Shown here piece after piece: positions 1 through 64,000 of a DNA stretch of 64,000 bases. This stretch comes from a virus. The stretch lies in the IMG/VR virus record IMGVR_UViG_3300017991_004311, positions 1-64,000 of that record, one strand, 5' to 3'. The notes beneath the pieces are model-generated. The model searched no databases. It was not told the DNA's origin and saw only the letters and a list, made by a program, of their open reading frames with translations. Position 1 is the stretch's first letter. Every line of letters starts with the position of its first letter. Position numbers and translations under genes: made by a program.

Positions 1-1
1 A

Positions 2-2100
2 GCCTCCAAAAAGCTCCATGCTCCTGGATTCAAATGGTCTCCCACCCAACCTGAATACGATATCATGGTGGCATTCTGGAAAGAGATGGAGAAAATCAGA
101 GAGGAAGCAGAGCGCATAGTAGGAGCCTCCAAGAGACTCCATGCCCCCGGATTCAAGTGGTCCCCCACACAACCCGAGTATGATATCATGGTGGCATTCT
201 GGAAGGAAATGGAGAAGATACGTCAAGAGGCGGAACGGACGGCGGAAGCATCCAAGAGACTCCACGCCCCTGAATTCAAATGGACCCCCACGCAACCAGA
301 ATATGATATCATGGTGGCGTTTTGGGAAAAGATGGAATCAATCCGCCAAGAGGCGGAACGCATGGCAGAGGCTTCTAAAAAGCTTCATGCCCCTGAATTC
401 AAATGGACCCCCACACAGCCGGAATACGATATCATGGTGACATTCTGGAAGGAAATGGAGAAGATACGTCAAGAGGCAGAACGCATGGCGGAAGCCTCCA
501 AGAAACTCCATGCCCCCGAATTCAAGTGGGCTCCCACCCAACCGGAATACGACATCATGGTGGCGTTTTGGAAGGAGCTGAAAGGAATCAGAGAGGAAGC
601 GGAACGGACTGCTGAAGCCTCCAAAAAACTCCATGCCCCTTCATTCAAGTGGGCACCTACCCAACCAGAATATGACATCATGGTGGTGTTCTGGCAATGG
701 ATGAAGAAAATCAGGGAAGAGGCGGAACGGATCACCGAATCCTCAAAAAAACTTCATACTCCTTCGTTCAAGTGGTCCCCCACGCAACCGGAGTACGATA
801 TCATGGTAGCGTTCTGGAAAGAGATGGAAAAGATACGTCAAGAAACAGAGAGAATCGCCGAAGCATCCAAGAGACTCCACGTCCCTGAATTCAAATGGGC
901 CCCCACACAGCCGGAATACGACATCATGGTGGCGTTCTGGAAAGAGATGGAAAAGATACGTCAAGAAACAGAGAGAATCGCCGAAGCATCCAAAAAACTT
1001 CACATCCCTGAATTCAAATGGTCTCCCACACAGCCTGAATACGATATCATGGTGGCGTTCTGGAAAGAGATGGAGAAAATCAGGGAGGAAGCGGAGAGAA
1101 CTACTGAGGTCTCCAAAAGGCTCCACGCCCCTGAATTCAAATGGTCTCCCACACAGCCTGAATACGATATCATGGTAGCGTTCTGGCAATGGATAGAGAA
1201 AATCAGGGAGGAAGCAGAGCGTATGACAGAAGTTTCCAGAAAGCTTCATATCCCCGAATTCAAATGGTCTCCCACCCAACCGGAATACGATATCATGGTG
1301 GCATTCTGGAAGGAGCTGAAAGGAATCCGGGAGGAAGCGGAGAGAACCGCTGAAGCCTCCAAAAAGCTCCATGCCCCCGAATTCAAATGGTCTCCCACCC
1401 AACCGGAATATGACATCATGGTGGCATTCTGGCAATGGATGGAGAAAATCAGAGAGGAAGCGGAAAGAACTGCCGAAGCTTCCAAGAAACTCCATGCCCC
1501 TTCGTTCAAATGGTCCCCCACACAGCCTGAATACGATATCATGGTAGCGTTTTGGAAGGAGCTGAAAGGAATCAGGGAGGAAGCGGAACGGATCACTGAA
1601 TCCTCAAAAAAGCTCCATGCTCCTGGATTCAAATGGTCTCCCACCCAACCTGAATACGATATCATGGTGGCATTCTGGAAAGAGATGGAGAAAATCAGAG
1701 AGGAAGCAGAACGCATAGTAGGAGCCTCCAAGAGACTCCATGCCCCTGAATTCAAGTGGTCCCCCACACAGCCTGAATATGATATCATGGTGGCATTCTG
1801 GAAAGAACTGAAAGGAATCCGGGAGGAAGCGGAGAGAACCGCTGAAGCCTCCAAGAAACTCCATGCCCCCGAATTCAAGTGGGCACCTACCCAACCCGAA
1901 TACGATATTATGGTGGCATTCTGGCAATGGATGGAGAAAATCAGAGAGGAAGCGGAAAGAACTGCCGAAGCTTCCAAGAAACTCCATGCCCCCGAATTCA
2001 AGTGGTCCCCCACGCAACCGGAATACGATATTATGGTAGCGTTCTGGGCAAAAATGAAATCTATCCGCGAAGAGGCAGAACGAATCGCCGAAATCACCGG
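2..2100 (+). repeat. 123-bp tandem repeat array inside the tape measure gene
   Basis: Seventeen units of exactly 123 bp (41 codons) begin at 65, 188, 311 and so on to 2033; a partial unit precedes position 65. Units differ by a few substitutions with no indels. Blocks of units are themselves duplicated: bases 10-140 nearly match 1613-1745, and the unit pair at 1295/1418 matches the pair at 1787/1910. This indicates repeated unequal recombination or gene conversion in the array. Confidence 0.95.
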
Positions 2101-3094
2101 TGCACCAGAATTCAAATGGACCCCAGGGGTTGTTGGAGGAGGGGCACCTGAGATTGACTATTCTGCCCTCGGTTGGGAAAAAATAGATAAATGGGTACGG
2201 GAGCGGAAACGCCAAATGCAAGCTGCTCTCCAGCTTGAAGTCCCTGCCTGGAAATGGGAAGCTGGCGGGTTGGGGGTGGGGCCGATGGAGGAAGCCTTAA
2301 AGCGCGTGGGAAAATTCAGGGATGAGTTTAGGCGGGTGCAACAGTATTTGAGGGAACAGCAAATCACGGAAACAGAGCGCATGATGGACAACTGGAGAAT
2401 GTATTTTAGCCAGGTGTTCGGCCTCCACGAGATGTCAAATGAGGAGATTGAGGGATTGTGGTCGACCTTAAGTGAATCGCAGTTGGAACGATTGACCGAA
2501 ATGTACGAAGCTTGGGACGAATGGCTCAACGGATTCCTGACGGGGATGAAAGAGGCGGTGAGCGCGGCTTTATTGGCTGGGGAAGGGATACAAGGCGTGT
2601 TTCAGCGTTTGGGGAATTTTATTCTGGATTATTTTGTGGGGACCGTTATCAGGACGATGATTGATGAACTCTATAAAGCTCTCGCGCTGAAAGAGGCTCT
2701 TGGAGGTTTCTTCAGTGGATTCTGGAGTTGGCTCCTCCCCTTCGGCGGGGGCGGCACGCTGGTCAAGGCGTTCCAGCACGGTGGCACCTTCCCGGAGGTG
2801 GACACGCGCACGGCCGGCACGGTCAACCGCGCCACCATCCTCCCGATGGCGGGCGAGCGCGGACCGGAGGCGTTCGTGCCGCTTGAGGGCGGCTCCATCC
2901 CCGTGACCATCAGAGGAGGGGGCAGCGGCGTGAGCATCGGGAACATCGACGTGGGCATCACGGTGTACGCCGAAAGCATCAGGGACCTCTATGACCGCAA
3001 CCGGGCCGAGTTCGAGGACACCATCGCCGACGCGGTGTCGGAAGGCATCCGCCGGGGCGCGGTCGCGGCGACCAAACTGGAGGTGAGGCGCTGA
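2..3094 (+). CDS. Tail tape measure protein, 5' end outside window
   Basis: The frame is open at the left edge, so the start is missing; about 1030 residues are visible. The first two thirds is a tandem array of 41-residue repeats with aromatic positions (FW near the start, FKW in the middle) and charged heptads, suiting a long helical rod. It is followed by a non-repetitive helical part, a hydrophobic stretch encoded around 2570-2760, and a Gly-rich C-terminus with AGERGPEAFVPL, the usual ending of tape measure proteins. Tape measures set tail length and line the tail lumen during DNA ejection. The repeat part is AT-richer than the segment after about 2740. The stop shares one base with the next ATG (TGATG). 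Confidence 0.9.
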   Translation, partial: ASKKLHAPGFKWSPTQPEYDIMVAFWKEMEKIREEAERIVGASKRLHAPGFKWSPTQPEYDIMVAFWKEMEKIRQEAERTAEASKRLHAPEFKWTPTQPEYDIMVAFWEKMESIRQEAERMAEASKKLHAPEFKWTPTQPEYDIMVTFWKEMEKIRQEAERMAEASKKLHAPEFKWAPTQPEYDIMVAFWKELKGIREEAERTAEASKKLHAPSFKWAPTQPEYDIMVVFWQWMKKIREEAERITESSKKLHTPSFKWSPTQPEYDIMVAFWKEMEKIRQETERIAEASKRLHVPEFKWAPTQPEYDIMVAFWKEMEKIRQETERIAEASKKLHIPEFKWSPTQPEYDIMVAFWKEMEKIREEAERTTEVSKRLHAPEFKWSPTQPEYDIMVAFWQWIEKIREEAERMTEVSRKLHIPEFKWSPTQPEYDIMVAFWKELKGIREEAERTAEASKKLHAPEFKWSPTQPEYDIMVAFWQWMEKIREEAERTAEASKKLHAPSFKWSPTQPEYDIMVAFWKELKGIREEAERITESSKKLHAPGFKWSPTQPEYDIMVAFWKEMEKIREEAERIVGASKRLHAPEFKWSPTQPEYDIMVAFWKELKGIREEAERTAEASKKLHAPEFKWAPTQPEYDIMVAFWQWMEKIREEAERTAEASKKLHAPEFKWSPTQPEYDIMVAFWAKMKSIREEAERIAEITGAPEFKWTPGVVGGGAPEIDYSALGWEKIDKWVRERKRQMQAALQLEVPAWKWEAGGLGVGPMEEALKRVGKFRDEFRRVQQYLREQQITETERMMDNWRMYFSQVFGLHEMSNEEIEGLWSTLSESQLERLTEMYEAWDEWLNGFLTGMKEAVSAALLAGEGIQGVFQRLGNFILDYFVGTVIRTMIDELYKALALKEALGGFFSGFWSWLLPFGGGGTLVKAFQHGGTFPEVDTRTAGTVNRATILPMAGERGPEAFVPLEGGSIPVTIRGGGSGVSIGNIDVGITVYAESIRDLYDRNRAEFEDTIADAVSEGIRRGAVAATKLEVRR

Positions 3095-3468
3095 TGGCCG
3101 TCCACCGCTGCCGGCTCAGCGACGGGACCGCGAACGTCGACTTCAACGTCGCCGAACCGCACCAGAGGCCGTGGCTCTACGAGGAGGACGTGGTCCGGGC
3201 CGCCGATGGGACCGAATGGCGGTACCAGTGGTGGCGGAAACGGACGTGGCAGTGCGATATCCACACGATGGCCAAGACGGATGCCGACCAGGTGAACACG
3301 TGGCGGAGAACGAACGAACGGCTCACGTTCTATCCCGATTACCAGGATGCCTCGGCCACGAGTTACACGGTCACGATCCAGAACAAGTACGAGCCGATGC
3401 AGATGAGGGATTCGGCCGGGGGATGGGACCGGGACTTCAAGGGGACCATCGACCTGGCGGAAGCATAA
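3094..3468 (+). CDS. Small tail protein after tape measure (distal-tail-like)
   Basis: A 124-residue protein starting within the tape measure stop. It is Trp- and Arg-rich and predicted to be mainly beta-strand. Its place between tape measure and hub gene is that of the distal tail protein or a small tail assembly protein in siphoviruses. I recognise no diagnostic motif; the tail assignment rests on position. Confidence 0.75.
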   Translation: MAVHRCRLSDGTANVDFNVAEPHQRPWLYEEDVVRAADGTEWRYQWWRKRTWQCDIHTMAKTDADQVNTWRRTNERLTFYPDYQDASATSYTVTIQNKYEPMQMRDSAGGWDRDFKGTIDLAEA

Positions 3469-3471
3469 GAA

Positions 3472-3490
3472 AATATTACGGCGTAATAAT
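3472..3490. promoter_or_regulatory. Near-perfect palindrome, ATTATTACC-type, copy 1
   Basis: AATATTACG-G-CGTAATAAT: 9-base arms around one central base with one arm mismatch. It sits between the small tail gene and the hub gene, directly upstream of the ribosome-binding site GGAGGG. It has the same design as the perfect palindromes at 44442 and 55514. Confidence 0.6.
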
Positions 3491-3503
3491 CGGAGGGAAT
3501 GAC

Positions 3504-5918
3504 TTGGCCACTAGTTCAGACCTTGAAAATTTTACCCCGGAAGAGCTGGAGCGCTGCACGCCCCAGGAGATCGAGGACGCGCTCGCGGTGCGTATCGCGG
3601 TGAAGAACCCGAAACTGGCGCGGCGTTTCTTCGAGTTCGACGACACGGACCGGAGCAACTTAGTGGCGCGCTTCGGCGAGGTCGTGCGCGAGGGCGGGAA
3701 GGTGGTCGCGACCGCCGGCTCGCTCGACCTTGTGAACACGACCGGTTTCTTCTCCAACCTGTTCAACACGCCCGAGGACGCGGACAAGAGCGTGGCGCTC
3801 AAGGTCGGGTTCCCGGCGAAGAAGACCGTGTTCACCGGCAAGGGACTGCGCGTGGAGGCGCGGCGCACCCTGATGACGCTGTTCCTGCGCGACAAGTTCA
3901 CCGACCTCCTCAAGAACGCGATCGGGGACGAGGACACCGCCGTCACCTACGGGCAAACCGAACTCCTCACCGACGGGGGCCTGGAGGCGTGGGACGACGC
4001 GAACACGCTGACCAACTGGGACGATGGGACCGAACCGGTCCCCATTCTGCAGACCGAGGGCGAGCATGGCGGAACCTACGACTGCAAGATATTGGGCGAC
4101 TCTGGCGGTGATCTCAACTACATCGAACAGAGCGGCATTGCCATCACTGGCGGGAACGCTTACGAGCTCTCGTTCTGGCACATTCAGGACACGGGCGAGA
4201 CCAACCAGGGGTTGAAGTACTACATTAAGGACGAGGACGGCTACTACCTGCAGTCTGACGGCTCGTGGGATAATTCCGAGACGTACCTGACCGTGACCGT
4301 GGGCCAGACCTACGCGCGGGAGAGCGTCGTCTTCGTCACCCGTGCCGATGCCGAGACGCTCACGGTGCGAATCAGGAGCAGCGTGGCCACGGAGGACGAT
4401 TGCCGGGTGGACGACATCACCCTCCATGACGGCAACCCGGCCTGCATCGCCTGGAACGTGCTGGTGGTCAAGAACGGGCTCGATTCGACCGTCGGCTCCA
4501 GCAACGCCGACATCGACTACGCCGATTGGGAAACGTGGGGGGACGACTGCGGGGAGGCCGAGCTCTGCCTCGGATGCAGCTTCAAGGGGACCGAGACCGA
4601 ACGCATCCTGAATCTGCTGGCGAAGTACAGCCATTCCTACGTCTACATCAACGAGGACGGGAAGGTCGACTTCAAGCGGATCAAGTCGGGCGGTTCGTCC
4701 GTGATGAGCATCGGCGAGGACGAATGGTCGGAGTACAGCGCACCCACGGAGAAGAAAGACCTGGCGAACGACATCACGGTGGCGTACGACTACGACGGGG
4801 CCGCATGGGCGGGCACGGTGACGGACTCGTCCACCGCGTCGCAGACCACCTGGGGCACGTTCCCGCACCTGGTGCAGGAGACCGACATCTGGCACGAGAC
4901 GCAGGTCTCGGCCGAGAGCTATGCGGCGAAGCACTTGGAGCTGTACGCGAACATGCCGAGCTACATCAACGTCACCGGGCCGCTGTGCCTGGTGGACCTC
5001 GACATCGGCGACATCGTGAAGCTCACCCTGTCCGAACTCGACCTCAGCGACCAGTACTGCCGGGTGGAGCGGATACGGAACAACGCGCTGGTCAACTCGA
5101 AGGTGACGCTGACGCTGAAGAACCTGGCCACGGAGAACTTTTTCTTCAACATCGACTCGGCGGACGAGTGGGAGGACGGGACCATCCCGACCAATATGAA
5201 GAAAGGCGACGGCTACATCATCCTGAAGCGCAACGCCGGCTCCTATTTCCAGTTCGACACGGCCGACTATGGGCATGTGGCTACCCCGAGTTCAGTCACC
5301 TACATGGAGGACAAGGAGGTCGACAACTCCGGGGAGGACGACCTGCAGATCCAATGGCGGATGACCGTGCAGATCATCAGCGGTTCCCAGGGGCCGGCCG
5401 AATTCGGCATCCAGATCTACGACGAGGAGAACAACCTGCTCGACAGCGAGGACTGGCAACAGGCCATCAGCTCCACCCCCACGACGGTGACGAAGACGGC
5501 GACGCTCGACGTTTCCGGGATCAGGGCGGGGCAAACGATGAGGATCAGGCGCTGGGTGAAGGGCAACAATCTCAGTTTCACGACATCCTACACGCACATC
5601 AAGCGTATGAGCTACGCCTCGACCGCCACTTACACGTCGAAGCACAAGTACTGGGAGGCGACGGTGAATTATGCCACGTGCGCGGTCGAATCGACGTTGA
5701 ACGGGGAGAGCGCGACGGTGCAGCTGGAGACCTCCGAGGACAACTTCTCGACCACCGAGGATACCTGGGGAGGACCGCAGGCGCTCTCCGGGGGGGAGGA
5801 GAGCTTCGACGTCTCCGCGCTCCAGAGCTCGAAGTACGTCCGGGCGAAATTCGTGCTCAATTCCAGCGACGGTGGCGCGTCCCCGCGGGTGGATTTGTGC
5901 CAGGTGTTCCCGTCATGA
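3504..5918 (+). CDS. Tail hub-like protein with carbohydrate-binding-like insert
   Basis: I chose the TTG at 3504 because GGAGGG lies six bases upstream and nothing before it in frame looks coding; this gives 804 residues. Residues roughly 1-150 and 310-560 resemble a tail hub/baseplate protein. Between them (about 155-305) lies a jelly-roll-like segment, from GGLEAW to VDDITLHDG, typical of CBM_4_9-like carbohydrate-binding modules. The C-terminal third is beta-rich. Following the tape measure it probably forms the tail tip and contacts the cell surface. Hub and CBM calls are from recalled family patterns. Confidence 0.7.
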   Translation: MATSSDLENFTPEELERCTPQEIEDALAVRIAVKNPKLARRFFEFDDTDRSNLVARFGEVVREGGKVVATAGSLDLVNTTGFFSNLFNTPEDADKSVALKVGFPAKKTVFTGKGLRVEARRTLMTLFLRDKFTDLLKNAIGDEDTAVTYGQTELLTDGGLEAWDDANTLTNWDDGTEPVPILQTEGEHGGTYDCKILGDSGGDLNYIEQSGIAITGGNAYELSFWHIQDTGETNQGLKYYIKDEDGYYLQSDGSWDNSETYLTVTVGQTYARESVVFVTRADAETLTVRIRSSVATEDDCRVDDITLHDGNPACIAWNVLVVKNGLDSTVGSSNADIDYADWETWGDDCGEAELCLGCSFKGTETERILNLLAKYSHSYVYINEDGKVDFKRIKSGGSSVMSIGEDEWSEYSAPTEKKDLANDITVAYDYDGAAWAGTVTDSSTASQTTWGTFPHLVQETDIWHETQVSAESYAAKHLELYANMPSYINVTGPLCLVDLDIGDIVKLTLSELDLSDQYCRVERIRNNALVNSKVTLTLKNLATENFFFNIDSADEWEDGTIPTNMKKGDGYIILKRNAGSYFQFDTADYGHVATPSSVTYMEDKEVDNSGEDDLQIQWRMTVQIISGSQGPAEFGIQIYDEENNLLDSEDWQQAISSTPTTVTKTATLDVSGIRAGQTMRIRRWVKGNNLSFTTSYTHIKRMSYASTATYTSKHKYWEATVNYATCAVESTLNGESATVQLETSEDNFSTTEDTWGGPQALSGGEESFDVSALQSSKYVRAKFVLNSSDGGASPRVDLCQVFPS

Positions 5919-5931
5919 GGGAGGTGAGGGT

Positions 5932-6282
5932 ATGTCGGTAGACAAAGACGTTGACATGTTCCTGATGAGTTGGGCGCTGGAGCGGTACCTCGACTTCGAT
6001 CTCGGCATCGGGGAGAGCGGGAAATGGCACGCCAACCGGGACGTGACCATCACCGAGGTGAGCTATCATAACAAATCGGCCGGGACGGCGCTGACGAGCG
6101 CGGCCACCGTGACCAACAACGGAGACGCGGCATCATCGTCCAGCGCGGACCTTGCCGCCGACACCTCCGAGGCGGACACGACGATCACGAACGCGGCGGT
6201 CACGGACGGCAACTATATCAAGGCCACGGCGGGGGACCAGCCGATGCACATCACGGTCACCGTGAAGGTGACGATGGGGTGA
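5932..6282 (+). CDS. Small virion protein, beta-rich
   Basis: ATG at 5932 follows GGGAGGTGAGGG; 116 residues. An N-terminal acidic part is followed by Ser/Thr/Ala-rich alternating beta sequence. It lies among tail genes, so a tail or tip accessory role is likely. Family not recognised. Confidence 0.75.
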   Translation: MSVDKDVDMFLMSWALERYLDFDLGIGESGKWHANRDVTITEVSYHNKSAGTALTSAATVTNNGDAASSSSADLAADTSEADTTITNAAVTDGNYIKATAGDQPMHITVTVKVTMG

Positions 6283-6286
6283 CAAA

Positions 6287-6991
6287 ATGAGAACATGGAT
6301 TGCGCTTGCACTAGGGATAATCGCCGCGATGGTATTCTGCGGCGCGGCATTGGCGGGACCGCCCACGGCGATATTGCTGACGGAGATCGCCACCGCCCCG
6401 GCGACCCCGGCGGCGGGGGAGTTCTACATTTACGCGCTCTCGGCCGACTCCACGCTCTACGGCAAGGGTGACGACGGGACGGCGCATGATCTAGAGGCGG
6501 CTACCCTTGGTGCCGATTCCGTCAATGATACCCACATTGATTGGGGTACCGGTGCGAATCAGGTGGAACTCTCGGATATCCCCGCAACCGGGGCAGCTAC
6601 TGATTACATCCCCCGCTATGACGGGTCCAATTTCACCGCGCGCGCGCTCTCGGCGGCGATCGGTGTGTGTATCTCTGGGACCCTTTCAGCGGAGAGTACC
6701 GCGGCCACTGTTTATATTCCTTTTGACATGACGCTCACCGACACTCGCGCGTATGCCGATACTGCGCCATCGGGTTCATCAATCAAGCTTGACATCCGGC
6801 TTGACGGTGCGACCATTTACTCAGGAACCAAGCTCAATATCGCAGCAGCGGCCAATTCTGGGACCCAGGCGACATTTGGAACGACTGCTGTGACTGCTTG
6901 GCAACGGTTCAACATCGATGTCAACGCAGTCGGGTCCGCAACGGCGGGCGGGGATAACGTCGCGATTACGATTGTGGGGACGAGGCCATGA
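6287..6991 (+). CDS. Putative virion protein with signal-peptide-like N-terminus
   Basis: 234 residues. The first ~23 residues form a signal peptide (hydrophobic core ending ALA|G). The rest is Thr/Ser/Ala-rich beta sequence with the stretch PAAGEFYIYALSADSTLYGK, often seen in phage fibre or spike proteins. A signal peptide on a virion protein is unusual; a secreted or envelope role is the alternative. It overlaps the next gene by four bases (ATGA). Confidence 0.7.
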   Translation: MRTWIALALGIIAAMVFCGAALAGPPTAILLTEIATAPATPAAGEFYIYALSADSTLYGKGDDGTAHDLEAATLGADSVNDTHIDWGTGANQVELSDIPATGAATDYIPRYDGSNFTARALSAAIGVCISGTLSAESTAATVYIPFDMTLTDTRAYADTAPSGSSIKLDIRLDGATIYSGTKLNIAAAANSGTQATFGTTAVTAWQRFNIDVNAVGSATAGGDNVAITIVGTRP

Positions 6992-9282
6992 AATACCTAC
7001 TTGCACTGCTTGCATTCCTAACCCTGTGTGGCAGCGCGTTTGGAACCTACACGTACAAGCAGGAAATCACAGTATCTGCCTCAGCCGCCAAGACAAACAT
7101 TCCTGTCGAAGTCGTGCTCAACGCCGACGATTTCGATTTCTCCCATTGTCGCTCTGATTTCTATGACCTGGAAATCCGGGCCAGCGACGAGACTACGGCA
7201 CTCAATTACTACCGGATGTACTACCTCGATTGCCGTCCTACCGGGATTGATGATGCCATGTCGCCGCAAGGGACCTCGTGGAACTACGTGCAGCCACAGG
7301 CATACTACTACAGTTCTGCGAATACCTGCACCTATGTGGTCTATATGGACGATGCGCGAGACACATGCGTGAGTAAATTCGATCACACCACGAAGCTATG
7401 GGCTGATTCGGTACAGGTCTACACCGAGGGCGAGGCGAACAATCACGCGGCGAGCTGCATCTTCGTGGATTCGAGTGGCTATATCCACGTGATTGGGGGT
7501 GAGTACACCGGGGCTGCCGACGGGCTAAAACACTACAAAAGCACTAACCCAGAAGATATCTCCGCATGGGGGGACGCGGGTACGATTGAAAATGTTGAGG
7601 CGCTTACCCTTCCCTATGCGCTGGTAAGGGATAACGGCGATATCTGGCTATTTTCACGGGACAAACATGGCGCGAACGATTCTCGGACTGCATTGAATAT
7701 CAGCACTGATGACGGGGCCAACTGGCAGACGATGAAGCATATCATTGATTCTGATGAACGACCCTATTTCGGTGGCGCGGTGGAGGACGATTCGGGCAAT
7801 ATCTGGATCGCCTGGACACACAGCAACGCCGGGGGGAGTAGCGAAAATACGTATTGTGCTAAGTGCGTCGGCGCGGCCTCCGGGACCTGGAAGGCTGCCG
7901 ATGATACGGTAGTTACCGCGCCGTTTGACGGGACGGAAGCGGAGACATGTGTTGCAGCGACGGCATCGAACTCAGAGACATTTCCGGTGGACATCACCTT
8001 GGTCGATGATAAGCCGCTCATTGTGTACAATGATGATACCGGGGTTGCGGGTGATTGGACTCTAAAGACAGCCAAGTGGAGTGGCTCAGCATGGTCTACT
8101 CACACAGTGTATCAACACAGTTATTATCCTACCGAGGCAGCGTGGTCCTATTTGACTGCTGAGCTGTACTCCACGAGCGGGACGAGTAACGTTACGTGTT
8201 ATTTTGTGGTAGGAGAAGGGTCAAGCGGTGAATGGAATTATGGCGGCGATATCCTGGCGTATGCGTCTACCGATGCGGGGTCCACCTGGACGGCGTCAGC
8301 GACGATCAAGACACTCGATTACAAGCACGATTGGGCTGATATCGAAACTCATTTTAACCGCAATATCAAATATGCCCGAACCACGGAGGGCCGGAAGAGC
8401 ACCGCGACGGCGTGCCGGTTTGTATTTACGGAAACGTTTGGTGGTAACTGGGATGAGACGAATACGGGGGAGATATGGGCCTACGGGACCGAACAGGAGG
8501 AGGCGCGGCTATGGGCCAAGATGAGCCAGTTGTGTACCAGTGATTCTTTGTGGCTTTACTATGGTTGTGCCACTGACAGTACCGATGCTTCGACACGAGC
8601 GATTATGTATCTGTGGGATGATTTCGAGACCTATGCTGACGGGGATCGTAATCCTACAGGGTGGGTGACTGGTAGTAAAGGTGAAGTTGAAATTGATGAT
8701 GCGTATGCGCGGGAGACATTGAGTAATAAAGCCTGGGCTAGCGAGGGCGGAGACTCAGCCAATGCCTATTGGTATATTCCGTTCGGGACGACCATGAGCG
8801 TAGACAATGGGCATGAGATTTACTGGTCCTGGCTGGTGGACGATCTAGACGAAGGGGTTCTGGCTGCATTGATGCCGGATTCGACCGTAGGGGCGAGCGC
8901 AACGGTATGGATGAAGATGGACGTGAATAATACGGATATTTCCTACTACGACGGGGAGTGGAAGGACGTATTGACTTCTCTGAGTGCTGAACAGTGGTAC
9001 GTGTTCAAGGTATACAATGTCGATTTCACAAACCATCAATTCGACATCGACGTAGCGACTGACCATGGGGTGACTGGTACGAACGCCAATGGAAGCTTCC
9101 GGGACGGGACAAATAGCCAGATAACCCGGTTCTTCGCCAATAACGGGGATATTAATGAGCATGAGTGGTTTGACGATATTGTAGCCTATCCGGTGACATC
9201 TATATCGCAGACGTTCGGCTCGGAGACGGAGGTGTCACCTACACCGTCAGCTATGGAAGCGATCATCGTAACATTTTGGTAA
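6988..9282 (+). CDS. Large adhesin-like protein: DUF2341 split by a BNR-type propeller, plus lectin-like domain
   Basis: 764 residues with a signal peptide (MKYLLALLAFLTLCGSAFG). Residues ~22-75 look like the first half of DUF2341. Residues ~95-480 contain Asp-box/BNR-like turns such as STDDGANW and STDAGSTW, as in sialidase-type propellers. Residues ~495-540 (SLWLYYGCATDS...WDDFETY) look like the second half of DUF2341, and the rest resembles a concanavalin-like lectin fold. A glycan-binding or glycan-processing role at the virion tip or cell surface is inferred. Catalytic sialidase residues cannot be assigned by eye. Confidence 0.65.
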   Translation: MKYLLALLAFLTLCGSAFGTYTYKQEITVSASAAKTNIPVEVVLNADDFDFSHCRSDFYDLEIRASDETTALNYYRMYYLDCRPTGIDDAMSPQGTSWNYVQPQAYYYSSANTCTYVVYMDDARDTCVSKFDHTTKLWADSVQVYTEGEANNHAASCIFVDSSGYIHVIGGEYTGAADGLKHYKSTNPEDISAWGDAGTIENVEALTLPYALVRDNGDIWLFSRDKHGANDSRTALNISTDDGANWQTMKHIIDSDERPYFGGAVEDDSGNIWIAWTHSNAGGSSENTYCAKCVGAASGTWKAADDTVVTAPFDGTEAETCVAATASNSETFPVDITLVDDKPLIVYNDDTGVAGDWTLKTAKWSGSAWSTHTVYQHSYYPTEAAWSYLTAELYSTSGTSNVTCYFVVGEGSSGEWNYGGDILAYASTDAGSTWTASATIKTLDYKHDWADIETHFNRNIKYARTTEGRKSTATACRFVFTETFGGNWDETNTGEIWAYGTEQEEARLWAKMSQLCTSDSLWLYYGCATDSTDASTRAIMYLWDDFETYADGDRNPTGWVTGSKGEVEIDDAYARETLSNKAWASEGGDSANAYWYIPFGTTMSVDNGHEIYWSWLVDDLDEGVLAALMPDSTVGASATVWMKMDVNNTDISYYDGEWKDVLTSLSAEQWYVFKVYNVDFTNHQFDIDVATDHGVTGTNANGSFRDGTNSQITRFFANNGDINEHEWFDDIVAYPVTSISQTFGSETEVSPTPSAMEAIIVTFW

Positions 9283-9295
9283 TATATGGATTTGA

Positions 9296-9454
9296 ATGAT
9301 AGTGATAAGTGTATCATCTAAGATATTTCTGTTCTGTGCCTGTGTTTTTGGGGTTTTCGGTATTTTGTATTGTACTGTTGAAGGCGGAATGGCATTTGTA
9401 TTGTCGTCAGTGATGTTGGCGGTTGCGGCATTGATAGATTTGAAAGCAGAATAA
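9296..9454 (+). CDS. Small two-helix membrane protein
   Basis: 52 codons from ATG 9296 (GTG 9302 possible). Two hydrophobic segments (IFLFCACVFGVFGILYC and FVLSSVMLAVAALI) are joined by a short polar turn, with a charged tail DLKAE. No good ribosome-binding site. It sits between tail and lysis-type genes, so a holin-like role is possible but unproven. Confidence 0.4.
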   Translation: MIVISVSSKIFLFCACVFGVFGILYCTVEGGMAFVLSSVMLAVAALIDLKAE

Positions 9455-9471
9455 TCTATTAGGAGGCAATC

Positions 9472-10044
9472 ATGGGTTGCATGAAAGACACCAAAGGACT
9501 GCGCTCCGGCCTGTTCCAGCATTACGCGGTCCAGCTCCGGGAGATTGCGAAACTCCCCGGAACATCCGTTCTGGAAGTCGGCCCGCGCGCAGTCGTGCAT
9601 GACTACCTGGTATGGTCGGGGTACGAGGTGACCACGCTTGATATCGATCCGACGAGAAAACCAGATGTGGTGGGGGATATCCTCGATGGTCCGTTTGACG
9701 ATGGGGAATTCGACATCGTGCTCTGCGCTGATGTGTTGGAGCACATTTCGGACGAACGGGTTCCTTATGCAATCAAGCATTTTCACCGGATAGCGGATTC
9801 TATGGTCGTCTCGGTACCGTGGAGGAGAGAGGTGGCTTTCTCCCTGTCGCTCAAAATCCCGAAACTAAAGAAACGCACTTTGGTCATCCCGGTGGCGAAG
9901 CGCCCATTGTGCCAAGGTCACGAGTGGGAATTGGAAGGTTGGGATGATGTACAATGGTTGGCTTGGATGATCCATCCAACCAGAACATTCCGGGTCCGCA
10001 ACCGTCAGTATTTCATTTCAAGGAGGCAATCATGGGCTGGCTGA
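9472..10044 (+). CDS. Class I SAM-dependent methyltransferase
   Basis: 190 residues, start preceded by AGGAGGCAATC. Residues ~30-95 show the Rossmann pattern of Methyltransf_11 proteins: VLEVGP (motif I), VTTLDID (acidic end of strand 2), FDIVLCADVLEHI (motif IV and after). The substrate cannot be read from the sequence; phage members of this fold often modify glycans or small molecules. Confidence 0.75.
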   Translation: MGCMKDTKGLRSGLFQHYAVQLREIAKLPGTSVLEVGPRAVVHDYLVWSGYEVTTLDIDPTRKPDVVGDILDGPFDDGEFDIVLCADVLEHISDERVPYAIKHFHRIADSMVVSVPWRREVAFSLSLKIPKLKKRTLVIPVAKRPLCQGHEWELEGWDDVQWLAWMIHPTRTFRVRNRQYFISRRQSWAG

Positions 10045-10127
10045 GTATGTTGGGGAAGATCGGCGCTATTTTGGGACTGACTTACAGGGCAATAATCTGG
10101 CTCTATAATCTGATCAAGAGCCGATAA
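10032..10127 (+). CDS. 31-residue membrane-active peptide, lysis cluster
   Basis: ATG at 10032 is preceded by AAGGAGGCAATC, the same leader as the gene before. The peptide is one amphipathic/hydrophobic helix with a basic C-terminus. With size, strong ribosome-binding site and endolysin neighbours, a holin or pinholin-like role is a fair guess. Confidence 0.5.
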   Translation: MGWLSMLGKIGAILGLTYRAIIWLYNLIKSR

Positions 10128-10137
10128 GGAGACGATC

Positions 10138-10401
10138 ATGTGGGAACAGGTAGGATGGATCTTATTGGGGATCCTGGTGGCCATCGGGGGCACGGCGCCG
10201 TGGTACACCGCAGGCCGGTCGAAGACGCGGGAGGTCATCAAGCTCGTGCGCGAGGGGTTGGACGTACCGGAGGCCGTGCTTGACGGGACCGAGTCCGACT
10301 CCGAGGGCGGCACGAAGCTGACCAACGGGGAGAAGAACGCGATCAAGACCGAGATAGGACAGGCGAAGGCAGCGTTGGACGATCTCCTCGGCAAGAAGTG
10401 A
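10138..10401 (+). CDS. Single-span membrane protein, possible holin
   Basis: 87 residues; an N-terminal transmembrane helix (VGWILLGILVAIGGTAPW) is followed by a charged soluble tail. Good ribosome-binding site AGGAGACGATC. It lies three small genes ahead of the cell-wall hydrolase, so holin or spanin-like function is suggested by context only. Confidence 0.65.
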   Translation: MWEQVGWILLGILVAIGGTAPWYTAGRSKTREVIKLVREGLDVPEAVLDGTESDSEGGTKLTNGEKNAIKTEIGQAKAALDDLLGKK

Positions 10402-10562
10402 ATGAGCTGTGGCGCGTGATAGATGGGGAGCTTGACGGGCTGAGAAAGCGATGTCATGGCAAGCCCTGGGAGCACAAGGCCGAAGAGCTCGCCAAGTTCC
10501 TCATCCGCGTCGCCAAGCTGGCCTGGATGTACTACCGCAAGAAAAGGAGGCCGGAGATATGA
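10398..10562 (+). CDS. 54-residue basic protein
   Basis: GTG at 10398 overlaps the previous stop (GTGA) and its own stop overlaps the next ATG (ATGA), consistent with translational coupling. Basic, helical, with a WMYYRKKRR-type C-terminus. Function unknown. Confidence 0.55.
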   Translation: MNELWRVIDGELDGLRKRCHGKPWEHKAEELAKFLIRVAKLAWMYYRKKRRPEI

Positions 10563-10966
10563 AGGTTCTGGTAGCGGTTATTGCCGTCCTCGCGGTCCTC
10601 GCGACTCTCGCCTCCTCGGCGCAGGCGTTCTCCCTCCCGGACATCAAGAAAGGGCTGGCGCTCAAGACGATCGGGCGCTACAGCATCACCCCCACCATAG
10701 AAATAGAGCTCTACGAGTTCGACTTCCGCGATCTCAACTACGACTACGACCTCGGCTTCGTCAAGGGTGACTTCGACATCATCGGCGAGACGCTCGGTGA
10801 GTGGACCGTGGACGCGGGGATAGGGCATGATTTGGTGTTGGTCAGCCTCGACCGGACCATCGTTCCGGTCATCGAGCTCCAGGTCGGCGTGTTCGTCGGC
10901 TACGACTTCGACCGCTATGACGGCGGCTTCGAGGCCGGGTTCGGCATCAAGGGGATACTCTGGTGA
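10559..10966 (+). CDS. Small secreted, outer-membrane-barrel-like protein
   Basis: ATG 10559 (135 residues) follows AAGGAGGCCGGAG. A signal peptide ends SSAQA|F. The mature part alternates polar and hydrophobic residues with Gly and aromatics (VGVFVGYDFDRYDGGFEAG), as in small outer-membrane barrels. Similar small proteins occur at 12786 and 56131. A role in envelope modification or superinfection exclusion is speculative. Confidence 0.6.
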   Translation: MKVLVAVIAVLAVLATLASSAQAFSLPDIKKGLALKTIGRYSITPTIEIELYEFDFRDLNYDYDLGFVKGDFDIIGETLGEWTVDAGIGHDLVLVSLDRTIVPVIELQVGVFVGYDFDRYDGGFEAGFGIKGILW

Positions 10967-11424
10967 GCATCTCCGGGAAGAGCGAACCAGTGCCGGTCCC
11001 GGTCCCCGTGCCGTCCTCATTCCGCGACTGGCCGCCCCTGCTCCTCCTCACCGGTCTTGTGTGGGGGGAGGCGCGGGGGGAGCCGTGGATGGCGAAGCTC
11101 GGCGTCGCGTGGGTCGTGCGCAACCGCGTGGAGCGCGGCGGATGGTTCGGGGACGGGTGGGTCGCGATCATGGCCAAACCGTGGCAGTTCAGTTCCCTGC
11201 TGGAGGACGACCCGAACTCCGCGAAGATCAGGAACCCCCTGAAGCACGAGCCGTTCTCCGTGTGGCGCGAATGCCACCTGGCGGCCCTGCACGCGTTCCG
11301 CGGGGAAGGCACCGATCCCACCGCTGGCGCCACCCACTTCATCGATGACAGCATCAACCCGCCCGAATGGACCGGAAAGCTCATCTTTGCCTGCACCATC
11401 GGGCATCTCCTCTTTTACCGATAA
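10963..11424 (+). CDS. Endolysin, SleB-like cell wall hydrolase
   Basis: GTG start at 10963 overlapping the previous stop; 153 residues. A Pro-Val-rich N-terminus precedes a Hydrolase_2 (SleB) domain: WGEARGEP with the likely catalytic Glu, LGVAWVVRNRV, and MAKPWQFSSL. SleB-type enzymes cleave peptidoglycan glycan strands. No cleavable signal peptide is evident, so release would depend on a holin among the small upstream genes. Confidence 0.85.
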   Translation: MSISGKSEPVPVPVPVPSSFRDWPPLLLLTGLVWGEARGEPWMAKLGVAWVVRNRVERGGWFGDGWVAIMAKPWQFSSLLEDDPNSAKIRNPLKHEPFSVWRECHLAALHAFRGEGTDPTAGATHFIDDSINPPEWTGKLIFACTIGHLLFYR

Positions 11425-11458
11425 ACCACCATGATTAGGCAGTAGTGGCACCTCAGCG

Positions 11459-11472
11459 TTTTGGTGTTAATA
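11459..11472 (+). promoter_or_regulatory. TTTGGTGTTAATA box, copy 1
   Basis: TTTTGGTGTTAATA just after the endolysin gene. The same 13-base box recurs near 16179 (core only), 28277, 31153 and 39182, mostly at transcription-unit boundaries. It may be a promoter element read by a non-standard sigma factor. Confidence 0.45.
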
Positions 11473-11482
11473 GTAATGTGGG

Positions 11483-11530
11483 CATTCGCAAAGCGAATGA
11501 AACATCACTGGAAGCGAATGCGACAGTGAT
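11483..11530 (+). other. Two consecutive hairpins in non-coding DNA
   Basis: CATTCGC-AAA-GCGAATG (11483-11499) is followed by ATCACTG...CAGTGAT (11504-11530), whose loop holds a third GCGAATG. Neither is followed by a T-run. The stretch 11425-11626 has no other convincing gene. Confidence 0.55.
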
Positions 11531-11626
11531 GAAAAGCGTTTATTCCAATATTTAATGTTTTGAATTCCGCCATGGGAAAATAGTGGAGTTAAGGAGAGGT
11601 GCGCTTAGTCGAGACAAGGAGGAATC

Positions 11627-11677
11627 ATGACCAACGAAGCTGAGATTTTAGCCAGGATATGGGGGGGGAGGGGGTGA
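11627..11677 (+). CDS. Possible 16-codon peptide ending in a G-run
   Basis: A strong ribosome-binding site (AAGGAGGAATC) precedes an ATG reading 16 codons through a run of eight G to TGA. It may be a leader peptide or the start of a longer gene truncated by slippage in the G-run. Confidence 0.25.
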   Translation: MTNEAEILARIWGGRG

Positions 11678-11686
11678 ATAAAGTGT

Positions 11687-11791
11687 GTGAGTGGAAGCAG
11701 AGAAAATATGGCCAGTGGGGCATTTCAATGGCAATGTCCTTTCTGTGGCCGCAAAATCAAGGAGGCACCGCATGACCAAGATACATCATGA
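11687..11791 (+). CDS. Small zinc-knuckle-like peptide
   Basis: 34 residues from GTG 11687, containing CPFCGRKI. One CxxC only, so possibly a remnant of a zinc ribbon. It overlaps the next gene in another frame. Confidence 0.3.
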   Translation: MSGSRENMASGAFQWQCPFCGRKIKEAPHDQDTS

Positions 11792-11897
11792 CCTAGTATG
11801 TACCCTGGTAGCCGCCGCCATAGGTGTCTTGCTGGTGATCATAGGGATCGCAACGGGGGCACCGGCTGCGGTTTTATCACATGTACCGACACTTTGA
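11772..11897 (+). CDS. Small membrane peptide
   Basis: 41 residues from ATG 11772 with AAGGAGG upstream: a short polar start, one transmembrane helix (LVAAAIGVLLVIIGIATG) and a short tail. It overlaps the start of the methyltransferase gene. Confidence 0.5.
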   Translation: MTKIHHDLVCTLVAAAIGVLLVIIGIATGAPAAVLSHVPTL

Positions 11898-12789
11898 CCT
11901 GTTCAGCGGTATCGGTGGATTTGCTTTGGCCGCTGGGTGGGCGGGATGGACTACGGTAGGATTCGCGGAGACGAACGACTATGCAAGCAGAGTGCTCAAA
12001 AAACACTGGCCCGATATCTCCAACTACGGCGACGTGCGCGACGTCCCGGCACAAACAGTTGAGCTTGTTACCGGAGGGTTCCCCTGCCAGCCGTTCAGTC
12101 AGGCCGGGAAGCGAAGAGGCGCGAAGGATGACCGTTACCTCTGGTCGGCAATGTTTACAGTTATCAAAAGATGTCGGCCCACTTGGGTGCTTGGTGAAAA
12201 CGTGCCTGGAATCATCAACATGGAACTCGACACAGTGCTTTTTGATTTGGAAGCCGAAGGCTACGCCACAAGGACGCTTGTTATACCGGCTTGTGCCGCG
12301 GACGCCTCGCACCGAAGGAACCGGGTCTGGATTGTGGCCTACCATAACAGCGCAGGACAGCGAGAACTGCGGTGGACCGAGTCAACAGCGCCGCAATACG
12401 AGGTCGCTCAATGCCGTAGTCAGAATATGGCCCACGCCGGTAGCCAACGATGCAACAGGCAGCCAATACACATACAACCAAGGCAACCACAAGAGCATAT
12501 CGCTGAAATTGCCAGGGGCAGTCAGAATGTGGCCCACACCGAAAACGCCCACGGGCGGGGGGCAGACGATACGGAACACACCGGGCGGGGGTATCAGGAA
12601 ACTAGAGGACAGGGTGAGCCAGGTGGAAGGATACAACACTGGCTCCCTGAACCCGACGTGGGTCGAGTGGCTGATGGGGTTTCCCACCGGGTGGACCGAC
12701 TTAGATGTTTAGGTAATGCAGTAGTGCCGCAAGTGGCATATCCGCTATTGCGGTGGATGAGAGAAATATTACAAGAGGAGGCACCATGA
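11881..12789 (+). CDS. DNA cytosine-5 methyltransferase
   Basis: 302 residues. Motif I DLFSGIGGFALAAGWAG, motif IV GGFPCQPFS with the catalytic Cys, motif VI ENV, motif VIII RRNRVWIVA, and C-terminal motif LRCLGNAVVPQVA are all present, so the enzyme looks complete. It adds a methyl group to C5 of cytosine, probably protecting phage DNA from restriction. The stretch between motif VIII and the end is His/Gln-rich low-complexity sequence containing NMAHAG, NVAHTE and VGRVADG. The +1 frame is open over the same DNA and also resembles known proteins (next entry). Confidence 0.8.
   Translation: MYRHFDLFSGIGGFALAAGWAGWTTVGFAETNDYASRVLKKHWPDISNYGDVRDVPAQTVELVTGGFPCQPFSQAGKRRGAKDDRYLWSAMFTVIKRCRPTWVLGENVPGIINMELDTVLFDLEAEGYATRTLVIPACAADASHRRNRVWIVAYHNSAGQRELRWTESTAPQYEVAQCRSQNMAHAGSQRCNRQPIHIQPRQPQEHIAEIARGSQNVAHTENAHGRGADDTEHTGRGYQETRGQGEPGGRIQHWLPEPDVGRVADGVSHRVDRLRCLGNAVVPQVAYPLLRWMREILQEEAP
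11981..12712 (+). other. Open +1 frame over the methyltransferase gene
   Basis: 243 codons are open in the frame one base off the methyltransferase. Its sequence is not random: KTCLESSTWNSTQ, RLVPRTPRTEGTGSGLWPT, repeated WPTP, and LNPTWVEWLMGFPTGWTDL are recurrent in proteins annotated as C5-methyltransferase tails. The VAHT and VGRVADG patterns of the main frame become WPT and WVEWLMG in this frame. It could be an overlapping gene, an ancestral tail separated by frameshift, or a by-product of shared DNA. Confidence 0.35.
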
Positions 12790-13274
12790 AGATACTTTAC
12801 GTAGGCCTGGTAGTAGCCGTGTTCCTGATAGGCACGGCGGGAATGGCGGCAGAGCCAGGGGCCCGGACCCCCACGGCGATGGGTTCCCACATCCCCACTG
12901 ACCCCAGTGACCCCCTGTGGCTCCGGGAGGTCCAGTTATCCGGGGGCGGGTTCAACGGGGCCTTTGCGGAGGGCGCGAGCACGCACCCGGTCAACCGGGC
13001 CGGGCTGAGTCTCGTGACCCGGATGGGATTCCTGGCAGGGTATCACGTAAGTGATATGCGGACCGGGGGACTCGAACTCGGACTATCCAACAGCGGCAAG
13101 CTCCGTCTCCAGGGGAGCGCGGTCTTTTGGGCCGATACCCCGCAGGGTGGACAGGGTACGAGCGCCCGGATCGGCGCAGGGTACCAGGGGAGCCCTGAGA
13201 GCCTGGCGGTAGGCCTGGACTACATGACCCTACAGGATTCGTGGGGTCTATGGATAGGGATACCAATTAGATGA
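12786..13274 (+). CDS. Secreted, outer-membrane-like protein
   Basis: ATG 12786 (162 residues) follows GAGGAGGCACC. A signal peptide ends GMAA|E. The mature part has Gly-rich alternating segments (LELGLSNSGKLRLQGSAVFW, ARIGAGYQG) ending in WGLWIGIPIR, as in small beta-barrels. Function unknown. Confidence 0.65.
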   Translation: MKILYVGLVVAVFLIGTAGMAAEPGARTPTAMGSHIPTDPSDPLWLREVQLSGGGFNGAFAEGASTHPVNRAGLSLVTRMGFLAGYHVSDMRTGGLELGLSNSGKLRLQGSAVFWADTPQGGQGTSARIGAGYQGSPESLAVGLDYMTLQDSWGLWIGIPIR

Positions 13275-13280
13275 GGATAC

Positions 13281-13423
13281 GCCCCCGCTGTGGCGTTCTG
13301 GTGAAAACGCTACGTTCGGGAAGACTATCAGGGACCATTAGGCTGAAAACGTGCACGAAGTAAGCCGAACGCTCGGAGCCGTAATCGGTAGTCAACCAGG
13401 TTCGAATTCTGGCAGCGGGGGCA
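13281..13423 (+). ncRNA. tRNA-like structured RNA in a 5' leader, type 1
   Basis: GCCCCCGCTG (13281-13290) pairs perfectly over 10 bp with CAGCGGGGGC (13413-13422). Inside are a D-arm-like hairpin (GCGT, loop TCTGGTGAAA, ACGC), a stem CGTTCGG/CCGAACG with a ~45-nt apical part where a tRNA has its anticodon arm, and a T-arm CCAGG-TTCGAAT-TCTGG directly joined to the 3' acceptor strand. At ~143 nt it is far longer than a tRNA and has no normal anticodon loop or CCA. Seventeen bases downstream starts a gene with its ribosome-binding site. The 3' strand is identical in the RNA at 39206. Confidence 0.6.
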
Positions 13424-13439
13424 TCACAAGGAGGGGAGG

Positions 13440-13613
13440 ATGAAACTAAGGTTATTTTTGCGGTGGACCTTTTCGGACAGTGAGGGGGTAAATAGTGGTT
13501 GTGACGATAAAACAGTGGTTGTGGATGTACCTGAATACCGTGCCCCCTGGGCGATACGTCAAGGCTATCGTTACACTGTTATTGGCGGTGAATGGTTGGA
13601 GGAGGAACCATGA
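13440..13613 (+). CDS. Small hypothetical protein downstream of structured RNA
   Basis: 57 residues; ATG preceded by GGAGGGGAGG immediately after the tRNA-like RNA. Beta-rich, no recognised family. Its stop overlaps an ATG at 13610. Confidence 0.55.
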   Translation: MKLRLFLRWTFSDSEGVNSGCDDKTVVVDVPEYRAPWAIRQGYRYTVIGGEWLEEEP

Positions 13614-13693
13614 CTGACTTCGAGAAGGCCAAAAGATTTACACCATCCTCACAAGCTGGGGGTGGGTGTGGGAGCCGAGGGAAAAGGACATAG
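13610..13693 (+). CDS. Possible 5' fragment of a frameshifted gene
   Basis: ATG 13610, with GGAGGAGGAACC upstream, reads MTDFEKAK and then a Gly-rich tail to TAG at 13691. A -1 shift near 13631-13635 (AAAAG) would continue instead into the open frame of the next gene as KIYTILTSWGWVWEPREKD, which looks coding. A true indel, an assembly error or programmed slippage would each explain this. Confidence 0.35.
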   Translation: MTDFEKAKRFTPSSQAGGGCGSRGKRT

Positions 13694-14070
13694 TTGTAGA
13701 AGAACCCGAGCTTACGGAAGGGACCATATCTGATGTAAAACGCGGTGGGATATGGATGTATTGGTTGGACGATGGGCCGAGTTTTGTAAGACCAGAAGAT
13801 TGTATTCCCATCCTCCGCTTCCAGCAGCTCGTGGAGGCGGTTGTGGAGATGGGATACGAGGTCAAGTATTCTGGAACCGTAGACCCTGATTTCCAGGAGC
13901 TGACGGGAACTCAGGTCATCATTACGAACCTTACTCGTGACGAGCAAGGCTGTGAAGTGGGACGGAAAATAATAGCTGTTGGTGAATCCCCCACCTTCCA
14001 AGCCGCCATAGAAGCGGCGATCCTGAAAATGGGGGAAAAGGAGGCATCCGATGGACCTGAAGGAAATTGA
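13666..14070 (+). CDS. Hypothetical protein
   Basis: 134 residues from GTG 13666, although the true start may be ATG 13610 through a -1 shift. The C-terminal half (QAAIEAAILKMGEKEAS) resembles the end of phage ABC-type small proteins annotated only as hypothetical. No function can be assigned. Confidence 0.6.
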   Translation: MWEPREKDIVVEEPELTEGTISDVKRGGIWMYWLDDGPSFVRPEDCIPILRFQQLVEAVVEMGYEVKYSGTVDPDFQELTGTQVIITNLTRDEQGCEVGRKIIAVGESPTFQAAIEAAILKMGEKEASDGPEGN

Positions 14071-14401
14071 AGCGCAGCGGCAAGAACGGTTGGCAAAAGA
14101 AAGAGAGGTTGAAGAGAGTTTGCACGGGACGCCTAATCCGAAGGATTGGTATTATCGGCAGGAACATATTGGGCGCATCGCTGAGTTGGAATGGATAGGA
14201 ACCGTGTTGCATCAGCTTCGCCAGGAGTTGGAGGGAATACGCCCTGATTTATTTCGGCAGGTTCAGAATAAGAGATTGAGTCGTTCTGAACAATGGAAGT
14301 TAAATGAATTATTAAACCGCGTTCTCGGCGACAGGGAAGAACAAGACGCTCTCCACCGAGAGTACACGCCGCGTACCTACCCGGCACCGGAGGGGGGATG
14401 A
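14051..14401 (+). CDS. Hypothetical helical protein
   Basis: 116 residues, charged and helical, starting within the previous gene (GGAGGCATCCG upstream). No family recognised. Confidence 0.65.
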   Translation: MDLKEIEAQRQERLAKEREVEESLHGTPNPKDWYYRQEHIGRIAELEWIGTVLHQLRQELEGIRPDLFRQVQNKRLSRSEQWKLNELLNRVLGDREEQDALHREYTPRTYPAPEGG

Positions 14402-14547
14402 TGTTGTATTACGGGCAGGTATGTTGTTTGCGAGCCACTGGCTTGCGGACTAAACAAGGAGCTTTGTTGCTATATGACCCGGCGGAATGGGACTGGTACG
14501 AAGAGGATATACAAAACAAGAAGATAATATATCCCATAATTTCATGA
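14398..14547 (+). CDS. Small hypothetical protein
   Basis: 49 residues from two adjacent ATGs (14398, 14401) coupled to the previous stop, with GGAGGGG upstream. Acidic and aromatic in the second half. Its stop overlaps the ATG at 14544. Confidence 0.5.
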   Translation: MMLYYGQVCCLRATGLRTKQGALLLYDPAEWDWYEEDIQNKKIIYPIIS

Positions 14548-14678
14548 CCCACACTATCCCGATCCGTCTCCGCCCTAAGGCCCGCCCCCGCCGTGGCAAG
14601 GGGGGTCACTACTACACCCCGGATACCGGGGGGATTGCGCATTTCTTAATAAATACCCGGAGGGGAAGATGTTGCTGA
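14544..14678 (+). pseudogene. RusA-like Holliday junction resolvase fragment
   Basis: 44 residues. IPIRLRPKARPRRGKGGHYY followed by TP is the classic N-terminal strand of RusA-family resolvases, but the frame ends after 44 residues, inside the start of the helicase gene. The acidic catalytic residues of RusA are absent. It is a remnant, or a small protein that kept only this motif. Confidence 0.4.
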
Positions 14679-16045
14679 AGGTGAGGGAGAGATGGACGAA
14701 GGTGTTCGGCATTCCCGGGAACACCGAGGATATCCTCGACAGGGCGTTGGCGCGCCGGGAGCCGAATTACTGGCACAGCTACAAGTACAAGCAGGGTACT
14801 TGGGACGGATGGCGCCATTTCTATTTCAGGAAATGGCACGGGTTCCCGACCGGACTCCTGCCGATGGTGGTCAAGCTCCTGGACTCGCTGAACGCCCGGT
14901 ACGAGATCGCCGACCAGTGCCAGGTCATCCCGAGGGACCAGTGGCATCCGCTCCGCCTGCGCGGGATAGAGCTGCGCGATTTCCAGCGGGATACGGTGCA
15001 TGCGGCACTGGAGCGCAAGCGCGGTATCCTGTTCCACGCCACGAACGCGGGCAAGACCGAGAGCGCATGCGGCATCATCCAAACGCTCCATGCACCCACG
15101 CTCTGGGTCACCCACCGTCGCAGCCTCATGCACCAGACGGCCGCGCGCTTGCTGGAGCGGATACCGGACATCACCGTCTCGCGCTACGGTGACGGTCTCA
15201 AGGAGGATGAGGGGACGGTTGTGGTCGCCGTGGTCAACTCCCTCGTCCGCCACCGTGACCTGAAGGGGTTCCTGAAGCGCTTCCGCGTCCTGGTGGTCGA
15301 CGAATGCCACCACCTGGGCGGGAGCACGAAAACATTTTATAAGGTAGCGATGCAGTGCGACGCCTCCTACCGCTACGGTCTCTCCGGGTCGGCCATCCAA
15401 GGGAAGGCGATCGAGGATATGCGGCTCATCGCCTGCCTCGGCCCCGTGATCTCGGAGGTCACGAACCGCGAGCTCATCGACAGGGGGATATCGGCGGAGC
15501 CCCGCATCGTGGCGTTCGGCGTCACCGAACCGGAGGGGGCGCGGTCGTTGGGCTACGAGGACGCCTACGCCCGCGCCGTCGTGGAGAACAGGACCAGGAA
15601 CTCGCTCGTGGTGAGGCGCATCAGGGAATTGGGGGTGCAGGCGTTGGTGATCGTGCGCCTCATCCGCCACGGCGAGCTCCTGGAGGCGATGCTCCGGGAC
15701 GCCGGGGTCGACGCGCGCTTCGTGAGCGGGGAGACGAGCAGCGCGGACCTGTCGGTCGCCCTGGAGGAGTTCCGCGACGGGGCAATCGACACGCTCGTGA
15801 GCACGAACATCTTCAACGAGGGGATCGACGTGCCCGCGATCCGCCATGTCGCCATCGCCGCCGGGGGCAAGTCCTACGTCGAAATCCTGCAGCGGATCGG
15901 ACGGGGACTGAGGCGCAAGGAGGGGGAGAACGTGCTCCACGTGACCGACTTCCGCGATTTGGCGAACCGGTACCTGAGGGAACACTCGGAGGTGCGCATG
16001 GCCGAGTACGAGCGCCAGGGGTTCACGGTGGAAGACGGTGGTTGA
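14669..16045 (+). CDS. SF2 DNA helicase, UvsW-like
   Basis: 458 residues. Walker A ATNAGKT at ~124-130, DECHH (motif II) at 211-215, GLSGSA (motif III) at ~237, and QRIGRGLRR (motif VI) at ~408. The N-terminal ~100 residues contain an aromatic-rich segment before the helicase core, as in UvsW/RadD-type phage helicases. These enzymes branch-migrate recombination intermediates and unwind R-loops. It fits the T4-like recombination set at 28.7-34.8 kb. Confidence 0.85.
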   Translation: MLLKVRERWTKVFGIPGNTEDILDRALARREPNYWHSYKYKQGTWDGWRHFYFRKWHGFPTGLLPMVVKLLDSLNARYEIADQCQVIPRDQWHPLRLRGIELRDFQRDTVHAALERKRGILFHATNAGKTESACGIIQTLHAPTLWVTHRRSLMHQTAARLLERIPDITVSRYGDGLKEDEGTVVVAVVNSLVRHRDLKGFLKRFRVLVVDECHHLGGSTKTFYKVAMQCDASYRYGLSGSAIQGKAIEDMRLIACLGPVISEVTNRELIDRGISAEPRIVAFGVTEPEGARSLGYEDAYARAVVENRTRNSLVVRRIRELGVQALVIVRLIRHGELLEAMLRDAGVDARFVSGETSSADLSVALEEFRDGAIDTLVSTNIFNEGIDVPAIRHVAIAAGGKSYVEILQRIGRGLRRKEGENVLHVTDFRDLANRYLREHSEVRMAEYERQGFTVEDGG

Positions 16046-16166
16046 CACGGGCCTGAGGACCAGGGACGGGCATCCGGTTCTCTACTCCGACATGACGGGT
16101 GAGTTCTACGAGCGGTGCGACGAGCATGGGGGCACTATGTTGATCCAGAGATCGGAGATGTGCTGA
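16038..16166 (+). CDS. Small hypothetical protein
   Basis: 42 residues from GTG 16038, overlapping the helicase stop by eight bases. Acidic, with two Cys. No family. Confidence 0.4.
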   Translation: MVDTGLRTRDGHPVLYSDMTGEFYERCDEHGGTMLIQRSEMC

Positions 16167-16178
16167 GGATCGGGAATC

Positions 16179-16188
16179 GGTGTTAATA
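16179..16188 (+). promoter_or_regulatory. GGTGTTAATA box, copy 2 (core only)
   Basis: GGTGTTAATA overlaps the GTG start of the next gene. The leading TTT of the other copies is absent (ATC here). It may be chance agreement created by the codons GTG TTA ATA. Confidence 0.25.
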
Positions 16189-16725
16189 CAAGGTGCTATG
16201 GGTGAAACGATAGAGAGGGAACCGAGGCGGACCCCGAGGCAGGGGCAGGTCGAGTTGGCCAAGGCGAGATACCGGCGCAGTTTTTATCCACGCGCCGACT
16301 TCTCCCGGTTTACAGCGCGCCAGCTCCGCGTGCTCGATCTGGGAATACTCTACCAGCGCGTGCGGAGGGAGCGCACGGGGCAGGCATTCTACACCGTGTT
16401 CTATCCGGCGCGGAGCGATCCGAGGAGGACCACGAACTGGAAGCACATCTCGGCCGCACTCGCGATCGTCGATGACAACGGCTACGATTGGACCGGGTTC
16501 ATCGTGGCGCAGTTCGAGGAGCTGGAGGGGTTCGCGAGGTGCCCGCTCCCGGCCCCCCGGAACATCAGCTCATCGGGGGCGATCGACCGATACGACCGGT
16601 GGTCGATGCGCGAGCGCCAGAAGGGACTGGGATCGCGGCCATTGACGCGCGGAGAGAAGGAGCGGGAGCGGAGGGAGGACGGGGAGTACGCGAGGAACGT
16701 TATTCGGAAAGCGAATGGAAAATAA
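16180..16725 (+). CDS. Hypothetical basic protein
   Basis: 181 residues from GTG 16180; ATG 16198 is an alternative start. Arg-rich at both ends, with a central globular part (FYTVFYPARSDPRRTTNWKH). Just upstream of replication genes. Function unknown. Confidence 0.65.
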   Translation: MLIQGAMGETIEREPRRTPRQGQVELAKARYRRSFYPRADFSRFTARQLRVLDLGILYQRVRRERTGQAFYTVFYPARSDPRRTTNWKHISAALAIVDDNGYDWTGFIVAQFEELEGFARCPLPAPRNISSSGAIDRYDRWSMRERQKGLGSRPLTRGEKERERREDGEYARNVIRKANGK

Positions 16726-16926
16726 AACTCGCATTGGGGTACCAAATAGCGCCGATATCGTATAGTGTAATACTATTATATTATATAGTGTTTTTGGTGG
16801 CCTTATTCGCGATTTTTTTGTCAAGCCAGTCCTGCGTTTCAGCGATTTTGGCGATTTTTTGAAGAAAATTGCGAAAAAAGAAAGGATGAATTGTGAAATG
16901 CTTGCCTACAAAGGGTTTCAAGGGAT
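16717..16926 (+). repeat. ~210-bp duplicated intergenic element, copy 1
   Basis: Covers the gap between the hypothetical gene and the replicative helicase, and starts at the stop codon of the upstream gene. It contains TATAGTGTAAT (16761-16771), a second TATAGTG, a T-rich segment, and an imperfect hairpin GAAATGCT...AGGGTTTC (16895-16919). Copy 2 lies at 18319-18529 in front of primase. The two are nearly identical over the first ~140 bases. Confidence 0.9.
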
Positions 16927-16961
16927 GAGAATTTATGACAACTTTATTCTGAAGGTGAAAA

Positions 16962-18278
16962 ATGTCTGACCACTATCCCTTTGACGTACATTTCCAGCGC
17001 ATCCTGATCGCGTTGGTGTTCAGGCGTCGCGGGTTCCTGCGCCAGTTCCGCGAGGTGCTGGCCCCGGCGCGTTTCTCCAAGATCGTGCACGGGGTCATCA
17101 TGGAAGTTACCAATGACCTCCATGACCGTTTCGGGAGCGCGACCCCGGAGATGGTCCTGCAGGAGATACGGCGCCTGGCGGGCTCCCCCTCCCTGCGGAG
17201 CATCGACCCGACGGTCTACGAGCGCGAGGTCAGGCGCATCGAATCCCTCGACTGCGGCGACGAGGCGGACTACACGCGGGAACTCCTGGTGGCGTTCGCC
17301 CGGAGGCAGGCGCTCGCCGCGTTCGTGCAGCGCGCGGCCGACACCGCCGAACAGGGGCCGACCTCTGAGGACTACGATCGCATGGGGCGCGAGTACGACC
17401 GCATCATCCAGATAGGGCACGACATCACGGACACGGGGACGTGGTTCTTCCGGGACGCGAGGGAGTGGCTCCGCCGCCATGAGCGGGTCAGGGAGGGGCG
17501 GGTGCTGACCATGATCCGACGCCTCGACGAGAAGACGCACGGGCTCGGCGCGGGCGAGGTCGGCGTCATCCTCGGGTTCAAGGGGAGGGGGAAGACGGCG
17601 ACGCTGGTGAACCTGTCCGCCGCCGCCATCTTCCAGCGCAAGCGGATCGTCTACTACACCGTGGGGGACCAGGAGGAGACGTACATCAACGCCCGCCTCG
17701 CCGCGCGCGTCTCCGGGTCCCCCGCGAACGAGATCAGCGATCACGAAGGGCAGCTCCTCCGGAAACTGGAGGAAGTGCATTCGATGTTCCGGGGTGATTT
17801 CGTGTGCAAGTTCTTCGTTCCCGGAACCACGGTGCGCCAGCTCGACGCCCACCTGACCACCCTGGAGGGGCTGGGGTACGTGCCCGACATGGTGGTCGTC
17901 GACTACGGGGACCAGCTCGCCCCCGGGAGGAGTCGGGGGAGCGGATGGGAGGACCAGCAGGCGGCCTACAACGAGCTCATCGCCCTGGCGGGGGAGCGTC
18001 GGGTGGCGTTGTGGACCGCCTCGCAGATAGGCCGGAGCCAGGGGGACAAGGCGGTGGTGGGCTTGGAGGATGCGGCATATTCCTTCGCGAAGCTGGCGGG
18101 GGTGCATCTGGTGCTCTCGCTCTCGCAGCTCCCGGAGGAGCGCAGGCGCGACCAGATGCGGATCGTGGTCGCGCACCAGCGCCACGGGCCGGCGGGGGGC
18201 GCGGTCCTGGTGGACTACGACTGGGACCGGATGCTGGTTCAGGCGGCGCGGGAGGGGAACGAGGATGTCACCGGATGA
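16962..18278 (+). CDS. Replicative DNA helicase, DnaB/gp41-like
   Basis: 438 residues. A helical N-terminal domain (~1-180) precedes a RecA-like core with Walker A GFKGRGKT at 205-212, a Walker B-like strand DMVVVDYGDQ at ~310-319, and an SQIGR segment typical of motif H3. DnaB/gp41-type hexamers unwind DNA at the fork and recruit primase. The primase gene follows after copy 2 of the repeat. Confidence 0.85.
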   Translation: MSDHYPFDVHFQRILIALVFRRRGFLRQFREVLAPARFSKIVHGVIMEVTNDLHDRFGSATPEMVLQEIRRLAGSPSLRSIDPTVYEREVRRIESLDCGDEADYTRELLVAFARRQALAAFVQRAADTAEQGPTSEDYDRMGREYDRIIQIGHDITDTGTWFFRDAREWLRRHERVREGRVLTMIRRLDEKTHGLGAGEVGVILGFKGRGKTATLVNLSAAAIFQRKRIVYYTVGDQEETYINARLAARVSGSPANEISDHEGQLLRKLEEVHSMFRGDFVCKFFVPGTTVRQLDAHLTTLEGLGYVPDMVVVDYGDQLAPGRSRGSGWEDQQAAYNELIALAGERRVALWTASQIGRSQGDKAVVGLEDAAYSFAKLAGVHLVLSLSQLPEERRRDQMRIVVAHQRHGPAGGAVLVDYDWDRMLVQAAREGNEDVTG

Positions 18279-18327
18279 TGTTTGGCTGCGTTCTGAGGCA
18301 AAATTAATTTATAGGGGCGGAAAATAA
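18265..18327 (+). CDS. Possible 20-codon peptide
   Basis: ATG 18265 with GGAGGGG eight bases upstream, reading 20 codons to the TAA inside the first bases of repeat copy 2. The corresponding position before copy 1 is the stop of the 181-residue gene. Weak on its own. Confidence 0.25.
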   Translation: MSPDDVWLRSEAKLIYRGGK

Positions 18328-18529
18328 AACCCGCATTGGGGCACCAAATAGCGCCGATATCGTATAGTGTAATACTATTATATTATATAGTGTTTTTGAT
18401 AGCCTTATTCGCGATTTTTTTGTCAAGCCAGTTCTACGTTTCAGCGATTTTGGCGATTTTTGCGGCAAGATCGGAACCACAAGGGAAACGTGATTCTGAA
18501 ACCCTTGCCTATACAGGGTTTCGGGGGAT
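18319..18529 (+). repeat. ~210-bp duplicated intergenic element, copy 2
   Basis: Matches 16717-16926, including TATAGTGTAAT (18363-18373) and a perfect 8-bp hairpin GAAACCCT...AGGGTTTC (18498-18522). Substitutions in an open frame shared by both copies change amino acids, so conserved DNA or RNA is more likely than a conserved peptide. It fills the helicase-primase gap. Confidence 0.9.
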
Positions 18530-18571
18530 AAGGATTGCATCATAAAAGCATGTGTTCACCGGATAACGCCT

Positions 18572-19459
18572 ATGAACCTGCGCCAGGCGCTTGAGCGTTT
18601 CGGTCCGGTCACGGAGCACGGCGACGAGTTCCTGACCACATGCCCGGAATGCCGGAAGGCACAGCATTTCTATGTCAACCGTAGGAAACTGAAGGGCTAT
18701 TGCCAGCGGTGCGGATACCGCGTCGGCCCCCGTTGGATCGGCAGATTGCTCGGTGGGGATCTGGACGAGACCACCGAGGACCGCATCCGGGAATTGTTGC
18801 GTAACGATCGTGCCGGCACGGACGCGCTCGCCCTCCCGGATGAGACCGGTTACGATTTCGGCACCAGGACCGGTAGGTGTGCTCTGCGCTATTGGATGAA
18901 GCGCGGGTTGAGTACTGGGCAGCTTGAATCCTACCGTGTCGGCTATTGCGCTTCGGGCAGGTACGAGGGGAGGCTCATCATCCCGGTCTACGAGCGCGGC
19001 GAGCTCGTCTATTTCCAGGCGCGCAGTTTCGGCGTGATGTTCCCCCCGTACCTGAACCCGCCGAGGGGGCGGGGAAGGGGCAAGTCGGAGGTCGTGTTCA
19101 ACCTCGACAGCGCGTCGGGGACGGGCACGGCGGTCGTCACCGAGGGCGTGTTCGACGCCATGGCGGTCGGCCCCTCCGGAGTATCGCTTTTCGGCAAGTT
19201 CGCCAGCGGAGCGCAGTTGGGAAAACTGGCGGAGCGCGGCCTCTCCGAGGTCTATGTCATGCTCGATTCGGAGGAAAAGGATCCCGATATTCCCCATCAG
19301 GCACGGGCGCTCGCCCGGCAACTCGCTTCCTACCTTTTGGACGTCACCGTCCGCGTGTGCAGGCTCCCGCACGGCGATCCTGGTTCGTCGTCACGCGAAG
19401 ACATCTCTCGGGCCCTCGCGCGCGCCACCCCCTTGACACTTTGTGATATTGTGCTATAA
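18572..19459 (+). CDS. DNA primase, DnaG/TOPRIM type
   Basis: 295 residues. Zinc ribbon CPEC (24-27) with CQRC (44-47), then a catalytic region with the TOPRIM acidic motif VVTEGVFDAMAV (E191) and MLDSEEKDPD (second acidic motif). Shorter than bacterial DnaG and lacking its C-terminal helicase-binding domain, like small phage primases. The last codons overlap the promoter at 19433. Confidence 0.85.
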   Translation: MNLRQALERFGPVTEHGDEFLTTCPECRKAQHFYVNRRKLKGYCQRCGYRVGPRWIGRLLGGDLDETTEDRIRELLRNDRAGTDALALPDETGYDFGTRTGRCALRYWMKRGLSTGQLESYRVGYCASGRYEGRLIIPVYERGELVYFQARSFGVMFPPYLNPPRGRGRGKSEVVFNLDSASGTGTAVVTEGVFDAMAVGPSGVSLFGKFASGAQLGKLAERGLSEVYVMLDSEEKDPDIPHQARALARQLASYLLDVTVRVCRLPHGDPGSSSREDISRALARATPLTLCDIVL

Positions 19460-19472
19460 TATATAGTGTAAT
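19433..19472 (+). promoter_or_regulatory. Sigma70-type promoter with TATAGTGTAAT box, copy 1
   Basis: TTGACA (19433-19438), 16-base spacer, TATAAT (19455-19460), then TATAGTGTAAT overlapping the expected start point. The unit from about 19405 to the first codons of the next gene is repeated at 20041-20148, and the promoter part again at 45700. Confidence 0.85.
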
Positions 19473-19498
19473 ACCATCAAGAGAGAAGGAGAGAGAAG

Positions 19499-20035
19499 AT
19501 GACCGAGACCACCATCACCCCGGAAGTTCTGAAAGCCATCGGGGGCAGCGAGTGGGAAAAGTACGGGAAACGCCGGGTATATTTCAATAATTCGGCAAAG
19601 TGGTACGGCCTGAAAGTCACCCGGAATCTCGGCGGGGGCATCGGCGCAGCCTCCCTTGACGGGGAAAAGATCAGCAAGAGCAACGCCAGCCGGATCATCG
19701 CTCTCATCGGAACCGTGTATTACGATTTCCAGGACCAGTCTTTCCATACTACCGGCGACAAAGAGTATGGAGAGCGAATCATCAATGCCATCAAGAGTCA
19801 ACTGAAGGAAGCGACACAGGAAGAGACAGAGCAGCAGACGGCGACCATCAGCCAAAAGGGGCCGGTGGAAGCGGACTTGGTGGGGCTGGCAGGAGGTAGA
19901 GTGATCGGCGGTTATGTCTTCAAGCCCGATGCGAAGCCTGATAACATCGGACGCTGTGCCCGTTGCGGCCGGCCGGCGCCGTGGATCACGGGAGCGGGGG
20001 AGCATCTGTGTCATCGACATCAGGACGACTACTAA
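19499..20035 (+). CDS. Hypothetical protein, paralogue of 45765 gene, C-terminal zinc-ribbon-like
   Basis: 178 residues. The first ~110 residues match the gene at 45765: EALKAIGGSEW or EVLKAIGGSEW, RIYFN or RVYFN, KWYGL, then a Q/E-rich linker. The C-terminus here has CARCGRPAPW and C-x-R-H, a possible zinc site not seen in the paralogue. Both genes carry the same strong promoter and leader, so both are probably expressed early and highly. Function unknown. Confidence 0.75.
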   Translation: MTETTITPEVLKAIGGSEWEKYGKRRVYFNNSAKWYGLKVTRNLGGGIGAASLDGEKISKSNASRIIALIGTVYYDFQDQSFHTTGDKEYGERIINAIKSQLKEATQEETEQQTATISQKGPVEADLVGLAGGRVIGGYVFKPDAKPDNIGRCARCGRPAPWITGAGEHLCHRHQDDY

Positions 20036-20068
20036 TCCTCTCTCGGGCCCTCACATGCGCCACCCCCA

Positions 20069-20108
20069 TTGCCACTTTGTGATATTGTGCTATAATATAT
20101 AGTGTAAT
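20069..20108 (+). promoter_or_regulatory. Sigma70-type promoter with TATAGTGTAAT box, copy 2
   Basis: TTGCCA (20069-20074), 16-base spacer, TATAAT (20091-20096), TATAGTGTAAT (20098-20108). A duplicate of the 19433 promoter with one change in the -35 hexamer. Confidence 0.85.
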
Positions 20109-20133
20109 ACCATCAAAGAGAAGGAGAGACAAG

Positions 20134-20340
20134 ATGACCGAGACCACCATCATCCAGAAAATCAGAGAAGCCGAAGCCCGCGCCGCAAACGCAACCGCCC
20201 GAGACGCACGGGCTTGGCGGGGATATATCAAACTCCTCCAGCAGAAGTTGGATCGGATGGAGCAAGGGGGACCGGAATACCCCGTACTAGGGCCGGAGAT
20301 CGAAGGCCCGGAAGCGGGCCGAGCAAATCAAGGGAGCTAA
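20134..20340 (+). CDS. Small helical protein from duplicated promoter
   Basis: 68 residues; the first six (MTETTI) are identical to the 19499 gene, showing that the duplication carried promoter, leader and first codons onto an unrelated reading frame. The rest is an Ala/Arg-rich helix with a Gly/Pro tail. Confidence 0.65.
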   Translation: MTETTIIQKIREAEARAANATARDARAWRGYIKLLQQKLDRMEQGGPEYPVLGPEIEGPEAGRANQGS

Positions 20341-20342
20341 AA

Positions 20343-20702
20343 TTGGAAACAACCGTACTCAGTATCGCGAACGACATTCTTGCTATCGTCCAGAATCTTG
20401 ATAGCGAGGACGCGGTGGAGTACACGAAACTCTACCTGCGCAGCCTACACACTATGACTGAGCAGGTAGAAGGGATCGAGATCGACTGCCCGGCAATCTT
20501 GGCGGCGGTCGCGGAGACTGACCCCAGAATCGCCGGCTTGACCGCGGCGGACTGGGGAGGAGAGGAGGAAAAGATGGGGCGGTATATCGTAAAAGACCAC
20601 AGGGGCGGGGTAGTAATGGAGCTAACTCCCGAGGAATTCCTGGATTGGCAAGAGGAGCCGGAGGAAAACCGGACCAACCGCAACTGGGAGTACGTTGAGT
20701 AA
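20343..20702 (+). CDS. Hypothetical acidic protein
   Basis: 119 residues from TTG 20343 (AGGGAG upstream). Acidic and helical. ATG 20574, preceded by GGAGGAAAAG, could start a separate 42-residue product in the same frame. Confidence 0.6.
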   Translation: METTVLSIANDILAIVQNLDSEDAVEYTKLYLRSLHTMTEQVEGIEIDCPAILAAVAETDPRIAGLTAADWGGEEEKMGRYIVKDHRGGVVMELTPEEFLDWQEEPEENRTNRNWEYVE

Positions 20703-20743
20703 CTTCCCACCTGCCTCGCCTCGTGCGGGGCAGTGGGGAAGTT
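20701..20743 (+). promoter_or_regulatory. Leader hairpin 1
   Basis: AACTTCCC-AC-CTGCC pairs with GGCAG-TGGGGAAGTT around a GC-rich loop. It spans from the previous stop codon to just before the ribosome-binding site of the next gene. Two related hairpins stand in the same place before the next two genes. There is no T-run. Confidence 0.6.
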
Positions 20744-20765
20744 ACTACGAAGAGGAGGAAGGATC

Positions 20766-20969
20766 ATGAAGGAAGTCTATGAGGTATACGGAAGATTCAA
20801 CGGCAAGCCGGCAGGCTTCGTAGGCCGCTATCGCAGCCGGGAAGCCGCAGATCGGGATCGCGCTCACTCGCATGTGTCCACTATCGTGAAGCGCGTCCGA
20901 GTCAGTGACGAAGAGCATGCGCAGTGGGCCGGGAGCGGCTACAAAGTGCGCGGCTGGCTGACGTTGTAA
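20766..20969 (+). CDS. Small basic protein
   Basis: 67 residues from ATG 20766 (GAGGAGGAAGG upstream). Contains a SREAADRDRAHSH-type helix. No family recognised. Confidence 0.65.
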   Translation: MKEVYEVYGRFNGKPAGFVGRYRSREAADRDRAHSHVSTIVKRVRVSDEEHAQWAGSGYKVRGWLTL

Positions 20970-20970
20970 T

Positions 20971-21006
20971 CTCCCACGGGGGCCTCCACGCGGGGCTCCT
21001 GGGGAG
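20971..21006 (+). promoter_or_regulatory. Leader hairpin 2
   Basis: CTCCCACGGGGGCC pairs with GGCTCCTGGGGAG. It follows the stop codon directly and precedes the ribosome-binding site of the next gene. Confidence 0.6.
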
Positions 21007-21033
21007 GGTACTCTATCACAAGGGGGGAGGATC

Positions 21034-21246
21034 ATGGCACGAATCAATCAAAAGTTCAGGAAGAAACTTGAGGAAAGCTATACGGACCATCTTGGTTATC
21101 CTCCACATCTGAGCACAGCACACATTCCCACTGTGCTTGGCGTGCGACGCCGGGCAGTGGTCATCGCGGGTCGAATGCGACTCACCCGAGGTGAAGAGGA
21201 AGCCGTGAGGCAAGTGCAGGCAACGATTGGTCTTTATAACAGATGA
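21034..21246 (+). CDS. Small basic protein
   Basis: 70 residues, start preceded by GGGGGGAGG. Highly basic, with a possible DNA-binding helix (VLGVRRRAVVIAGRMRL). Function unknown. Confidence 0.65.
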   Translation: MARINQKFRKKLEESYTDHLGYPPHLSTAHIPTVLGVRRRAVVIAGRMRLTRGEEEAVRQVQATIGLYNR

Positions 21247-21284
21247 CCTCCCACGAGGCTCCGTCACTGGGCCTCCTGGGGAGG
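21247..21284 (+). promoter_or_regulatory. Leader hairpin 3
   Basis: CCTCCCACGAGGC pairs with GGCCTCCTGGGGAGG. Same position and same outer sequence as hairpins 1 and 2. Confidence 0.6.
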
Positions 21285-21307
21285 ACATCAACAAGAGGAG
21301 CGGTATC

Positions 21308-21595
21308 ATGGTTAGCCGAACAAGAGAGAGGATAAGGAGCGATGGCCACATTTCCGTCATATCTGCCGACGGCGGGTTGGTGAGCGAGTTCGCTCCCGAC
21401 GTTCCCCCGAGAAGGCACGTTCGCGCGGGCAACTGGATGATCCCGCTCCGATGGCGTGGTCCCGGTCACTATTGGCTCCAGGGAGGACGCCGCACGGTGT
21501 ATGCGGGCTATGCCGAGACGCAGGAGGACGCGGCTCGCATGGTGCGCGGGGTCACGGGGAAAGGGATCGACTATTCACGATGCACGATTGTGTGA
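21308..21595 (+). CDS. Hypothetical protein
   Basis: 95 residues from ATG 21308. Its middle part (MIPLRWRGPGHYWLQGG) resembles the N-terminal part of the 46762 gene (GIRLVWQGAGEYWFNAP), so these may be a small phage family. Function unknown. Confidence 0.65.
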   Translation: MVSRTRERIRSDGHISVISADGGLVSEFAPDVPPRRHVRAGNWMIPLRWRGPGHYWLQGGRRTVYAGYAETQEDAARMVRGVTGKGIDYSRCTIV

Positions 21596-21607
21596 AGGAG
21601 GTATAGG

Positions 21608-21784
21608 ATGAGTGAGTTCGAGAAGCGGCGGCGCGAGCTGAGGCGCCGCTACGAGAAGGGCGAGACCGTGGAGGCGCTCGCCGAGGAGATGGGGGTGCAC
21701 CCGCAGACGGTGCGCCACCACCTGACCAAGGCGGGCACGAGGATGCGCCCTCCGGGGCCGGTCCCGAAGTTGGCGAAGAGATGA
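21608..21784 (+). CDS. Small helix-turn-helix protein
   Basis: 58 residues, AAGGAGG upstream. TVEALAEEMGVHPQTVRHHL is a clear helix-turn-helix of the resolvase/transposase type, with a basic N-terminus. Probably a DNA-binding regulator; it lies directly before the sigma-like gene. Confidence 0.65.
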   Translation: MSEFEKRRRELRRRYEKGETVEALAEEMGVHPQTVRHHLTKAGTRMRPPGPVPKLAKR

Positions 21785-21939
21785 AGGGGCGCTACGATTG
21801 GTTCTACGAGGGCAGGTTGAAGTCGACCGGCGAATCCGTGTACCGGAATACGCGCACGGAGGAGTGGGCCAAGGAGGTGGACCACAAGCATTTGCTCCAC
21901 ATCGACCGCCCCCGACCGGGAGAATTGATTCGTCATTGA
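21781..21939 (+). CDS. Small hypothetical protein
   Basis: 52 residues coupled to the previous stop (ATGA). Charged, aromatic N-terminus. Unknown. Confidence 0.5.
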   Translation: MKGRYDWFYEGRLKSTGESVYRNTRTEEWAKEVDHKHLLHIDRPRPGELIRH

Positions 21940-21950
21940 CGGAGGGGAAG

Positions 21951-22553
21951 ATGTCACCGCAGGAGATGCTTCATGAGCACGAGGGCCAGGTGAGGAGGGT
22001 CGCAGGGCAATTCTACACGCAGTACCGGTACCTCGACGACGCCTTCGGGTACGAGGACTTCCTCCAGGAGGGGAGGCTGGCGCTCCTGGGCTTGTGGCGC
22101 AAGAGCCGTTCCGTGCGCGATTTCAAGCGCCAGAGTTGGGCCACGCTCAGGAACCGCTACCGCAACCTGATCCGCGGCGCGTCCCGGAGACGGGTGCCGC
22201 AGGTGTCCGCCTACCGGAGCTTAGATGGCACGGACGGCGAGACTGTGATCGATCTGGTGGAGTCGGGCCGGGAGCTGGCGCCGCTCCCGATCATGGAGCG
22301 TAGGGAGCGCCTGGAGCGGTTCCGGGCGCGCCTCTCCGAGATCGGGGTGGTGCTGTTCGACCTGATCCGCGACCCGACTTGCGAGATCAGCACGGTGATG
22401 GCGGAGATGCTCAGGGCGAGGCCGTACCGCCAGCGCTACCAGCTGAGCGTGATGCGCGACGCGGCGGAGCGCACGGGGAGGATCGACCGGAAGACATGGA
22501 ACCGCGGCATGGCCGAGATCAAGGCCGTGGCCGCTATGGGGAGGGAGGCATGA
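21951..22553 (+). CDS. Sigma-factor-like protein (sigma70 family region 2)
   Basis: 200 residues from ATG 21951 (GGAGGGGAAG upstream). Residues ~14-75 have the region 2 pattern: VRRVAGQFYTQY, a YEDFLQEGRLALLGLW helix, and FKRQSWATLRNRYRNLIR. The C-terminal half is basic and helical but lacks a standard region 4. It could direct RNA polymerase to phage promoters such as the TTTGGTGTTAATA boxes; that link is inference. Confidence 0.65.
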   Translation: MSPQEMLHEHEGQVRRVAGQFYTQYRYLDDAFGYEDFLQEGRLALLGLWRKSRSVRDFKRQSWATLRNRYRNLIRGASRRRVPQVSAYRSLDGTDGETVIDLVESGRELAPLPIMERRERLERFRARLSEIGVVLFDLIRDPTCEISTVMAEMLRARPYRQRYQLSVMRDAAERTGRIDRKTWNRGMAEIKAVAAMGREA

Positions 22554-23458
22554 GCAAGCACCCGAAATGTTTTGGGCTCCTATGGAACCCTAGAATCGAG
22601 GATTGCCGGGGATGTGCGGATTTCGAGGAGTGCGGGGAGGAGTATGCGCGCAAGCACCCGGAAGGGGACGGTGGGAAGAAGGAGGATGCCACCGATTGCA
22701 CGTTGCGCATGGTCCCGGTCGAGGATATTGAGTTCAGGACCGGGGCACGAACGCACCTGGAGAAGGAGGCGCTTGACCAGCTCAAGGCTTCGATCGAGAC
22801 CGTGGGGCTGAGTCAGCCCATCACCGTTCTCCCGGCGGACGAGAAGGGCGTGCATGTGGGCGTGATCGGGTGGCGGCGTTGGAATGCGTTCAAGCAGCTC
22901 GGCCGGGCGGAGATACCCTGCATGGTCTGTTCCGGGAAGTGGGCTCAGGACAGCGAGGAGATGCTGGCGGCGCAGATCGTCGAGAACGTGCAGCGTGCCG
23001 ACCTGAACCCGATCGAATTGGCCGAGGCTTATCGCGACCTGATGGAGAAGGGCCACATGAGCCAGGGGGAGGTGGCCGACAGGGTCGGGGTGAGCCGGGG
23101 GTCGGTGAACAGGACGCTGTCGATCTTGAAGCTGGAGGCCGAGGCGAAGGAGATAGCTCAGGCCGAGGGCTTGGGCGTGTCGAAGATGCGGGAGATCGGC
23201 CGGGCCAAAGCCGATGAGCAGAAGAAGCTGACCAAGGGCGCGGGGAAGAAGACGAGGGAGCAGCTTGCGGAGGAGACCGAGAAGACGGCGGAGCACAAGC
23301 GCGTGCAACGCGTGTGGAAATACGACACCCCGGAATTCCGGGTCATCGTGCAGTTCAAGGGCGGACGGAAGATGATCGTGAACAAGGTCGCCGAGGCCCT
23401 GGACCTCGCCAGGGACCAGGTGAAGCGGGCAATGCAGGAGAAGGAAGAGTTGGAGTAA
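22550..23458 (+). CDS. ParB-like DNA-binding protein
   Basis: 302 residues from ATG 22550. An N-terminal Cys cluster (CFGLLW, CRGCADFEEC) precedes a ParB/Srx domain: DQLKASIETVGLSQPITV, GVIGWRRWNAFKQLG (the GERR-box analogue), and AAQIVENVQRADLNPIELAEAY. The helix-turn-helix is SQGEVADRVGVSRGSVNRTLS. The C-terminus is basic. No parA is in the window. A palindrome flanked by DnaA boxes begins ten bases after the stop and may be its binding site. Confidence 0.85.
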   Translation: MSKHPKCFGLLWNPRIEDCRGCADFEECGEEYARKHPEGDGGKKEDATDCTLRMVPVEDIEFRTGARTHLEKEALDQLKASIETVGLSQPITVLPADEKGVHVGVIGWRRWNAFKQLGRAEIPCMVCSGKWAQDSEEMLAAQIVENVQRADLNPIELAEAYRDLMEKGHMSQGEVADRVGVSRGSVNRTLSILKLEAEAKEIAQAEGLGVSKMREIGRAKADEQKKLTKGAGKKTREQLAEETEKTAEHKRVQRVWKYDTPEFRVIVQFKGGRKMIVNKVAEALDLARDQVKRAMQEKEELE

Positions 23459-23467
23459 TCGTGAGCT

Positions 23468-23517
23468 TGTGGATAAGGTGTAACGCTAGGTTACATGTTA
23501 TCCACAGGTTATCCACA
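23468..23517. promoter_or_regulatory. DnaA-box palindrome, copy 1
   Basis: TGTGGATAA (23468-23476) and TTATCCACA (23498-23506) are inverted DnaA boxes around TGTAAC-GCTAG-GTTACA; a further TTATCCACA lies at 23509-23517. It directly follows the parB-like gene. Copies 2 and 3 lie at 50826 and 50980. Confidence 0.85.
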
Positions 23518-23539
23518 GGCTTGTTGGCAGGAGGGGAAA

Positions 23540-23959
23540 ATGCCGGTAGGAAGCGTGGTAGACAAGGGGACGGTCGAGGGGTATCCGGTGATGGTGCGGA
23601 GGGGCGGACTGCCCTGTGTGCTGTGCGGGTATGTCGGGGTCCCGAGGGGTCATCCCGATTACGGTGCCAGTATGGAGATATTGGAGGACGAACTCGCCGT
23701 GCATGGCGGTGTCACTTGGGCTGACGGGGTGCACGACGGCGATGGTTGGCAGTGGGCGTGGGCGGGGGACGTGTGGTGGATAGGGTTCGACTGCGGCCAC
23801 TATGACGACATCGAGTTCGACGTAGGTAGCAGGACAAGCATCCGGTCGAACAAGGACGCGGCGTTCGTGCGTGCCGAGATACGCGCACTCGCGGCACAGC
23901 TCAAGGCGCGCGAGAGGCCGAAGTTGGAGGAGAATCATGAAGAGGTACAAACTGACTGA
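23540..23959 (+). CDS. Hypothetical protein
   Basis: 139 residues from ATG 23540 (GGAGGGGAAA upstream). Central YVGVPRGHPDYG and WIGFDCGHYDD resemble a widespread phage family of unknown function. Acidic C-terminus. Confidence 0.7.
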   Translation: MPVGSVVDKGTVEGYPVMVRRGGLPCVLCGYVGVPRGHPDYGASMEILEDELAVHGGVTWADGVHDGDGWQWAWAGDVWWIGFDCGHYDDIEFDVGSRTSIRSNKDAAFVRAEIRALAAQLKARERPKLEENHEEVQTD

Positions 23960-24545
23960 TGAGTACGACCGAACGTATAGCGGATGTCAGTGGGGGGAGG
24001 GAGTCACTCATAGTGCACCGGGGGAGGGAGAACTTTGTACTGGCGGATGGATTCACGTGTACACTCACCCATTGTTAGCGGTGTTACTCAATCCGCTGCA
24101 CCGAGACGATGATCTTAGTGCCGCTCACTTGTGGGAATGCAAAGTGAGCGGTAGGACTAAAGCCGATCACGAGCTCAAACTGGGAGTGGAGAATTGCACC
24201 ACGGTCAAGCGTATCCCGTTGCCCCAAATTACTCTTGGGCAAAAGGTGCGGTTTGCCATCTTGTGTGCTCTTAAAGTAGTAGACAAGTGGGGATTAAAAG
24301 AGTGGGTTGAGTGGGCCAAGCGGTGGTTGTCTGGAGAGGATAGAACCGAAGTGGCAGCAGACGCAGCAGTACACGTAGCAGTAGACGCAGCATACGCAGC
24401 ACACGCAGCAGCACACGCAGCAGCAGACGCAGCATACGCAGCACACGCAGCAGCACACGCAGCAAAATCGCAGGGGATAGACCTGATTTCCCTTGCCGAG
24501 AGAGCGGTGCGAGAGGAAAAAGAAGATGCAGCGCGAACCGGTTGA
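23937..24545 (+). CDS. Phage protein of DUF7666 type with Ala-rich repeat
   Basis: 202 residues from ATG 23937. The pattern WECKVSG.TKADHELKLGVENCT.VKRIPLPQITLGQKVRFAILCAL, then WLSGEDRT and a low-complexity AAYAAHAA stretch, is common in phage and mobile-element proteins that I recall as DUF7666. The Ala part is encoded by a GCAGCAnACGCA repeat at ~24353-24466, which can vary in length. Function unknown. Confidence 0.7.
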   Translation: MKRYKLTDEYDRTYSGCQWGEGVTHSAPGEGELCTGGWIHVYTHPLLAVLLNPLHRDDDLSAAHLWECKVSGRTKADHELKLGVENCTTVKRIPLPQITLGQKVRFAILCALKVVDKWGLKEWVEWAKRWLSGEDRTEVAADAAVHVAVDAAYAAHAAAHAAADAAYAAHAAAHAAKSQGIDLISLAERAVREEKEDAARTG

Positions 24546-24708
24546 TCCCGACAGCCATTGGAAAGAGGTGATGGACTTGGGGCGCAGGTACGGGTTTATC
24601 ATCCAGGCATATGGTGACACGGCGACGTTCGCGACGCATGCGGTCCAGAAGGAGAATGGGATATGGGAAACAACGCAATGGATGAACGGGCACCGGGACC
24701 GTCAGTGA
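24526..24708 (+). CDS. Small hypothetical protein
   Basis: 60 residues from ATG 24526 (GAGAGGAAAAAGAAG upstream), overlapping the end of the previous gene. No family. Confidence 0.55.
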   Translation: MQREPVDPDSHWKEVMDLGRRYGFIIQAYGDTATFATHAVQKENGIWETTQWMNGHRDRQ

Positions 24709-24887
24709 GTCTCCCGGTGCTCATGGGGTGGCTGAACGATAGGCAGCGTTACGCCGACAAGCAGATGCACTGGTTCGCGGTCAAGGGCGACGAGGAGCAT
24801 AGGATGTACTGGCGGGGGGCGTTCAACGCAATACGGACCACGCGTCAGTACCTGAGCGGACTGGAGGGCGGCGATGGACGAGCATGA
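24663..24887 (+). CDS. Small hypothetical protein
   Basis: 74 residues overlapping both neighbours in other frames. Helical, with a YADKQMHWFAVKGDEEHRMYW segment. Coupled to the polymerase gene by a 14-base overlap. Confidence 0.55.
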   Translation: MGNNAMDERAPGPSVSLPVLMGWLNDRQRYADKQMHWFAVKGDEEHRMYWRGAFNAIRTTRQYLSGLEGGDGRA

Positions 24888-27800
24888 GGGGTACCGGTTC
24901 CCGCAGCTCCACTTGCACACGGAGTATTCCTACCTTGATTCGATGGTGCGTCTGGACGAGCTGCTGGAGTTTGCGGCGCGCCGGTCGATCCCGGCGCTGG
25001 CCGTCACCGACCACGGGAACATTGACGCGGCGGTGCGCTTCTCCCGGGAATGCGCGGAGCGCGGCATCAGGCCGATCATCGGATGCGAGGCGTACCTGTG
25101 CACCGACCTGGAGCGGGTGAGGGCGAGGGAGGAGAAACGCGCTCACATCACTTTCTGGGTGAGGTCGGACGAGGGCTTCGCGAACCTCACACGGATGCTC
25201 TCGGAGGCGAATCTCGACCATTTCTACCGGAAGCCGCACATCCCGGTGGACACGCTCTACCGGCACCTCGGCGGCCTGGTGGTCGGAAGTGCGTGCTACG
25301 CCTCGTTCCTCTCGTGGGGGACGGGCCGGGAGATCGCGGCCAACCTTCGGGACATCCTCGGCCCGGATTTCTACGTGGAGATGATGCCCTTCGCGCACGA
25401 ACCGTTCCTCAGTTACTACCGGGACACGGCACAGGCCGCGCGCAACCTCGACCTCCCGATCGTGGCCACCAACGACGTGCACTACCTCCACCACGGTGAT
25501 GACATCACGCACGAGACCGTGGTGAACATCGGGTCGAGGAAGCGGAGGGACGATCCGGACCGGCGGCGCTATTCGGTGCGCGAGCTCTGGTACCGGAGCG
25601 AGGAGCAAATGGTGCGCGCCTTCCTGGACCAGGGGGTGCTCACCTCGGACGAGATCATCGCGGCGCTCTCGAACGCCTACGCCATCAGCGAGAAGTGCGC
25701 CGGGTTCACGCTCCCCGCTCACGGACCCTCGCTTCCCGTTCCGCCCGGAATCGACGGCACTCCGCAAGAGGCGCTTGCCGCGCTCTGCCAGCGGGGCATG
25801 AGGCGGAGGAAACTGGCGGGGATCGCGAAGTACGAGGAGCGGCTGGCGGCGGAGCTTCGCCAGATCGCAAGGAGCGGCTTCGACGCCTATTTTCTCGTCG
25901 TGCACGAACTCATGGAGTGGGCGCACAAGCGGGGGATCATGACCTCGCCGTGTCGCGGGAGCGTGGGCGGGAGCCTGACGGCGTATGCGCTCGGCATCAC
26001 CGAGATCGACCCCCTGCGGTACGGGTTGGTGTTCGAGCGGTTCATCGCACCGGGCAGGATCGACTTCCCGGACATCGACCTCGATTTCGAGGACGCGCGC
26101 CGGGAAGAGGTCAAGGCCCACCTGCGGAAGGTCTACGGGGAGCGCTCGGTGGCGGCTGTGTCGGTGATGGGGACCATGCGGGCGAGGCAGGCGCTCCGGG
26201 ACGTGGCGCGCTACCACGGTGTGGCGCTGGCGGAGGTGGACGCGTGTGCCAAGGCGATCCCTCAGGACATCGACACGGGGGAGTCGGGGTTGAGGGTGGC
26301 CCGGAAGCGATCGGAGACGGTGACCGCGTTCGCGCACAAGTACCCGGACGTGTTCGGCCAGGCGGTGCGCCTGGAGGGAATGGTCCGCCACAGGGGGGTG
26401 CACGCGGCCGGGGTGGTGCTCTCCGATGGGGACCTGATCGATTCGGGCCGGTGCGTGCTCCAGAGGACCAAGGAGGGGCTGACAGTCAACTGGGACAAGG
26501 ACTGTCTGGAGGCGATGGGCTTCGTGAAGTTCGACATCCTGGGCCTGGCCACGCTGAGCGTGCTCTCCGACGTGCGGAGGGCCATCGGCGGCGGGTTCCG
26601 GTTCGTCGACCTCCCGCTCGACGATCCCGCGGTGTTCCGCCTCCTGCGCGAGGGCGACGGTGTCGGGGTGTTCCAGCTCGGGACCACGGGCATCAGGAGC
26701 GCCATCGGGAAGGTCGGGGTCTCGTCCTTCGAGGACCTGGTGGCGATAAACGCGCTCTACCGGCCCGGCACGCTCAGGACGGGCATCCTGGACGACTACG
26801 CGGACCGGAAGGCGGGGAGGCAGCCGGTCGAGCGGATCCACCCCATCTACGATGAGATCACGAAGGCGACCTACGGGCTCATCGTGTACCAGGAACAGGT
26901 GATGTGGCTGCTCTCGCGCCTGGCGGGTTTCCCCTGGGAGAAGACCGACCGGGTGCGGAAGATCATCTCCAAGAGCAAGGGGGTGAGGCAGTTCCAGCGC
27001 TACGAGCGCGAGTTCGTGACCGGGTGCGTGGAGAGGGGGACGCTGGACGGGGACACGGCCCGGACGCTCTATCAGCGCCTGCGGCAGTTCAGCCAGTACG
27101 CGTTCAACCGCTCCCATTCCGTGGGCTACACCATGCTCGGGTATTGGACCGCATGGTGCAAGGCGCACCATCGGCGGGAGTTCATGGCCGCGCTCCTGCG
27201 GCACACGGGCAGCGACGACAAGGTGGCCGGCTACGTGAACGACGCGCGCTACCACGGGATCGAGGTGGTCGACCCGCACGTGAATGCGAGCGGGGTCTCA
27301 TGGGAAATACGCGACGGGAGGCTGGTGGCCGGGCTCACCACGGTCAAGGGCATCGCGGCCGCGTCGGCGGAGAGGATCGTGCGTGTGCGCGGGGGGAAGC
27401 CGTTCAGCGGTTCGCTCGACTTCGAGATGCGTTCCCAGGGGACGGGCAGGTCTGTGCTGGAGGCGCTCGGGCGCGCCGGGGCGTTAGAGGGCCTGGCCGA
27501 GTGCGAGATCGATCGGGCGGCTGCGCTCCCCTACACGGCCAGGGGGGCGTACCCGAGGCTGAAGCTGTTCCTGCGCCGGAACGCGCCCAGGCAGCGGTTG
27601 GGGGAGGGTGCGATCGAGCGCATGGCCTCGGGGAACATCGGGGGGGTGGCGTTCGATGCGCTGAGGATCAGGAAGCTCGGGGACGCCGAGATGGAGGTGT
27701 TGCGCGCACCGGTGCTCGCGTGCAGGGCGTGTCCGCTGAGGAAGGAGGCGTCGACCCCGGTCCCGCTGGAGGGCGGCACGCTCAACGTGATGATCGTGTG

Positions 27801-28257
27801 CGAGGCCCCGGGGAAGGTGGAGGACCGCGAGGGGCGGCCGCTGGTGGGCCCGGCGGGAAGGCTCTTGTTCGAGCAGATGGAGGCGGCGGGACTGCGCCGG
27901 GAGTACTTCTACCTGGCGAACGCGGTGCGGTGCTGGCCCTCGAAGAGCGGCCGGCCGTCCATGAAGCAGGTGGACGAGTGCTCGAAGCACCTGCGCGCGG
28001 AGATGGAGCGGGTACAGCCGTGCCTGGTGCTGGCGGCGGGGAACATGGCGCGGTACGCGTTCACGGGCGAGAAGGCGGGCATCATGAGCCACAACGCCGA
28101 ATTGGCATGGAGCGAGCGGTACGGGTGCTTCGTGCTCTTCACCATCCATCCCTCGGCGGTGCTCAGGGACAAGGGAAACGCGCCCATGCTGCGCGAGGCG
28201 ATCGGGAGACTGCACGGACTCATCTTCGCCATGTCGGGGAAGGGGGGTGCCGGATAG
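24874..28257 (+). CDS. DNA polymerase III alpha subunit (DnaE-like) fused to family 4 uracil-DNA glycosylase
   Basis: 1127 residues. N-terminal PHP domain (LHLHTEYSYLD ~13-23, TDHGN ~47). Polymerase core with CRGSVGGSLTAYALG (~358), PDIDLDFE at 399-406 carrying two catalytic Asp, and KFDILGL with the third Asp near 554. From ~945 a second enzyme begins: CRACPL (C950), CEAPGKVEDREGRPLVGPAG (~976, UDG motif 1), NAVRCWP, VDECSKHL and HPS (H1092). The four Cys fit the 4Fe-4S cluster of family 4 UDGs. The usual DnaE C-terminal OB and tau-binding parts are missing, as if replaced by the glycosylase. Predicted to replicate phage DNA and survey for uracil. Confidence 0.9.
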   Translation: MDEHEGYRFPQLHLHTEYSYLDSMVRLDELLEFAARRSIPALAVTDHGNIDAAVRFSRECAERGIRPIIGCEAYLCTDLERVRAREEKRAHITFWVRSDEGFANLTRMLSEANLDHFYRKPHIPVDTLYRHLGGLVVGSACYASFLSWGTGREIAANLRDILGPDFYVEMMPFAHEPFLSYYRDTAQAARNLDLPIVATNDVHYLHHGDDITHETVVNIGSRKRRDDPDRRRYSVRELWYRSEEQMVRAFLDQGVLTSDEIIAALSNAYAISEKCAGFTLPAHGPSLPVPPGIDGTPQEALAALCQRGMRRRKLAGIAKYEERLAAELRQIARSGFDAYFLVVHELMEWAHKRGIMTSPCRGSVGGSLTAYALGITEIDPLRYGLVFERFIAPGRIDFPDIDLDFEDARREEVKAHLRKVYGERSVAAVSVMGTMRARQALRDVARYHGVALAEVDACAKAIPQDIDTGESGLRVARKRSETVTAFAHKYPDVFGQAVRLEGMVRHRGVHAAGVVLSDGDLIDSGRCVLQRTKEGLTVNWDKDCLEAMGFVKFDILGLATLSVLSDVRRAIGGGFRFVDLPLDDPAVFRLLREGDGVGVFQLGTTGIRSAIGKVGVSSFEDLVAINALYRPGTLRTGILDDYADRKAGRQPVERIHPIYDEITKATYGLIVYQEQVMWLLSRLAGFPWEKTDRVRKIISKSKGVRQFQRYEREFVTGCVERGTLDGDTARTLYQRLRQFSQYAFNRSHSVGYTMLGYWTAWCKAHHRREFMAALLRHTGSDDKVAGYVNDARYHGIEVVDPHVNASGVSWEIRDGRLVAGLTTVKGIAAASAERIVRVRGGKPFSGSLDFEMRSQGTGRSVLEALGRAGALEGLAECEIDRAAALPYTARGAYPRLKLFLRRNAPRQRLGEGAIERMASGNIGGVAFDALRIRKLGDAEMEVLRAPVLACRACPLRKEASTPVPLEGGTLNVMIVCEAPGKVEDREGRPLVGPAGRLLFEQMEAAGLRREYFYLANAVRCWPSKSGRPSMKQVDECSKHLRAEMERVQPCLVLAAGNMARYAFTGEKAGIMSHNAELAWSERYGCFVLFTIHPSAVLRDKGNAPMLREAIGRLHGLIFAMSGKGGAG

Positions 28258-28276
28258 TACCGGACCACCTCGGCCG

Positions 28277-28289
28277 TTTGGTGTTAATA
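28277..28289 (+). promoter_or_regulatory. TTTGGTGTTAATA box, copy 3
   Basis: Exact TTTGGTGTTAATA between the polymerase stop and the next gene, 22 bases before its ATG. The following TAAATAAA is AT-rich. Confidence 0.5.
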
Positions 28290-28311
28290 TAAATAAACAC
28301 AGGAGGTGCGG

Positions 28312-28731
28312 ATGAAACGGACCCCGCGCGAGATCATGGTCGGCGACGAGAACGTGTCCCAGCAGCTCATTATCGACCAGACGCGCATTGAGGAGGAACT
28401 GAGTAGGAGCGCATCGCTTTACGCGTGGTGGGCGGTGCAGGAGGTCAAGGCGAAGGACGCCTTGGACGCGTACGAGGGGCAGGCGGCGAGGAAGCTGCGC
28501 GACGGCCCGGACAGGATGAGCGAGACGAGGATCGCGTCCGAGTTGAAGACCGACGGGGACTACCTGCGCCACAAGAGGCGGTACCATACGATGCAAGTAA
28601 TCGCCAACGCCTTCGAGCTCAGGGCGTACGCGGTCAGGGCGATGTCGAAGAGACAGGAGAATCTCATGTCGCTGGAGGCAAGGAAGGTGTACGCTGATTC
28701 TATCGTGAAAGGAGGCGATAATGCCGGTTGA
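28312..28731 (+). CDS. Hypothetical helical protein, possible recombination mediator
   Basis: 139 residues from ATG 28312 (AGGAGG five bases upstream). All-helical and charged. Size, composition and position directly before the SSB and RecA genes are reminiscent of T4 UvsY, which loads UvsX, but I see no decisive motif. Confidence 0.5.
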   Translation: MKRTPREIMVGDENVSQQLIIDQTRIEEELSRSASLYAWWAVQEVKAKDALDAYEGQAARKLRDGPDRMSETRIASELKTDGDYLRHKRRYHTMQVIANAFELRAYAVRAMSKRQENLMSLEARKVYADSIVKGGDNAG

Positions 28732-29656
28732 TATCGACGAATTAATAAGGAAACATCAGCAACTCAAGAGGAAGATGAAGGGTGGCTCTATCCCGAATCT
28801 CGACTGGGAGGGGAGTATATGGGTGCGTATCCTCCCGCCATGGAAGCTGGAGGCGTCATTCTATGCCGAATTTCCAGTGCATTATCTGCCGATGCCAGAT
28901 GCCCCCTCAAAGAGCCGTCCGTGGCAGTGTCTGCGCTATGCTGAGGAGCAGGCACTTGAGGATTGCCCGCTATGTCAGATTGAGCGGGCGTTGCGTGATA
29001 AGGGTGGTAGTGATACGAATGAAGCGAGGGAGATGCGTCGGAAGCTCCGGTTCGCGATGAATGTACTGGTCCGGGATACGGGGGAAGTCAACGTGCTCGT
29101 TTGCGGTCCGAAACTCTTTACCCAGATTTTGGCCCTTTTCGCCAATCCGCATTATGGCAACATCACAAAGCCGGATACGGGAACGGACCTGACGTTGGTG
29201 AAGGAGCGGACGGGATCGGGGCGTAAGGACGTTGATTACCAGACACAGACGGTCCCGAACTCCAAGCCGCTGAAGGATTCGGAGTGGAAGGGGAAGCTCT
29301 ACGATTTGGATAAGGTATTTCGTGTGTGGACCAGCGAGCAGCTCATCGCCGCCTACAAGGGCGAGGAGGTTGAGGGCGATCCGGACCTGGAATCAGAACA
29401 GGGCGACGGTTCCGGGGTGGCGATGAACGAGGACGAGGCCGAGCGTCGGGAGATGCGGGACGAAGGGATGGTTCAGGGCGCACCGCAGCAGGCCCGTCCC
29501 CGGTGCTTCGGTTCCTACGACAAGGGCGACGCATCCTGCGTGTCCTGCGCGTGGGCGGAGGAGTGCCGGGCCAAGGGCGCGTCGAAGCAGGAGGCGCCGA
29601 AGCAGGACGACGTGAACAGTATCCTGGATGAGATCCATCGGGGGAGCGGCACGTGA
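28721..29656 (+). CDS. Single-stranded DNA-binding protein, gp32-like
   Basis: 311 residues. N-terminal LIRKHQQLKRKMKG precedes a core with WVRILPPWK, EFPVHYLP, WQCLRYAEEQALEDCPLC and HYGNITKPDTGTDLTL, matching the zinc-containing gp32-type core of phage SSBs (His and Cys ligands visible). An acidic Glu/Asp-rich C-terminal region follows, with an extra Cys cluster (CFGSYDKGDASCVSCAWAEEC). It coats ssDNA for replication and RecA loading. Confidence 0.8.
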   Translation: MPVDIDELIRKHQQLKRKMKGGSIPNLDWEGSIWVRILPPWKLEASFYAEFPVHYLPMPDAPSKSRPWQCLRYAEEQALEDCPLCQIERALRDKGGSDTNEAREMRRKLRFAMNVLVRDTGEVNVLVCGPKLFTQILALFANPHYGNITKPDTGTDLTLVKERTGSGRKDVDYQTQTVPNSKPLKDSEWKGKLYDLDKVFRVWTSEQLIAAYKGEEVEGDPDLESEQGDGSGVAMNEDEAERREMRDEGMVQGAPQQARPRCFGSYDKGDASCVSCAWAEECRAKGASKQEAPKQDDVNSILDEIHRGSGT

Positions 29657-30630
29657 AGCGCCAACCGAATCAGCGCAAGGCGGCGATAGGAAAGATCGCC
29701 GAAGGCATCGAGGCGGAGCACGGCAACGTGCTCCGCCGGATCAAGGAGGTTGAGTACCTTGGCACCGGGATACGCGCGCTCGACTGGGCGCTCGGCAGGG
29801 GACTCCCGGTCGGGCGGATGACCGAGGTGTTCGGGGAGTTCGCCACGGGCAAGAGCGTCCTCGGTCTCCAACTCGCGGCCAAGGTGCAGCGCGAGGGCGG
29901 AGTGTCGATCGTCGTCGACAGCGAGCGCAGGTTCAGCGTGTCCATGGCGAAGGCGTTGGGGATCGACACAGAGGAGGTTATCTACATCCCCGGCACGTGC
30001 CTGGAGGAGACCTACGACCGGATGGCGACGGCGGTCGCGAAGGCGCGGGAGCACTTCGACGGCGACATCTACCTGATGTGGGACTCGCTCGGTTCCACCC
30101 AGTCGCGCGACGAGATGGAGGGGAAGGTAGACCTCGGCGGCCAGCGCGGGAGGCGGGCCTACGCGAACAGCGTGGGTTTGGCGAAGATGACGCCCCTTAT
30201 CGACGATTGTCGGGTGGCGTTCTACATGGTCAACCAGCTCCGGGTGAAGCCGGACGTGGTGTACGGGAAGACGTGGTACACGATGGGCGGGAAGGCCCCG
30301 GAATTCTACTCGACGGTGCAGGTGATGCTGAGCAAGGGCAAGGAGATCGAGGGGGAGCGCCGGGAGATCGTCGGTCAGCGCGGGAAGCTCAGGGTGGTGA
30401 AGAACACGGTCGCGCCTCCGTTCCGGGGGTTCGAATTCGAGCTGTTCTTCGATCGGGGCATCCCGGAGGAGAGCGGGTGGGTGGATACCCTGGTGCAGCG
30501 CGGCCTGGTCATCGTCTCCGGGGGATGGTGTTATGTGAACGCCGACAAGGAGAAGCGGAAGTTCCGGAAAGCCGATATCGTGAAGTTCCTGGCGGAGCAC
30601 CCGGAGCTGGAGAAGGTCGTTACCGGGTAA
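29653..30630 (+). CDS. RecA/UvsX-type recombinase
   Basis: 325 residues, GTG start overlapping the SSB stop. Walker A GEFATGKS at 61-68, Walker B-like IYLMWDSLGS, and MVNQLRVKPDVVYGKTWYTMGG as in RecA loop L2 and flanking region. Mediates strand exchange, with the SSB, SbcCD and UvsW-like genes forming a T4-like recombination-dependent replication set. The last codons overlap the small palindrome at 30618. Confidence 0.9.
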   Translation: MKRQPNQRKAAIGKIAEGIEAEHGNVLRRIKEVEYLGTGIRALDWALGRGLPVGRMTEVFGEFATGKSVLGLQLAAKVQREGGVSIVVDSERRFSVSMAKALGIDTEEVIYIPGTCLEETYDRMATAVAKAREHFDGDIYLMWDSLGSTQSRDEMEGKVDLGGQRGRRAYANSVGLAKMTPLIDDCRVAFYMVNQLRVKPDVVYGKTWYTMGGKAPEFYSTVQVMLSKGKEIEGERREIVGQRGKLRVVKNTVAPPFRGFEFELFFDRGIPEESGWVDTLVQRGLVIVSGGWCYVNADKEKRKFRKADIVKFLAEHPELEKVVTG

Positions 30631-30632
30631 CG
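30618..30632. promoter_or_regulatory. Small palindrome CGTTACC-G-GGTAACG at recA stop
   Basis: Seven-base arms around one G, containing the recA TAA. It shares the core TTACC-N-GGTAA with the palindromes at 44442 and 55514, so it may be a divergent member or chance. Confidence 0.35.
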
Positions 30633-30641
30633 GGAGGAGCC

Positions 30642-31163
30642 ATGGACCAAAGAGGAAGCAGGACGAAGGGCGACCGCTACGAGCGGAGGATCGCGCGCAT
30701 CATCGGTGATTGGTGGGGCAGGCCGGTGTACCGTACTCCGCGCTCTGGCGGCACGCACTGGAAGGGTGATTTGATTTGTACGGAGGAGGCGCTCCCGTTC
30801 TCGGTGGAGTGCAAGAAACGGGAGAGCTGGAGCTTCCGGGACCTGTTCTCGGGGCATGTCGGGAAGGACAACCTGTGGGGTTTCTGGAGCCAATGTCTGG
30901 ACGCGGCGGAGGAGGACAGGCGCATCCCGCTCCTGGTGTTCTCGAAGAACCGCCAGATGGATTACGCCATGGTGGCGGTGCGGACATTTTCTAAGCTTTG
31001 GGATTTGTTTGGCAAGGATGGTGGCATGATCAAGTGCGTAACTGCGCAGGATTCGGTTCGTAAGGGTAAGTATGTGTACGTAGTGCCCTTGGTTGACTTA
31101 CTGGCGTGGATGGACGTCGGAATGTTCGATGACATAGCGGTAGAAGGGGAGGTTTGGTGTTAA
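30642..31163 (+). CDS. PD-(D/E)XK nuclease, Holliday-junction-resolvase-like
   Basis: 173 residues from ATG 30642 (GGGAGGAGCC upstream). KGDRYERRIARII, TPRSGGTHWKGDLIC and FSVECKKRESWSF give the E...GD...ExK layout of Hjc/VRR-like nucleases (Asp in KGDL, Glu and Lys in VECKK). Between recA and sbcDC, a junction or replication-intermediate nuclease is the natural reading. Confidence 0.7.
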   Translation: MDQRGSRTKGDRYERRIARIIGDWWGRPVYRTPRSGGTHWKGDLICTEEALPFSVECKKRESWSFRDLFSGHVGKDNLWGFWSQCLDAAEEDRRIPLLVFSKNRQMDYAMVAVRTFSKLWDLFGKDGGMIKCVTAQDSVRKGKYVYVVPLVDLLAWMDVGMFDDIAVEGEVWC

Positions 31164-31165
31164 TA
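31153..31165 (+). promoter_or_regulatory. TTTGGTGTTAATA box, copy 4
   Basis: Exact match overlapping the nuclease stop and the GTG start of the next small gene. Confidence 0.4.
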
Positions 31166-31321
31166 CTGGTAGCGATAGTCGGCGGGTTCGTGGTCGGACT
31201 GTGCGGGGGTATCCTCCTGACGTTCTGGACGCTGCGCAGGAGGGGGTTCGTGTTCTTCCGGCATAGCACGTGGGTGTACCGGGCCGAGCGGACGATGGGA
31301 GGGGAGGATGACAAACAATGA
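31157..31321 (+). CDS. Small membrane protein
   Basis: 54 residues from GTG 31157 (GGGGAGG upstream). One N-terminal transmembrane helix followed by a basic, aromatic tail. Unknown. Confidence 0.5.
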   Translation: MLILVAIVGGFVVGLCGGILLTFWTLRRRGFVFFRHSTWVYRAERTMGGEDDKQ

Positions 31322-31607
31322 TCCACTCAGTGAGGCCGAGAAGATAGTGGCCGACGAACAGGAACGGCAGGCCAGGATCGAAGCTGACGCGCGAATCGAT
31401 GTTGTGATGAAGAAATATGTTGAGATCTGCGGGGATTTGTATTCTAGATTATACGGTTCTAACGGAGTGTTCGCCGAACCGACTGACAGAATTGAAAAGT
31501 GGTTTGATGATAATTGGAGATTCGTGATTCTTCTGGTATCGGCGACAGCAATCGTAGGTGTAATTACGGTTATTCTGTTGGTTTTTGTGGGCGGGTATTC
31601 ATTTTGA
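31308..31607 (+). CDS. Tail-anchored membrane protein
   Basis: 99 residues, start preceded by GGGAGGGGAGG. Charged helical N-terminus and one C-terminal transmembrane helix (FVILLVSATAIVGVITVILLVFVGG). Unknown. Confidence 0.65.
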   Translation: MTNNDPLSEAEKIVADEQERQARIEADARIDVVMKKYVEICGDLYSRLYGSNGVFAEPTDRIEKWFDDNWRFVILLVSATAIVGVITVILLVFVGGYSF

Positions 31608-31620
31608 CAGGGAGGAGCCA

Positions 31621-31803
31621 ATGTATACCTCGTATATCGTGGGAACGGCGGCGGAGGATATCCACAGGGGACAGGCGGTCTACACTGACCGGACGGGGAG
31701 ACTGCGTTGTCGCCGTGTCAAGGGATGCAAGCTCGTCGGGGTGGCGGCATCAGACGCGCTTTCATGGGATGAGGTCAGGGTGATTCCGGAGATGACACGA
31801 TGA
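31621..31803 (+). CDS. Small beta-rich protein
   Basis: 60 residues from ATG 31621 (GGGAGGAGCC upstream). IHRGQAVYTDRTGRLR...LVGVAASDA resembles the beta fold of small decoration proteins (DUF2190-like), odd among recombination genes. Coupled to sbcD. Confidence 0.55.
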   Translation: MYTSYIVGTAAEDIHRGQAVYTDRTGRLRCRRVKGCKLVGVAASDALSWDEVRVIPEMTR

Positions 31804-32885
31804 GATTCCTCGTGACGGCGGACCTGCACTGTCATAACCACCAGGCGTTCGCCACGTACAATGGCGACGGGGTGAACGAGCGGCTGCTTGATTCGCTGGG
31901 GGTGATCGGGCGGATGGCGGACTACGCGGAGGAGTACGGGATCACACGCCTCGTCATCGCCGGTGACCTCTTCGACAAGCGCACAGCGGTCCAGACCGAC
32001 GTGCTCCATCTGACCTTCGAGGCGATCCTCGCGGTGCGGAGGAGGGGATTATCTCCCATCATCATCACCGGGAACCACGACCAGTTCCTCAGGAACGGCC
32101 GGTACCACGCCACGGCGGTGTTCCAGAACATGGCGCTTGTGGTGGACACGCCGCAGGTGACGATGATGGAGGAAGTCGCGTTCATGTTGTGCCCCTTCAT
32201 CGACGACATGGGGGAACGGAAGGCGGCGCTCGGTCGACTCGCGAGGGCGCAGACGCCGGGTGCCGACCGGAGAATCCTCATCGCCCACACGCCCATAGAC
32301 GATGGTTTTGTCGGAAGTTTCGGTGATTCCGAGGTTATGGTCGACCAGGGCGTGGAAGTGGCCGATTTGGTGCCCGAGGCGTATGATCTTGCCATCTTGG
32401 GGGACTACCATCAGGCCCAAGCGCTCACCGATGACGGGCAGGTATTCTACGTGGGCAGCCCGCTCCAGCTCGACCGGGGCGAGAGCGGGGAGAAGGGGTT
32501 CTGGGAGGTCGAGGCCTCGAAGGGCAAGGTGAATGCCAAAATGGTCCCGGTGGACGCGCCCAGGTTCGTCGATGCCGTCCCTGGCGGCGACGGGGTCGAT
32601 GCGGAGGGCAACTTCGTGACCGCCGTGATCCCGGCCTCCACGCCGAGGCAACAGGAGGAGCGGTTGAGGAAGGCGCTCATGGCGCAGGGGGCGCGCGCGG
32701 TGAGGATCGAGCGGAAGGCGGGCAGGGCGGAGGTGGAGAACCGCCTCGGACTCACTCTGGACATGACCGTGGAGCAGATGATGGGCAGGTACGTGCGGTC
32801 GTTCGGGTGGGACGGAGGGAAGACCGAGGAATATCTCGGCGTGGGCATGGAACTGGTGGGGGGAGGCGCGAATGCTAACCGTTGA
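31800..32885 (+). CDS. SbcD/gp47-like nuclease subunit
   Basis: 361 residues. Calcineurin-type phosphoesterase motifs: ADLHCHNH (I), GDLFDKR (II), GNHD (III), AHTPI, and GDYHQAQ (V). With the next gene it forms the Mre11/Rad50-type complex that processes DNA ends and intermediates. Confidence 0.9.
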   Translation: MRFLVTADLHCHNHQAFATYNGDGVNERLLDSLGVIGRMADYAEEYGITRLVIAGDLFDKRTAVQTDVLHLTFEAILAVRRRGLSPIIITGNHDQFLRNGRYHATAVFQNMALVVDTPQVTMMEEVAFMLCPFIDDMGERKAALGRLARAQTPGADRRILIAHTPIDDGFVGSFGDSEVMVDQGVEVADLVPEAYDLAILGDYHQAQALTDDGQVFYVGSPLQLDRGESGEKGFWEVEASKGKVNAKMVPVDAPRFVDAVPGGDGVDAEGNFVTAVIPASTPRQQEERLRKALMAQGARAVRIERKAGRAEVENRLGLTLDMTVEQMMGRYVRSFGWDGGKTEEYLGVGMELVGGGANANR

Positions 32886-34782
32886 CCGGCTGAGGATACG
32901 GAACTTCAAGCGCTACCGGGACCAGGGATTCGACTTTTCGGGCCACCGGCTCACGCTCATCGTGGGCGACAACCGGGACTCGGGGAGCGCGGGGTCCAAC
33001 GGTGCGGGCAAAACGGGACTCTTCTCCGCCTTGTGCTGGCTCCTCTACGGGGTCACGGAGAAGGGGGAGCGGGCCGATGATGTGGTGAACGAGGAGGTGG
33101 GCAGGGACTGCCGGGTGGAGGGCACCCTTGCCGACACGGACGGGCGCACGTACGAACTCGTGCGCACGAGGAAGGCGAAAGGGAGGAAGGCGAATGATCT
33201 CACCGTTGCTGTCGACGGCGTTGATATTACGAAATCCAATGTCGCCGAGACTCAGCTTCAGATTGACGGCATCCTCGGGATGGACTACCGGACCTTCGTC
33301 AACAGTGTCGTTTTCCCCCAGGGGGCGGCGCAGTACTTCGGGGGACTGACGGACGCGGAGCAGAAGGCGGTGTTGGAGCGCATCCTCGGCCTCGGCGAAC
33401 TCACCGAGTACCAGGACAGGGCGAAGGCGGCGCTGAAGGGCGTGGAGCGGGAGAAGGCGGAGGCCGACTCCGAATTGTCCCGCGAGAACGGGATCATCGA
33501 GACCCTGCGCGACGAGCTCTCCAGCCTACAGGAGAACGACCGGGCATGGAAGGGGGACAGGGAGCGCAGGGTGGCCGAGCTTAGGGAGAGGAAGGACCGG
33601 GAGGCGCGGGGACTCGCGAAGCGCGCGGAGGAGCTGGAGGAGCGGGAGCAGGGGCTCAAGAAGGAGAAGCGGAAGACGGCCGCGGCGCAGAAGGGGTTGG
33701 AGCAGCGGTTCGACGACCTGGCGAAGCGGGAGCGGAAGGCGAGGGACGCGATAGTGAAAGCGGGCATGAGGAAGACCACCGTCCAGGCCGAGCGGGATCA
33801 GTTGATTGGCGAAGCGGATAGGGTGCGTTCGGAACTGGAGGGGAAGGCCGAGTGCCCGCTTTGCGGCCAACCGCTCACCGGGGATAAGGTGGGGGAGCAC
33901 GCGGACGCGCTGAAGCGGAAGGCAGGCAGTTTGGAACCGCAGATCAAGGAATTGGAGCGGAAGGCCAGGAACGCGGAGGAAGCGCACGCGGCACTCAGCT
34001 CCGAGGTCGACGCGCTCGCTGCGGAGAAGGCGGAGAACGACAAGGAGCGCCAGGGGCTTAACGAGCGTGAGCGCGATCTCGCCCGCGACAAGGCGGACCT
34101 CGACGCCTCGCGGAAGGCCGACGCCGAGCTCGAAAAGCGGATAAGGGAGACTGAGGCGGAGGCCAACCCGTTCGCGCCCCGGATCGCAAAGGTGCAGGGT
34201 TCGCTGGGGGAGAAGGAGGAGCACGCCGCCGCCCTGCAGGGACGGGTCGGGGAATTGGCGTCGAGCGCGGAGAAGTACGCGTTCTGGCGCGACGCGTTCG
34301 GGAACCAAGGACTGAGGAGCTTCATCCTGGACGCGGTGATCCCGGTGCTGAACGAGCACGTGGCCGAATACGGGAGGGTGCTCACGGACGGGGAGATACG
34401 CGTGAGCTTCCACGCCCAGGAAAAGCTTAAGAGCGGGGAGATGAGGGAGCGCTTTGGCATGGACATCGAAAGCGAAGCGAGCGCCTCGGCCTACCGCAAG
34501 CTTTCCAACGGGGAGCGTCGGCGCGTGGACCTGGCGATACTTATGGCGTTGCGTGATATGGTGCAGTCCCGGGCGAGCAAGCAGTTCGGCATGGTGTTCG
34601 CGGACGAGATATTCGACGGACTTGATGCCGAGGGGATCGAACGTGCGGTGCGGTTGGTCGGGGAGCTGGCACGCACCGAGTGCCGGGTGTTCGTGATCAC
34701 GCAGCGCGACGATCTCAGGCAGAATTTCTCGGACGTGGTCACGGTGGTGAAGGAGGGAGGGGTGAGCAGGATCGCGGCGTGA
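32872..34782 (+). CDS. SbcC/gp46-like ATPase subunit
   Basis: 636 residues, overlapping sbcD by 14 bases. Walker A SNGAGKT near residue 45, long coiled-coil arms with the zinc hook CPLC at 328-331, ABC signature LSNGERRRVDLAI, and Walker B FADEIFDGLD. Complete Rad50/SbcC architecture with short arms, like T4 gp46. Confidence 0.9.
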   Translation: MLTVDRLRIRNFKRYRDQGFDFSGHRLTLIVGDNRDSGSAGSNGAGKTGLFSALCWLLYGVTEKGERADDVVNEEVGRDCRVEGTLADTDGRTYELVRTRKAKGRKANDLTVAVDGVDITKSNVAETQLQIDGILGMDYRTFVNSVVFPQGAAQYFGGLTDAEQKAVLERILGLGELTEYQDRAKAALKGVEREKAEADSELSRENGIIETLRDELSSLQENDRAWKGDRERRVAELRERKDREARGLAKRAEELEEREQGLKKEKRKTAAAQKGLEQRFDDLAKRERKARDAIVKAGMRKTTVQAERDQLIGEADRVRSELEGKAECPLCGQPLTGDKVGEHADALKRKAGSLEPQIKELERKARNAEEAHAALSSEVDALAAEKAENDKERQGLNERERDLARDKADLDASRKADAELEKRIRETEAEANPFAPRIAKVQGSLGEKEEHAAALQGRVGELASSAEKYAFWRDAFGNQGLRSFILDAVIPVLNEHVAEYGRVLTDGEIRVSFHAQEKLKSGEMRERFGMDIESEASASAYRKLSNGERRRVDLAILMALRDMVQSRASKQFGMVFADEIFDGLDAEGIERAVRLVGELARTECRVFVITQRDDLRQNFSDVVTVVKEGGVSRIAA

Positions 34783-34810
34783 TTGACAGAACGGGCTGAT
34801 GTCCTATTAT
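34783..34810 (+). promoter_or_regulatory. Sigma70-type promoter of the ParB-like/Dcm/Vsr module
   Basis: TTGACA (34783-34788), 16-base spacer, TATTAT (34805-34810), directly after the sbcC stop. The expected start point is near the ribosome-binding site GGGAGG (34817). Confidence 0.6.
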
Positions 34811-34830
34811 TGTGGCGGGAGGTGTTCACG

Positions 34831-35325
34831 TTGTCCAAGGAATGGAAACCGGAGGTGCGCGAGGTCGCGATCGGGGATCTGAGGATATCCGGGAAGAATC
34901 CCAGGATACATTCTTCGGAACAAGTGGAGAAGATCGTGCGGTCGTTGCGGGAGTTCGGATGGACGAACCCCGTACTTGCCGATAAAAACGGAACGGTCGT
35001 CGCGGGACACGGACGTTTGGAGGCGGCGAGGAAGTTGGGGATGGATCGCGTTCCCGTTATTTCCCTTCCGTTCGGCGGGTGTTCGGCGGAGGCGTATATG
35101 TTGGCCGACAACAGGATCGCGTTCGACGGCGGTTGGGACGAGGCGAAACTCCGTTTGATTTTGGAGTCGTTGTCCGAAAAGGATATTGATCTTTCGCTGA
35201 CCGGATTCGAGGAGGACGAGTTGGCGGCGTTGGAAAAGGCCGTGATTGAATTGGCCGAGGAAAGGGACATCGACGGCGAGATCGCAACGACGAACAAATG
35301 CCCGAAATGCGGATATGAATGGTAA
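34831..35325 (+). CDS. ParB/Srx-like domain protein, methylase-associated
   Basis: 164 residues from TTG 34831, chosen because GGGAGG lies eight bases upstream and the longer frame would cover the promoter. DLRISGKNPRIHSSEQVEKIVRSLREFGWTNPVLAD and VVAGHGRLEAARKLG are the ParB-like nuclease/Srx fold found fused to or next to DNA methylases. The C-terminus has CPKCGYEW, half a zinc site. Confidence 0.7.
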   Translation: MSKEWKPEVREVAIGDLRISGKNPRIHSSEQVEKIVRSLREFGWTNPVLADKNGTVVAGHGRLEAARKLGMDRVPVISLPFGGCSAEAYMLADNRIAFDGGWDEAKLRLILESLSEKDIDLSLTGFEEDELAALEKAVIELAEERDIDGEIATTNKCPKCGYEW

Positions 35326-36286
35326 CGGGTTGTCCTTCGTGTCCTTGTTCGCTGGATGCGGGGGTTCGTCGTTGGGTTATTTGCGGGCGGGATTCAACGA
35401 GCTTTTGGCAATCGACTTGGATATTGACGCGATGGCCACGTTCGTGATCAATTTTCCCGATATTCCCGTTTGGAGAAAGGACATAAGGGATGTCGGCGGG
35501 GACGAGATCCTCCGGTTCTGCGGATTGCCGAAGGGCGGGCTTGGCCTTCTCGACGGGAGTCCGCCGTGTCAGGGGTTCTCCATTTCCGGGAAACGTATTG
35601 TTTCCGATTCGAGGAACGACCTTTTCGGGCATAATATCCGGTTGATCCGCGAGATCGAGCCGAAGGCGTTCGTTATCGAGAACGTTCCCGGGATGGCCGT
35701 TGGAAGGATGCGCGGGATTTTCAACGGATACATGCGGGCTTTGCGGGCTTTGCCGTATTGCGTCAGGTGCAGGCTCATGAACGCGGCACGGCATGGCGTC
35801 CCTCAGGCGAGGCGGCGTCTTGTGTGGCTCGGCGTCAGGAACGATCTTTCCGTGATTCCGGAATTCCCGATCGGCGATCACCGTTCCGTGACGGTCAGGG
35901 AGGCTTTGCGCGGATGCCCCCGTGGTCCGGTGCCGAAATTTGACGACAGATATGCGAAGTTGTGGTGGAGGGTGGAACCGGGTCGGAGTGCGGTGGATGT
36001 TATCGGGAAAGGATACAACAGTTGTTATAAAATACATCCGGACAGGCCCGCTCCCGTTCTTCCGGCGTTGCAGACGGGGAGAGGGTTCGCCACGGTATGC
36101 CATTGGGCGGAGCCGCGGGCGCTTTCCATAGCGGAAGCGAAGCGGTTGCAGAGTTTTCCGGACGGATTCACGATATCGGGCGGATACCAGTCGCAATGGA
36201 GGCAATTGGGGAATTCCGTGCCGCCGAAGCTGATGGAGGCGGTGGCGGTTGCGATGGGGAACGTGTTGGGGGGCGCGGATGGATAG
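35315..36286 (+). CDS. DNA cytosine-5 methyltransferase, second
   Basis: 323 residues from ATG 35315, overlapping the ParB-like gene by 11 bases. Motif I SLFAGCGGSSLGY, motif IV DGSPPCQGFSISG with catalytic Cys, ENV (VI), QARRRLVWLGV (VIII), and QLGNSVPPKL (X). Complete. Paired with Vsr, as in bacterial Dcm/Vsr systems. Confidence 0.9.
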   Translation: MNGNGLSFVSLFAGCGGSSLGYLRAGFNELLAIDLDIDAMATFVINFPDIPVWRKDIRDVGGDEILRFCGLPKGGLGLLDGSPPCQGFSISGKRIVSDSRNDLFGHNIRLIREIEPKAFVIENVPGMAVGRMRGIFNGYMRALRALPYCVRCRLMNAARHGVPQARRRLVWLGVRNDLSVIPEFPIGDHRSVTVREALRGCPRGPVPKFDDRYAKLWWRVEPGRSAVDVIGKGYNSCYKIHPDRPAPVLPALQTGRGFATVCHWAEPRALSIAEAKRLQSFPDGFTISGGYQSQWRQLGNSVPPKLMEAVAVAMGNVLGGADG

Positions 36287-36698
36287 GATCGGTCCTGCGA
36301 CGAGAAGCAGGCTGATGTCGCGGATACGGTCGGTCGACACGAGTTCCGAACGCGCGCTCCGCCGCGAGTTGAGGGCGCGCGGATTCGGTTACAGGAAGAA
36401 CGTCCGCGGATTGCTCGGGCGTCCCGATATCGCGTTCCCGGGCGAACGGATCGCGGTTTTCGTCGACGGATGCTTCTGGCACGGATGCCCGCGATGCTAT
36501 CGGGAACTCGCGTCGAACACGGCGTTCTGGAGGCGGAAGGTCTCCGCGAACAGGGAGCGCGACGGGAGGCAGAATCACGAACTCGCGGCGATGGGGTGGA
36601 CGGTGCTCAAATACTGGGAGCACGAATCGCTCGTATTCGTCGCCGACGAGATCGAGGACGTGGTTATAACACGAAGGAGGCGAGCGCAGCATGGGTAG
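36279..36698 (+). CDS. vsr: Very short patch repair endonuclease (Vsr)
   Basis: 139 residues from ATG 36279. SRIRSVDTSSERALRRELRARGFGYR, GRPDIAFPGERIAVFVDGCFWHGCP, NTAFWRRKVSANRERD and GWTVLKYWEHE are the Vsr signature. Vsr nicks at T:G mismatches arising by deamination of 5-methylcytosine, so it matches the preceding methyltransferase. Confidence 0.9.
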   Translation: MDRIGPATRSRLMSRIRSVDTSSERALRRELRARGFGYRKNVRGLLGRPDIAFPGERIAVFVDGCFWHGCPRCYRELASNTAFWRRKVSANRERDGRQNHELAAMGWTVLKYWEHESLVFVADEIEDVVITRRRRAQHG

Positions 36699-37203
36699 GA
36701 TCTCGAAGTACGACCCGGACACGTTCCCCGCTAGGGCGAAGGCATTGGCCCTGAAGGGGTTGTCGGACAAGCAGATCGCGCACAGGCTGGGGATCAACCC
36801 CAGGACTCTCAGGCGCTACAGGGACAGGTATCAGGAATTCAAGGAGGCGTTGAAGGAGGGGAAGATGCCGGTGGACCGCGAGGTCGAGAACGCGCTCCTG
36901 AAGCGAGCGCTCGGATACGAGACCGAGGAGACGCGCACCACGGTCCGGGAGGGGGGCAATTACGGCATGATGAGACAGGTGGAGCGCATCAAACGCTTCG
37001 TGCCCCCGGACGTGAACGCCCAGATGTTCTGGCTCAAGAACCGTCAGCCGGAGAGGTGGCGGGACAAGCAGGAGATCAAGCACAGCGGCACGCTGGCCGA
37101 TTTCCTGTCGCGCACCGGCTCCCTTTCTGATACGGAACAAAAGGTGGTCGACGAGTATTACGAGCGTTATGACACCCTGGGCATGAGGGTTTCCCGGAAT
37201 TGA
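36691..37203 (+). CDS. Terminase small subunit-like protein
   Basis: 170 residues. N-terminal helix-turn-helix (GLSDKQIAHRLGINPRTLRRY), a helical middle, and VNAQMFWLKNRQPERWRDKQEIKHSG, the usual end of phage small terminases. It recognises phage DNA for packaging; large-subunit genes follow. Confidence 0.8.
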   Translation: MGRISKYDPDTFPARAKALALKGLSDKQIAHRLGINPRTLRRYRDRYQEFKEALKEGKMPVDREVENALLKRALGYETEETRTTVREGGNYGMMRQVERIKRFVPPDVNAQMFWLKNRQPERWRDKQEIKHSGTLADFLSRTGSLSDTEQKVVDEYYERYDTLGMRVSRN

Positions 37204-37273
37204 GGAGGGGGGCGGCGTAGAGGCGACAAGGAAGATCCAGTTCTGGGACAGGCGCTACAAGAAGCTGCGCACC

Positions 37274-37615
37274 GTGGTTGTCATGAACACGTCCGATATC
37301 GCCTTTCTCGGCAACGACGGCGTGATCTCGACGGTCGAGGAGCAGATGGACGACAGCGGGTTCGACCCCGCCTCGATTCGTCTGCTCTTTTCCGTTAAGG
37401 ACAACCTGAAGGGGGGGTTGGACGCGCTCATCGCCTACCTGTACTATTGGGAGGGGAAGACCCAGTCGGAGATAGCCAGGATCATCGGCGTCTCCGCCTC
37501 CTTCGTGTTCAACCGCCTGCAGGACTTCCGTGAAGCCGTGCGCGGTTCCCGGGAGTGCCGTGAACTCTGGGAAGAGATGGTCGGGGGCAACGGCGACGGG
37601 GAGGTCACCGGATAG
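37274..37615 (+). CDS. Helix-turn-helix protein next to terminase
   Basis: 113 residues from GTG 37274. The frame is open and looks coding (RKIQFWDRRYKKLRTV) back to about 37217, where a strong ribosome-binding site GAGGAGGGG stands but no standard start codon, so the start is uncertain. KTQSEIARIIGVSASFVFNRL is a helix-turn-helix. Perhaps a second packaging-recognition or regulatory protein. Confidence 0.65.
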   Translation: MVVMNTSDIAFLGNDGVISTVEEQMDDSGFDPASIRLLFSVKDNLKGGLDALIAYLYYWEGKTQSEIARIIGVSASFVFNRLQDFREAVRGSRECRELWEEMVGGNGDGEVTG

Positions 37616-37616
37616 C

Positions 37617-38435
37617 ATGGAGATACTCACGAGGTCACCGCAGCCGATTCACCGCCCGTGCTGGGAGCTGAGCGACCGGAACACCCCGGCGGTGCGTTGG
37701 GTGGACGAGCATATCGGCATCCCGTTGTGGAGCAAACAGATCGAGGTATTGAACGCGGTTTTCACGCAGGGGTCCGTCACGGTGAGGAGCGGGCACGGGA
37801 TCGGGAAGACGCTCATCGCGGCCGTGATCACGCTCTGTTTCATCGACACGCTCAGGCCGAGCAAGGTCATCACCACCGCCCCAACCTGGCGCCAGGTGGC
37901 CCATATCCTCTGGGCGGAGATCAACACGCTCTATCGCAAGTCGAAGATCCCGCAGCTCATCGGGGGGCGGATGCTGAACATGAGCTACTGGCTCAGCGAC
38001 GAGCATTTCGCGGTCGGGTTCCACCCCCGCGAGAACCGCCTGGAGGAGTTCCAGGGTTACCACAGCCCGAACATCCTCATCATCATGGACGAATCCCCCG
38101 GCATCTCCCAAGTGCTCTACGACGCGGCGATGGGGCTCATGACCACGAACGCCTACATCCTCCAGATCGGCAACCCGACCGAGCCGGCGGGGCACTTCTG
38201 GGGATCGTTCCAGGACGATGCGTACCACAAGGTGCACGTGTCCTGCTTCGACAGCCCGAACGTGACCGGGGAGGCGCACATCCCCGGGCTGGTCACGAGG
38301 GAGTGGATCGAGGCGAGGAGGAATGACTGGGGGGAGGACGACCCCCGCTACAGGAACAAGGTCCTGGGCGAGTTCTCCGACACCACGGAGGACCGCGGCA
38401 TCCCGATGGATTGGATCAGGGCGGCGTTCGCATGA
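37617..38435 (+). CDS. Large terminase, ATPase half
   Basis: 272 residues from ATG 37617. Walker A SGHGIGKT at 58-65, Walker B ILIIMDES (D158, E159), and a coupling-type QIGNPTEPAGHFW segment. The gene stops where the nuclease domain should begin; the nuclease half is the next gene. Confidence 0.85.
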   Translation: MEILTRSPQPIHRPCWELSDRNTPAVRWVDEHIGIPLWSKQIEVLNAVFTQGSVTVRSGHGIGKTLIAAVITLCFIDTLRPSKVITTAPTWRQVAHILWAEINTLYRKSKIPQLIGGRMLNMSYWLSDEHFAVGFHPRENRLEEFQGYHSPNILIIMDESPGISQVLYDAAMGLMTTNAYILQIGNPTEPAGHFWGSFQDDAYHKVHVSCFDSPNVTGEAHIPGLVTREWIEARRNDWGEDDPRYRNKVLGEFSDTTEDRGIPMDWIRAAFA

Positions 38436-39172
38436 GGGTGCTCGGGGGGGATTACGCGAGGATGGGACCGGACCAGACGGTGTTCTGCCTCGCCGACAAC
38501 GAGGGATGGTCGGAGCATGTCGTGCACGGGTTCTGGGAGTTCTCCGGGTTGAAGAACCCGCAGCGCGTGCAGAGGACGAGGGACCTTTATGTGTCAGAGC
38601 ATCCGATGTTCGTGTCGGTGGACGCGGTGGGGATCGGCTCGGGCACGGCGGACGATCTGGAGGCGATCGGGGTCCCGGTGTTCCGGGTGATGGGGGGAGC
38701 GGCGGCGTTCAACCCGGACTACTACGATCTGCGTTCGGAACTGTTCTGGATCATGCGGAGGAAGTTCGAGCGCCATATCATGCACATCGTCGCCCAGGGG
38801 GTCACGAAGGCGCAGAGGGAGAGGATCATCCGGGAGGTCAGCAGCCTCCGTTATTATACCACGTCGAAGGGGAAGATCAGGTTTGAGTCGAAGGAGGAGT
38901 ACATCAAGCGGGTCGGGAAGTCCCCCGATTATGCCGACACCCTCTCCTACACCATGGTGACCATGGAGATGTGGGAAGGGGCGATGGGCGACCAGGGCGA
39001 CATCGAGGTGCTCGCCGGCGATCCCGGCCCGTATCCGAGGAGCACGTGGGGCGGAGGGGGGATCGGGAATCGGGACAACATCCCCGACGACCCGGATAGG
39101 GGAGCGTTCGGCGAGGTGTCGATCGTGCGATTCGGAGTCAGGGACGACTACGACGATGAGGATGACGGGTAG
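38432..39172 (+). CDS. Large terminase, nuclease half
   Basis: 246 residues from ATG 38432, overlapping the ATPase gene by ATGA. GGDYARMGPDQTVFCL (first acidic residue), FVSVDAVGIGSGTADDL (second) and SPDYADTLSYTM (third) are the RNase H-like nuclease motifs of TerL. Together the two genes make one complete large terminase split at the linker. Confidence 0.85.
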   Translation: MRVLGGDYARMGPDQTVFCLADNEGWSEHVVHGFWEFSGLKNPQRVQRTRDLYVSEHPMFVSVDAVGIGSGTADDLEAIGVPVFRVMGGAAAFNPDYYDLRSELFWIMRRKFERHIMHIVAQGVTKAQRERIIREVSSLRYYTTSKGKIRFESKEEYIKRVGKSPDYADTLSYTMVTMEMWEGAMGDQGDIEVLAGDPGPYPRSTWGGGGIGNRDNIPDDPDRGAFGEVSIVRFGVRDDYDDEDDG

Positions 39173-39181
39173 GAAGAGGGG

Positions 39182-39194
39182 TTTGGTGTTAATA
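39182..39194 (+). promoter_or_regulatory. TTTGGTGTTAATA box, copy 5
   Basis: Exact match followed by TAAAAT, 11 bases before the tRNA-like RNA at 39206. The best candidate for a promoter role among the copies. Confidence 0.5.
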
Positions 39195-39205
39195 TAAAAT
39201 GAGAA

Positions 39206-39382
39206 GCCTCCGTTGTGGTGGAATAGGTAGACACTAGTGAAAGGCATAAGCGAGTCTAGTGGTGTAAATTTGGGAACACGTCTCCGAAACTATAAACGAT
39301 TTGCCATCGTAGGAAGTAGGAGGGATACCAGGTTAGAGTCCTGGCGGGACATCCAAAGTGCAAATCCTTGGCAGCGGGGGCA
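39206..39382 (+). ncRNA. tRNA-like structured RNA in a 5' leader, type 2
   Basis: GCCTCCGTTG (39206-39215) pairs over 10 bp, with two G-U pairs, with CAGCGGGGGC (39372-39381), the same 3' strand as the RNA at 13281. A tRNA-Leu-like D-arm follows: TG, GTG, loop GAATAGGTAGA, CAC. Further hairpins include ACGA-TTTGCCA-TCGT and a T-arm-like CCAGG-TTAGAGT-CCTGG, and a second T-arm-like hairpin with loop TGCAAAT directly adjoins the 3' strand. About 177 nt, ending just before the ribosome-binding site of the next gene. No ordinary tRNA fits. Confidence 0.55.
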
Positions 39383-39400
39383 TACAAGAGGAGGAATGGC

Positions 39401-39802
39401 ATGAAGCTCGACACTGAGGCGTTGGTGAAAGCGTTGGGGACTCTGGAGGGCATGCAGAAGAAAGTGAATGCCCAGAAAGCGGCTATTTTGGCGATGCTCC
39501 CGGTCCGCACGGGTGACGCGGTATTCTATGACGGGAACCCCGGCAAGGTGATTGATAGGAGCGTCATGGGACCGCCGTTCTGGATGAAGGTGTCCGTCAT
39601 GGTGATTATCGGCGAGAAGGGCAGGGATTTTGATTACGCCGATGTTGACCAGAAGACGCTGCGGTTCCCGTTCGATGATAAGGCGGTAGGGAATTATTCG
39701 CCCCGTGACCACAAGGCCGATTGGGACAAGTTGACGTTCTTCCCCCGGAGGGAGGAGGCGGTTGAGGACCCACTTCAACGCCCGGATATGGAGGGATGCT
39801 GA
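39401..39802 (+). CDS. Hypothetical protein downstream of structured RNA
   Basis: 133 residues from ATG 39401 (GAGGAGG upstream). A helical N-terminus (EALVKALGTLEGMQKKVNAQKAAI) and a beta-rich C-terminus. Unknown. Confidence 0.65.
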   Translation: MKLDTEALVKALGTLEGMQKKVNAQKAAILAMLPVRTGDAVFYDGNPGKVIDRSVMGPPFWMKVSVMVIIGEKGRDFDYADVDQKTLRFPFDDKAVGNYSPRDHKADWDKLTFFPRREEAVEDPLQRPDMEGC

Positions 39803-39803
39803 C

Positions 39804-40157
39804 TTGGACGCTGTAACAGTGGGTTCGGCGACGATATTCATGGGCGCGTGGCTCGGATTCTGGGGTCTCGTCATCAGCAGGAGCTACAAGGGGCAGTTCG
39901 ATATCCTCATCCCTGTGGTGGTGTTCCTGGTCCTGGCGGGTATAGTCTGCACCGTGGGCCGGTGGATCGTCCCGGTGGCGTTTCTCAATCTGGTCGTGGG
40001 CATCATCCTCGGCACGCTGTTCATCCCCACGTGGAAGGACAACAAGGAGAGGAACGACAAGCCGGGCCAGCTGATGGCGGTGCTCATGATGGGGGTGCCG
40101 GGCGCGGTCGGACTGGGAAGCGCGGTGCCGGCGCTGATGACGATATTGGGAGGGTGA
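39804..40157 (+). CDS. Multi-span membrane protein
   Basis: 117 residues from TTG 39804 (GGAGGG seven bases upstream). About four hydrophobic segments. Between packaging and portal genes; holin or membrane-modifying roles are possible, unproven. Confidence 0.65.
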   Translation: MDAVTVGSATIFMGAWLGFWGLVISRSYKGQFDILIPVVVFLVLAGIVCTVGRWIVPVAFLNLVVGIILGTLFIPTWKDNKERNDKPGQLMAVLMMGVPGAVGLGSAVPALMTILGG

Positions 40158-40160
40158 ACG

Positions 40161-40394
40161 ATGAGAACACGCAAAGAAATCGTTGACGGAGTGAGGAGCG
40201 TGAGGGTGGGCACGGAGGACGACTTCGCGCCGGATGCTCCGCAACAGCCACCCCCGTGGGTTATGCCCCAGGCGCGCGATCCGATGCTGCGGACGCAGGC
40301 CGCGATCGACTACGCGCTGCTGGAGGTCATGCTCGACTGCAGGGGCCTGCTCCAGAGGATATTGAACAGGCTTCCGAAAAAAGAGGTGAAGTGA
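40161..40394 (+). CDS. Small hypothetical protein
   Basis: 77 residues; Pro-rich middle (APQQPPPWVMP) and a helical C-terminus. Coupled to the portal gene. Confidence 0.6.
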   Translation: MRTRKEIVDGVRSVRVGTEDDFAPDAPQQPPPWVMPQARDPMLRTQAAIDYALLEVMLDCRGLLQRILNRLPKKEVK

Positions 40395-40395
40395 C

Positions 40396-41832
40396 TTGAC
40401 GAGACAGACCCCGGCCGTGGTCACGGTCGGTGACATACTGGAGGGCAGGCTCCCGTTCAGGCGCGGGAAGTACGGCACGATCCTGACGATCGACCAGGGA
40501 AGCTGGGAATATGCGAAGGGGAAGCGGTGGAAGAAGCCGGAGAAGCGCCTGGACCGCTACGAGATGGGGTACGAGTATTACTTGGAGCACCAGTTCGCCC
40601 GTCCGGTCACCAACCTGACCGCGAGCGCGGTCTTCGGCAAGGGCGTCCACTTGGTCGGGGAGAACGACCACGTGGACTTCGCCCGGCCCATCATCGACCA
40701 GTTGGACCATTTCATGGTGGGCATCGAGAGCAGTATCTACGGGGACAATTTCATCCGCATCTTCGACGCTCCCCCGGACAGCGGCCGTCCGGTCGACGTC
40801 GCGCTCATCCCCCCGGTGACGATCGCGGACAAGATCACCGCGGATGGGAACGCGATGGAGCCGACGGCGTACGTCCAGAAGTTCAGCAACGAGCAGAAGG
40901 GCGAGTCGATCCCGGCCTCCGACATGGTGCACGCGATGGTCAACGCGGTCTCGAACTCGCTGTTCGGCAACAGCGACCATTTGCACTTGTTCTACTGGTA
41001 CGACCTCTACGATTCGATGACGGAGGAGGCGGACAAGCGCCGGCTTTTCGCCTCCCAACCCATCGGGAAATTCACGGGCGTGAACATGCGCTACCGGACG
41101 CAGCTGAAGACGCGGATCAACAAGGTCGCGCGCGACAAGGACCAGAAGACGGGCCTGCGCCGGAGCCTGCCGCCCGGGACGCAGCTCATCCTCCCCCCGG
41201 GGGCCGACTACGTGTTCGCGGAGCCGAGGGGGGCCTTCGACCTGGAATCGATGCTGAACCGGATCGCGCTCATCATCGCCATGGCGGCGGAGGTGCCGAT
41301 CCACTGGCTGAACCTGGGGAAGGACGTGAACCGCGCCACCAGCACTAACATGACGTTCCCGTTCATCAAGAAGATCCAGCGCCGTCAGGAGATATTCTCG
41401 CGCAAGTACGAGGAACTGCTGCGCAAGTCGTTCGCCCGGCTGAAGGCGCAGCGCGAGAAGGGGGAGAAGTTCCGGAGGCTGCCGAGCGCGAGGATCCTCG
41501 CGGCGGACGAACTGGACGTGCGCGTGGAGTTCCCGCCCATTTTCGACTACGAGCTGGAGGACGTGGAGCGGGCGCTAAAGTCGGTCACGCTCCTGTACCA
41601 GCAGGGACTGGTGAGCCACAAGACGGCGGTGGACACGGTGTGCAAATACCTCGGGCTCGACGTGGAGGAGGAGGAGCGATTGTTGGATGAGGAGCGGGAG
41701 AAGGCGGAGACCGCGGAACAGGAGTACAGTCCGGTCGACCGTCTGGTCCAGGAGATCGGGAGCATGGTGAGCGACGGCGACATCGACCGGGACACGGCGA
41801 ACCGGATGATCGAGAAGTTGACGAAGGCGTGA
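40396..41832 (+). CDS. Portal protein
   Basis: 478 residues from TTG 40396. Length, FARPVTNLTASAVFGKGVHL, SIYGDNFIRIF, EVPIHWLNLGKDVNRATSTNM and the C-terminal acidic helices fit the SPP1 gp6-type portal family (Phage_prot_Gp6). Forms the dodecameric DNA channel; follows terminase, precedes the MuF-like gene as in many phages. Confidence 0.85.
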   Translation: MTRQTPAVVTVGDILEGRLPFRRGKYGTILTIDQGSWEYAKGKRWKKPEKRLDRYEMGYEYYLEHQFARPVTNLTASAVFGKGVHLVGENDHVDFARPIIDQLDHFMVGIESSIYGDNFIRIFDAPPDSGRPVDVALIPPVTIADKITADGNAMEPTAYVQKFSNEQKGESIPASDMVHAMVNAVSNSLFGNSDHLHLFYWYDLYDSMTEEADKRRLFASQPIGKFTGVNMRYRTQLKTRINKVARDKDQKTGLRRSLPPGTQLILPPGADYVFAEPRGAFDLESMLNRIALIIAMAAEVPIHWLNLGKDVNRATSTNMTFPFIKKIQRRQEIFSRKYEELLRKSFARLKAQREKGEKFRRLPSARILAADELDVRVEFPPIFDYELEDVERALKSVTLLYQQGLVSHKTAVDTVCKYLGLDVEEEERLLDEEREKAETAEQEYSPVDRLVQEIGSMVSDGDIDRDTANRMIEKLTKA

Positions 41833-41839
41833 GGGCTAA

Positions 41840-43351
41840 ATGGCCGACATCACCGGCGCGATAGCGCGTGCCACCGACAAGGCGGTCAACGAGTACGGTC
41901 GCTATACGGAGCAGCAGATCGGGAAGCTCACCCGCCATTACCGCGAGGCGCAGAAGCAGGTGCTCGCGAGGGTGCGCGAGTTCAAGGGGGACCTGGGGGG
42001 AGCGGAGCGCGTCGCCTCCGTGCAGCATTTCGAGGCCATCGAGCGGGAGATCGCAATGGAGATGGGCGTGCTCCAGCGGCGCACGCAGGCGCAGCTCAGG
42101 GAGATGATGGGCGGCGCGGGCGAGCACGGAGTCAGGGCGGGTGAGCAGCAGCTCTCCGCGCTCCTGGCGAATATCAAGACCGATCTCTCGCCCTCCTATT
42201 CCCTCATCAACCGGGACGCCATCGAGGTCTACACCAACTACGCGCTCCAACTCACCGACGCCGACACGATCCAGGCGCTCCGCCAGATCCAGGGGAGGCT
42301 CCGCCTGGGGCTGATCCAGGGCGACACCATCGGGAAACTCACCACGGACATCCGCCAGATGATCGGAGCGGAGTTCCGCAAGCCCAACAGGGCGCTCACC
42401 TACAAGGCCGAGAGGATCGCGCGGACCGAGATGGCGCGGGCGTACCAGACGGGGCACCATGCGTACGGGAAGAGCGTGGATTGGATCATCGGGGAGAGAT
42501 ACCTGACCAACCCGATCGGTCCCTGGCCATGCCCCGAGTGCGCCGAGCTGGACGGGCACGAGTACTATTTCTCGCGCGGGGAGGCGGCCCCGATTCCGAA
42601 GCATCCCCAATGCCGCTGCTACTCCACCCATATTTTCCGCCAGGACATCTTTACCAAGGAGGAGTTGGAGCAGATTCGCCAGCAGGCCGGGGTCTTCGCC
42701 CCGGTGCGCGGAGCGGTCGCGCCTCCGAGAAGAGGGCATTTGCCGATTCATGGAAGGGAGGAAGGGGTTGCTAGGATAATGGCCGACGCAAAGGCGGCTG
42801 GCGTTAATTTGACGCAGAAAGGGGCGGAGAACATGTTCGATGCGATATATTCGTACACGAGCATGGCTTATGAACCGATTCGACATTATCAGCAATTCGG
42901 TTTTCAGGCAGTAGTCGATCATTGGTCGAAAGGAATTGCCACTACTGCCAGAAAGTATGCTAATGCGATTGAAAAATATCTTCGATTTGCCCCTAAGTTC
43001 AACGGGAAAATCATGCGTGCCGTACCTAGTAAGGCGCTTTACGGAGAATTTTCGAAAGCTTCTGCCGTTGGCAAGACCGTGGACATGAGGGGTTTGGCAT
43101 CGTGGACGAGCGAGGCTGACCAGTTGTGGGGATTTTCTGACGCGGCCACGAGGACGAACGTATTTTTTGAGCTTACCCAAACGGGAAGGGGCAGTTCTGT
43201 CATGCACATGTCGCATATTTCCGATGAGATGGAGGTATTAGTTTCGTCTAAAGCGAAATATAGGATCGTGAAGACCGCGTCAAGGGTCGTGAAAAATCAG
43301 AATACCGGCAAAAACATCGAAGCACTTTTTGTCACCGTAGAGGAGATATAA
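41840..43351 (+). CDS. MuF-like head protein with C-terminal ADP-ribosyltransferase-like domain
   Basis: 503 residues. Residues ~1-285 are MuF-like: helical, then AERIARTEMARAYQTGHHAYGK, WPCPECAELDGHEY and HPQCRCYSTHIF with zinc-ligand Cys/His. From ~300 a different, AT-richer part begins (from about 42745). It has MRAVPSKALYGEF (R393), LASWTSE (STS-like, 421-424) and SDEMEVLVSSKAKYRIVK with E463-x-E465, the R-S-E set of ADP-ribosyltransferases. MuF proteins enter the head, so the toxin-like domain could be delivered with the DNA. Confidence 0.8.
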   Translation: MADITGAIARATDKAVNEYGRYTEQQIGKLTRHYREAQKQVLARVREFKGDLGGAERVASVQHFEAIEREIAMEMGVLQRRTQAQLREMMGGAGEHGVRAGEQQLSALLANIKTDLSPSYSLINRDAIEVYTNYALQLTDADTIQALRQIQGRLRLGLIQGDTIGKLTTDIRQMIGAEFRKPNRALTYKAERIARTEMARAYQTGHHAYGKSVDWIIGERYLTNPIGPWPCPECAELDGHEYYFSRGEAAPIPKHPQCRCYSTHIFRQDIFTKEELEQIRQQAGVFAPVRGAVAPPRRGHLPIHGREEGVARIMADAKAAGVNLTQKGAENMFDAIYSYTSMAYEPIRHYQQFGFQAVVDHWSKGIATTARKYANAIEKYLRFAPKFNGKIMRAVPSKALYGEFSKASAVGKTVDMRGLASWTSEADQLWGFSDAATRTNVFFELTQTGRGSSVMHMSHISDEMEVLVSSKAKYRIVKTASRVVKNQNTGKNIEALFVTVEEI

Positions 43352-43483
43352 ATGAGGAAGAAAAGAACAAAGAAAGATATCGAGGCCAGGATCAGGAGCA
43401 ATGCGATTATTGACGTGTGGGACAAGTACGGCCGCAAGGTCATCGAGGACGGGAAGGCGGTGAAGGTGCGGAGGAAGGCGTGA
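43352..43483 (+). CDS. Small basic protein
   Basis: 43 residues, GAGGAGAT upstream. Highly basic and helical. Directly after the MuF/ART gene; could be an accessory or an antidote-like peptide, but nothing shows that. Confidence 0.5.
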   Translation: MRKKRTKKDIEARIRSNAIIDVWDKYGRKVIEDGKAVKVRRKA

Positions 43484-43893
43484 CCTCGCACTTGCTGCAA
43501 TGCCCGCGCTGCGGCCACATATCCGTGGCGCAGGACGGGGCCCTGATGGTCATGGCGCTCTGCCCATATTGCGCCTACGGCGAGGTCATGGAAAAGTACA
43601 GGGAGGACGGGGTCGCGGTTGAGATCGAGGTTCCGGTCATCGGCCGTCAGGACATGCTCGCGAATTTCCTGATGATGGGGGTGCTGGATGGACAAGGAAG
43701 AGCTGAGGGGGAAGGTGGTCGGGAAGATGATGGAGTACAGGGGGTTGCTGAACAAGCGCTACACGGCGGCGAACTACGTGGACATCGACCGGGCGGGCCC
43801 GGCGCTCGCGGACGAGATCATCGACCTCGTGCTCGGCTCCGGCCAACGGGAGAAGGAGATACTGGAGGGGAACCGTCCGATGGCCTACGGTGA
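43480..43893 (+). CDS. Zinc-ribbon protein with out-of-frame tail
   Basis: GTG 43480 starts a protein with CPRCGH and CPYCAYG, a two-knuckle zinc ribbon, and a normal sequence up to about residue 72 (NFLMMGVLDG). The frame then stays open over the next gene in a low-complexity Gly/Arg sequence that looks non-coding. The ancestral stop may have been lost by a one-base change near 43690. Confidence 0.5.
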   Translation: MTSHLLQCPRCGHISVAQDGALMVMALCPYCAYGEVMEKYREDGVAVEIEVPVIGRQDMLANFLMMGVLDGQGRAEGEGGREDDGVQGVAEQALHGGELRGHRPGGPGARGRDHRPRARLRPTGEGDTGGEPSDGLR

Positions 43894-43903
43894 CGGGACG
43901 TGA
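43688..43903 (+). CDS. Small hypothetical protein
   Basis: 71 residues from ATG 43688. Helical and acidic (GPALADEIIDLVLG). Unknown structural-region gene. Confidence 0.6.
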   Translation: MDKEELRGKVVGKMMEYRGLLNKRYTAANYVDIDRAGPALADEIIDLVLGSGQREKEILEGNRPMAYGDGT

Positions 43904-44187
43904 CCGCGATCCCCATCCCCCACGGGCAGGTCCTCGTGCATGAGCGGGACGGCGTGGCGCACGTGGAGATACGGCCGGGGTTCGGCTACCGGCTCGGGGT
44001 GCTCGGGGCCACCAAGGAAGGCGGGAGCGTGAGCCAGGCCGCGCGTGTCCAGCTCTACCCCGACATGGAGCAGCGCTGGCGGGATATGGAGGCGTGCCAT
44101 GCGGAGCGCGGGGCCAGACGGTTCGGGGCGACGCAGGCGAGGCGGATGGGGAAGCGGTTGGACGAGGCGCTGGCGAGGGGGGCGTGA
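43900..44187 (+). CDS. Hypothetical protein
   Basis: 95 residues, GTG start overlapping the previous stop (GTGA). Beta start, basic helical end. Unknown. Confidence 0.6.
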   Translation: MTAIPIPHGQVLVHERDGVAHVEIRPGFGYRLGVLGATKEGGSVSQAARVQLYPDMEQRWRDMEACHAERGARRFGATQARRMGKRLDEALARGA

Positions 44188-44441
44188 TGCCGCTGCCGAT
44201 GGTGACCGACGAGGCGTTCAAGGCGGCGATGAACAATTGGAACCACATGCGCACGCGCGGCGAGAACCCGTTTCTGAAGACGCTCGACACCATGTCCGGG
44301 GAGAACCCGATGTTGATGCTCTCGGCGCACGGGTTCTTCAAAGGCGACCCGCCGCTCGACTTCCTCACCGGGATGGCGTTCGTCTATTCGCTCCTGAAGA
44401 TCCAGCACGAGCTGGACGAGATCAAGACCATGAGTCGATAA
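44187..44441 (+). CDS. Hypothetical protein
   Basis: 84 residues from ATG 44187 coupled to the previous stop (TGATG). Helical, aromatic. Ends just before the palindrome at 44442. Confidence 0.6.
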   Translation: MPLPMVTDEAFKAAMNNWNHMRTRGENPFLKTLDTMSGENPMLMLSAHGFFKGDPPLDFLTGMAFVYSLLKIQHELDEIKTMSR

Positions 44442-44460
44442 ATTATTACCCGGTAATAAT
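44442..44460. promoter_or_regulatory. Perfect palindrome ATTATTACC-C-GGTAATAAT, copy 2
   Basis: Nine-base perfect arms around one C, touching the ATG of the next gene. Same arms as the copy at 55514, which has G in the centre. Confidence 0.7.
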
Positions 44461-44634
44461 ATGAGCAAGTACATGAGGTGGCTCAGCGGCCAGAGGGGAT
44501 TCGACAGGGCACCGGAGCGGGAGATACGCTCGAGGATGCTGAGGCGGTTCCCGGAGCTGCCGAGCCAGAGGGCGCTCTCGCTCATCCTGCTGTGGAAGCA
44601 AAGGCAAGGGAAGCGGGGGCATGATACGGGATGA
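44461..44634 (+). CDS. Small basic protein next to palindrome
   Basis: 57 residues, Arg-rich and helical. No ribosome-binding site, because the palindrome abuts the ATG; it may be leaderless or start at an inner ATG. Confidence 0.45.
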   Translation: MSKYMRWLSGQRGFDRAPEREIRSRMLRRFPELPSQRALSLILLWKQRQGKRGHDTG

Positions 44635-44655
44635 TGGATTAGAGGAGGGGGAATC

Positions 44656-45687
44656 CTGAAGCTCAACTGCGGAACCGAACCCAGGGACGGGTACACCACG
44701 ATCGGACTCGACCGCGCCTGCGACGTGGTTTGGGACGTGGCCCATGGTTTCCCGTACGGTGATTCGTCCGTGGAGATGGTGCGCCTCTCCCGCCTCCCCG
44801 ATGCGGACGGCGCGGCGTTCCTGCTCTCCGATGCGTGGCGCGTGCTCCGTCCCGGGGGGATGCTCGTCGTTGACGCTGCGGTCGGTAGCACTTGGGACCC
44901 GGACACGTTGCTGCGCTTCTGCCTCGACGACCGGAGGGTGCTGCATTCGATCCGGGCGAAGTTCAGGGTGGAGCGTCTGGAAGACCATCAGGAAGGCGAC
45001 GGGCACCGGGTGCGCGCCTGGCTCACCGCTGAGAAGGGCAAGCGGCACCATGAGGATCTGATGGCGCACGTGCGCAATTCCATCCTCTACGTGCGCATGT
45101 CGGGTGAGGGCGCCGGCTCCCCCAAGGGCGTGCTCGGCATCCGCCACGGGGTATGTGGTGACGGGTGCCTCCAGCTCCACGTGACCGGGCTCACGCCTGA
45201 CGGGGAGGGATTGCTGGCGGGGCGCTCGAAGGGGATACGCCGTGCCGCGCGGAAGGGGGTGCGCGCCCTGCGCGGCCTCGGATTGGGACGGTTCGGGTCA
45301 CATTTCGACTTCCGTCTCCTGCAGGATTCGAGGACGGGATGGCAGGGCGGGGAGATACGATGCGGGGGATCAGCGGTCGAGTCGTGGGAGCCGGGCGAGC
45401 CGTCGCCGGTGCGGTTCAAGGCGGTGGAGACGGGGCATCCGGGGCCGATCATCTTCGTGGGGGAGAGGGAATGGATGGCCAGGGGCAGGGAACCGCAGGT
45501 CATCGACGGTTCCATGCTCGTGCTCATCGACACCTTCCGCTGGGTGGCGGAGAGCGTCCAGAGGCCGGAGGCGCACGACATCACGGTCAGGGGCGCGAAG
45601 GACTCCACGTTGAACGGTGTGTGGCGGTTCCGCCACCGGAGGACGGACGCCGGCGGCGGATGGACCCTCCAGATCACGAAGAGCTGA
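44656..45687 (+). CDS. Methyltransferase-like protein with unknown C-terminal domain
   Basis: The open frame from GTG 44725 lacks its nucleotide-binding start. Upstream in frame, LKLNCGTEPRDGYTTIGLD followed by ACDVVWDV is the missing SAM-binding motif, so translation must start near 44656, where CTG (or ATC 44653) follows AGGAGGGGG. This gives ~343 residues. Residues 1-110 are a class I methyltransferase; the rest is unrecognised, with FVGEREWMARG and a C-terminal WTLQI strand. Confidence 0.65.
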   Translation: MKLNCGTEPRDGYTTIGLDRACDVVWDVAHGFPYGDSSVEMVRLSRLPDADGAAFLLSDAWRVLRPGGMLVVDAAVGSTWDPDTLLRFCLDDRRVLHSIRAKFRVERLEDHQEGDGHRVRAWLTAEKGKRHHEDLMAHVRNSILYVRMSGEGAGSPKGVLGIRHGVCGDGCLQLHVTGLTPDGEGLLAGRSKGIRRAARKGVRALRGLGLGRFGSHFDFRLLQDSRTGWQGGEIRCGGSAVESWEPGEPSPVRFKAVETGHPGPIIFVGEREWMARGREPQVIDGSMLVLIDTFRWVAESVQRPEAHDITVRGAKDSTLNGVWRFRHRRTDAGGGWTLQITKS

Positions 45688-45699
45688 CTTGCCCCCTTA

Positions 45700-45739
45700 T
45701 TGACATTTTGTGATATTGTGCTATAATATATAGTGTAAT
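45700..45739 (+). promoter_or_regulatory. Sigma70-type promoter with TATAGTGTAAT box, copy 3
   Basis: TTGACA (45700-45705), 16-base spacer, TATAAT (45722-45727), TATAGTGTAAT (45729-45739). Nearly identical to the 19433 promoter including the leader up to the start codon. Confidence 0.85.
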
Positions 45740-45764
45740 ACCATCAAGAAGAAGGAGAGAGAAG

Positions 45765-46391
45765 ATGACCAAGACTATCATCATCCCGGAAGCCTTGAAA
45801 GCCATCGGAGGCAGCGAGTGGATCAGGGGAGACAAGCACCGCATTTATTTCAACGACCTCCCGAAATGGTATGGTCTCCAATACACCACCTACAACACCG
45901 GCAACGTCAAATCAGCCCAACTCGATGGCCAGCCCATCAGCAACAGTCAGGCGCGGGGGATCATCTACGGACTGGACAAGATCTGGTACGATGTCAAAAA
46001 CGGTGATTTCTCCTATCGCGGTGACCCCGAATACTGCGAAAAGGCTATTGAGAAAATCAAGGCGGAAGCCGAGAAAGCGGATGTTCCGCCAGTCCCGGAA
46101 GTCGAAGAACTCACTTCCGAAACTCCTCCCGCAGATGGCGCATACATACTCGCAGACGAGAGTGGCCAGGTGATAGGGGCGTACCCCATCCAAGATGCAC
46201 CGCCCTTTGATGAGGTAATCGCGCAACAGCGCCGGGAAGTCGCCGGATTTGATGGGACCATCACTGTATATCATATCGACGATGGTCAGGCACAGGATCT
46301 GCATCGCGCGGCGATTGATAGCCCTGATCCCATAACCGCGGCGACAGGGTGGCTCAAAAAAGCTGGGTTGCAGGCATACTGCACCCGATAA
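45765..46391 (+). CDS. Hypothetical protein, paralogue of 19499 gene
   Basis: 208 residues. N-terminal ~105 residues align with the 19499 protein (ALKAIGGSEW, YFN, KWYGL, NSQARGIIYGLDKIWYDVKNG versus NASRIIALIGTVYYDFQDQ). The C-terminal half differs (QVIGAYPIQDAPPFDEV). Same promoter and leader. Function unknown. Confidence 0.75.
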   Translation: MTKTIIIPEALKAIGGSEWIRGDKHRIYFNDLPKWYGLQYTTYNTGNVKSAQLDGQPISNSQARGIIYGLDKIWYDVKNGDFSYRGDPEYCEKAIEKIKAEAEKADVPPVPEVEELTSETPPADGAYILADESGQVIGAYPIQDAPPFDEVIAQQRREVAGFDGTITVYHIDDGQAQDLHRAAIDSPDPITAATGWLKKAGLQAYCTR

Positions 46392-46402
46392 GGAGAGGAA
46401 CG

Positions 46403-46618
46403 ATGACAACCGAAGACCACGAAGCGCTGATAGCGGAATTGGTCGAAGCGATACTCGACGTCCGCGATCTCTGCGGTGACGAGGTCTAGGCGGTGAAGGA
46501 TGCGATGGCCAGGCATGGTCTCCTGTTCGATTTGGCTCTCTATCGGAAGGCGCAAGTCCGGGCGGATGCCCAATGGAAGCGGGATGAGCAAATAATCGAG
46601 CGGGCGGTGAAAGTATGA
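46403..46618 (+). pseudogene. Small gene interrupted by an in-frame TAG
   Basis: ATG 46403 (GGAGAGG upstream) reads 28 residues to TAG at 46487. The same frame continues without further stop for 42 codons to TGA at 46616; GTG 46493 could restart it. The two halves together read as one helical acidic/basic protein, so this is probably an amber-interrupted gene or a recent split. Confidence 0.45.
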
Positions 46619-46761
46619 AAACCTACTGTATTCAGCACCGGGAGGCCGATGGCACGTTGTCCCGCCCGGAATACGCGTTCGCCGAGGACGCGCAGGAGGC
46701 GTGCGAACGGTTCGGGTGGATGGTCGGGAACTGTTTTGTCAAGGAAGAAAAGGAGGGATGA
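46615..46761 (+). CDS. Small hypothetical protein
   Basis: 48 residues, ATGA overlap with the previous stop. AFAEDAQEACERFGW resembles a common phage ferritin-like/ASCH-neighbour small protein pattern, not assignable. Confidence 0.5.
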   Translation: MKTYCIQHREADGTLSRPEYAFAEDAQEACERFGWMVGNCFVKEEKEG

Positions 46762-47046
46762 ATGACCGTCGTGACGGTGAACTATAAGGGTAGGGCGTGG
46801 GGCATCCGGTTGGTGTGGCAGGGCGCGGGCGAGTACTGGTTCAACGCCCCCGATGGACAGCCGGGGGCTATCGCCTTGGGCTACTGCGCCGACCTGCACG
46901 AGTTGCGCGACGCAGTGCGGGAGGCGGTCGAGGCCGGGTCGGGCGATGAGGACTGGGGCGGATGGTCCGTGAGGCGGGAGGATGTCAGCGACCCCCACAA
47001 CGCCGGGGACGAGACACGGCTCACGAAGGATGAGATTGCCGGGTGA
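46762..47046 (+). CDS. Hypothetical protein, relative of 21308 gene
   Basis: 94 residues starting directly after the previous stop (GGAGGG upstream). GIRLVWQGAGEYWFNAPDGQ parallels the 21308 protein. Unknown. Confidence 0.6.
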   Translation: MTVVTVNYKGRAWGIRLVWQGAGEYWFNAPDGQPGAIALGYCADLHELRDAVREAVEAGSGDEDWGGWSVRREDVSDPHNAGDETRLTKDEIAG

Positions 47047-47066
47047 TGATAGGAGGAGGAGCAGTC

Positions 47067-47819
47067 GTGAACATTGCCGAGATGAACGCGCAGTACGAAA
47101 AAGTGGGGGGGTTCCTGTCCGAATTGGAGCGGATAGACAAACGGTTCAGGGAGGAGAACGGGATTGGAGAAGTGTATGCGAGTCCGTTCCACCAAGAGAT
47201 TAATATGAAGAAACTGATCCGGGAACTCAGGAACGACCTGACCAAGTTCGCCATCAGGCGGTTGGCGCAGGAGCATTGCCCGAACGTGGCGGTGGATGCG
47301 GCCCGGATAAAAAAAGAGATGGACGAAAAGTGTGGTGATTCCGGGTTCGACGCTGGGGTGATTGCAGGTTACATTCAGACCCAGTATCTCCCGCATGTCG
47401 CTAAACTGAGCTGGAAAAGGATACTGGACGATGCCCGGAAATTGTTGCCCGTTGTCTGGGGGGATTTCGGGAGGGAGAACGTCTGCGCCAAGGAGATTCA
47501 GAAGAAGAAGACCCTTTCCTTGAGGATGTACGTTGGAGAATATGGATGGGGCATCAGGACGGACGAGCTGATCGCGATAGAGCAGCTTGTCAGGGTCGTC
47601 CTCGGGGGCGAGGACCCGGTGAGGGTTGAGGGGCGGGAGCTGGCGGAGGCGTACCAACATAGCGATGAACTGTACGAAGTCCACGACGTGGATGTCGGGA
47701 AGCTGCGCAAGGCGAGGTTGTACAAGAACGGGAAGCTCTTGCTCTATTTCGAGGACGAGGACGCGGCGAGGAAGGTGGCAATGGCTTTGACAAACGGGCA
47801 TTACAGGGGGCGGCCATGA
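47067..47819 (+). CDS. Hypothetical protein, DUF4942-like
   Basis: 250 residues from GTG 47067 (AGGAGGAGCAG upstream). ENVCAKEIQKKKTLSLRMYVGEYGWGIRTDELIAIEQLVRVVLG recalls the C-terminal part of DUF4942 proteins, which often accompany phage methylases; similarity is from memory and moderate. Confidence 0.6.
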   Translation: MNIAEMNAQYEKVGGFLSELERIDKRFREENGIGEVYASPFHQEINMKKLIRELRNDLTKFAIRRLAQEHCPNVAVDAARIKKEMDEKCGDSGFDAGVIAGYIQTQYLPHVAKLSWKRILDDARKLLPVVWGDFGRENVCAKEIQKKKTLSLRMYVGEYGWGIRTDELIAIEQLVRVVLGGEDPVRVEGRELAEAYQHSDELYEVHDVDVGKLRKARLYKNGKLLLYFEDEDAARKVAMALTNGHYRGRP

Positions 47820-47977
47820 CACACCAAGAGGACACGTACCGGAGGGCATCGTTGGGGGCGGTCTGTTCGGTGCACGGGTGCGGGCGGTTCGCTGATTATG
47901 TCAGGGTGCACAGATGGCATGGCGGGACCGGGTTCTATCCGATATGCCGTCTGCACCTGTCGGGACCGAATGCGTAG
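47816..47977 (+). CDS. Small Cys/His protein, possible zinc binder
   Basis: 53 residues coupled by ATGA. CSVHGCG and CRLHL give a C-x4-C and C-x2-H arrangement like a small zinc ribbon. Confidence 0.5.
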   Translation: MTHQEDTYRRASLGAVCSVHGCGRFADYVRVHRWHGGTGFYPICRLHLSGPNA

Positions 47978-48000
47978 ACAATTGATACGAGGAGGGAGGG

Positions 48001-48210
48001 ATGAAACGGGATTATAGCAAGTTGACGGCCAGCGTCGTGTGGTTTCTGGTGGACGCGTTGCTGCTGATGTTTCTGTGGAACGCGCTGTTCCCTGCACTGC
48101 TGGGGGCCGGGCGCATGAGCTATTGGCAGGCATTGGGGGTAGTGTTACTGTGGCAGATAGTTTTCGGCGGTTGGCGATTGAAGAGAATAGGTGATGAGAT
48201 TATCAAGTAG
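48001..48210 (+). CDS. Two-span membrane protein
   Basis: 69 residues, GGAGGGAGGG upstream. Two transmembrane helices with a basic C-terminus. Unknown. Confidence 0.65.
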   Translation: MKRDYSKLTASVVWFLVDALLLMFLWNALFPALLGAGRMSYWQALGVVLLWQIVFGGWRLKRIGDEIIK

Positions 48211-48219
48211 GAGGGAGGA

Positions 48220-48780
48220 ATGAATGCCGAGAAGTGGAAGGGCGCAGTCGCCAAGTTGTGTCGGGGGTGGCTGTCGGACACGACCATAACACTGGACGGA
48301 ATCAACGATTCGGTCGAGCCCCCGTTTGTGGGGAGCGCGGCGTGTGATCCCCTTGCCGTGAGCACGGTGATGTATCATGCCTATCTGGGCGATGCCCCCG
48401 CATTCCTGGACACGGTGCTGGTGCAGGCGTGGCTGACCGCCGATGGGGTGCGCAGCATCGTCGACGGGAAGTGGTGGATGGGCATGTGGGATCGTATTCA
48501 GGCACTCATGGTGGGCGCGGAGTTCGACGATTGGAGGCTGCATGCGGTCTCGGTCCAACGAACGGCCCCATCCAGCGGCAGGGTCGAGAATTTCCTTACC
48601 GGGAAGAGCGGGAGCCACTACAGATATTCCGACTGCGACCCCGACGGCACCGACACGCTCCGGGTGGCGCTTCCGGGCGGCGCACTACCCGGATCGGGTT
48701 GGGTGCTCGGGATCGCGCTCATGTTCCGGGGGCCGAACCCGGAGGTGGCGCAGGCGCTTATCGGGGAGGTGGAGAAATGA
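48220..48780 (+). CDS. Hypothetical protein
   Basis: 186 residues, GGAGGGAGG upstream. Mixed fold, Trp-rich middle ([11 protein letters not shown]). Unknown. Confidence 0.65.
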
Positions 48781-48929
48781 GCATAGTGGGCACGCTGTTC
48801 AGGTTGGCGAGGTTGGGGGCGGACGTGAAAGCGTTCGGTTCCGGTGATCCGGTGAGGATGGCCCGGAGGGTCAAGAACAAGGCGGTGGGGAGGACGGTGG
48901 CGAGCAGGCTGTTCAGGTGGCCGTGGTAG
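48777..48929 (+). CDS. Small basic protein
   Basis: 50 residues coupled by ATGA. Basic amphipathic helix ending RLFRWPW. Unknown; it ends just before the RNA promoter. Confidence 0.5.
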
Positions 48930-48937
48930 TGTGATTC

Positions 48938-64000: not shown

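What the first reader, a model, noticed from the sequence alone, without database searches (positions are those of the whole stretch)
11881..12789. Dual open frames over a cytosine methyltransferase, both resembling known tails
The main frame keeps all methyltransferase motifs and ends VGRVADG...LGNAVVPQVA. The +1 frame, open for 243 codons, reads WPTP...LNPTWVEWLMGFPTGWTDL, also a widespread annotated tail. The same codons give VAHT/WPT and RVADG/EWLMG. This suggests the two tail types in databases are frameshift relatives, or that two proteins are read from one gene.
Basis: partly seen in the sequence, partly recalled or inferred. Interest (0 to 1): 0.6.

Follow-up and report, generated by a model that had tools for sequence, protein, structure and literature searches.

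The report
Methyltransferase nested in two reading frames
One stretch of phage DNA encodes two proteins in overlapping reading frames, most likely the catalytic half and the DNA-recognition half of a single DNA-methylating enzyme; this rare arrangement turns out to be widespread in phages and their hosts and is usually annotated as one protein.

Summary
Frame 0 (11881-12789, alpha, 302 aa) is the large, catalytic domain of a C5-cytosine methyltransferase: motifs I-VIII and X. The +1 ORF (11981-12712, beta, 243 aa) carries the target-recognition modules ("WPTP...") and the motif-IX-like tail LNPTWVEWLMGFPTGWTDL. All 109 loci first collected, 80/80 bacterial-genome loci and 8/9 further phage records have beta in +1 over alpha. 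Alpha's synonymous freedom is normal outside the overlap (observed/expected codon identity about 1.0) and frozen inside it (1.5-2.5). Codon-position rates switch region by region: alpha-like before, dual over the catalytic part, beta-like over the recognition and IX part, alpha-like again over motif X. Beta usually has its own ribosome-binding site. Alpha's predicted fold lacks exactly the small domain (residues 160-268). A single-chain mycobacteriophage enzyme carries beta-type modules in frame with I-VIII, IX and X. Best reading: a two-subunit C5-methyltransferase with out-of-frame nested subunits, of the M.EcoHK31I kind. So two real proteins come from one DNA stretch. The principle is known; new here are its breadth, the two-frame selection evidence, and placing the recognition domain on beta. 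No expression or activity was tested.

The parts
11881..12789 (+). alpha ORF (302 aa): large/catalytic domain of a C5-cytosine DNA methyltransferase
   Evidence: Pfam DNA_methylase E 3e-37, residues 3-175; phrog_363 E 5e-72; fold matches M.HhaI and M.HaeIII
11881..12357 (+). alpha residues 1-159, motifs I-VIII (catalytic PCQ at 12082-12090)
   Evidence: pLDDT mostly above 80, with a low loop at 72-80; alignment A4
11967..11970 (+). GGAG, candidate Shine-Dalgarno for beta, 10 nt before ATG 11981
   Evidence: anti-SD duplex -6.6 kcal/mol; strong SDs before beta ATGs in relatives
11981..12712 (+). beta ORF (+1 frame, 243 aa): recognition/small-domain subunit nested in alpha
   Evidence: phrog_1008 E 2.7e-36; homologues in every nested locus examined
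12079..12357 (+). stretch where both frames are constrained (alpha motifs IV-VIII over the beta N-terminal part)
   Evidence: alpha codon identity 1.5-2.1 times expectation; intermediate codon-position rates
12128..12130 (+). nearly invariant in-frame ATG of beta (M50, over alpha D83-D84); alternative internal start
   Evidence: ATG in 68 of 73 loci, GAT 68 versus GAC 4 at alpha D83; beta conservation upstream argues against it as the main start
12335..12637 (+). three WPTP-type target-recognition modules in beta (12335-12427, 12428-12529, 12530-12637); in alpha an unstructured passenger linker
   Evidence: codon-position rates .376/.108/.086; alpha residues 160-268 pLDDT below 50; the same module type is in frame in the single-chain Filuzino gp68
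12647..12703 (+). motif-IX-like tail of beta, LNPTWVEWLMGFPTGWTDL
   Evidence: aligned with the segment between recognition modules and motif X in single-chain and split relatives
12658..12705 (+). alpha tail VGRVADGVSHRVDRLR over the beta IX-like tail
   Evidence: R262, R270 and R273 stay Arg through first-base changes, silent in beta at least at R262 and R270 (codon table)
12709..12738 (+). alpha motif X, LGNAVVPQVA; the beta stop lies at 12710-12712
   Evidence: normal synonymous freedom returns here; alpha residues 281-300 helix, pLDDT mostly above 80

Best explanation
The locus is a two-subunit C5-cytosine DNA methyltransferase encoded by two out-of-frame nested genes. Alpha (frame 0) supplies the large domain with SAM binding and catalysis, motifs I-VIII and X; its middle third is an unstructured linker. 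Beta (+1 frame) starts at its own internal ribosome-binding site and supplies the small domain: several WPTP-type recognition modules plus the motif-IX-like helix. The two most likely assemble into one active methyltransferase that modifies phage DNA, presumably against host restriction, with specificity set by beta's modules. SHOWN by computation: both frames are protein-coding and selected, which region belongs to which frame, beta's homology to the recognition/IX part of a single-chain enzyme, and an internal RBS in most relatives. INFERRED: that both proteins are made in this virus, that they bind each other, that each is inactive alone, the target sequence, and the anti-restriction role.
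For: The +1 frame is open over the beta region and always in the same register: 109/109 plus 80/80 genome loci and 8/9 phage records. Loci fetched with alpha alone as query also carry beta. Alpha synonymous codons are free at residues 1-54 and 281-300 and frozen inside the overlap, e.g. L87 CTC 73/73, L116 CTC 71/71, A137 GCT 77/78. In 35 disjoint pairs the frame-0 difference rates p1/p2/p3 are .080/.040/.363 before.149/.081/.211 over the catalytic overlap.376/.108/.086 over the recognition region.232/.085/.066 over IX, and .102/.041/.394 after. Shuffling synonymous codons of either frame destroys the other frame's similarity, median z about 11 and 13. Beta ATGs 11-15 codons before alpha's GGxPCQ have strong Shine-Dalgarno sequences, e.g. 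84% at position -14 versus 11% background. AlphaFold leaves alpha 160-268 unstructured and folds the rest, matching M.HhaI/M.HaeIII. The beta profile matches single-chain Filuzino gp68, E 1.8e-25, against shuffled controls at E 0.25 or worse. C5-methyltransferases split between motif VIII and the recognition domain reassemble, and the C-terminal helix belongs with the large domain (PMC5944983). Two-polypeptide C5-methyltransferases exist, including one with I-VIII and X on the large and IX on the small subunit (PMC3404938).
Against: No expression, binding or activity data. The beta model is poor (pLDDT 60) and has no fold match. The IX-like segment is assigned by position and pattern, not by significant sequence similarity to a solved methyltransferase. 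In this window the beta start is less clear than in relatives: ATG 11981 has a moderate SD, and TTG 12059 and ATG 12128 are alternatives. Alpha's own ATG has a weak SD (-2.4).
Confidence: 0.85

Rival explanations
1. Shadow conservation: only frame 0 codes, and the open, conserved +1 frame is a by-product of frame-0 conservation and codon use.
For: The overlap covers the most conserved catalytic motifs, which do constrain the +1 frame somewhat; the null +1 runs are longish, mean 93 codons.
Against: Synonymous codons are free in the flanks and frozen in the overlap of the same genes. The recognition region varies fastest at frame-0 first positions, the opposite of frame-0 coding. +1 similarity exceeds synonymous shuffles by median z 11.
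Confidence: 0.01
2. Two unrelated functions: beta is a separate nested protein, such as an anti-restriction factor, regulator or homing endonuclease, that merely overlaps the methyltransferase gene.
For: Out-of-frame HNH genes hidden in phage methylase genes are reported (PMC11855218); beta has no Pfam domain of its own.
Against: No HNH match. Beta's modules and tail are homologous to the recognition/IX part of a single-chain methyltransferase and to the second genes of split methyltransferases that also carry motif X. Alpha lacks exactly that domain.
Confidence: 0.06
3. One fused protein made by programmed frameshifting from alpha into beta, rather than two separate proteins.
For: The frames overlap over a long stretch and beta's register is always +1; single-chain versions exist in nature (Filuzino).
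Against: Most relatives have an internal ATG with a strong SD at the start of beta. No alpha stop lies in the overlap; a slippery site was not searched for systematically. A fusion would still lack motif X, which stays in frame 0.
Confidence: 0.06
4. A decaying or assembly-frameshifted single-chain methyltransferase gene.
For: A few relatives (L104, L106) show alpha out of frame with itself.
Against: The same arrangement recurs in almost two hundred loci from many phyla with both frames intact.
Confidence: 0.01

Closest known systems
M.EcoHK31I (YGGCCR), two-polypeptide C5-methyltransferase
   Same: The large subunit carries motifs I-VIII and X, the small subunit motif IX (PMC3404938). From my own memory, not checked because Lee et al. 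1995 (PMC306636) is not held: its small subunit is also read in another frame inside the large one.
   Different: PMC3404938 places the predicted recognition domain on the large subunit; here codon-position rates and the alpha model place it on the small one. M.EcoHK31I belongs to a restriction-modification system; here no restriction gene was seen among the neighbours examined. Sequence homology to its small subunit could not be tested.
M.AquI (CYCGRG), split C5-methyltransferase
   Same: Natural split after motif VIII; two subunits make one enzyme (PMC3404938).
   Different: In M.AquI the small subunit carries IX and X; in the window X stays on alpha. AquI-like splits do occur among the relatives (TaylorSipht gp40/41, Goose gp80/79, Mundrea 78/77, Firecracker gp6/5, ArV1 067a/b).
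PHROG 363 and PHROG 1008
   Same: Alpha matches 363 and beta matches 1008, both annotated DNA methyltransferase.
   Different: The database treats them as separate families; here they are the two frames of one DNA stretch and probably two halves of one enzyme.
Single-chain C5-methyltransferases (M.HhaI, M.HaeIII; Filuzino gp68 as single-chain relative)
   Same: Same large-domain fold and motif order I-VIII, recognition, IX, X.
   Different: One polypeptide, one frame; Filuzino shows beta-type modules in frame with the catalytic part.

Membership tests
C5-cytosine DNA methyltransferase (Pfam PF00145) | Catalytic large domain with motifs I-VIII, including PCQ, ENV and the motif VIII region | tested here: met
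   Pfam E 3e-37; invariant PCQ, ENV, H.R.R in alignment A4; PDB fold matches
C5-cytosine DNA methyltransferase (Pfam PF00145) | Motif X C-terminal helix joined to the large domain | tested here: met
   LGNAVVPQ conserved and alpha residues 281-300 predicted as helix
C5-cytosine DNA methyltransferase (Pfam PF00145) | Small domain (recognition region and motif IX) on the same chain | tested here: not met
   Alpha 160-268 unstructured; the region evolves in the +1 frame. Membership holds for the alpha+beta pair, not for alpha alone
M.EcoHK31I-type split methyltransferase | Large subunit I-VIII and X, small subunit motif IX | tested here: met
   IX assigned by position and pattern
M.EcoHK31I-type split methyltransferase | Small subunit encoded out of frame inside the large-subunit gene | tested here: met
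   Met in the window and relatives; that M.EcoHK31I itself is so is from memory
M.EcoHK31I-type split methyltransferase | Recognition domain on the large subunit, as stated (predicted) in PMC3404938 | tested here: not met
   The region is beta-coding (.376/.108/.086) and alpha is unstructured there. Because this feature was itself a prediction for M.EcoHK31I, I file the window pair as 'of the M.EcoHK31I kind', not as a proven homologue
M.EcoHK31I-type split methyltransferase | Both polypeptides required for methylation | not testable with these tools
   needs co-expression
M.EcoHK31I-type split methyltransferase | Sequence homology to the M.EcoHK31I small subunit | not testable with these tools
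   sequence and paper not held
M.AquI-type split methyltransferase | Motif X on the small subunit | tested here: not met
   In the window motif X is in alpha; it is met in L049 and several actinophages
Out-of-frame HNH element in a phage methylase (ShiLan type) | HNH nuclease in the alternative frame | tested here: not met
   no HNH match for beta in Pfam or PHROGs

The most novel reading that the evidence does not exclude
A large share of phage and prophage 'orphan Dcm' genes are obligate heterodimers in which a complete recognition domain, built of exchangeable modules, is written in +1 over the catalytic gene. Specificity would evolve in one frame while catalysis is preserved in the other, and alpha keeps an open but functionally empty passenger stretch so that it can reach motif X.
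Probability: 0.6. Interest if true: 0.75.

Novelty: new member of a known kind. Interest (0 to 1): 0.6.

Why it matters
Long same-strand nested genes conserved across phyla are rare, and here both frames can be shown to be selected and divided by region. If right, many methyltransferases annotated as one protein would be inactive or non-specific when cloned alone, two PHROG families become two halves of one enzyme, and the WPTP proteins gain a function. It also gives a clean system for asking how two frames share one sequence, with natural single-chain, split and nested versions of the same enzyme to compare.

Tried and rejected
Chance openness and shadow conservation: rejected by the synonymous-permutation and codon-position tests. 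Start at the near-invariant ATG 12128: not favoured, because codon constraint begins upstream of it (from about residue 66) and a few relatives have ACG or ACA there; SD strength favours ATGs 11-15 codons before GGxPCQ. Hidden HNH endonuclease as in PMC11855218: no HNH match in beta. The alpha tail RVADGV..RVDRL as a mere shadow of beta's tail: rejected, since its arginines change codon only between AGR and CGR forms where beta would allow any base, and L049 carries such a tail downstream of, and separate from, the IX-like tail. Beta fold by AlphaFold: poor model, no usable match. Motif IX against solved structures by sequence: no significant match. Literature: no paper found that describes this nested arrangement in phages; the M.EcoHK31I paper is not held. 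A first codon-position count had poorly aligned recognition regions and was replaced by the block-filtered count.

Full report
OBSERVATION. The two frames are as described. Frame 0 runs 11881-12789 (302 aa) and the +1 ORF from ATG 11981 to the stop at 12710-12712 (243 aa; 250 codons stop to stop). When the synonymous codons of frame 0 are permuted, keeping its protein, the longest +1 run averages 93 codons and never reached 250 in 20,000 trials. The -1 frame is unremarkable (54 codons, below the null 95% value of 105).

WHAT THE FRAMES ENCODE. Frame 0 (alpha) is a C5-cytosine methyltransferase: Pfam PF00145 E 3e-37 over residues 3-175, phrog_363 E 5e-72, and M.HhaI and M.HaeIII by sequence and fold. 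The +1 frame (beta) matches phrog_1008, E 2.7e-36, annotated 'DNA methyltransferase'; it has no Pfam domain. Depositors of several phages annotated both ORFs: Paenibacillus phage Bloom, coliphage K1G. Others list one.

DISTRIBUTION. Of the 109 loci first collected from IMG/VR, phage records and the window's own genome, all carry both proteins and beta is always +1 relative to alpha. This includes loci fetched with alpha alone as query. A scan of bacterial and archaeal genomes with the beta alignment gave 390 confirmed stretches; all 80 kept loci are nested, +1, in Bacillota, Bacteroidota, Pseudomonadota, Acidobacteriota, Planctomycetota, Actinomycetota and others by record title. Eight of nine further phage records are the same. 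The exception, Arthrobacter phage TaylorSipht, has the two halves as tandem genes.

SELECTION. (a) In a codon alignment of 78 alpha genes, the identity of synonymous codons at sites with the same residue equals the expectation from codon use in the flanks (ratio 1.01-1.06 for windows within residues 1-55; 1.01-1.05 from residue 281) and is 1.5-2.5 times expectation over most of the overlap, lower in the poorly alignable recognition region. Leu87 is CTC in 73/73, Leu116 CTC in 71/71 and Ala137 GCT in 77/78, while the flanking leucines use all six codons. (b) In 35 disjoint pairs of relatives, using ungapped in-phase blocks, the frame-0 difference rates at codon positions 1/2/3 are .080/.040/.363 before the overlap.149/.081/.211 over the catalytic overlap.376/.108/.086 over the recognition region.232/.085/.066 over the IX region and .102/.041/.394 after beta's stop. 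The pattern turns into its mirror image and back: alpha, both, beta, alpha. (c) Shuffling synonymous codons of alpha destroys +1 similarity (median z 11), and shuffling synonymous codons of beta destroys alpha similarity (median z 13). (d) In the IX region alpha is still selected. Arg262, Arg270 and Arg273 change codon essentially only between AGR and CGR forms, although the affected base is the third base of a fourfold-degenerate beta codon at least at Arg262 and Arg270, so beta alone would allow any base (codon counts; frame relation read).

TWO HALVES OF ONE ENZYME. AlphaFold with 45 relatives folds alpha residues 1-159 (apart from a loop at 72-80) and the C-terminal part from about 269 with good confidence, and leaves 160-268 below pLDDT 50. 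That gap is the place of the small domain in single-chain C5-methyltransferases. Beta's profile matches the single-chain Mycobacterium phage Filuzino gp68 with E 1.8e-25. In gp68, LPTP modules and an EWMMGWPxGW tail are in the same frame as motifs I-VIII and motif X (residue-shuffled controls E 0.25 or worse). gp68 also matches phrog_116, phrog_363 and phrog_1008. Further natural versions are split but not fully nested: Goose gp80/gp79, Mundrea 78/77, Firecracker gp6/gp5 and ArV1 067a/b, where motif X goes with the second protein. L049 has alpha truncated after motif VIII, with the beta frame running on into motif X. The beta C-terminal tail aligns with the segment just before motif X in all of these, the position of motif IX. 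That assignment rests on position and pattern; a solved-structure search with the tail found nothing significant.

START OF BETA. Among 150 distinct loci, 120 have an upstream in-frame ATG. The commonest, 14 codons before alpha's GGxPCQ, occurs in 56 loci and has a Shine-Dalgarno duplex of -6 kcal/mol or better in 84%, against 11% at random positions; ATGs at -15 and at -13 to -11 are similar. This fits separate internal initiation. In the window the candidate is ATG 11981 with GGAG at 11967-11970 (-6.6 kcal/mol); TTG 12059 and ATG 12128 remain possible.

RECOGNITION MODULES. Beta proteins hold several units that begin WPTP/LPTP. Similar units recur in otherwise different beta proteins, for example GNYN.KG.S..SGDGLATAVK in several loci; the window's second unit resembles one in phage epsilon15 (WQTPVANDSTGSTHCYSGKN...LKLPGTA), and its first resembles TaylorSipht and ArV1 units (GGPSQ..RNT..LN). 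I read these as exchangeable target-recognition units in series; that is inference.

COMPARISON WITH THE KNOWN. Natural two-polypeptide C5-methyltransferases are M.AquI (small subunit with IX-X) and M.EcoHK31I (large subunit I-VIII and X, small subunit IX) (PMC3404938). Engineering work shows that C5-methyltransferases cut between motif VIII and the recognition domain reassemble, and that the C-terminal helix belongs with the large domain (PMC5944983), which is the division seen here. By motif distribution the window pair is of the M.EcoHK31I kind. That the M.EcoHK31I small subunit is itself encoded out of frame inside the large one is my recollection; the paper is not held. The published placement of the recognition domain on the large subunit is not what I find here.

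CONTEXT. The gene lies in a 98,936-base virus record, downstream of a cell-wall hydrolase (10963-11424) and upstream of helicase (14669-16045), DnaB-like helicase (16962-18278) and primase (18572-19459) genes. No restriction endonuclease was recognised among the ten neighbours scanned, so it is probably an orphan phage methyltransferase.

LIMITS. All evidence is computational. Loci were chosen by similarity, so the frequency of nesting among all C5-methyltransferases is unknown: 1,327 phage records match alpha, but only 176 match beta at E 0.01, partly for divergence. The beta model is poor.

Noticed in passing
window 48973-49100: tRNA match (42 bits, E 1.4e-5) whose anticodon arm is replaced or interrupted by a long insert (128 nt in all); ARAGORN reports no tRNA there. 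Possibly an intron-bearing or remodelled tRNA.
   Followed up: partly
L065 about 130-750: Insert in alpha just before TGGFPC that looks like an HNH endonuclease (HH...C..CH..WH), in frame with alpha; recalls the HNH inserts reported in phage methylases, but was not scanned against Pfam.
   Followed up: partly
L002 about 386-670: Extra stretch upstream of the catalytic PCQ that carries WPTP-type recognition units in the beta frame while alpha also stays open: a displaced or duplicated recognition module.
   Followed up: partly
L049 2868-4194: Alpha stops after motif VIII; the beta frame has the IX-like tail and then a second, alpha-type tail (WIPEPDIPRVATGIKNRVNRLKCLGNAVVPQ) in the same frame, an AquI-like arrangement.
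   Followed up: partly
L200 1164-2774 (Mycobacterium phage Filuzino): Single-chain version with recognition modules in frame 0, while beta-like N-terminal sequence and further LPTP units remain open in +1 upstream: looks like a change of frame between the two arrangements.
   Followed up: partly
L104 and L106: Alpha is out of frame with itself near motif IV while beta stays open; pseudogene, sequencing error or recoding not distinguished.
   Followed up: no
L113 1389-2423 (Gordonia phage CheeseTouch): Mixed case: LPTP modules in the +1 frame, but motif IX and X in the alpha frame.
   Followed up: partly
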